Origin: Alphaproteobacteria bacterium
GTDB lineage: Bacteria; Pseudomonadota; Alphaproteobacteria; Rs-D84
Reading direction: 5' to 3'
Length of the DNA: 32,609 bases
Assembly (NCBI GenBank): GCA_017616975.1
Contig: JAFZXC010000027.1
Location: 1-32,609, forward strand
Under the pieces are notes generated by a model. It was not told the origin of the DNA. It saw only the letters and a program-made list of their open reading frames with translations, and ran no database searches. The position numbers and the translations under genes are program-made. This document shows, piece after piece, positions 1 through 32,609 of the stretch (position 1 is the first letter of the stretch; each line of letters opens with the position of its first letter).

Positions 1-45
1 TCCCTTGGTAAATCTTGAATCCCAGATTACACCAAAACATTTCAT
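1..45 (-). CDS. possible start of a divergent gene, cut by window edge
   Basis: An ATG at 45 (minus strand) opens a frame that runs 15 codons to the window edge (MKCFGVIWDSRFTKG). It lies directly behind a candidate divergent promoter and has no Shine-Dalgarno sequence. Too little is visible to assign a family. It is listed because the promoter geometry would give an essentially leaderless mRNA beginning at this ATG. Confidence 0.3.
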   Translation of the reverse strand, partial: MKCFGVIWDSRFTKG

Positions 46-50
46 ATCGC

Positions 51-78
51 AATTTATTTTTTACAAAGCGTTTGACAA
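51..78 (-). promoter_or_regulatory. candidate divergent sigma70-like promoter
   Basis: On the minus strand, TTGTCA (78-73) is followed after 16 bp by TAAATT (56-51). The -35 box overlaps the -35 box of the plus-strand Fic promoter on the opposite strand. Predicted initiation falls at about 44-45, on the ATG of the partial minus-strand frame. The -10 matches the consensus at only four of six positions. Confidence 0.35.
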
Positions 79-99
79 ATAACACACATTGTCTATAAT
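72..99 (+). promoter_or_regulatory. strong sigma70-like promoter of the Fic gene (leaderless)
   Basis: A perfect TTGACA (72-77) and a perfect TATAAT (94-99) are separated by 16 bp. Initiation is expected near 106-107, which coincides with the ATG at 107, so the transcript should be leaderless. GACAA (74-78) and TTGTC (89-93) form an inverted repeat inside the spacer that could bind a regulator. Confidence 0.7.
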
Positions 100-106
100 C
101 AAAAAT

Positions 107-796
107 ATGAAGCAGACAAAATTATTAAAATCGCAAATTCGTTATAATTGTGCCGTCTTGAATGAAATGATGGCTGGCTTTGACAGTACCAAGCGCATGA
201 ATAATTTGAATTGGTTACGACACGAAATGTCTTATACAGAGCCATTAACACTATTTCATGCCCCAGACACCAAGAAAACAAATGAATACATTGATTATAC
301 TTACATAAGAAACTCTGAAAACTTATATGACTATATCTGCTCGTTTGCCAATTCGAAACAAAAGTATTCTTTGACACTGGACCAAATCTGCGAAATACAC
401 AAAATTTTATCCAACCAAACTATACTTGGCGAACGTGGCGGTATCATTTCTGAAATCAATAAACGTGTTCACATCGAAGATTTGATTTACAGATTTAATG
501 CCGACAAAAGCTCTATTTTGGACAAAGTTTTTGAATTGCATTATCACCTGATTGAATTGCAACCATTTGAAGATTTCAACAAACGCACTGCACGTGGTGT
601 TATGAATCTTGCATTGGTCCAACACGGATATTCCCCAGTCGTGTTCAATGCAAAAACAGACCGCAATGGATATTTGGACGCATATCTTGCACGCAACGAA
701 GAACACAAAACAGAATATAATGAATATATGTTGAAATGTCTTTTGCGCACACAAAAACAAATTATTGCTGTTTTACGCAAATCAAAAATCATATAA
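107..796 (+). CDS. Fic/Doc-family protein with altered catalytic motif
   Basis: Fic-fold proteins usually transfer AMP or another phosphate-containing group to a target protein. The family signature reads HPFx(D/E)GN(G/K)RxxR; here residues 152-163 read QPFEDFNKRTAR. The PF, acidic residue, N, K, R and final R are kept, but the catalytic His is Gln152 and the Gly is Phe157. The NKR form resembles Doc-type Fic proteins. The preceding segment (GERGGIISEINKRVHI) fits the Fic flap. I chose ATG 107 over an in-frame TTG at 89 because the TTG lies inside the promoter; this gives 229 aa. No antitoxin gene or signal peptide is visible. It is convergent with the envC-like gene, with 4 bp between stops. 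It could be a catalytically dead or mechanistically altered Fic protein; the fold call is confident, the activity is not. Confidence 0.85.
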   Translation: MKQTKLLKSQIRYNCAVLNEMMAGFDSTKRMNNLNWLRHEMSYTEPLTLFHAPDTKKTNEYIDYTYIRNSENLYDYICSFANSKQKYSLTLDQICEIHKILSNQTILGERGGIISEINKRVHIEDLIYRFNADKSSILDKVFELHYHLIELQPFEDFNKRTARGVMNLALVQHGYSPVVFNAKTDRNGYLDAYLARNEEHKTEYNEYMLKCLLRTQKQIIAVLRKSKII

Positions 797-800
797 AAAA

Positions 801-1877
801 TCAATCGTCATCACGGAACAAACGTGCTGGATCAACCGATTGATTACCACGCCGAACTTCCAAATACATTTCTTGTTTGTCCGCACTCATACGACCCACA
901 GGTTCGCCTGCCAAAACCTCTTGCTCGGGCAACACATCAATTGCACCAAGGTTTGTCATAACCGTGTTGTATCCATTTTTATGCGACATAATTACAACAC
1001 GTCCAAATCCACGAAAACTGTCCGCAAACTTTACAATTCCGTCTGCTGGGGCCATGACCAAAGCATCGCCACGTGTGCGAATACGCCAACCATCCGACTT
1101 CAACCCCAAAGCCGTCTTTTCGCCATAACGCACAACAACCCGCCCACGCACCGGCAAATTTAATTTACGACGCGAAAACCGTGCATCTGCAGACATCTCA
1201 GAAGACCCGACACCCGCCGACAATTCCGAAATGCTTTTTGCACGTGCCGACAAATCACGCAGTTTTTTCTGGACGTCGGCTTGTTTGGTTTTTAATTGTT
1301 CATTTTGTGCCGACCGGGTCCGCAATAATTTATCCAATTCATTACGCTGGGACACATATTTTTTTGCAGTGCGATCAAGTTTTTCTTTTTCATTTGCCCT
1401 GGCATTACGCACACGTTCCAATTCGGCAACCTGTTTATTTGCCGTTTCTATATTTTCAGCAAAATTATCCGCCGCCCCCGTTAATATTGACGAAGTCAAA
1501 ACGAAATCGTGCATATTTTCGGCATCAAAACTTGGGTTTTTGGCAACAAACAATATCGATGCCGCCGCTTCGGAAATGCGTCCACGATTTTTTTCGATTT
1601 CACGGGATATTGAATCGATACGCATATCCAGTTCCGCAATTTTCTTTGCGATTTCTGCACGTTGCGATTCCAAAGAACTTACCTGGTCGGCGGCTTTGAC
1701 CAATTGTTTTTTTGTCTTTGCAATATCTCGTTCAGACGACGCCACCTGGACCGATAATTCCTTGCTTTGTTTTTCGGCCTGTTGGATTTGAGATTTAATC
1801 TGGGCCAAATCATTTGCACCATGCGCAATTTGGACCCCAGACAACACTATTATAAATAATGCGATTATCCGTTTCAT
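801..1877 (-). CDS. envC: EnvC-like murein hydrolase activator (degenerate LytM/M23 domain)
   Basis: 358 aa. Residues 1-20 form a signal peptide ending AHGA. Residues ~22-215 are a Lys/Glu/Gln-rich coiled coil, and ~240-355 a LytM/M23-type domain with the usual APADGIVKFAD and YLEVRRGNQSVDP segments. The zinc ligands of active M23 peptidases (HxxxD and HxH) are missing: the first segment reads GWRIRTRGDALV and the last His is Tyr. This matches the EnvC class, known to activate periplasmic N-acetylmuramyl-L-alanine amidases during cell separation rather than cut peptidoglycan itself. The start codon overlaps the tyrS stop by one base (TAATG), suggesting translational coupling. No amidase gene is in the window. 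It could be another non-catalytic LytM coiled-coil protein, but EnvC is the best fit. Confidence 0.85.
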   Translation of the reverse strand: MKRIIALFIIVLSGVQIAHGANDLAQIKSQIQQAEKQSKELSVQVASSERDIAKTKKQLVKAADQVSSLESQRAEIAKKIAELDMRIDSISREIEKNRGRISEAAASILFVAKNPSFDAENMHDFVLTSSILTGAADNFAENIETANKQVAELERVRNARANEKEKLDRTAKKYVSQRNELDKLLRTRSAQNEQLKTKQADVQKKLRDLSARAKSISELSAGVGSSEMSADARFSRRKLNLPVRGRVVVRYGEKTALGLKSDGWRIRTRGDALVMAPADGIVKFADSFRGFGRVVIMSHKNGYNTVMTNLGAIDVLPEQEVLAGEPVGRMSADKQEMYLEVRRGNQSVDPARLFRDDD

Positions 1878-3091
1878 TATTTACAAATCACACGCAAGAA
1901 AACCTTTTTACCTTTTTGCACCATGATTTCATCAGCCGGTGCGATCATCGTTTTTGGGTCGGTAATTTTTTGACCATCGATTTGAATACCACCCTGTTCT
2001 ACATTGCGACGAGCATCAGATTTAGATTCAAATAATCCCGCACTGCAAAGAAAATCCAGTATCCCCATCGGTGATTTTGCATCAATTTCAACCGTTGGCA
2101 CATTTGACATATCGCCACCACCACCGAACAATGCTGCCGCCGCATTTTCTGCCGCAACTGCTGCATCATGTCCGTGTGCAATTTCTGTTGCTGCAAATGC
2201 TAATTTTTTCTTTACGTCGTTTAACTCGGCACCTTGGCACTTTGACATCTTGGCGATTTCATCAAGCGGAATTTCCGTAAAGATTTTCAAGAACTTATCC
2301 ACTAAATCATCGGGTGTATTACGGAAATACTGGTAATAATCATATGCAGACAATTTATCTTCGTTCACCCAGACCGCATTACCCGCAGATTTACCAATTT
2401 TATTTCCATTTGCATCGGTAATTAACGATGTTGATAAAACGAATACTTCTTTGCCCAATTTTTTACGAACCAGTTCAATTCCCATAACGGCATTGCCCCA
2501 TTGGTCCGCCCCACACAATTGCAAAATGCAATTATGTTCTTTGTAAAGGGTTAAAAAGTCGACCGCCTGGAACGTCATGTAATTAAATTCCAAGAAAGTC
2601 ATACCATTGTCCAGACGACGTTTTACACTTTCCATGCTTAACATATGCGGCACGGTAAAATCAGTTCCATATTGCGCCAAGAAATCCAGATGGCTGTAAT
2701 TCTTCATCCAATCATAGTTATCCACCATAATCGCATCATTTTTTCCATCACCAAATTTCAAGAATTTAGAAAAAGATTTTTTCAATCCTGCAACATTTTT
2801 TGCCAACGTTTCTTCTGTCATCATTGGACGCCCAGAATCACGTCCAGACGGGTCACCAATGCGTCCCGTTGCGCCACCCACCAACATGATTGGTTTGTGT
2901 CCATATTTTTGGAACCAGCGCATCATCATAACCGGCACCAAATGTCCAACATGTAATGAATCAGCCGTCGGGTCGGCACCCAAATATGCACAGATTTTAC
3001 CATTGTTCAACGCATCGTTCAACGCATCCATATTTGACGCCTGGTTAATAAAACCACGCATTTCCAATTCATGAAGCAATTCGTTTTGCAT
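1877..3091 (-). CDS. tyrS: tyrosyl-tRNA synthetase
   Basis: 404 aa, normal for the bacterial TyrRS family. It charges tRNA-Tyr with tyrosine in the cytoplasm. The class I Rossmann fold shows the HIGH-type motif HVGH (47-50), the tyrosine-pocket segment CGADQWGN (193-200) and the KMSKS-type loop KIGKS (231-235). A C-terminal S4 RNA-binding domain covers about 345-404 (SDARRNVEQGGIQIDG). Start ATG 3091 has an AGGTGA Shine-Dalgarno four bases upstream. It is the third gene of a tight minus-strand operon and overlaps the envC-like start by one base. Confidence 0.97.
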   Translation of the reverse strand: MQNELLHELEMRGFINQASNMDALNDALNNGKICAYLGADPTADSLHVGHLVPVMMMRWFQKYGHKPIMLVGGATGRIGDPSGRDSGRPMMTEETLAKNVAGLKKSFSKFLKFGDGKNDAIMVDNYDWMKNYSHLDFLAQYGTDFTVPHMLSMESVKRRLDNGMTFLEFNYMTFQAVDFLTLYKEHNCILQLCGADQWGNAVMGIELVRKKLGKEVFVLSTSLITDANGNKIGKSAGNAVWVNEDKLSAYDYYQYFRNTPDDLVDKFLKIFTEIPLDEIAKMSKCQGAELNDVKKKLAFAATEIAHGHDAAVAAENAAAALFGGGGDMSNVPTVEIDAKSPMGILDFLCSAGLFESKSDARRNVEQGGIQIDGQKITDPKTMIAPADEIMVQKGKKVFLRVICK

Positions 3092-3095
3092 ATTA

Positions 3096-3260
3096 TCACC
3101 TATGTTTTATTCTGGCACCAAATACGTTTATCGTTTTGATACCTTGTAATGTTGCTGTTATTGTATCGACCGGCACCGACGAATTGGGTTGTTTTATTCC
3201 AAAAGCGACCCGCATATCGCCACAAACTTTTTGCCAATCTTTTGACAAAGCATGTTGCAT
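3096..3260 (-). CDS. 54-aa conserved-position small protein, unknown
   Basis: A 54-codon ORF (starts MQHALSKDWQKV, ends VFGARIKHR, stop TGA) fills the space between the 128-aa gene and tyrS. ATG 3260 follows the Shine-Dalgarno AAAGGA with 9-10 bases of spacing, and that Shine-Dalgarno lies right after the upstream stop. The stop is 4 bases before tyrS. The fill-in layout and the ribosome site argue that it is translated. No signal peptide, membrane segment or known motif is visible. It may be a small regulator or a leader peptide coupling translation into tyrS. Confidence 0.5.
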   Translation of the reverse strand: MQHALSKDWQKVCGDMRVAFGIKQPNSSVPVDTITATLQGIKTINVFGARIKHR

Positions 3261-3275
3261 TTGTTGTGATCCTTT

Positions 3276-3662
3276 TTATTTCACCCTGTTTCTTGCGTTA
3301 ATCCCCGCAAGAATTTCAGCATTACGCCACGCACTGCCACCCGGCTTTTCGCCACTTGCGATTATTTTTTTACGTGCAGCCATATTGAAAAACAACCTGT
3401 CATACCAGTGCATCATACTGACATAGTATTTGCCGCCCATTGATTCACATGGTGCGAACGCCCCCATATGAACACGATCCTTGTAAATACACGCCATTGT
3501 CATATTACCAAGAACACCATCATATATAACATTAATTGTATCGCCCGGAATCAAATACCCATTTGTCGGCTTTGGAATGTTGAAAAATTTATCGTTTCCA
3601 ACAAACACCGTCATATTCGGTCCATTACCAATCCCCGTTCCTGTAATCGTATATTTTTTCAT
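3276..3662 (-). CDS. 128-aa protein of unknown function
   Basis: I do not recognise this protein. It starts MKKYTITGTGIG without a signal peptide. The N-terminal half is beta-rich (TVFVGNDKFFNIPKP, GYLIPGDTINVIYDG). The C-terminal half is helical and basic (NMAARKKIIASGEKPGG, ending NARNRVK). Two Cys residues are present. ATG 3662 has the ribosome site AAAGGTG 8-9 bases upstream and a good promoter behind it. It is the first gene of the operon continuing into the 54-aa ORF, tyrS and the envC-like gene. It is probably cytoplasmic. Confidence 0.7.
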   Translation of the reverse strand: MKKYTITGTGIGNGPNMTVFVGNDKFFNIPKPTNGYLIPGDTINVIYDGVLGNMTMACIYKDRVHMGAFAPCESMGGKYYVSMMHWYDRLFFNMAARKKIIASGEKPGGSAWRNAEILAGINARNRVK

Positions 3663-3684
3663 TTCTTCGCACCTTTATGTCGAA

Positions 3685-3713
3685 ATCATAGCAATTTTTT
3701 TCATCAGTTTCAA
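3685..3713 (-). promoter_or_regulatory. sigma70-like promoter of the 128-aa/tyrS operon
   Basis: On the minus strand, TTGAAA (3713-3708) is followed after 17 bp by TATGAT (3690-3685). Initiation near 3678 leaves a leader of about 15 nt containing the AAAGGTG ribosome site. It lies just downstream of the rpsB-tsf terminator, as expected for a new transcription unit. Confidence 0.65.
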
Positions 3714-3723
3714 CCACACAATT

Positions 3724-3748
3724 AAAAAATCGGGCGAAAAACGCCCGA
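3724..3748 (-). terminator. rho-independent terminator of rpsB-tsf
   Basis: A 7-bp stem TCGGGCG/CGCCCGA with a 5-nt loop (3730-3748) is followed on the minus strand by six T residues (3729-3724). It lies 25 bases after the tsf stop. The plus-strand side also has a T-rich tail, but no plus-strand gene ends here. Confidence 0.85.
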
Positions 3749-3773
3749 CTTTTATTTTCGACATCACGATAAA

Positions 3774-4643
3774 TTATTGCAACATTTTTGCAACTTCGTC
3801 TGCCAAGTTATCTTCGCGTTTTTCGATACCTTCACCCAGCACGAAATAAGCGAACCCAGCCAATTTACCATCGGCTTCACTGATAACTTGTTTAACTGTC
3901 TTGGATGGATCCATAACAAATGGTTGTTCTTCTAATACAGATTCCGCATACCATTTGTTGATACGACCAGCGACCATCTTTTCGACAACGGCTTCTGGTT
4001 TCCCAGCGGTTGCGCCAGATTCGATAAAGACTTTCTTTTCACGTTCAACGGCTGCTGGGTTAACATCAGCAATTGTCATGAATTCTGGCTTGTTTGCAGC
4101 GATGTGCATGGCGATTTTTGGACCAATTTCATCAATGTGTTCGTTGCCACCATTGATTGCAACCACAACACCGATTTGACCCATACCTGGAACCAGTGCA
4201 TTATGAATATATGAATAGATGTGTTCACCGTTAACTTTTGCGATACGGCGCAAATTCATATTTTCACCAATTGTTGCAATTGTTGCGGCAATGTCATCTT
4301 TGACCGCAGCCATTGTTGCATCAAAGTCCCCGGCCAATTCCAATGCTTTGGATGCGACATCGGCAACCAACTTTTGGAACTTGTCGTTCTTTGCAACAAA
4401 GTCTGTTTCGGCATTAACTTCGACCACACAACCCATATCGTTGCATTTTACAACCGTCACCAAACCCGATGCAGCAACACGGCTGGCCTTGGATGCGGCT
4501 TTGACAATACCTTTTTGGCGCAACCAATCGGCTGCAGCTTCGATATCGCCGTTTGTTTCAATTAATGCTTTTTTGCAATCCATCATACCTGCGGATGTTT
4601 TTTCACGCAGTTCTTGAATTAATTTTGCTGTAACTTCTGCCAT
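3774..4643 (-). CDS. tsf: translation elongation factor Ts
   Basis: 289 aa, close to the usual bacterial length. EF-Ts exchanges GDP for GTP on EF-Tu. Visible family marks are the UBA-like N-terminal domain (VTAKLIQELREKTSAGMMDC, then ALIETNGDIEAAADWLRQKG) and the EF-Tu-contacting TDFVAKND segment, followed by the two core repeats. I chose ATG 4643 (MAEVTAKL) rather than an upstream in-frame ATG at 4778, which would overlap rpsB; 4643 has a GGGAG ribosome site. It is co-transcribed 19 bases after rpsB, the classical order. Confidence 0.97.
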   Translation of the reverse strand: MAEVTAKLIQELREKTSAGMMDCKKALIETNGDIEAAADWLRQKGIVKAASKASRVAASGLVTVVKCNDMGCVVEVNAETDFVAKNDKFQKLVADVASKALELAGDFDATMAAVKDDIAATIATIGENMNLRRIAKVNGEHIYSYIHNALVPGMGQIGVVVAINGGNEHIDEIGPKIAMHIAANKPEFMTIADVNPAAVEREKKVFIESGATAGKPEAVVEKMVAGRINKWYAESVLEEQPFVMDPSKTVKQVISEADGKLAGFAYFVLGEGIEKREDNLADEVAKMLQ

Positions 4644-4662
4644 TTTTATCTCCCGTATTCCT

Positions 4663-5520
4663 TTATTTATCGGCTTTTTCGGCCTTGTCTGCCAATTTGC
4701 TGCGGCGTGTTTCACGTGCAACCATGGTTTTTGTTTTTTGTTTGGCTTCGGCATCTTTGGCGTCCGCTTCGAAATCATCAGCTTCAGAATTTTCTTCTAC
4801 ATCACCTTTTTTGGCTGCTGCGCCACCCAAACGTTTTTCAATACCAGACAAAATTGCATCTACGAACAAATCGCAATACAACTGGCATGCACGTGCGGCG
4901 TCATCATTACCCGGAACTGGGTAATCAACCATTTCTGGATTTGCGTTTGTATCGCAAATTGCGATTGTTGGGATGTCCAACGTTTTTGCTTCACGAACCG
5001 CATTCAGTTCACGTGGCACATCAATAACAATCATCGCCTGGGGCGTGCCATGCATTTCCAAAATACCACCAAACACTTCACGTAATTTGGCAACTTCTTT
5101 GGTCATAACGCCAACTTCTTTCTTGGTCAGGCCCAATTTTTCAGCGTTTTCAATGTCGGCTTCCATCTTTTTTAAACGACGGATGCTTTGTGAAACAGTT
5201 GTCCAGTTGGTCAACATACCGCCCAACCAACGATTGTTCACATAAAATTGTCCGCAACGTTCCGCAGCATCTTTGACGATGTCTTTTGCTTGGTGCTTGG
5301 TTGCGACGAACAAAACTTTACCACCAGCGGCACTGATTGCTTCCAATGCAACCAAAGCACGATGCAACAACGGTGCAGTTTTATTCAAATTGATGATATG
5401 AATTTTATCTTTGACCCCATAAACATACGGTGTCATCAACGGATTCCAGCGACGAGTGTGGTGTCCAAAATGAACGCCGGCTTCCATCAGCTGTTTCATA
5501 GTAAATACTGGCAATGCCAT
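4663..5520 (-). CDS. rpsB: 30S ribosomal protein S2
   Basis: 285 aa. Protein S2 binds the back of the 30S subunit near the mRNA exit. It carries the family marks AGVHFGHHTRRWNP near the N-terminus, KDIVKDAAERCGQFYVNNRWLGGMLTNW, and VIDVPRELNAVREA. ATG 5520 (MALPVFTM) has an AAAGGA ribosome site and is preferred over an in-frame upstream ATG at 5565. The protein is about 40 residues longer than E. coli S2. The extra C-terminal tail (~235-285) is highly charged: first acidic (EENSEADDFEADAKDAEA), then Lys/Arg-rich. It is the first gene of the rpsB-tsf operon. Confidence 0.97.
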   Translation of the reverse strand: MALPVFTMKQLMEAGVHFGHHTRRWNPLMTPYVYGVKDKIHIINLNKTAPLLHRALVALEAISAAGGKVLFVATKHQAKDIVKDAAERCGQFYVNNRWLGGMLTNWTTVSQSIRRLKKMEADIENAEKLGLTKKEVGVMTKEVAKLREVFGGILEMHGTPQAMIVIDVPRELNAVREAKTLDIPTIAICDTNANPEMVDYPVPGNDDAARACQLYCDLFVDAILSGIEKRLGGAAAKKGDVEENSEADDFEADAKDAEAKQKTKTMVARETRRSKLADKAEKADK

Positions 5521-5628
5521 GATATATCCTTTGTTTTCTGTTGTTATCCTCGCCATCAGGGACATATAAAACCGGATTTTCCGGACAGAAACATTCCCAA
5601 TGGTTGTGTTCTTCGCACCTAGATGCGT
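5521..5628 (-). promoter_or_regulatory. rpsB 5' leader, possible S2 autoregulatory RNA
   Basis: From the predicted start near 5628 to ATG 5520 there are about 108 transcribed bases without an ORF. They include a 5'-terminal GCAC/GTGC hairpin (5615-5630) and a CCGG/CCGG hairpin (5572-5584). S2 is known to repress its own operon through a leader structure in enterobacteria. Whether this leader does the same is inference; the stems are short. Confidence 0.3.
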
Positions 5629-5634
5629 GCCGCC

Positions 5635-5663
5635 ATATTAAAATAAAAATTCCACAAAATCAA
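5635..5663 (-). promoter_or_regulatory. sigma70-like promoter of rpsB-tsf
   Basis: On the minus strand, TTGATT (5663-5658) is followed after 17 bp by TAATAT (5640-5635). It is divergent from the PAP2 promoter, with about 50 bp between the two -35 boxes. Confidence 0.6.
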
Positions 5664-5714
5664 GCATTTTCTTACTGAAGCGCTCATCATTTTGGAAAGC
5701 CAATTTAAATTCAA

Positions 5715-5743
5715 TTGACGAATTTATTCCTATGTGTTTTAAT
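5715..5743 (+). promoter_or_regulatory. extended -10 promoter of the PAP2 gene
   Basis: TTGACG (5715-5720), a 17-bp spacer ending TGT (5735-5737, extended -10) and TTTAAT (5738-5743). Initiation near 5750 excludes the in-frame ATGs at 5732 and 5747 and supports the start at 5765. Confidence 0.6.
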
Positions 5744-5764
5744 GCCATGTACGGAGTCATTATC

Positions 5765-6316
5765 ATGCATCGTAAAATCATCAAAACCATGGCGTTTTCC
5801 GCCGTTTTTTGTAGTTTAGCATTGGGAAATAATGCCTATGCGGGTCGTTCACTCGGCGATTTGGGCGACATTTCGATGTTTTTAGCAAACGGCTGGGCGT
5901 TGGGAATGACAATGATGGAACAAGATTACGAAGGGACCGCACAATACCTGGAAAGCATGTTGGGCGCCCAATTGACCACCGAAATCATAAAAACACGCAT
6001 TATCCATGAAACACGCCCAAATGGCTTAAACAATGAATCTTTCCCGTCTGGACATGCAACTGGTGCATTTTCGGCACCAATGTTCATACACAAAAGATAT
6101 GGCTGGAAACAATCACTTATTCCGTATGGATTGGCGATATTTACTGGGTTTACACGTGTTCATACCCGCATGCATTATACTCATGATGTTTTGGCTGGTG
6201 CGGCAGTATCTGCCCTGTTCACATGGATGTTCGTCAGCCCGGCGAACGAAAACATCCGTGTTTGGCCGGAATTTTCGTCAAATTCTGCCAGTGTTCACGC
6301 CAGCGTCAAATTTTAA
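5765..6316 (+). CDS. exported PAP2-family acid phosphatase / lipid phosphatase
   Basis: 183 aa with a signal peptide (residues 1-26, ending NAYA). PAP2 enzymes remove phosphate from lipids or small phosphoesters through a phospho-histidine. The three phosphatase signatures are present in order: a basic segment ending HETRP (81-85), PSGH (94-97) and RVHTRMHYTHD (131-141, His137 and Asp141). The usual Ser before Arg131 is Thr, and the spacing in the first motif is one residue longer than the textbook form. Length and a single signal peptide suggest a soluble class A-like periplasmic enzyme rather than a six-helix membrane enzyme. GGAG eight bases before ATG 5765 decides the start. Substrate is unknown. 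Confidence 0.85.
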   Translation: MHRKIIKTMAFSAVFCSLALGNNAYAGRSLGDLGDISMFLANGWALGMTMMEQDYEGTAQYLESMLGAQLTTEIIKTRIIHETRPNGLNNESFPSGHATGAFSAPMFIHKRYGWKQSLIPYGLAIFTGFTRVHTRMHYTHDVLAGAAVSALFTWMFVSPANENIRVWPEFSSNSASVHASVKF

Positions 6317-6334
6317 CAAAAGATTGCTCACCGC

Positions 6335-6362
6335 TTGACAAAAACCTTTTTTGCACTATAAT
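6335..6362 (+). promoter_or_regulatory. strong sigma70-like promoter of the S8 protease gene
   Basis: A perfect TTGACA (6335-6340), a 16-bp spacer and a perfect TATAAT (6357-6362). Initiation near 6369 gives a leader of about 15 nt containing the AAGAGGTG ribosome site before TTG 6385. Confidence 0.75.
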
Positions 6363-6369
6363 TATAGTG
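6354..6369. promoter_or_regulatory. 16-bp perfect palindrome over the -10 box (candidate operator)
   Basis: CACTATAATTATAGTG is its own reverse complement and covers the -10 element and start point of the protease promoter. A bound dimeric repressor would block initiation. Part of the symmetry comes from the -10 sequence itself, so chance is possible. Confidence 0.4.
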
Positions 6370-6384
6370 TGTAAGAGGTGAGTA

Positions 6385-8286
6385 TTGAAACTTCTGAATA
6401 AAATCTTGACCAGTATTGTTTGCAGCACGTTGATATCGGGCAACGTGATGGCGGCCGACGATTGTTCAAATTTAAAGTATAAACAAGAACATCCGGAACA
6501 CTGTCAATATGCAGCAACCGACACAAATACATCTACATATTTGATGATTGGTGCCAGTGTAGCTGCCGCAGGTGCAACAATTGTCGCATTGGCGGGTGGC
6601 GCATCTGGCGGTTCTTCGTCTGGTGGTTCATCATATGACGCAAGCGCACAACAATACTATTCTCGCACAATTATGCCGACAATGATTTCACACCACGCCG
6701 TCGGCAACGACATAAGTGTTTCGGAACTGGAATCTGTCATTTCATCCCGCGAATATGATACAAGTGCTAAAGAATATGATGACATTCAGTTAGCATATTC
6801 TATTGCTCGTGGTTATACCGGTGCCGGCACAACTATCGCCGTATTTGATACCGAATTAGGAACATTTATAAATGAACGAGGCCGAGAAGAAACGCAACAT
6901 GCCGAATATGTTCTAGAAGCATTAAGTGGTCCAATCGCACCAAATGCCACAATTGAACATCATGCAATTGCCTATGACAAAGACAATTTTATGAAATATA
7001 ATCCAATTGGAAACATTATTGCGGCCACAAACGGTGCAAACGTATACAACAATTCTTGGAACGTGGAATCAATTGGTGCAGACACCATACACAGCCGTAA
7101 ACAATTGATAAATTTAACCAGCCAAAATTTTGTTGATGCTGTTTCCAGTGCTGCAACACAAAAAGATGCCATATTTGTATGGGCTGCGGGCAATAATTAC
7201 AGTGCACAAAGTGGTATGTTATCCGCAATGCCAAACGTCATGCCAGAATTAAACGGACATTTTGTGAACGTTGTTGCCTGGGACAGTGAAACCAGCACAT
7301 TGGCTGATTACAGCAATGCCTGTGGGGTTACACAAAACTATTGCATCACAGCCCCAGTGACTATAAAAAAACAAAATGGCAACGTTCGTCCCGGCACATC
7401 ATTTGCCACCCCGGTTGTATCTGCGGCAATTGCAGTAATTCGTGAAGCATGGAATTATTTGCCTGCTGCAACAATCACACAAATTCTGTTTGATACCGCC
7501 GCCGATTTGGGCGAAACCGGTGTTGATGAAATATATGGACACGGTATGTTAGATTTAGAGGCTGCAACCCGCCCTGTCGGCACCCCAACAATTGCAATCA
7601 ATGACAACGTTGTTCAACCATTACAAATTGCACGTGTGTCTGCATCTATTGCACACAACATTAAATCGGCAAATCCAACAATGGCGTTCTTTGATAAATA
7701 TGGCCGTGATTTCGAAACAAGTGTTGCCGGAAATATATCTGCACAAAATCGTGGTTTGGGATTTGAACGTCTGCGTGGCGACGATGCACGTGTAAAGTTT
7801 GCATTTGGCGATATGGAATTTGGTTTTTATCGTAACGACATGTTGTCATCAACTGGCTTTTTGGCAACAAACGGAGATACAACAACATCATACATTGGCA
7901 CAAACAAATCATATAATTTTGGTGGTTTTGAATTGTTCGGCCGCACCCAGATTGGTGTTGCTCGCCCCCAGGCATCAAATGAATCTGTTATTTCGTCGTT
8001 TTCGAACATTTATACTGCATCGGCATATGTTGGCGTTCGTGGTAATGATTGGTCATTGTCGGTCGGCATGCCAGACACAATCGTTAACGGGACAATGAAT
8101 TTGCATCTGGCCAATGGCCGCACCAGTTCGGGCGACATTGTCTATAACAATTACAAAATCGACATGGCATCCATCCCAGCCGTTGAATATACTGCAAATT
8201 GGCGCTTTGTGACGGCGGGCTATGTTGATAATCCGTATGGGACTGACGAATTTTATGTATTCGCAAAAACAAAACTTTCCTTTTAA
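6385..8286 (+). CDS. exported subtilisin-like (S8) serine protease with barrel-like C-terminus
   Basis: 633 aa. TTG 6385 is the start, set by AAGAGGTG four bases upstream. A signal peptide (1-23) is followed by a hydrophobic, then Gly/Ser-rich stretch (52-83) that could be an anchor or linker. The S8 domain (~135-395) has all catalytic residues: Asp155 (IAVFDTE), His172 (QHAEYV, in place of the usual HGTHV), the oxyanion Asn270 (WAAGNN) and Ser339 (GTSFATP). Residues ~400-633 lack protease motifs, are rich in alternating aromatic strands and end in KTKLSF, like an outer-membrane beta-domain. That layout resembles autotransporter subtilases, though the barrel would be short. It is followed after 75 bases by the macroglobulin gene, a protease-trapping family. 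Substrate is unknown. Confidence 0.88.
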   Translation: MKLLNKILTSIVCSTLISGNVMAADDCSNLKYKQEHPEHCQYAATDTNTSTYLMIGASVAAAGATIVALAGGASGGSSSGGSSYDASAQQYYSRTIMPTMISHHAVGNDISVSELESVISSREYDTSAKEYDDIQLAYSIARGYTGAGTTIAVFDTELGTFINERGREETQHAEYVLEALSGPIAPNATIEHHAIAYDKDNFMKYNPIGNIIAATNGANVYNNSWNVESIGADTIHSRKQLINLTSQNFVDAVSSAATQKDAIFVWAAGNNYSAQSGMLSAMPNVMPELNGHFVNVVAWDSETSTLADYSNACGVTQNYCITAPVTIKKQNGNVRPGTSFATPVVSAAIAVIREAWNYLPAATITQILFDTAADLGETGVDEIYGHGMLDLEAATRPVGTPTIAINDNVVQPLQIARVSASIAHNIKSANPTMAFFDKYGRDFETSVAGNISAQNRGLGFERLRGDDARVKFAFGDMEFGFYRNDMLSSTGFLATNGDTTTSYIGTNKSYNFGGFELFGRTQIGVARPQASNESVISSFSNIYTASAYVGVRGNDWSLSVGMPDTIVNGTMNLHLANGRTSSGDIVYNNYKIDMASIPAVEYTANWRFVTAGYVDNPYGTDEFYVFAKTKLSF

Positions 8287-8361
8287 AATTTATAACAAAA
8301 ATACTTGTGTTTTTGTCTTTTGATTTCTAACATATACACCAAGACATTGGAGAGTGTTTCG

Positions 8362-11300
8362 GTGAAAGGAAGAAAACAAAAAAAATCATCACGCAAATGG
8401 CTGCGGTATGTCGCATATTCTATTGTTGCGCTGGTTGTGCTGGGCGTTGGTTTTTTGCTTTTCGGTCATATTGGCAATAAAACAAAAATCGCACTTGCGG
8501 TTTCTGTGCCTGCCCCGGCGTCATTTGTTGATTCCAATTCGGCAAGTTTTATTACTTCGTCCCATATGCCAGAGGTTAACAACAATCGCACATTGACGGC
8601 ACCTGAAACGATGACTGTGTCATATAATTGGATTTCGGGGGAATATGCCCCGGCTTTCAAAATAAACATGACAACCCCCGACATTGCACGTGATGTAAAA
8701 ATCACACCGTATACCCGGGGCACATGGTCAATTCGTGGGCCAAACACAATCGCATTTGCCCCAGATTCAAATTGGTTGCCCGACACAAAATACACCATCA
8801 GTATTGGGAAAAAATTGTTAAGCGATGACGTTCGTCCCGACACACGTGTTGCATCTTTTACCACTCCAAAAATCGCCGCCACCATCGACAGTTTTAATGT
8901 ATATCCCGACCCATCACACGAACGCACCGTTGTTGGTGTTGCGATTGTGTCTTTTAATTATCCAATTGAAACAACTGATTTTGCAGATCGTGTTTCGGTA
9001 AAGCTTGGGATGCGTCGCATCAAATTCAATGTCCGTTTTGACCGATTTAATCGCACTGCAATTATCACGACCGACCCAATCAGCGTCGATCAAGACACAC
9101 ATACACTGCGGTTAAAAATCAACCGTATAAATTCCGCCAACACATCCGCCACAACAAAGAAAGTCAGTGCAAGTGTCATCATCGAATCTGTGGATAATTT
9201 CTTTAAAATATCGGGAATAAAATCTGTGGCTGCGGATGATGCGCATGGAAATCCCCAGCAACTTATTTTATTAGACATGACTGCACCGGCAAACGACAAA
9301 ACAAACTGGGCAAAAAACATTGATGTGTTTCTGTTGCCGAAATATGCCGATGCAGACGAAGATTCTGGTTCGCACGTATGGACAAACGACGAGATAAATC
9401 AGTCGGTATTAAGTAAGTCAAAAAAAATTACCATCAATCGTACAGACTTTGCTAATCCAATCGGCGTGTATCAATACGCATTTGCGTATGACATTTCCGA
9501 CGAAGACGAACGCTATATTTATGTTCGTGTTCATAACGACATAAAATCTAACTCTGGGTTTGTATTAAAAAATGGTGTTGAACGTGTATTACCCATAGCA
9601 TATCCAGAAAAGACCGTAAAAATTGCTGGGACTGGGGCATTATTATCACTGGCGGGCGACAAAAAATTAACAATTGTGGCACGTGGTGGCGCCGACACAG
9701 CGTATGTCAACCTGTACAAAATCAAATACGATGAAATAAACCACCTTATATCCCAGACATATAACATATTTGCACCGAACATTGAATTCAAGTCTTGGTC
9801 GTTCGGCGTCTATGATATGGCGTCTGTGTTTCAAAAACGCATATCTTTTGCAGATACCAAATTGAACAAGACCAATTATGCATCCGTAGATTTGGGCGAT
9901 TATTTGGACCGTGGCACAAATGACAACACTGGAATTTTTGTGATTCAAACTGGGGCTTCTGAATCCAGCGCCGAATTCAGTGATCGCCGTTTAATACTTT
10001 TAACCAATTTGGGCATTATACGTAAAGTTGCTGCTGATGGAACTTCGGCTGTATTCGTATCACAATTGGACACTGGCGCACCATCTGGGGACACAGAAAT
10101 TTTTGTTTTGGGACGCAATGGAAATGCTGTCTGGGCGGGTCGCACCGATGCCAACGGCTTTGTCGCCGTTCCAAATTTTGCATGGGAAGAATACCATAAC
10201 GAACGTGAACCGGTCGCAATCGTTGTTCGCAACAATGACGATGTTTCGTTTATACCATATAATTCGGCAGACACCCATGTTGGATATTCTAAATTTGATA
10301 TAGACGGCGCATACACGGCATCGACAACCCCGATGAACGCATTTGTGTTTTCAGACCGTGGTATTTATCGCCCTGGGGAAACTGCGATAATTGCCGGCAT
10401 CATCAAAAACAAAACATTTACCAAATTGTCTTCTGTGCCAATTAAAATAGAAATTGTTGATTCTCGTGGACGCACGGTGCGTGAAGAGATTTTCACAGCA
10501 ACCGCCGACGGCATGTTCGATTTATCATACAACATTGCGAACAGTGCGCAAATTGGCGAATATACAACCAATGTGTTTTTATTGAACAACAAAAACCGTA
10601 TCCAAGACACGATTGGAACAATGAATTTCCGGGTCCAAGAATTTACCCCAGACAATTTAAAAATAAACGCTGACATTTTGGGTTCAACTGAAAACGGATG
10701 GATTTCAACATCGTCCATGTTTGCCAAGATGTCTTTATTCAACTTGTTTGGCACACCGGCAACAAACCGGCGCATTGCGGCGCATGCAACGCTTAAACCC
10801 ATCGAATTTGTGTTTCCGGAATATCGTGAATACACTTTCACGCCGAATTTCATATCTGGGGCTGGGTTATCGGCGAATGCTGTAAATCGTGCCCAAACAT
10901 TTTCTGTCGAATTGCCAGACGTTAAAACCGATGAAAACGGTTCGGCGGTCTTGGACATAAATTTCAACCAAGAAATTCCCAACGGCACATATTTAATGAC
11001 ACTTAATGTGACCGGGTTTGATGGGTCGGCGGGGACCGGTGTTCAAACGACATTGGCAACACGTGTATCAAACGCCGAATACCTGGTGGGATATCATGCA
11101 AATTCTAATTTGAATTACGTTTTACGGGACGATGTCCGCAATGTCAACCTTGTCGCATTAGACACCTATGGCGAACGCACATCGGTAAACGGATTGACCA
11201 TTCGCACCATACGACGTGAAAATTTAACAAGCCTGGTCAAAGACTTTAACGATTATTATAAATACCAAACGATTACCCAAGACACCGTCATATCGACATC

Positions 11301-14097
11301 CACTATTGATATTTTGGCAACCGGTACAGACATACGCCTGGACACGACACATGGCGGAACATACTTTGTTCAAATTACCGACAACAATGATAGAATTTTG
11401 GCAAACATTGAATACTTTGTTGCGAACTCGTCAAATACAGACATGTCCACAAACACAGACAGCGAAATGAAAATCAAACTGGATGCTGATGAATATGCTG
11501 CGGGCGACACTGTGAACATAAGCATAACAACCCCATATATCGGCACGGGTCTTATTACAATTGAACGTGATCGTGTTTATGCATACAAATGGTTCCGCAC
11601 AAATTCGACAACGTCGGTTCAACAAATCACCCTGCCCGACGGATTTGAAGGTTCCGGATACATCAACGTTTCCTTTGTCCGTGATATAAACAGTCGTGAC
11701 GTATTTACGACACCGTACACATCGGCGGTCGCTCCGTTCCGGGCCAGCACTGTTGCCCGCAACATAGACATCGATTTGTCTGCCCCAGAAACAATCACCG
11801 ACAACCGTCTGCCGGTGTCATACCGTGTGTCCAAGAATTCTAAAATCATGATTTTTGCTGTGAACACCGGAATTTTACAGGTTGCAAAATACAAACTGCC
11901 AAATCCGTTGTCGCACTTTTTCCCGAAATCCGCACTCCAGGTTGAAACATATCAAATCTTGTCGTTGTTATTGCCAGAATATCGTGTATTAAGTGAACTT
12001 GCTAAAACTGGTGGTGGCGATTTTGCCGAAATCGATACCGGCATTGGCAACACACTTGTTAACCCATTTGCACGAAAAACGAACAAACCTGTGGCGTTCT
12101 ATTCGGGCATAATTGATGCACGTGCCAACCAAACGGCAACCATCACATTTGATATCCCAGAACACTTTAATGGTTCGATTCGTGTCTTTGCGGTTGCTAC
12201 AAATGATAATTCTGTTGGTGCAAGCAATATCGAAACCCATGTACAAAGCCCGATTATGTTGTCAACTTCGGCACCATTGGTTGTCGCCCCAGACGATGTG
12301 TTTGATGTGAACACAATTGTCACCAATATGACAAATGGCACAACAGCCACAGCGGTTGCCGACGTCGATGCAACGGTTTCATCTAATTTGGAAATAATTT
12401 CGGGTGCCGCACAATCAATGACCATACCATATGGCGGTGAAAAGTTATGGTCTTTTGTAATAAAGGCAAAACCAGAGTTAGGCAATGGCGACATAAAAAT
12501 ATCTGCGGACATACATGATGGGTCAGATGTGTCTTTATCAAACCGCACGACAACATCGACATTATCTGTGCGTCCAATCACGACATATCAAACAAAGATA
12601 AAATCTGGCATGCTTCGGTTATCAACAACAACTGTGCGCAATTTCACAACCGACATGTATCCAGAACTTGCGAAAATAAAACTGTATATTTCGCCAAACA
12701 ATACCGTCATTGTTAAACCATTGTTTGAATACCTTGGGCAATATGAATATGCATGCACCGAACAAATTGTATCAAAAGCATTACCATATGCATTGATGCC
12801 GGCGAACGATATTTTGGGGACAACATACCTAGAATCCAAGGTCAAAGTTGCCGATGCAATATCCACGTTAAAGAACCGCCAAAATGACGATGGATCATTT
12901 GATTGGTGGACGGGGGGCGACACATCACGCAACAATGAAACGTCCACAAACACGGCATACATAACTGCATATGTCGTTCAATTCCTTGAGATTGCGAAAA
13001 AGTCTGACTTTGACGTTCCAAAAAATATGTTGTCACGTGCAATTGATTTTCTGCGCACATACGCCGGCACACGCATCAGTGATGAACCAGGGGCTGCCGC
13101 CCATGCGTTTGCTATTTATGTTTTGACACAAAACGGATACATTACAACGGGATATATTGATGCCTTTGAAGAATACGCTAATGCGAACATAAAAAACTGG
13201 CAACACAATTTGATGGGCGCATACATCGCAACCGCATACAAGATTTTGAAACAAGAACAAAAGGCAAATTCGCTTATTACCAAATACCGCCCTGCACTGC
13301 GTTCAAAATTTGAATTCATAGATACGTTCCGGAACAACGTTGCAAACGATGCAAACTATGCATATCTTGTGAACCGTTATTTCCGTGCGATTTCCAGCAA
13401 CGATATCGGCGACAACATAACAGAATACATAAATGACGGCGATTATTCGTCATATACATCTGCGGCAATTATTATGGGTATATCTGGGAATATGTCTGGC
13501 GGTAAAAAAACCACCCCAGACGACATATCGATAATTGCAGACGGCACGCCGGTTGAATTAAATGCTTTTGACGGAACGATTACTGCTGACATACCGCTTG
13601 GCACGAAACAGTTATCAATTCAATGCCAAACATGCACCCGCAAAGAACCGATGTATTACACAACAATATCGACCGGTTTTCCAACGGATGCCCATGAACA
13701 GTCAAACGGAATTGAAATATCACGTGAATACTTTGATGAAAACGGCAATCGTCTGGACACCGTATCTGTGGGCGACAGCATTAACGTAAAAATTTCTGTA
13801 CGCAGTCGTCGTGGCGATATAATTCCAAATGTCGTGATAACAGATCTGGTCCCGGGTGGTTTCATTGTTGGCGACCCAGCGGGCGATATCACTTTTGCCG
13901 AAACACGTGAAGACCGCATATTGATATTCTTGGACGTCACACGTGATGGGCAAACAATAACCTATACTGCCCAGGCGGGTGTTGCCGGGAATTTCCATAT
14001 TCCGCCAATTTATGCGGCATCGTTATATAACCCACAAATAAATGCGACCAACAATGTTGGCAAAATGTTCACTGTAAAAAATGCGTTCACTGAATAA
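8362..14097 (+). CDS. bacterial alpha-2-macroglobulin, membrane anchored
   Basis: 1911 aa from GTG 8362, chosen because GGAGAG lies seven bases upstream; upstream in-frame codons lack a ribosome site. Bacterial alpha-2-macroglobulins trap attacking proteases in the periplasm. A short basic N-terminus is followed by one membrane helix (~16-36) and a long periplasmic chain of beta domains, including the MG motif DRGIYRPGE (665-673). The thioester motif CTEQ is intact at 1465-1468 (YEYACTEQIVSKALPYA), followed by the helical thioester domain. E. coli YfhM is a lipoprotein of about 1650 residues; this one is longer and has a signal anchor without a lipobox Cys. It overlaps pbpC by 17 bases, the conserved partnership in which PBP1C repairs the wall after breach. 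Confidence 0.93.
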   Translation: MKGRKQKKSSRKWLRYVAYSIVALVVLGVGFLLFGHIGNKTKIALAVSVPAPASFVDSNSASFITSSHMPEVNNNRTLTAPETMTVSYNWISGEYAPAFKINMTTPDIARDVKITPYTRGTWSIRGPNTIAFAPDSNWLPDTKYTISIGKKLLSDDVRPDTRVASFTTPKIAATIDSFNVYPDPSHERTVVGVAIVSFNYPIETTDFADRVSVKLGMRRIKFNVRFDRFNRTAIITTDPISVDQDTHTLRLKINRINSANTSATTKKVSASVIIESVDNFFKISGIKSVAADDAHGNPQQLILLDMTAPANDKTNWAKNIDVFLLPKYADADEDSGSHVWTNDEINQSVLSKSKKITINRTDFANPIGVYQYAFAYDISDEDERYIYVRVHNDIKSNSGFVLKNGVERVLPIAYPEKTVKIAGTGALLSLAGDKKLTIVARGGADTAYVNLYKIKYDEINHLISQTYNIFAPNIEFKSWSFGVYDMASVFQKRISFADTKLNKTNYASVDLGDYLDRGTNDNTGIFVIQTGASESSAEFSDRRLILLTNLGIIRKVAADGTSAVFVSQLDTGAPSGDTEIFVLGRNGNAVWAGRTDANGFVAVPNFAWEEYHNEREPVAIVVRNNDDVSFIPYNSADTHVGYSKFDIDGAYTASTTPMNAFVFSDRGIYRPGETAIIAGIIKNKTFTKLSSVPIKIEIVDSRGRTVREEIFTATADGMFDLSYNIANSAQIGEYTTNVFLLNNKNRIQDTIGTMNFRVQEFTPDNLKINADILGSTENGWISTSSMFAKMSLFNLFGTPATNRRIAAHATLKPIEFVFPEYREYTFTPNFISGAGLSANAVNRAQTFSVELPDVKTDENGSAVLDINFNQEIPNGTYLMTLNVTGFDGSAGTGVQTTLATRVSNAEYLVGYHANSNLNYVLRDDVRNVNLVALDTYGERTSVNGLTIRTIRRENLTSLVKDFNDYYKYQTITQDTVISTSTIDILATGTDIRLDTTHGGTYFVQITDNNDRILANIEYFVANSSNTDMSTNTDSEMKIKLDADEYAAGDTVNISITTPYIGTGLITIERDRVYAYKWFRTNSTTSVQQITLPDGFEGSGYINVSFVRDINSRDVFTTPYTSAVAPFRASTVARNIDIDLSAPETITDNRLPVSYRVSKNSKIMIFAVNTGILQVAKYKLPNPLSHFFPKSALQVETYQILSLLLPEYRVLSELAKTGGGDFAEIDTGIGNTLVNPFARKTNKPVAFYSGIIDARANQTATITFDIPEHFNGSIRVFAVATNDNSVGASNIETHVQSPIMLSTSAPLVVAPDDVFDVNTIVTNMTNGTTATAVADVDATVSSNLEIISGAAQSMTIPYGGEKLWSFVIKAKPELGNGDIKISADIHDGSDVSLSNRTTTSTLSVRPITTYQTKIKSGMLRLSTTTVRNFTTDMYPELAKIKLYISPNNTVIVKPLFEYLGQYEYACTEQIVSKALPYALMPANDILGTTYLESKVKVADAISTLKNRQNDDGSFDWWTGGDTSRNNETSTNTAYITAYVVQFLEIAKKSDFDVPKNMLSRAIDFLRTYAGTRISDEPGAAAHAFAIYVLTQNGYITTGYIDAFEEYANANIKNWQHNLMGAYIATAYKILKQEQKANSLITKYRPALRSKFEFIDTFRNNVANDANYAYLVNRYFRAISSNDIGDNITEYINDGDYSSYTSAAIIMGISGNMSGGKKTTPDDISIIADGTPVELNAFDGTITADIPLGTKQLSIQCQTCTRKEPMYYTTISTGFPTDAHEQSNGIEISREYFDENGNRLDTVSVGDSINVKISVRSRRGDIIPNVVITDLVPGGFIVGDPAGDITFAETREDRILIFLDVTRDGQTITYTAQAGVAGNFHIPPIYAASLYNPQINATNNVGKMFTVKNAFTE

Positions 14098-16459
14098 TTT
14101 TTGGACGGGGAAATTCTCTTTTTACCAACGCCACAAACGTGGTTGCAGAATTGTTGGGATTTTATTAGCAGTCTATTTTATTATACGTCTGTTTTTCACC
14201 CCGCCATTATTAAGCGACACTCACTTTTCACGTGTTTTTTATGATCGCAATGGCACTCTTTTGCGCATTACGTTGACCCCTGATGACAAATACAGAATTT
14301 TCGCCCCATTAAACGAAATAAGTAAAACATTACAACGTGCAACCATTTTATATGAAGACAAATACTTTAGATATCATCCCGGCGTGAACCCGATTGCATT
14401 ATTGCGTGCGACAAAAAATTATTTTTCCGGGGCACCCCACCCCGCCGGTGCATCAACAATTACTATGCAGGTTGCTCGAATAAAATATAACATGGATACG
14501 ACTCGACCGATTGGAAAATTAATCCAGGTCTTGGCGGCAATTTATATTGATGCGTTTTATTCCAAAGACGAAATTTTACAGGCATATCTTAACTTGGCGC
14601 CATATGGTGGAAACATCGAAGGAATCGCTGCCGCATCCCAAATCTATTTTCACAAAGCCCCCGTCAACATAACAACAATTGAATCAATCACATTGTCCAC
14701 AATTCCGCAAAACCCGACAAAACGTGGGCTGAATACCGCATCTGGCATTGAACACATGCAAATAATGCGCAACGATTTGGTCCGTCGATGGACAAACGAA
14801 TACCCAGACGATGTATCATCACTGGAAACATTGTCCAAAATGCCACTTGCGGCATTTGGTGTTCACGACTTACCATTTTTAGCGCCGCATTTTATTAATC
14901 GACAAATTTCTCACTCTAATGGCAAGACCAACACGACGACTACACTGGACATAAATTTGCAAACAAAGCTAGAGAAACGATTACGCACCGAAATTGATCG
15001 CCGCAAAAACATCGGCATAAAAAATGCGGCGGCGATATTGGTCAATTACAAGACGATGCAAGAACTTGTTCACATTGGTTCGGTTGATTATTTTGATAAA
15101 TCGATATACGGGGAAAATGATGGCGTGACAGCACGACGCAGCCCCGGTTCAACATTAAAACCACTGATATACGCATCGGCAACAGACATGGGTTTAATAC
15201 ACTCGATGACTTTGTTAAAAGACGCCAAAATCAACTTTGGGGTATATGCACCCGAAAATGCAGACAACGAATTTTTTGGGCCGGTTTTGGCACGTGATGC
15301 ATTGACACATTCAAGAAACATCCCGGCAATTAATCTTGTGCGACAAATTGGCACACGCAGATTTTATAAAACATTGACCGATTGTGGTGTGACCGGACTT
15401 AAATCGCCCGAACACTATGGTATATCGGTTGCACTTGGCGGTGCCGAAGTTTCCATGTATGAATTGGCGGGCATATATGCAACGATGGCAAATCTGGGGC
15501 AATATAATGAAATAAAATCAGACATATATGCACCGACAAAAAAACCAACAGATGTATTAAGTCCCGAAGCATTTTTTATCGTCTTGGACATGTTATCACA
15601 CCAATCGACCCCAACAGTTAAAATTCCATTTACCAAAAACAACACTTCAAATATCACACACATGTGGAAGACCGGCACATCATCGTCATATCGTGATGCG
15701 TGGACGGCGGGCATATTTGGGGACTATGTTTTGATTGTATGGGTGGGCAATTTTGACGGCACCCCCAACAACGCGTTCAGTGGTGCCAAGGCCGCAGCCC
15801 CCATATATTTTGCACTGGCCGACACCATCATCGATTACTATAAATCCAGCAATACACCCGTTCAAAATAACAACTTTTTGCGTCCAGACATGAACATATC
15901 CCAGGTCGACATGTGTGATACCGTCGGCGGATTGGCGGGCAAATTTTGTCCAAAGACAGTTTCCGCATATTTTATCCCAGGCAAATCACCGATTGAAATA
16001 TCGTCCGTATATCGTGCAATTCCAATTGATAATGCGACTGGGTTGCGAGCATGTTCATATAATCCACAAACAACTCACATGGCGGTCTATGAATTTTGGG
16101 ATTCGGAATATATCGATATGTTTCGGCGTGCCGGCATAAAACGAAACACACCGCCACCATATGTCCCCGGATGCAATTTAAATGATATGGATGAAACACC
16201 CGATGCAATAATTATAACATCACCCGCCGATGCGACACGCATCGTAATAACCACCCCGGGTGATACTGCACCCATTTCATTTAACGCAATCTGCGAAAAC
16301 TCAACGGCAAAAATTTTCTGGTTTTTGGATGACAAAACGATTGGCACTACAAAATCTGGCGAAACATTTAGATACGAAATTCCCATGGGTTCGCACATCG
16401 TTCGTGCGATTGATGAATCTGGGCATGGCACATCAAATAAATTCAGTATCATCAAATAA
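14081..16459 (+). CDS. pbpC: penicillin-binding protein 1C
   Basis: 792 aa bifunctional peptidoglycan synthase. A membrane helix (~22-41) is followed by the GT51 transglycosylase with YEDKYFRYHPGVNP (catalytic Glu92) and GASTITMQVAR. The transpeptidase has the Ser nucleophile in STLK (357-360), SRN in the SxN position and KTGTS (530-534). The C-terminal ~100 residues form the BiPBP_C domain typical of PBP1C (from about PGCNLND to the end). The start lies inside the macroglobulin gene (17-base overlap) without a clear Shine-Dalgarno, so translation is probably coupled. PBP1C genes are usual partners of bacterial macroglobulins. Confidence 0.95.
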   Translation: MRSLNNFWTGKFSFYQRHKRGCRIVGILLAVYFIIRLFFTPPLLSDTHFSRVFYDRNGTLLRITLTPDDKYRIFAPLNEISKTLQRATILYEDKYFRYHPGVNPIALLRATKNYFSGAPHPAGASTITMQVARIKYNMDTTRPIGKLIQVLAAIYIDAFYSKDEILQAYLNLAPYGGNIEGIAAASQIYFHKAPVNITTIESITLSTIPQNPTKRGLNTASGIEHMQIMRNDLVRRWTNEYPDDVSSLETLSKMPLAAFGVHDLPFLAPHFINRQISHSNGKTNTTTTLDINLQTKLEKRLRTEIDRRKNIGIKNAAAILVNYKTMQELVHIGSVDYFDKSIYGENDGVTARRSPGSTLKPLIYASATDMGLIHSMTLLKDAKINFGVYAPENADNEFFGPVLARDALTHSRNIPAINLVRQIGTRRFYKTLTDCGVTGLKSPEHYGISVALGGAEVSMYELAGIYATMANLGQYNEIKSDIYAPTKKPTDVLSPEAFFIVLDMLSHQSTPTVKIPFTKNNTSNITHMWKTGTSSSYRDAWTAGIFGDYVLIVWVGNFDGTPNNAFSGAKAAAPIYFALADTIIDYYKSSNTPVQNNNFLRPDMNISQVDMCDTVGGLAGKFCPKTVSAYFIPGKSPIEISSVYRAIPIDNATGLRACSYNPQTTHMAVYEFWDSEYIDMFRRAGIKRNTPPPYVPGCNLNDMDETPDAIIITSPADATRIVITTPGDTAPISFNAICENSTAKIFWFLDDKTIGTTKSGETFRYEIPMGSHIVRAIDESGHGTSNKFSIIK

Positions 16460-16462
16460 AAA

Positions 16463-16480
16463 ACCGCCATATTTGGCGGT
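16463..16480. terminator. bidirectional terminator between pbpC and the OM-protein operon
   Basis: A 7-bp perfect stem ACCGCCA/TGGCGGT with a 4-nt loop sits between two convergent stops (16459 and 16486). The minus-strand side has a T-rich tail (TTTTTTATTT); the plus-strand tail is CTTATTTATT. Confidence 0.75.
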
Positions 16481-16485
16481 CTTAT

Positions 16486-17352
16486 TTATTCTTCGCTGTT
16501 GTAATTCAACAAATCATACTTCACGATATAGTTAAATGACAAACCAATCATCAGGTTGCTGCCATAAACATCTTCTGCGCGTGATTTTGCAATACGATAT
16601 TGCACATATGGTCCCAACGTAAAATTGTTCCATAAATTTGTATCCATACGTAATTCTGCACTGAAATCACGTTTCAAATCAGTATCTTCATATGCAGAAT
16701 AAGTTAGATATTCACGATAATATCCATTCGTTGAAATTTTAACCCCGTCACGAATCGCATATTCCAAACGCCAACCTGCTTCAACTGCGCCCTTGTTCAC
16801 CGGATTGTCGGTATATGTAAAGTCATATTCATATAACCCAGTCAAATAAAGACTTTTTATAACGGGATGATCAAAAAGCGATAAACCGGCATTCATACGC
16901 ACAACATTTAAACGTGGCGAACCAGCATTTGGCACAAATTCAGTTTGATATGACGCACGTGCCAACGGCCCAAATTTTAAATCACCAAAATGCCAACGTG
17001 CCCATGCCAAATCAGACGACAACAAAAATTTATCAGCGTTTTCATTAGTAATTCTGTCGCCATCATACGGTTGAATTGTCGTTTTACCGTATTCCATGAA
17101 CAAACTGTTATCCCAACTTAAATCGCCGACACGGTATTGCAACGCAGTGTCCCAAACACCCTTGATAAATTCTTGGTCGTCGGCACGCAGTGCGGTGACA
17201 GGCGAATCTTGATAGTGTTTTGCATTACGAACCGAAGTCTTAGATAAATCCAATCCAATGCGTCGAATGTCCAGATATAATTCACGATTATCATCTGCGT
17301 TGGCAACAAATGGCAACATTAACAAAAACAACGACAAAAATACTTTTTTCAT
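16486..17352 (-). CDS. exported beta-rich outer-membrane protein, unknown
   Basis: 288 aa with a clear signal peptide (1-19, ending VANA). The mature part alternates polar and aromatic residues in strands (LQYRVGDLSWDNSLFMEYG, SLYLTGLYEYDFTY, FTLGPYVQYRIA, LMIGLSFNYIVKYDLL) and reads like a barrel of 10-12 strands. No Cys and no catalytic motif are seen. The last strand is followed by NYNSEE rather than a terminal Phe. ATG 17352 has an AAAGGGCGGA site just upstream. It is the last of three genes in a minus-strand operon. The family is not recognised; a porin or an OMP assembly client is possible. Confidence 0.7.
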   Translation of the reverse strand: MKKVFLSLFLLMLPFVANADDNRELYLDIRRIGLDLSKTSVRNAKHYQDSPVTALRADDQEFIKGVWDTALQYRVGDLSWDNSLFMEYGKTTIQPYDGDRITNENADKFLLSSDLAWARWHFGDLKFGPLARASYQTEFVPNAGSPRLNVVRMNAGLSLFDHPVIKSLYLTGLYEYDFTYTDNPVNKGAVEAGWRLEYAIRDGVKISTNGYYREYLTYSAYEDTDLKRDFSAELRMDTNLWNNFTLGPYVQYRIAKSRAEDVYGSNLMIGLSFNYIVKYDLLNYNSEE

Positions 17353-17365
17353 TATCCGCCCTTTT

Positions 17366-18013
17366 CTATTTCCATATACGCATCATGTCGTCGGCCGCCG
17401 CCGTGCGCCAACCGCCATTACGCAATGCGATAGTTATCAAAGCCCGTGATGCAGACGGTAATTCAACCGTCACAGATTTTCCATTAATATATTTTGTCGT
17501 AATATCAATGCGTTCATTGCGCATAATTTTATTCAAATCCGCCCAATCAGCAATAGCATCATCGCTCAAATTAATCTGGGCAACGAACATATCCACAGAC
17601 GTTCCATCGTTCAACCAATTTTGAATTTCGTTTTCAATCATCCATGCCCGTGCAGCCACTTTATCAATAGTCATTGTGATTTTTGCCGAATATGCAGTAT
17701 TAGAAATTTTTTCGTTATCGATACTGGTCGCAGAAATCAAATTCACCAAATCAGCACTTTTTGCGGCACGTATCACAGGAACCAATTGATCCGACATTGC
17801 ATACGGAGATAATTTATCAATCAAAATTTGACGTCTGGCATCATTTATCGCCATTGTTTTTGCGGTCTGGGACGTATCACTTGTCATATTAACATGCGCC
17901 ACCCCAACAAGTTCCGCAGCGCCCGCAACACCGACAAAAAACCAAGATAACAAAAATCCAAGAAATCTTTTCATATTGCACATATTAAACATAAAAAGTT
18001 TTATCTGCAACAT
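17366..18013 (-). CDS. exported protein of unknown function (operon middle gene)
   Basis: The ATG at 18013 overlaps the preceding stop by one base (TGATG), implying coupled translation and a 215-aa product. An in-frame ATG at 17974 (MKRFLGFLLSWFFVGVAGAAE) gives a more ordinary signal peptide and 201 aa, but has no Shine-Dalgarno; the true start is open. The mature protein begins with a beta strand, then TAKTMAINDARRQILIDKL, a helix-with-AR layout reminiscent of the N-terminal domain of FlgT-like periplasmic proteins; this is only a loose resemblance. No catalytic motif or Cys is seen in the mature part. It is probably periplasmic and linked to the two flanking barrel proteins. Confidence 0.65.
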   Translation of the reverse strand: MLQIKLFMFNMCNMKRFLGFLLSWFFVGVAGAAELVGVAHVNMTSDTSQTAKTMAINDARRQILIDKLSPYAMSDQLVPVIRAAKSADLVNLISATSIDNEKISNTAYSAKITMTIDKVAARAWMIENEIQNWLNDGTSVDMFVAQINLSDDAIADWADLNKIMRNERIDITTKYINGKSVTVELPSASRALITIALRNGGWRTAAADDMMRIWK

Positions 18014-19539
18014 CAAAACTTTGCATCAATTCCAATACGAATACCCATCGATTTATATATGGAATCGATTTCCTTGCTTGATTTGCAAACCCAACCATGA
18101 CAGTCAGATTCCAATTGCACGATTTTAAGTGCCGTTGCATCCCCCGTCGTCGGATTTAACATTTCTTGTTCCGTATGACCGGCATTTTGCCATTCTTGTA
18201 ATCTGGAATTATAAAGTGCGGTATAGTATTGCGGATTAAGATACGTGTTTGCATCGGCACCGCTGACCGTATAATAGTCATACGTCAAACCCAACGATAA
18301 TGCGATATTATTTGTAATCGCCGTCTTCCAATTTGCCGCCAATCCCAAATGAAATGCAGAAAACATACTGGCAGAATCTTCTACACTTTTCGGGTGTTGC
18401 CAATCTGGACGATACGGTTGATCACCGGTTGATTTATAACCCGGAAAGCCAAGTTCCACACGACCGTTCACACTGTTGTTTTGATTTATATCATACAACA
18501 TATCAAATGCGATATATGGGCCCGACCATTCTGTTTCATAAGAATGCGTGACTCCGGATTGTTCATAATAATAGGAATTTCCCGCATAGACATATGAATA
18601 TCCGGCCGGCACTTGAATTCTGTCGTTTGAATCAATAACGCCGTCACCATTAGTATCACTGCGATCAACGATACCCGGCGTATCACCAAATGCGGTGTTA
18701 TAGAAAATCAATACTGGGTCACACTGAATTTCGCCATTACCAAACGAAAAACAAGAATTTGCACCATTTAATGTGTCAATCATAAGCCCGAAATTATTTT
18801 TCGTTTCCAATTTATACTTAAAATACCGATAACCAATCGATGGCGTTATTTTCACATTTCCCCAACGCCAAAAATCCGTCAACCCAAAGCCGATATTGAA
18901 TCCCAACAAATTTCCATCTTTGCTGGCGCCGGTTGATAATGCATGTCCAACCTGGGTCACGATGGCACCACTGCCCCCGTCTTGCCATTCTTCGACAAGA
19001 TATCCACCATTTGTAATATCGTCGTCGTTCATGGTTGATTCACCCCATTGCATACCGTATTTAAACCCGGCATCAACCTGCATTTTTGTTTTACCCAAAT
19101 CGAACACATAACCACCGTTCAAATCTAAAACATTCCACGCAACATTGTTATACGACAGTATGGAATTAGCGGTGTTTACCATCTCTATTTTCCACATGGC
19201 ACTTTCGTGCGTAATGCCACCATTGACAAAGAAACCTTTTTTCGCAGAACCAGACTGTTTCTGGGAACTTTGCGTTTGGTTTTGGACCGAATTAGTATTG
19301 CGGTATGGTTGCGCAGCATACGTTTGCCCATAAGTATTTGATGTTGTGTAATTATTATAGCCCACACTGGATGCATAATTCTGGGTTCCAGATGTCGTAT
19401 AAGATGCGCTTTGGCCATAACGATATTGGGCCGGTTGATATGCGGCACCCGTATAATACGTCCCCGCCGCACCAGCATTTCCAGAAAAGCCCAATAAAAC
19501 AAGACAATTCAACAAGATATATTTATGAAAATGTGACAA
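18013..19539 (-). CDS. outer-membrane beta-barrel-like protein with a Ca-binding-type loop
   Basis: 508 aa. TTG 19539 is the start, with a GGGGGGA ribosome site six bases upstream. The signal peptide (1-25) is followed by a low-complexity region rich in Tyr, Gln, Ser, Thr and Asn (26-100) and a strand-rich barrel (~101-508) ending GIRIGIDAKF. Residues 295-306 (DTNGDGVIDSND) match an EF-hand/dockerin calcium loop at positions 1, 3, 5, 8, 9 and 12. Some segments (MQWGES, YRYFKYKLET, PDWQHP) faintly recall omptin-type barrels, but I cannot place the omptin catalytic residues, so protease activity is not claimed. It is the first gene of the three-gene operon. Confidence 0.7.
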   Translation of the reverse strand: MSHFHKYILLNCLVLLGFSGNAGAAGTYYTGAAYQPAQYRYGQSASYTTSGTQNYASSVGYNNYTTSNTYGQTYAAQPYRNTNSVQNQTQSSQKQSGSAKKGFFVNGGITHESAMWKIEMVNTANSILSYNNVAWNVLDLNGGYVFDLGKTKMQVDAGFKYGMQWGESTMNDDDITNGGYLVEEWQDGGSGAIVTQVGHALSTGASKDGNLLGFNIGFGLTDFWRWGNVKITPSIGYRYFKYKLETKNNFGLMIDTLNGANSCFSFGNGEIQCDPVLIFYNTAFGDTPGIVDRSDTNGDGVIDSNDRIQVPAGYSYVYAGNSYYYEQSGVTHSYETEWSGPYIAFDMLYDINQNNSVNGRVELGFPGYKSTGDQPYRPDWQHPKSVEDSASMFSAFHLGLAANWKTAITNNIALSLGLTYDYYTVSGADANTYLNPQYYTALYNSRLQEWQNAGHTEQEMLNPTTGDATALKIVQLESDCHGWVCKSSKEIDSIYKSMGIRIGIDAKF

Positions 19540-19570
19540 TTTATCCCCCCAAAAATAACCTATTTATCAT

Positions 19571-19598
19571 ATTTTATCACAAAAGGGTTGAAAAACAA
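19571..19598 (-). promoter_or_regulatory. candidate promoter of the barrel operon
   Basis: On the minus strand, TTGTTT (19598-19593) is followed after 16 bp by TAAAAT (19576-19571). An alternative -10, TATGAT, lies at 19571-19566. It physically overlaps the candidate tRNA promoter on the other strand, so the two polymerases would interfere. Confidence 0.4.
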
Positions 19599-19616
19599 AA
19601 TACTTCTTGCAACAAT
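19588..19616 (+). promoter_or_regulatory. candidate promoter of tRNA-Leu
   Basis: TTGAAA (19588-19593), a 17-bp spacer and AACAAT (19611-19616), followed by a GC-rich start region (GTGTCGGC). Initiation near 19623 would leave a short 5' extension for RNase P to remove. The -10 matches the consensus at four of six positions. Confidence 0.4.
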
Positions 19617-19641
19617 GTGTCGGCAACAAATCCCAAGGTAT

Positions 19642-19726
19642 GCGACCATGGCGGAATTGGTATACGCGCAGCACTAAGGATGCTGTGGAGAAATCCTTGG
19701 GGGTTCAAGTCCCCCTGGTCGCACCA
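19642..19726 (+). tRNA. tRNA-Leu, anticodon AAG
   Basis: 85 nt with encoded CCA. Acceptor GCGACCA/TGGTCGC, D-stem GCG/CGC with GG in the loop, anticodon stem CAGCA/TGCTG (19669-19673/19681-19685), loop CTAAGGA, T-arm GGGGG/CCCCC with TTCAAGT. The class II variable arm has a GGA/TCC stem (19687-19696), and the discriminator is A. All this fits leucine. The anticodon at 19676-19678 is AAG, which decodes CUU directly, or CUU/CUC/CUA if A34 becomes inosine. Bacteria normally use GAG here. Confidence 0.93.
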
Positions 19727-19767
19727 AAATCCACGTAAAATTTATATCAAAAATAAGCATTTTATGC

Positions 19768-19795
19768 TTGCTACCTGCTTTAAATTTGCTAGAAT
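19768..19795 (+). promoter_or_regulatory. promoter of the Cys-rich/lipoprotein locus
   Basis: TTGCTA (19768-19773), 16 bp, TAGAAT (19790-19795). Initiation near 19802 leaves only about five bases before ATG 19807, so the first mRNA would be nearly leaderless. It could drive all five genes to 27637, since no terminator was seen in between. Confidence 0.55.
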
Positions 19796-19806
19796 TCATA
19801 CAGAGA

Positions 19807-22800
19807 ATGAAAAAAATTGGGCTGATTTTCGCTGGGTGCCTTGCGTTTATTGGGGTTTATGGCGCACACGCAGAAGATGCCGGCGACGCTGCGCGCGCCG
19901 CAATTCGTCGTGCATCGTCGGGTATTACCGCAAATCAAAGCCGCCAAAAATCAAGCGATACTGTATCTGGAACAAATGCAATACGTGGAAACACCACGAC
20001 TGCAACCCATGCCACACAAAATGTTCGTGGCCGCAATACCACCACACAAAATCGCACTCAAAATGTTGTTGAACGGGTGTCCAATACGACTCCACGCACC
20101 ACCGGCAACGTTGTATCACGTGCCACGGTTGCATCCGTTGCGCCCCGCACGACAACACCAACGACTACAAATACGACACGTTCTGCGACACGTTCGGGAA
20201 CATCTTCGGTCCAAGGTAAATCGGCATCTCGTTCAGTCGCACGTTCCGGAACAAATGACACTGTCACCCGTGACGATATACTGAACCGCAACTATTCCAA
20301 ATGCAAAACGGTCTTTTTTGATTGCATGGACGAATTCTGTGCGAACAAAGATTCCCAGTTAAAACGTTGTGCTTGTTCATCCCGCATAAATGAATTTGAT
20401 GCCGTCAAAAAACAATTGGATGCAGCCGAAGATAAAATGCTTGATTTCAACCAACGTCTTTTGACGGTCAGCATGGAAAAAGAAGACGCCGAAGCATTAT
20501 CTGTCGCAACCGAAGGGGAAACGGCGTATCTTGCCACCACAGACAAATCCGATTCCAAGAAAACGCTTGATGCAATTGCACAAAAGTTAAAGACCAATTT
20601 TGATACCAGTTCATTTAACAGCGATCTAAACGTGTTATCTTGGTCGCTGAACATGGACAGTGCATTTGACAATGTTGATTCTTTGTTGGGCGCATCGACA
20701 ACGACCAAATCTGGCACTGAATTATACTCTGCGGCATTGCCGGTTTGTCGGCAAATGGCTGCCGAAGTTTGTGCTGAATCCGACATATCCCTGGCCGAAG
20801 GGGGATATCTGGCATTAATCGAACAAGACTGCAACACCGTTGCTAAAACATATAAAACCCAGGCGGCCCAGGCACGATCCAAGGTACTGGAAGGTAGCGC
20901 CCTGCTTGACATGTCACGTTTGGATGTTTATCAAAAACGCAATTCGGACGACATCTTGACCTGTAAAAGAAAGATGTTAGACATGTTGACTGATTCAACG
21001 ATATGTGGCGAAAATTTAAGCAAATGTTTGGATACTACGGGAAAATATATCGATCCAGCCACAGGCGAAGTGTTCTTGAAACCAGAATTGGTCGAATTAA
21101 GCAATTTGCTGACACGCCCAGACGACGGTTCAACATGGACATCGATGGCTAAAAATTCTGCATTTGTATCGTTCTTGGATTCGAAAAAGAAGTTTTTGGA
21201 ACCGGCGATGGAAAACTGTGAAAACATTGCCGATGATGTATGGGACGGTTTTGTCGAAGACGCTTTGGCACAAATCAAATTGGCCCAAGAACAGAAATTA
21301 AACGACGTCCGTCAAAGCTGCACCGTATTAACCGCCCAATGTTTAGCCGAAGCCGAAGAATCAATCACACAATTTGATGCCCGTGCTTTGTCGGTATTTG
21401 GCATTGATGCCGACCGGACAAAAAACGCTATGTGTGCAGATGTTATTCAATCTTGTACGGCATTATTGAACACTACGAACGACAACGGCAACACATGGAA
21501 CAGTGGTGTGGCCGACATAACACTTGCCACGACATACGAAACACTTATGCAGACCTGTCGCCAGGTGGGACGTGCATGTATTATCCAGGTATGCACATCA
21601 ACATCTGGGAATTTTGGGTTATGCGAAAACATATCGACATCGGTCAACCGCAAAACAATTATCAATCGTAATGCTTGCTGGCAAGATGTTGTCGACTGTA
21701 TCGCAAATGCCGGCGACACTGCAATTAACGACATTATTGAAAAGCAACTTGGGTTTGGTGCGAACGCTGCAAATTCATCAATAAACTTTTATGACTATCT
21801 GTATGGTTCGTACACGCTTGCGAACAACGACAATACCGCATCATGCACCACCGATGGTAATTCAAGTTGTGTGTACGATATTTGTGCCGACAAATGCACC
21901 AGCACCAGCGACAAAGTCGAATGCCGCAAGTGCCGTTTGGCTGAACGCATCTGGGGTAATTGCGAAACAAGTCCTGCAACGATATTACTTGGCGCAACCC
22001 AGCACAACCAAATCAAACAGGGTCCATCAGACGAACAAACATTGTTGTATTGGTTTGCGACAAATACCGGTACCGAAAACGCCCTGGACAACTGTCGCGA
22101 CACGACATGCCCGGTTGGATACACATCAATCGACGGTGTTTGCGTTCACTCTTCGGATATGTGCGTAACGTCATACGCCCAACAAAACACTGATGACAAT
22201 CTTACCATGTGCTCTCTCGACACAAGAAGTTATCCGTCGTTCAATGATTCAAGCAAATTCCGTTGCATGTGTTGCGACATCGCCAACAAAGATACCGCTG
22301 GCAATTGTTGCGACAACGGCAGGTTCATTTATGCAAAATTTGAAACGGCCGGGATTTTCCCGAACGATTCTTATATCCGGTTTTGTTCGGCAACTGGCAA
22401 CGGCACGGTTATAACCGAACCATATATGGATGACACCGGTGGTTCTTTGGGACGTTATCATGTTTTAATCTGTGATGGTGCAAACGCCCAATCTGGACGT
22501 ACCGCCGGGACAGTGTATATTGATTCCGGTGGACAACCAATGTGCAACGGGACATTGGTTGACGTACTGGTTTATCCATACACGGAAAACGGGGTCAAAA
22601 AATATAACTTCTATTACCAGTCGCCAACATACAATACTTTTGTTTCCGACGTGATAATGGATCGTGACTTAAATCAATACAAGTGGATGGATTATACCTA
22701 CCCCAGCATCACGAATTATGGATGTTTCGACGAAACGACCCGGGACAGCTGCTCTTTGGACCCGATTATTTCCGGGGACGGCAGTGGGACCAACAATCTG

Positions 22801-22833
22801 TTGGGTGAATGGTCGGTAGCTTTTACACAATAA
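19807..22833 (+). CDS. large secreted Cys-rich protein, unknown
   Basis: 1008 aa from ATG 19807; an in-frame TTG at 19768 lies in the -35 box and is rejected. A signal peptide (1-22, ending AHAE) is followed by a low-complexity Thr/Arg/Asn/Ser-rich region (~25-155). The remainder is a mix of long helices (~160-530) and Cys-rich beta segments, with about 44 Cys after the signal peptide, many as spaced pairs (CKTVFFDC, RCACSS, RCMCCDIANK, GNCCDNG). This implies many disulfides and therefore an extracytoplasmic location. No enzyme motif or sorting signal was recognised. The C-terminus (PIISGDGSG...WSVAFTQ) reappears as a degraded copy at 23727-23792. It is the first gene of a five-gene exported locus. 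Adhesin or surface-layer roles are guesses. Confidence 0.75.
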   Translation: MKKIGLIFAGCLAFIGVYGAHAEDAGDAARAAIRRASSGITANQSRQKSSDTVSGTNAIRGNTTTATHATQNVRGRNTTTQNRTQNVVERVSNTTPRTTGNVVSRATVASVAPRTTTPTTTNTTRSATRSGTSSVQGKSASRSVARSGTNDTVTRDDILNRNYSKCKTVFFDCMDEFCANKDSQLKRCACSSRINEFDAVKKQLDAAEDKMLDFNQRLLTVSMEKEDAEALSVATEGETAYLATTDKSDSKKTLDAIAQKLKTNFDTSSFNSDLNVLSWSLNMDSAFDNVDSLLGASTTTKSGTELYSAALPVCRQMAAEVCAESDISLAEGGYLALIEQDCNTVAKTYKTQAAQARSKVLEGSALLDMSRLDVYQKRNSDDILTCKRKMLDMLTDSTICGENLSKCLDTTGKYIDPATGEVFLKPELVELSNLLTRPDDGSTWTSMAKNSAFVSFLDSKKKFLEPAMENCENIADDVWDGFVEDALAQIKLAQEQKLNDVRQSCTVLTAQCLAEAEESITQFDARALSVFGIDADRTKNAMCADVIQSCTALLNTTNDNGNTWNSGVADITLATTYETLMQTCRQVGRACIIQVCTSTSGNFGLCENISTSVNRKTIINRNACWQDVVDCIANAGDTAINDIIEKQLGFGANAANSSINFYDYLYGSYTLANNDNTASCTTDGNSSCVYDICADKCTSTSDKVECRKCRLAERIWGNCETSPATILLGATQHNQIKQGPSDEQTLLYWFATNTGTENALDNCRDTTCPVGYTSIDGVCVHSSDMCVTSYAQQNTDDNLTMCSLDTRSYPSFNDSSKFRCMCCDIANKDTAGNCCDNGRFIYAKFETAGIFPNDSYIRFCSATGNGTVITEPYMDDTGGSLGRYHVLICDGANAQSGRTAGTVYIDSGGQPMCNGTLVDVLVYPYTENGVKKYNFYYQSPTYNTFVSDVIMDRDLNQYKWMDYTYPSITNYGCFDETTRDSCSLDPIISGDGSGTNNLLGEWSVAFTQ

Positions 22834-22851
22834 CAAAGGATGGCGAGAATG
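22765..22851 (+). repeat. duplication boundary, copy 1
   Basis: The end of the Cys-rich gene (ATTATTTCCGGGGACGGC at 22765-22782) plus the junction GGATGGCGAGAATG (22838-22851) and the AAAACCAAAAGGACA leader of the first lipoprotein gene. Copy 2 is at 23730-23809, at the same relative place before the second lipoprotein gene. Confidence 0.8.
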
Positions 22852-22872
22852 CAAAAACCAAAAGGACATAAA

Positions 22873-23721
22873 ATGAAACTTAGTAAAAAAATGTTTTATA
22901 AAATCAAACGCTTGATTCCAATGATGGGACTGGCGGGTTTAACCACATTGCCAATCGCATGTGAAGATCCAGAACAGGAAGCAGAATTGCTTGCGGAAGC
23001 AAAACGTGGCTTTCCCGGCGACAAGGATTCAACTACAACGAAAACGGACACGACAAACAACGTCAGTGTGCCTTTTTCTACACACGAATTCACTCAGATC
23101 TTTGGTGACGAATTGGTACAATATATACAAACTTTTATTGCTACGATTGAAACACAGGCCAAAGATTCAACCGTTGATACCATTTATATGGTACCAAATG
23201 GAAATTGGGAAGATGTTGATAAGATTGGTATATTCCGCATTCGTGATTTGTTCTTGCAACCTGCAACGGAAATTTCTCCAAAGGTTCATGGTCGTGGTGA
23301 TTTTAATTTTAAATTGGGCGAAGCGACCAAGACCCCTGCGGACAGTCTATGGTTTACTGAAAAGGGTTGGACAATTAACAAAAAATATCATGGCATACCA
23401 CGTGATATTGAAATCAAGTTTAATAGAGACAATCATATTCCAGCCATTACAAACTATATACCTTATTTCACAAACGATTCTACTGTTCGTGCAATATACC
23501 TGGTTCCAGAAGGACATTGGACTGATTTTAACCATTATACCATTCCGTCTTTCCGAACATTCTTGCAACAGCAAGTTGAACTTTCACCAAAAATTCATGG
23601 TCGTGGTGATTTCGACTTTAAATTGGGTGAAGCGTCCAAGGTTCCACAAGACAGTATTTGGATTACACAACAGGGTTGGACGATTAACAAAGCGTACCAA
23701 AACAACCAAAACCAGAAATAA
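22873..23721 (+). CDS. repeat lipoprotein 1 (two ~75-aa repeats, RGD in each)
   Basis: 282 aa from ATG 22873, set by AAAAGGA six bases upstream. The first 27 residues look like a lipoprotein signal ending LPIAC (the -3 residue is Pro, not the usual Leu), followed by acidic CEDPEQEAE. A Thr/Asp/Lys-rich linker follows. Two copies of one domain then occur (from 23164 and from 23476). Each begins DSTV..IY(M/L)VP.G.W, contains SPK(V/I)HGRGDF.FKLGEA and closes with GWTINK. No known family was recognised. An in-frame ATG at 22840 would add 11 residues (MARMQKPKGHK), a stretch also preserved in the next gene. It is a likely membrane-anchored surface or periplasmic protein. Confidence 0.75.
   Translation: MKLSKKMFYKIKRLIPMMGLAGLTTLPIACEDPEQEAELLAEAKRGFPGDKDSTTTKTDTTNNVSVPFSTHEFTQIFGDELVQYIQTFIATIETQAKDSTVDTIYMVPNGNWEDVDKIGIFRIRDLFLQPATEISPKVHGRGDFNFKLGEATKTPADSLWFTEKGWTINKKYHGIPRDIEIKFNRDNHIPAITNYIPYFTNDSTVRAIYLVPEGHWTDFNHYTIPSFRTFLQQQVELSPKIHGRGDFDFKLGEASKVPQDSIWITQQGWTINKAYQNNQNQK
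23164..23388 (+). repeat. repeat domain copy 1a
   Basis: 75 residues from DSTVDTIYMVP to GWTINKKY, containing SPKVHGRGDFNFKLGEA. First of five copies at 23164-25117. Confidence 0.9.
23476..23697 (+). repeat. repeat domain copy 1b
   Basis: 74 residues from DSTVRAIYLVP to GWTINKAY, containing SPKIHGRGDFDFKLGEA. It is closer to copy 2b than to copy 1a in its opening (TVRAIYLVP) and closing (INKAY) segments, so the two-domain gene existed before it was duplicated. Confidence 0.9.
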
Positions 23722-23726
23722 TATCA

Positions 23727-23792
23727 CCTATTATTTCTGGGGACGGCGGTTTTTGGTCCGTTGACGAAAGGTTGGAAAGGTGTGACCAATAA
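23727..23792 (+). pseudogene. 21-codon ghost of the Cys-rich gene's 3' end
   Basis: Between lipoprotein genes 1 and 2 a frame reads PIISGDGGFWSVDERLERCDQ and stops at TAA (23790-23792). The intact upstream gene ends PIISGDG...GEWSVAFTQ and TAA. The matching DNA (18-bp block differing at one base, then a diverged middle, then ...CAATAAC) shows that it derives from the same type of 3' end. It has no start of its own and is a scar of tandem duplication or of recombination with a paralogous locus. Confidence 0.75.
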
Positions 23793-23809
23793 CCCGGATG
23801 GCGAGAATG
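23730..23809 (+). repeat. duplication boundary, copy 2
   Basis: ATTATTTCTGGGGACGGC (23730-23747) and GGATGGCGAGAATG (23796-23809), matching copy 1 at 22765-22851 with offsets of 965 and 958 bases. It includes the ghost fragment and the leader of lipoprotein gene 2. Confidence 0.8.
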
Positions 23810-23830
23810 AGAAAACCAAAAGGACAAAAA

Positions 23831-24673
23831 ATGACGTTTACAAAAAATATGTTTTATAAAATTAAACGTTTGATTCCAATGATGGGTCTGGCGGCTTTGA
23901 CAACATTGCCAACTGCATGTGAAGACCCAGAACAAGAAACCGCCATACTTTCCGAAACAAAACGTGGCAAACCGGTTGACACCGATTCAACCGCAACAAA
24001 AACCGATTCAACCGCAGTCAAAACGGATACCCTGCGCAGTGTTGATGTATATTTTTCACGGGAAAACACACCTGATTTTGGCGTTGTGGAATACCATGTA
24101 CAAGATTCAACAATTGGCAAGGTTTATCTGGTTCCAATTGGGAATTGGGACGACGTCCAACACGATCTTATCCAAATCATTCGTTGGTTGTATCTGGAAC
24201 CTGGCTTGAACATGTCACCAAAGGTTCATGGTCGTGGCGACTTTAACTTTAAATTGGGCGAAGCGTCCAAAGTTTACGATGACAGCATTTGGTTCACCGA
24301 AAACGGTTGGACAATAAACAAGAAATATCAACATGGTGCGTTTCGTGATATTGAAATTAAATTTAACGGTTCCAATGGTGCGGACGTTCTTACGTTTGAT
24401 ACATTGAATTATTACGCAAACGATTCGACCGTTCGAGCAATATATCTTGTTCCGACGGGTTCTTGGAGCAACACGTATGCGAGCAACATAACATTTATGC
24501 GCAACAATTTTATGGAACCTCGTATAAAGGTGTCACCAAAAATTCATGGTCGTGGTGATTTCAACTTTAAACTGGGCGAAGCGTCCAAGGTTCCCGATGA
24601 CAGTATTTGGTTCACAAAACAAGGTTGGACAATTAACAAGGCATATCAAAACCAAAATCAACATCAAAAATAA
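23831..24673 (+). CDS. repeat lipoprotein 2 (two ~75-aa repeats, RGD in each)
   Basis: 280 aa from ATG 23831, with the same AAAAGGA ribosome site as gene 1. The signal and lipoprotein-like Cys (LPTACEDPEQE) are nearly identical to gene 1. The linker is expanded into a small repeat (DSTATKTDSTAVKTDT). Two domain copies follow (from 24104 and from 24422), both with HGRGDFNFKLGEA and GWTIN. It is clearly a tandem paralogue of gene 1. The N-terminus and the motif cores are conserved while the intervening helices (for example LIQIIRWLYLEP against IGIFRIRDLFLQP) have diverged, as in a variable surface protein. Function unknown. Confidence 0.75.
   Translation: MTFTKNMFYKIKRLIPMMGLAALTTLPTACEDPEQETAILSETKRGKPVDTDSTATKTDSTAVKTDTLRSVDVYFSRENTPDFGVVEYHVQDSTIGKVYLVPIGNWDDVQHDLIQIIRWLYLEPGLNMSPKVHGRGDFNFKLGEASKVYDDSIWFTENGWTINKKYQHGAFRDIEIKFNGSNGADVLTFDTLNYYANDSTVRAIYLVPTGSWSNTYASNITFMRNNFMEPRIKVSPKIHGRGDFNFKLGEASKVPDDSIWFTKQGWTINKAYQNQNQHQK
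24104..24328 (+). repeat. repeat domain copy 2a
   Basis: 75 residues, DSTIGKVYLVP to GWTINKKY, containing SPKVHGRGDFNFKLGEA. Confidence 0.9.
24422..24646 (+). repeat. repeat domain copy 2b
   Basis: 75 residues, DSTVRAIYLVP to GWTINKAY, containing SPKIHGRGDFNFKLGEA. Confidence 0.9.
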
Positions 24674-24679
24674 TAATCG

Positions 24680-25126
24680 ATGCGATTTTATAACAAAATC
24701 TTTTACGATATAAAACATGTTATCCCGTTGATTGGATTGGCGGGCACAACAATGACATCGTGCATTGATTTTGATATTCGTGAACCAATAAAAAAATCAG
24801 ACCCGGTTATACAACGTGATATTGATTTGGTATTTAACGATACTACTAAATTCGATATTTTGGATGTTGATGCATTATTAAAAATCATTAATAATGATAC
24901 AATCCGTCGCATATATCTTGTTCCGGTTGGTCATTGGGACAAATACGATGATGAAAGCATAACCGCCCTGCGCCGTCGTTTATTACAACAACGTATCGCA
25001 TTGTCACCAAAGATACGTGGTTTGGGTGATTTCGATTTTATGCATGGTGCGGCATCACATGTCCCGATGGACAGCATGTGGTACGTCGAAAACGGATGGA
25101 CCATAAACAATGGTAATCAACGGTGA
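24680..25126 (+). CDS. repeat lipoprotein 3 (single, diverged repeat)
   Basis: 148 aa. It starts six bases after the previous stop, without a visible Shine-Dalgarno, so translation is probably coupled. The N-terminus (MRFYNKIFYDIKHVIPLIGLAG) is a recognisable relative of genes 1 and 2, and a lipoprotein-like Cys follows (TMTSC at 28). A short charged linker leads to one domain copy (24893-25117) in which the core reads SPKIRGLGDFDFMHGAA, so the RGD is lost while SPK, GDF and GWTIN stay. It is half the size of its neighbours, either an ancestral single-domain form or a shrunken paralogue. Confidence 0.7.
   Translation: MRFYNKIFYDIKHVIPLIGLAGTTMTSCIDFDIREPIKKSDPVIQRDIDLVFNDTTKFDILDVDALLKIINNDTIRRIYLVPVGHWDKYDDESITALRRRLLQQRIALSPKIRGLGDFDFMHGAASHVPMDSMWYVENGWTINNGNQR
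24893..25117 (+). repeat. repeat domain copy 3 (RGD lost)
   Basis: 75 residues from NDTIRRIYLVP to GWTINNGN. It aligns end to end with the other four copies but has RGLGD in place of HGRGD and MHGAASH in place of KLGEASK. Confidence 0.85.
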
Positions 25127-25135
25127 TAAAAACAA

Positions 25136-27637
25136 ATGAAACAAATTAAACGCATCTTTATGGCAATTGTTTTAATCTGTGCATGCAATACCCATAATTG
25201 TTTTGCCGTCCAGATTATCAACTCTTGTGCTGCTACCGAACCACCATGTGACACGGGTTGCCACGAAGATCCAGACACCGGATTTTGTGTTTCAGACCAA
25301 TTGACACCAGGGGGCCAGGACGATCCGTGTTGGGACTATACGAGCACCATGTCCTGTTTGGATTCGGCGGAAACATGTTACTGGAATGACATCGGGGGCG
25401 GTAATCACGTATGTTCATCCACACAAATTGAATCTTGCCATGATATCGACGCCTTTTCTGTTCAATCGCCCAGAACAACTTGCAACAATGCCACCGTTGG
25501 CGGACAACAATGCGAATGGACAACATCTTTATCCGGTCTTTGCAGAAACAAAACAACCACGGTCACATGTTGTGACGGCACCACCGCATCCAGTGTATCC
25601 GCCTGTCCAACATGTAGTACATGTGCCGCAATTACCAACACATCAATGTGCACGACATATAATACGACAACTTTGAATTGTATTTTGTCTGGCGGTTCAT
25701 GTCGTGACAAAACCTGTGCTGATTTAAGTCAGTCAAATTGTACAACATACAATACAAATTGGCATTGTATGTGGGACAGCATGCAGGGGTGCCGCGCCTG
25801 TAACGAATACGAATACTATGACACAACAAACAAAACATGCAAACAGTGTGCATCTGCCGACGATCCTCGCAATGTAACTGATTATGCCAGATATACTGAT
25901 GGAAACCACCATTATTGGTCATACAGATTTGCAGAAACAAATGCGACAAGTCGGCAACAATGCTATGCAAAATACCCATCGGGGCCTGTATCGTCTGTAA
26001 CTATCGCCAACAGCAGCAATTGTTCCAACGCAAGCACCACAGGCAAAATGTTCTATCAGACGGCAAACGCATGCCGTGTGACAGAGGCCACATGTCAAAA
26101 CGGATATTATTTCAACCCCACTAATGGCGCCAATACATGTTCACCATGCACAAATAACGCCAATGGCAATGGTATATTTACGGGGCCCGGCAACAAAAAC
26201 GGTGAAGACCCCATAGGCACCACAATATCTACACTCTGCCCTATCAAATGTCCAATTAATAAAACCGGTCCTGCATATTACGAAACAAGTGCGAAAACAT
26301 GCGAAACGTGTAAAAATGCGGGCACCAATGGACGACCAAACGGCTATGCTGATGCAGAATGGTTGGTCACAGACACAAACCAAGCAAGTGGTGGATACTG
26401 TGCATGGCGCATCATATGTCAAAAAAATTATGAATGGAAAAACCTAGATTATATTGGTAATTGCTATGCATGTCCCGCACACTATCACACAGACCAGGCA
26501 TATATTGTATACGCATATCAAAATGCAACTGATGGCCACCTGAGTGTACCGTATTATTGCTCAATAGACTATGAGAACACCGGTAACGCGGATTCAACAC
26601 ACTGTGATCCAAACAGCCAATACAATGTTTACGACAACATCAGCGGCACATATCCAACATGCCAACCAGATATTTATACTATCGCACTGGTCACAGAGTT
26701 TCCCACTGGCAGCGCACATAATGACGTTCCTCAACGTCAATATATTTATGAACAATACGCTTCAAAACTGTGCTATGGTAACACAACCGGTAACGAATTC
26801 ATATGTACCAGCACGCAACCTACCACAAATTCACACCAGTCAACCACTTCGTTCACCTGTTGCGACAGCGGTTTCTATACCAGTGCAACCCCATCATGCG
26901 AAACATGCATTGGTGCCACCCCAGAAACTGCACACGAACAAAGCCCAGCAAACAAGCTTACCATAATTCCACAATCCACCCAACAATTTATGGGATACTG
27001 GACAAAAAATACCGACCAGACATGGAAAGCAAAAGTCATTGATGAAAACGGCACATTAACATCTAATACAATGTTCGCTGTGGATAATACGCTTTATGCA
27101 CGTTGGAGCGATACTGGTACTTCTTACACATTAAAATTAAAAGACACTGACAACAATGAGTATTTGACTCAATCTTGTTCGGGTTCGATATGTACGTTAT
27201 CTACAAACAACTCTAATAAAATGTATCAAATCACAACCTCATCATACACATTGGGCAATAACTTTGTTGTTAATGGTGTGACGATGGGTAAATTCTATCA
27301 AGATGGCAACAGCGTTAAATTTGAAATTGCATCTGGCGGTCTTTCTGCAATCGATTCTGCCACAAACACACTGACATTGACTGTTGGTCAAAAATGCGCC
27401 GAAGGATATTATTGCCAGAACTTTATAAGCACAGAATGCCCCGGACAAACAACAACCGACAGCGTTGGTGCAACATCTGTATGCCAATGCACATCGTTCA
27501 AGGCATCAACAACCGTCAAAGACACTTTCACGTCTACAAACAATAAAACCAGCGCACCATTGTCCAAGGTTCGTCTGTATAAAGATATACGCAAAAGTTA
27601 TATTAACAGCAGTTCGAACGTGACGCTGTGCAATTGA
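25136..27637 (+). CDS. secreted Cys-rich protein with Listeria-Bacteroides-type repeat
   Basis: 833 aa, 9 bases after lipoprotein gene 3, with GGTGAT as a possible ribosome site. A signal peptide (1-24, ending CFAV) is followed by about 560 residues with dense Cys spaced as in eukaryotic-like Cys-rich repeats (CCDGTTASSVSACPTCSTC, KTCKQC, KTCETC, PSCETC). About 61 Cys are present in all. Around residues 617-659 a segment from FMGYW to NTLYARW matches the InlB B/Listeria-Bacteroides repeat (Flg_new) pattern, known from bacterial surface proteins. The C-terminus adds another Cys cluster (KCAEGYYCQNF...ECPGQ). No anchor or catalytic motif was seen. It shares style, not clear homology, with the 1008-aa protein at the other end of the locus. 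Adhesion is plausible but unproven. Confidence 0.75.
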   Translation: MKQIKRIFMAIVLICACNTHNCFAVQIINSCAATEPPCDTGCHEDPDTGFCVSDQLTPGGQDDPCWDYTSTMSCLDSAETCYWNDIGGGNHVCSSTQIESCHDIDAFSVQSPRTTCNNATVGGQQCEWTTSLSGLCRNKTTTVTCCDGTTASSVSACPTCSTCAAITNTSMCTTYNTTTLNCILSGGSCRDKTCADLSQSNCTTYNTNWHCMWDSMQGCRACNEYEYYDTTNKTCKQCASADDPRNVTDYARYTDGNHHYWSYRFAETNATSRQQCYAKYPSGPVSSVTIANSSNCSNASTTGKMFYQTANACRVTEATCQNGYYFNPTNGANTCSPCTNNANGNGIFTGPGNKNGEDPIGTTISTLCPIKCPINKTGPAYYETSAKTCETCKNAGTNGRPNGYADAEWLVTDTNQASGGYCAWRIICQKNYEWKNLDYIGNCYACPAHYHTDQAYIVYAYQNATDGHLSVPYYCSIDYENTGNADSTHCDPNSQYNVYDNISGTYPTCQPDIYTIALVTEFPTGSAHNDVPQRQYIYEQYASKLCYGNTTGNEFICTSTQPTTNSHQSTTSFTCCDSGFYTSATPSCETCIGATPETAHEQSPANKLTIIPQSTQQFMGYWTKNTDQTWKAKVIDENGTLTSNTMFAVDNTLYARWSDTGTSYTLKLKDTDNNEYLTQSCSGSICTLSTNNSNKMYQITTSSYTLGNNFVVNGVTMGKFYQDGNSVKFEIASGGLSAIDSATNTLTLTVGQKCAEGYYCQNFISTECPGQTTTDSVGATSVCQCTSFKASTTVKDTFTSTNNKTSAPLSKVRLYKDIRKSYINSSSNVTLCN

Positions 27638-27651
27638 TAAAATCACTGGTT

Positions 27652-28170
27652 TTATATTGCGATTGTTTTTATCAAAGATTTAATGGCAGACAATTCTTCG
27701 TCGCTGAACCGACCCAGAACCCAATCGGCACCGTCCATTTTTAACCCAGCATCACGTGGATGCCCAATGCCAATTCTTATGCGTTGGTATTCTGGGCCAA
27801 CCGCCGCATCAATTGATTTAATGCCGTTGTGCCCTGCACTGGACCCGCCAACCTTGGTTCGCAAATCGCCAATTTTTAAATCCATATCGTCATGAATCAC
27901 GATTATATTTTCAACCGGAATTTTGTAAAACCGTGCAATCGCACCAACCGCATCACCCGACAGGTTCATAAACGTCATCGGTTTAACAAATATCACACGG
28001 TGCCCGTCGATGTCTGTGCGGAACGTCAGCGCATTGTGTTCGCTTTTCCATGTGGCATCGCCACCCGCCAAATGTTCCACAGCCATGAATCCAACATTAT
28101 GGCGTGTGCGTTCATATTCCGGCCCAGGATTCCCCAAGCCAACAATCATTATAGGTTTATTTTCTTGCAT
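27652..28170 (-). CDS. pth: peptidyl-tRNA hydrolase
   Basis: 172 aa. Pth frees tRNA from prematurely released peptidyl-tRNA. Family marks: GLGNPGPEYERTRHNVGF with Asn14 and catalytic His24, KPMTFMNLSG with Asn69, HDDMDL (Asp94/95), GSSAGHNGIKSI with Asn115, and RIRIGIGHP. It is about 20 residues shorter than the E. coli enzyme at the C-terminus. ATG 28170 (MQENKPIMIVGLG) is chosen; an in-frame extension upstream to 28215 lacks family similarity and would run into the neighbouring leader. It is divergent from the small barrel gene. Confidence 0.96.
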   Translation of the reverse strand: MQENKPIMIVGLGNPGPEYERTRHNVGFMAVEHLAGGDATWKSEHNALTFRTDIDGHRVIFVKPMTFMNLSGDAVGAIARFYKIPVENIIVIHDDMDLKIGDLRTKVGGSSAGHNGIKSIDAAVGPEYQRIRIGIGHPRDAGLKMDGADWVLGRFSDEELSAIKSLIKTIAI

Positions 28171-28218
28171 ATCATTGTCTCTTTTTTCTATTATATTATT
28201 ACACAAAGGAGACAAAAT

Positions 28219-28788
28219 ATGAAATTAATTTCTACATCATTTTTGACCGCCGCAACATTAATGTTGGGGGCCGCAAATGCAAACGCCGGGGTTGTTTTTG
28301 ACCTTTATACCGGGGCAACTGCGGGTTTTGGTCGTCAAACTATCACGGTGGACGGACATGATTACAAGGGCGCCGCACAATCATATGGTGCTGTGGCTGG
28401 TATCGACATTCCGTTTGTCCGGGTCGAAGCCGAATATAATTATCTTGATGGGAAATATGCAGATACACAAATCGGCGCATTAAATGCATATATTAAAATG
28501 CCCGGAATGGTTGTCGTCACACCATATATCGGTGGTGGTATTGGTATGGTACTGAACGTTGATGTCGATAAAGATGAAATTGGCGCCACATTTAATTACA
28601 AAGAATCTGGCAAGGCCGTGTACCAGGGTATGTTGGGTGCAACATTGGATATCCCAACATTGCCGTTCAAAATCGATTTAGAAGGTCGCATAATGTACGC
28701 ACCAAACTTAATTGATATTGAAACGATTAATGAAACAGCCAGCGCAACACATTATGATGCACGCATCAAATTGCGCTATGTATTCTAA
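28219..28788 (+). CDS. small outer-membrane beta-barrel protein
   Basis: 189 aa. A strong AAAGGAGA site (28205-28212) fixes ATG 28219; the frame is open further upstream but antisense to pth. A signal peptide (1-23, ending ANANA) precedes an eight-stranded-type barrel sequence (VVFDLYTGATAGFG, FVRVEAEYNYLDG, VVVTPYIGGGIGMVLN, ending HYDARIKLRYVF). The terminal Phe fits the outer-membrane insertion signal. It resembles the OmpA/Opa-like small surface barrels of Alphaproteobacteria (OMP_b-brl), but no exact family is claimed. polA follows after 17 bases. Confidence 0.8.
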   Translation: MKLISTSFLTAATLMLGAANANAGVVFDLYTGATAGFGRQTITVDGHDYKGAAQSYGAVAGIDIPFVRVEAEYNYLDGKYADTQIGALNAYIKMPGMVVVTPYIGGGIGMVLNVDVDKDEIGATFNYKESGKAVYQGMLGATLDIPTLPFKIDLEGRIMYAPNLIDIETINETASATHYDARIKLRYVF

Positions 28789-28805
28789 ACTGGGTTAATG
28801 TCCGT

Positions 28806-31589
28806 ATGCTGACACTGATTGATGGAAACTCTTTGCTGTTTCGGGCATACTATGGTGTGCACAGCCGACTGACACGTCGTGACGGAACACCAACTGGTGC
28901 AGTATACGGATTCTTTAATATGGTGTTGCCAATACTTGCGTCGGCAAAGCCAAACGATTCGTTTGCTTGCATTTTTGATGCATCGCGAATTTCTTTCCGC
29001 CAAGATATATATCCCGAATATAAATCGAATCGAACAGACACCCCCGAAGACCTTTTGGCCCAGGGCATAATGATTCGCACTGGGCTTGCGGATATGGGTG
29101 TACCGGTATTGTGCATTCCCGGGGTCGAAGCCGACGATGTTATTGCGACGCTTGCCGCAACAAACACGACTGATAAAACCCGCATCATCACCAGTGATAA
29201 AGATTTAATGCAACTTATTAACGACCGCATATTCCTATACGACGGCATGAAATCACAAGAGGTGCACGAACCCCAAGTTCTTGAAAAATTCGGTGTTCGC
29301 CCAGACCAAGTAATCGACGTCCAATCATTAATGGGCGATTCAACTGATAATGTTCCGGGTGTGCGTGGAATTGGGCCGAAAAAGGCCGCCGAACTTATCA
29401 ATCGATTTGACACGCTGGATAATTTGTATGCGCATATTGACGACATTGAAAACGAACGCACACGAAACCTGTTGCGTGAAAATCGCGACATGGCATACAT
29501 ATCAAAACAACTGGTCACACTGAAACAGGATGTAAATTTAGACGGGCTGAAAATCGCACCATTGGCATTTAATACGCCGTCTGCATTAAAGTTTGTTCGT
29601 GAATCGGTAGAAAGTGCGTCGTTGGCCGCAAAAATAGAAAAACTTTTTCCAATGGATAAATTCAATCCCGATGCGGTTGCACCGGTCACAACGTTTCCGG
29701 GATCTGCCTGTCCCACGGACATTGAACCGACAACCCCTGCCCCGACACAAACACAGACCCATAATGATATTGCAAGCGAATTTAAAATCATCCGCACTGT
29801 TGATGAATTGGATAAATTTCTTGCTGGTGTAAAATCAACAATTGCATTTGATACGGAAACAACCGGACTTAATCAAATCAGCGATAAAATCGTCGGCATA
29901 TCATTGGCCACTGATTCCAAATGCGGTGCATATATTCCAATTCGCCATCGTACATCTGGGGGCGATTTGTTTGCGACTGATACGCTTGCCCCGAACCAAC
30001 TGGATATTGAAACCGTCCGTACGCATATATGGCCGATATTTACTAATAAAAATATAACCAAGGTTGGTCATAACCTTAAATACGATTTACATATTCTTGA
30101 AAACGAAGGTTTTGACACATCTGCAATTCGCCCGATTGATGATACCATGCTTTTGTCTTATGCATTACATGGGTCATTACACGGACACGGGCTTGATGAA
30201 TTAGCAACCAAGTATTTGGGACATAACAACATATCTTTTGCATCGCTGTTTCCGGGCATCAGTCGTGATGCAGACAGACACTTTGACATGTTGGACATTG
30301 ACGTCGCCGCACCATATACTGCCGAAGATGCGTCTGTTTGTTTCGCACTTTATGAATTGATGCGTCCCGAATTAGATGCCAATGAAAAATTACGTAATTT
30401 ATATGAAACATGCGATTTGCCATTAATGCCTATCTTAATGAAAATGGAACGCAACGGCGTTTTGGTTAACCGTACTGGCCTGGCCAGTTTATCTGGGGCA
30501 TTTCACGACCAATTATCAAAACTGGAAAATGAAATTTGGCAATTAGTTGGGCACGAATTTAATATCGCCAGCCCGAAACAATTGGGAACGATATTGTTTG
30601 ATGAATTAAAATTACCTGAAAATCGCAAGCGTTCAACCGATGCAGAAACATTGAACGAAATGGTTGATTTGCACCCCGTGATCGACAAGATTTTATCATG
30701 GCGTTCTATTGCTAAATTGGCGGGGACATATGCCGACGCATTGCCAAAGCAAATTGCACCCGACGGACGCATTCACACAACGTATTTACAGACCAGCACC
30801 AACACGGGCCGTCTGTCCAGCCGTGATCCAAACCTGCAAAACATACCTATTAAAACCGAACTTGGCGAAGAAATAAGAAAATGTTTCGTTGCGCCATCGG
30901 GTCGTGTATTAATATCGGTGGATTATTCACAAATTCAATTACGTTTATTGGCTGATGTTGCAAATGTTCCTACGTTTCGTGAAACGTTTAATCGTGGATT
31001 GGATATTCACGAACAAACCGCACGCAAAATCTTTGGTATCGCTGCCGATGCGCCGGTGCCACGTGAATTACGGCGTGCGGCAAAAACTGTGAATTTCTCG
31101 ATTATATATGGAATATCGTCGTTCGGGTTAGCGGTACAATTGGGTATATCACGTTCGGCCGCCGCAGATATCATAAATTCATATATGGCGGGCATTCCAG
31201 AAATACGCAAATACATTGAAGATATTCATGAATATGTCATGAAACATGCATGCGTTTATACCCCATGGGGACGTCGCATTGAATTACCAGACGTAAAAAA
31301 TCCACGCATGCGTGCATACGCAATGCGGGCCGCCGTCAATGCCCCAATCCAAGGATTCGAAGCCGACATCGTTCGTCGTGCGATGGTTGATATTGATAAT
31401 GATATTATCAAACCGAACCAAGACGTCATTCGCATGATTATGCAAGTTCACGATGAAATTATATTCGAATGCGACGAAGCACGTGCTGATGAATTCGCCA
31501 AGAAAATTAAACACGCAATGGAAAATGTGACACACATATCTGTGCCGTTGGTCGCCGAATATGTGATTGGCGTTAAATGGGGAAAATAA
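28806..31589 (+). CDS. polA: DNA polymerase I
   Basis: 927 aa with all three domains. 5' nuclease (~1-280): LIDGNSLLFRAY, GVEADDVIATLA, LMGDSTDNVPGVRGIG. 3'-5' proofreading exonuclease with Asp349/Glu351 (FDTETTGL) and YTAED (504-508), apparently active. Polymerase: motif A DYSQIQLR (706-713), motif B RRAAKTVNFSIIYG, motif C QVHDEIIFEC. Motif A has Gln711 where E. coli has the steric-gate Glu710. It repairs gaps and removes RNA primers. It starts at ATG 28806 without a Shine-Dalgarno, 17 bases after the small barrel gene, so it probably shares that mRNA. Confidence 0.97.
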   Translation: MLTLIDGNSLLFRAYYGVHSRLTRRDGTPTGAVYGFFNMVLPILASAKPNDSFACIFDASRISFRQDIYPEYKSNRTDTPEDLLAQGIMIRTGLADMGVPVLCIPGVEADDVIATLAATNTTDKTRIITSDKDLMQLINDRIFLYDGMKSQEVHEPQVLEKFGVRPDQVIDVQSLMGDSTDNVPGVRGIGPKKAAELINRFDTLDNLYAHIDDIENERTRNLLRENRDMAYISKQLVTLKQDVNLDGLKIAPLAFNTPSALKFVRESVESASLAAKIEKLFPMDKFNPDAVAPVTTFPGSACPTDIEPTTPAPTQTQTHNDIASEFKIIRTVDELDKFLAGVKSTIAFDTETTGLNQISDKIVGISLATDSKCGAYIPIRHRTSGGDLFATDTLAPNQLDIETVRTHIWPIFTNKNITKVGHNLKYDLHILENEGFDTSAIRPIDDTMLLSYALHGSLHGHGLDELATKYLGHNNISFASLFPGISRDADRHFDMLDIDVAAPYTAEDASVCFALYELMRPELDANEKLRNLYETCDLPLMPILMKMERNGVLVNRTGLASLSGAFHDQLSKLENEIWQLVGHEFNIASPKQLGTILFDELKLPENRKRSTDAETLNEMVDLHPVIDKILSWRSIAKLAGTYADALPKQIAPDGRIHTTYLQTSTNTGRLSSRDPNLQNIPIKTELGEEIRKCFVAPSGRVLISVDYSQIQLRLLADVANVPTFRETFNRGLDIHEQTARKIFGIAADAPVPRELRRAAKTVNFSIIYGISSFGLAVQLGISRSAAADIINSYMAGIPEIRKYIEDIHEYVMKHACVYTPWGRRIELPDVKNPRMRAYAMRAAVNAPIQGFEADIVRRAMVDIDNDIIKPNQDVIRMIMQVHDEIIFECDEARADEFAKKIKHAMENVTHISVPLVAEYVIGVKWGK

Positions 31590-31590
31590 T

Positions 31591-31614
31591 AAAAACGCCC
31601 GTTTGGGCGTTTTT
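31591..31614. terminator. bidirectional terminator after polA
   Basis: A perfect 10-bp stem AAAAACGCCC/GGGCGTTTTT with a GTTT loop. The A and T ends of the stem give a T-run on both strands. It lies 2 bases after the polA stop and touches the stop of the convergent barrel gene, so it serves both. Confidence 0.9.
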
Positions 31615-32609
31615 TAAAACCTGAACGATCCTGATATTTTCAAATTATGTAATTGGACATTATCGTTGTATTGATACCGGTAATCAAATCCAAACTGTAA
31701 ACCGTTTGCCGACAACAATTCCACCCCGGCCCCGATATTTGCCCACAACGGATCAATTTCTATATCATATTCGCTGTATTTTTCAGCCGGTGCAAATTTA
31801 TACTTTGCGACCCCCGGGGTTCCCAATACATCATATTCGACACCGATTGATGCATATGGACGAATCTGGAACCACTGTGATGGATAAATACGTTTCTGTG
31901 CAATCAATGAATACCCAGGTGTCAATATGAAATACCCATCAGATTTCAAATGCATATAGTCATCACCTGCAGATTTTTCTTTGACATCAAAACCGAAATT
32001 ATATCCCAACCGAGCATAAAGATTGCCAACAACATATTGGTTTAACATGTCATGCATCAAGCCCCATTCGGAAATCAAACTTACATCGGTACCAAAACCA
32101 GTTATATCATCAACATAGTTTTGTTCACGAGATACATCCAGCAAATGTAAATCTAACATTGCATTACCATAGACACGGGCCTTGGTTCCCAACACGTGCA
32201 TCAAATATCCACCAATCCCGACATTTGTATCTGCGACATCCACATTGTTGTGTCCCGCAATAGTTTCACCAGGCTTATAACTTAAATCTATATCATCGGA
32301 ATTATCAGCAGCCATATGTGATACATGTGCCATCAGCCCCAATACCGTTCTGTTTGAATTTTGCCAATCAAATCCAGCTGTGATATTGAAACGATTTCCC
32401 GACACTGTTTTATCATAAGATGCATTTTGACGGAACATACCAAAGTCCGCATCAAACCATACTTGGTTCAAATTGCGATTACGGTTCCATATAAATTCAT
32501 TAAACATATGATCTTCGAAATCGCGCAGCGAAGAGTGTTCATTCAATGCAATACTGCCCACAAATTGGTCTATTTCAGTTGGCTGGACCAATCGTGCCAA
32601 ATAACCCAA
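31614..32609 (-). CDS. C-terminal part of an autotransporter-like outer-membrane barrel protein
   Basis: At least 331 aa; the 5' end lies outside the window, and the first in-window codon (TTG at 32609) is not a convincing start. The visible part reads as an autotransporter beta-domain: alternating strands such as NQVWFDADFGMFRQNA, RFNITAGFDWQNSN, TVLGLMAHVSHMA, ARVYGNAMLDLHLLD, QFGFDYRYQYNDNV, ending LHNLKISGSFRF with the terminal Phe. A missing upstream passenger domain is expected. No catalytic motif is visible in the barrel. Confidence 0.75.
   Translation of the reverse strand: MGYLARLVQPTEIDQFVGSIALNEHSSLRDFEDHMFNEFIWNRNRNLNQVWFDADFGMFRQNASYDKTVSGNRFNITAGFDWQNSNRTVLGLMAHVSHMAADNSDDIDLSYKPGETIAGHNNVDVADTNVGIGGYLMHVLGTKARVYGNAMLDLHLLDVSREQNYVDDITGFGTDVSLISEWGLMHDMLNQYVVGNLYARLGYNFGFDVKEKSAGDDYMHLKSDGYFILTPGYSLIAQKRIYPSQWFQIRPYASIGVEYDVLGTPGVAKYKFAPAEKYSEYDIEIDPLWANIGAGVELLSANGLQFGFDYRYQYNDNVQLHNLKISGSFRF

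Follow-up and report, generated by a model that had tools for sequence, protein, structure and literature searches.

An optional lipoprotein–CysB gene unit in relatives of Candidatus Enterousia, a putative cell-envelope module whose lipoprotein genes have been exchanged with Bacteroidales

In chlamydiae, OmcA, OmcB and MOMP form a disulfide-linked outer-membrane complex. The locus described here lies in a window of 32,609 nt (the whole stretch of DNA that was analysed) and consists of a Cys-rich gene (CysA), three repeat-bearing lipoprotein genes (LP1 to LP3) and a second Cys-rich gene (CysB). It resembles the chlamydial complex by analogy only, in that Cys-rich envelope proteins and lipoproteins are combined in a Gram-negative bacterium with a reduced genome, and a further Chlamydia-related likeness is the Protochlamydia-type outer membrane gene (PF17251) that adjoins CysA; it differs in that the only Cys of the LPs is predicted to carry the lipid, and in that neither CysA (nothing above the Pfam cut-off) nor the window CysB matched a family in Pfam or NCBIfam. 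The Cys-rich, ephrin-receptor-like module PF07699 was matched above cut-off by two CysB homologues (L112 and L117; E 9.9e-6 and 2.8e-5) but not by the window CysB or by that of L109, and the match in L119 fell below cut-off; the bacterial CysB homologues further differ from PF07699 proteins by a conserved C-terminal tail outside the module. An InlB-type repeat had initially been ascribed to CysB. A likeness to InlB B-repeat (Flg_new) proteins can indeed be seen by eye (...GYWTK...LYARW), but no InlB or Flg_new profile of Pfam or NCBIfam matched P0005 (CysB) or four homologues at E<=0.1. The LPs themselves resemble the surface-exposed lipoproteins of Bacteroidota that bear a lipoprotein export signal (LES; PMC5080379), among which C-X-K-(D/E)2 is the optimal surface-export motif in Capnocytophaga (PMC5080379). 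Both have a lipobox followed by polar or Lys and then acidic residues, and Bacteroidales do possess homologues of the LP domain; however, known LES lipoproteins are SusD-like proteins, mucinases and similar, whereas no family was matched by the LP domain, the majority of whose copies in this analysis came from an alphaproteobacterial group.

The window belongs to the order Rs-D84, whose genomes are reduced and lack many biosynthetic pathways, and for which an obligate symbiotic or parasitic lifestyle has been proposed and a dependence on partner cells predicted (PMC12306168). Its source is a 725-kb, 80%-complete assembly with Candidatus Enterousia and uncultured gut Alphaproteobacteria as close kin in the named-genome collection, and the evidence base consists almost throughout of metagenome-assembled genomes. 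The five consecutive same-strand genes reported in the initial annotation are present, all on the + strand: CysA (19807-22833; 1008 aa, exported), LP1 (22873-23721; two repeat domains, with an alternative in-frame ATG upstream at 22840), LP2 (23831-24673; two repeat domains, 61% identity to LP1), LP3 (24680-25126; a single repeat domain) and CysB (25136-27637; 833 aa, exported). Counting gave 45 Cys in CysA and 61 in CysB, bearing out the Cys richness of the outer two genes (~44 and 61 had been claimed). The successive gaps are 39, 109, 6 and 9 nt, so that the spacing is tight, as had been claimed, everywhere but between LP1 and LP2, 109 nt apart. Terminator-like sites on both strands numbered 11, against 10.9 expected by chance; the claimed lack of an internal terminator holds insofar as such sites are not above chance, but a single transcript is not proven thereby. 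A tRNA-Leu (AAG) is located at 19642-19726 (+), between CysA and the divergent Pom gene. Elsewhere in the window, a bacterial alpha-2-macroglobulin (8305-14097, +) is followed by a PBP1C-like penicillin-binding protein (14081-16459, +), a common pairing.

The repeat copies are distributed 2+2+1 over LP1, LP2 and LP3, demonstrating the tandem expansion that had been proposed for the inner three genes. A profile built from relatives matched all five copies, at 23060-23388, 23401-23703, 24035-24334, 24341-24670 and 24812-25120 (all +; starts of copies 1, 3 and 5 approximate), the two LP1 matches spanning 22873-23388 and 23401-23703. Over a 140-nt core, the five DNA copies shared 61-84% identity with the reference copy, and the five-copy repeat is beyond chance. 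The domain is, however, ~105 aa long rather than the ~75 aa first assigned. A structure prediction of one repeat, which had been proposed as a check, gave a confident AlphaFold2 model of copy 4 (48 sequences; 110 aa, pLDDT 96, pTM 0.87), with strands alternating with helices, and no known structure matched it with confidence; the underlying alignment A3 included, among its 48 rows, one in the wrong frame (window:23540-23718), which was retained for the model and the profile searches. Consistent with the initial view that the domain belongs to no known family, none of the 48 alignment members matched Pfam (best E 0.05), no convincing NCBIfam family was found for the three window LPs, the LP profile had no significant match among PDB sequences, and a PDB sequence search with P0002 returned only fragments of Ig-binding protein A, ~20-30 residues around the lipobox. 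Foldseek of the model against PDB and viral structures gave nothing below E 0.03 (best E against PDB, 0.094), and the best VIA-align score (Z 5.6) was tied among many unrelated alpha/beta folds; weak matches of a predicted model do not prove that the LP domain is a new fold. An OmpA/Pal-like fold, an idea taken from the strand-helix order, was absent from the Foldseek and VIA-align lists, which does not in itself exclude it. The LP family is apparently undescribed and appears absent from Pfam and NCBIfam. In contig scans, P0003 alone gave no match and alignment A1 was too variable, but alignment A2 found LP genes, and the profile search placed them in 88 of 183 genomes and 5 of 13 genera, so that they are optional. 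In genome G104, two LP genes at different sites (L080:10825-11430 and L081:8403-9005) share the same upstream sequence, with an identical in-frame read-through of ~49 aa, which suggests recent copying between sites.

CysA is a core gene and the module's neighbour. The family has homologues of it in 183 of 183 genomes, LPs present or absent, in a conserved setting between a Pom-family outer-membrane protein and pth-OMP-polA; in the window the former is the PF17251 gene at 18013-19539 (-; E 4.8e-12), which is syntenic with CysA across the family. An AlphaFold2 model of CysA from 14 sequences was uninformative (pLDDT 47.5, pTM 0.32). In one genome (L124:7729-13880), CysA-LP is followed by an inverted pth-OMP-polA block, and only the first codons of CysB are left; at L128:14161-16405, tandem paralogues of ~175 aa (FKAYGAFWRRGFTEWAGTASRSEYWW...) lie 3' of polA.

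The gene order was surveyed in 80 stretches from family genomes, chosen around LP or CysA, which makes the control a local one. A gene with >=13 Cys came next on the same strand in 61 of the 66 LP arrays whose downstream neighbour could be read, as against 23 of 513 other genes of the same stretches. CysA was directly upstream in 41/66 arrays; in the other 25, a few of which have small spurious ORFs in the gap, it was not, and the LP(n)-CysB order recurs at non-CysA sites, often adjoining a gene which we take to be aldolase-like from our own reading of its sequence. When the CysA signal was removed, LP and CysB distances were correlated (partial Mantel r 0.44; 0/999 permutations as high). Because the order recurs at other sites and CysA is upstream in only 41/66, the conserved optional unit is, on gene order and sequence, LP(n) plus the downstream CysB, mostly but not always beside CysA. 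The five genes had been read as one unit, of which the LP(n)-CysB part stands; with CysA in 183/183 genomes and not upstream of 25/66 arrays, a strict five-gene unit is ruled out. The question whether the repeat always sits beside Cys-rich genes was answered likewise in part: it does in 61/66 arrays of relatives, but Bacteroidales carry LP genes without an intact CysB.

The conserved tail of CysB (CPxGTTS...CYM...GTKFCDxxGCFxLP) had its only strong copy in the LP-linked CysB in eight relatives, and no match was detected in the window's own genome. The tail did not clearly co-vary with LP given CysA (r 0.14, 88/999 permutations as high), and anchoring of CysB by this tail through LP is therefore not supported by co-variation. 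With regard to the description of the outer proteins as disulfide-rich, Cys richness is plain and, of 26 genomes of the order (G000 and 25 relatives), 24 have DsbA, but DsbB and VKOR were sought in the same 26 genomes and found in none, and the bonding itself would be an extrapolation; some Cys of these proteins may well remain unbonded. The group nevertheless abounds in exported proteins that are very rich in Cys, despite DsbB and VKOR not being found.

The export of all five products, as first annotated, agrees with their sequences: CysA and CysB carry export signals, and each of the three LPs has a signal peptide and a single Cys, that of the lipobox (LP1, ...LPIAC-EDPEQE). A lipobox Cys and signal peptide were also found, by sequence, in nearly all LP relatives. 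C-X-K-(D/E)2 was present in 29/77 LPs of Enterousia relatives and in 0/41 other lipobox-like ORFs of the same stretches, the latter being crude calls of which some are surely not lipoproteins. The window LPs, starting CEDPEQE or CIDFDIR, have acidic residues in this region but not the motif in its exact form. Its presence in the LPs of relatives is consistent with LP having come from Bacteroidota and, provided that a Bacteroidota-type signal is read in Enterousia, with surface exposure of the LPs.

When named genomes were scanned, LP genes turned up in Bacteroidales records too, without intact CysB. A 1,152-bp block of a Bacteroidales contig (L118:7472-8623) is 98.4% identical to L122:7472-8623 of Enterousia type; it starts near the LP ribosome-binding site and ends in the signal-peptide part of CysB, beyond which the contigs diverge. 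In both, an apparent hairpin and T-run lie 3' of the LP stop, making separate LP transcripts possible. The flanks of L118 recur on both sides in a separate record, L115 of Candidatus Coprenecus stercoravium, which holds LP plus a CysB remnant, with 88.8% identity to L117 over 661 bp. The remnant suggests that, for the L115/L118 case, transfer ran from Enterousia to Bacteroidales. The G+C of the LP block is below that of its surroundings in the majority of these contigs, including L118 (0.39 vs 0.55) and L115 (0.40 vs 0.50), and is not lower in L136 and L142. In Alistipes HAN006, the LP genes, of which there are several, encode signal peptides of a different style and CysB is lacking, and in the Coprenecus family group LP is patchy, with strong matches in 5/150 genomes. 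An LP tree of 64 rows needed 8 phylum changes, at least 6 of them forced by well-supported branches. Misbinned contigs could inflate single transfer cases, but L115/L118 and the contigs with further Bacteroidales-type genes to either side are hard to explain by misbinning. Collectively, these comparisons leave a clear record of transfer, in which LP genes have been exchanged between Enterousia relatives and Bacteroidales. Bacteroidales keep LP without CysB, and LP must therefore have some use alone.

We consider, with about an even chance of being right, that LP(n)-CysB serves Candidatus Enterousia as an optional module of the cell envelope, most likely as a surface layer of variable make-up or a structure for contact with gut cells or polymers. 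In such a module, one to four small LPs, each with one or two copies of the unclassified alpha/beta domain, would be exported and, once lipidated, held in the outer membrane, probably facing outward; the next gene would yield the secreted, Cys-rich, receptor-ectodomain-like CysB as their putative physical partner, and the two would bind other gut cells or their polymers, a contact function that the genomic context suggests. Surface display and contact are favoured because of the export motif in the LPs and the PF07699 module in CysB homologues, and the partner dependence predicted for the host group also speaks for this reading. It may instead be that LP and CysB are mere neighbours in a hotspot of variable genes between CysA and pth-polA, their linkage reflecting a landing site and co-transfer. 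Such an account is unlikely, although some observations speak for it: several genomes (L096, L097, L100 and L101) have CysA with no gene before pth, LP-CysB also occupies other sites, often by the aldolase-like gene, and LP stands alone in Bacteroidales. Yet the pair keeps its order at different chromosomal sites (the 61/66 above), and the correlation of LP with CysB distances given CysA also argues against it.

The orientation of the LPs bears on a further alternative, which we regard as rather improbable, that they face the periplasm as outer-membrane lipoproteins with a structural or stress role, CysB being a surface protein with no relation to them. In Alphaproteobacteria most outer-membrane lipoproteins are normally periplasmic, and the lack of the exact export motif in the window LPs would agree with this; its presence in 29/77 LPs of relatives speaks against it. 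The LPs could also act in immunity or as decoys when gut neighbours release antibacterial proteins. Such a role would account for the tandem copies and for transfer between phyla, and single LP genes are indeed dispersed over Bacteroidales genomes, some of which hold several, with tandem arrays and recent transfer between phyla. We nevertheless hold this to be very improbable, as toxin or secretion genes were not noticed beside LP in the loci read, the domain core is strictly conserved, which is unusual for immunity proteins, and a search of viral contigs, phages and plasmids found no LP relatives. The envelope-module reading admits a bolder version, to which we assign only a slim chance, in which Enterousia took up a Bacteroidota-type LP with its export motif and coupled it to its own CysB, the pair serving as an organ of contact with Bacteroidales cells.

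Members of Candidatus Enterousia and of its order inhabit animal guts, are uncultured and probably depend on other cells. LP together with the Cys-rich CysB is a defined, testable surface candidate for cell contact, and the trail of gene exchange leads to Bacteroidales, among them members of the Rikenellaceae (Coprenecus and Alistipes, for instance). If the contact-organ reading were true, the exchange of LP genes would mark Bacteroidales as the partners of Enterousia.
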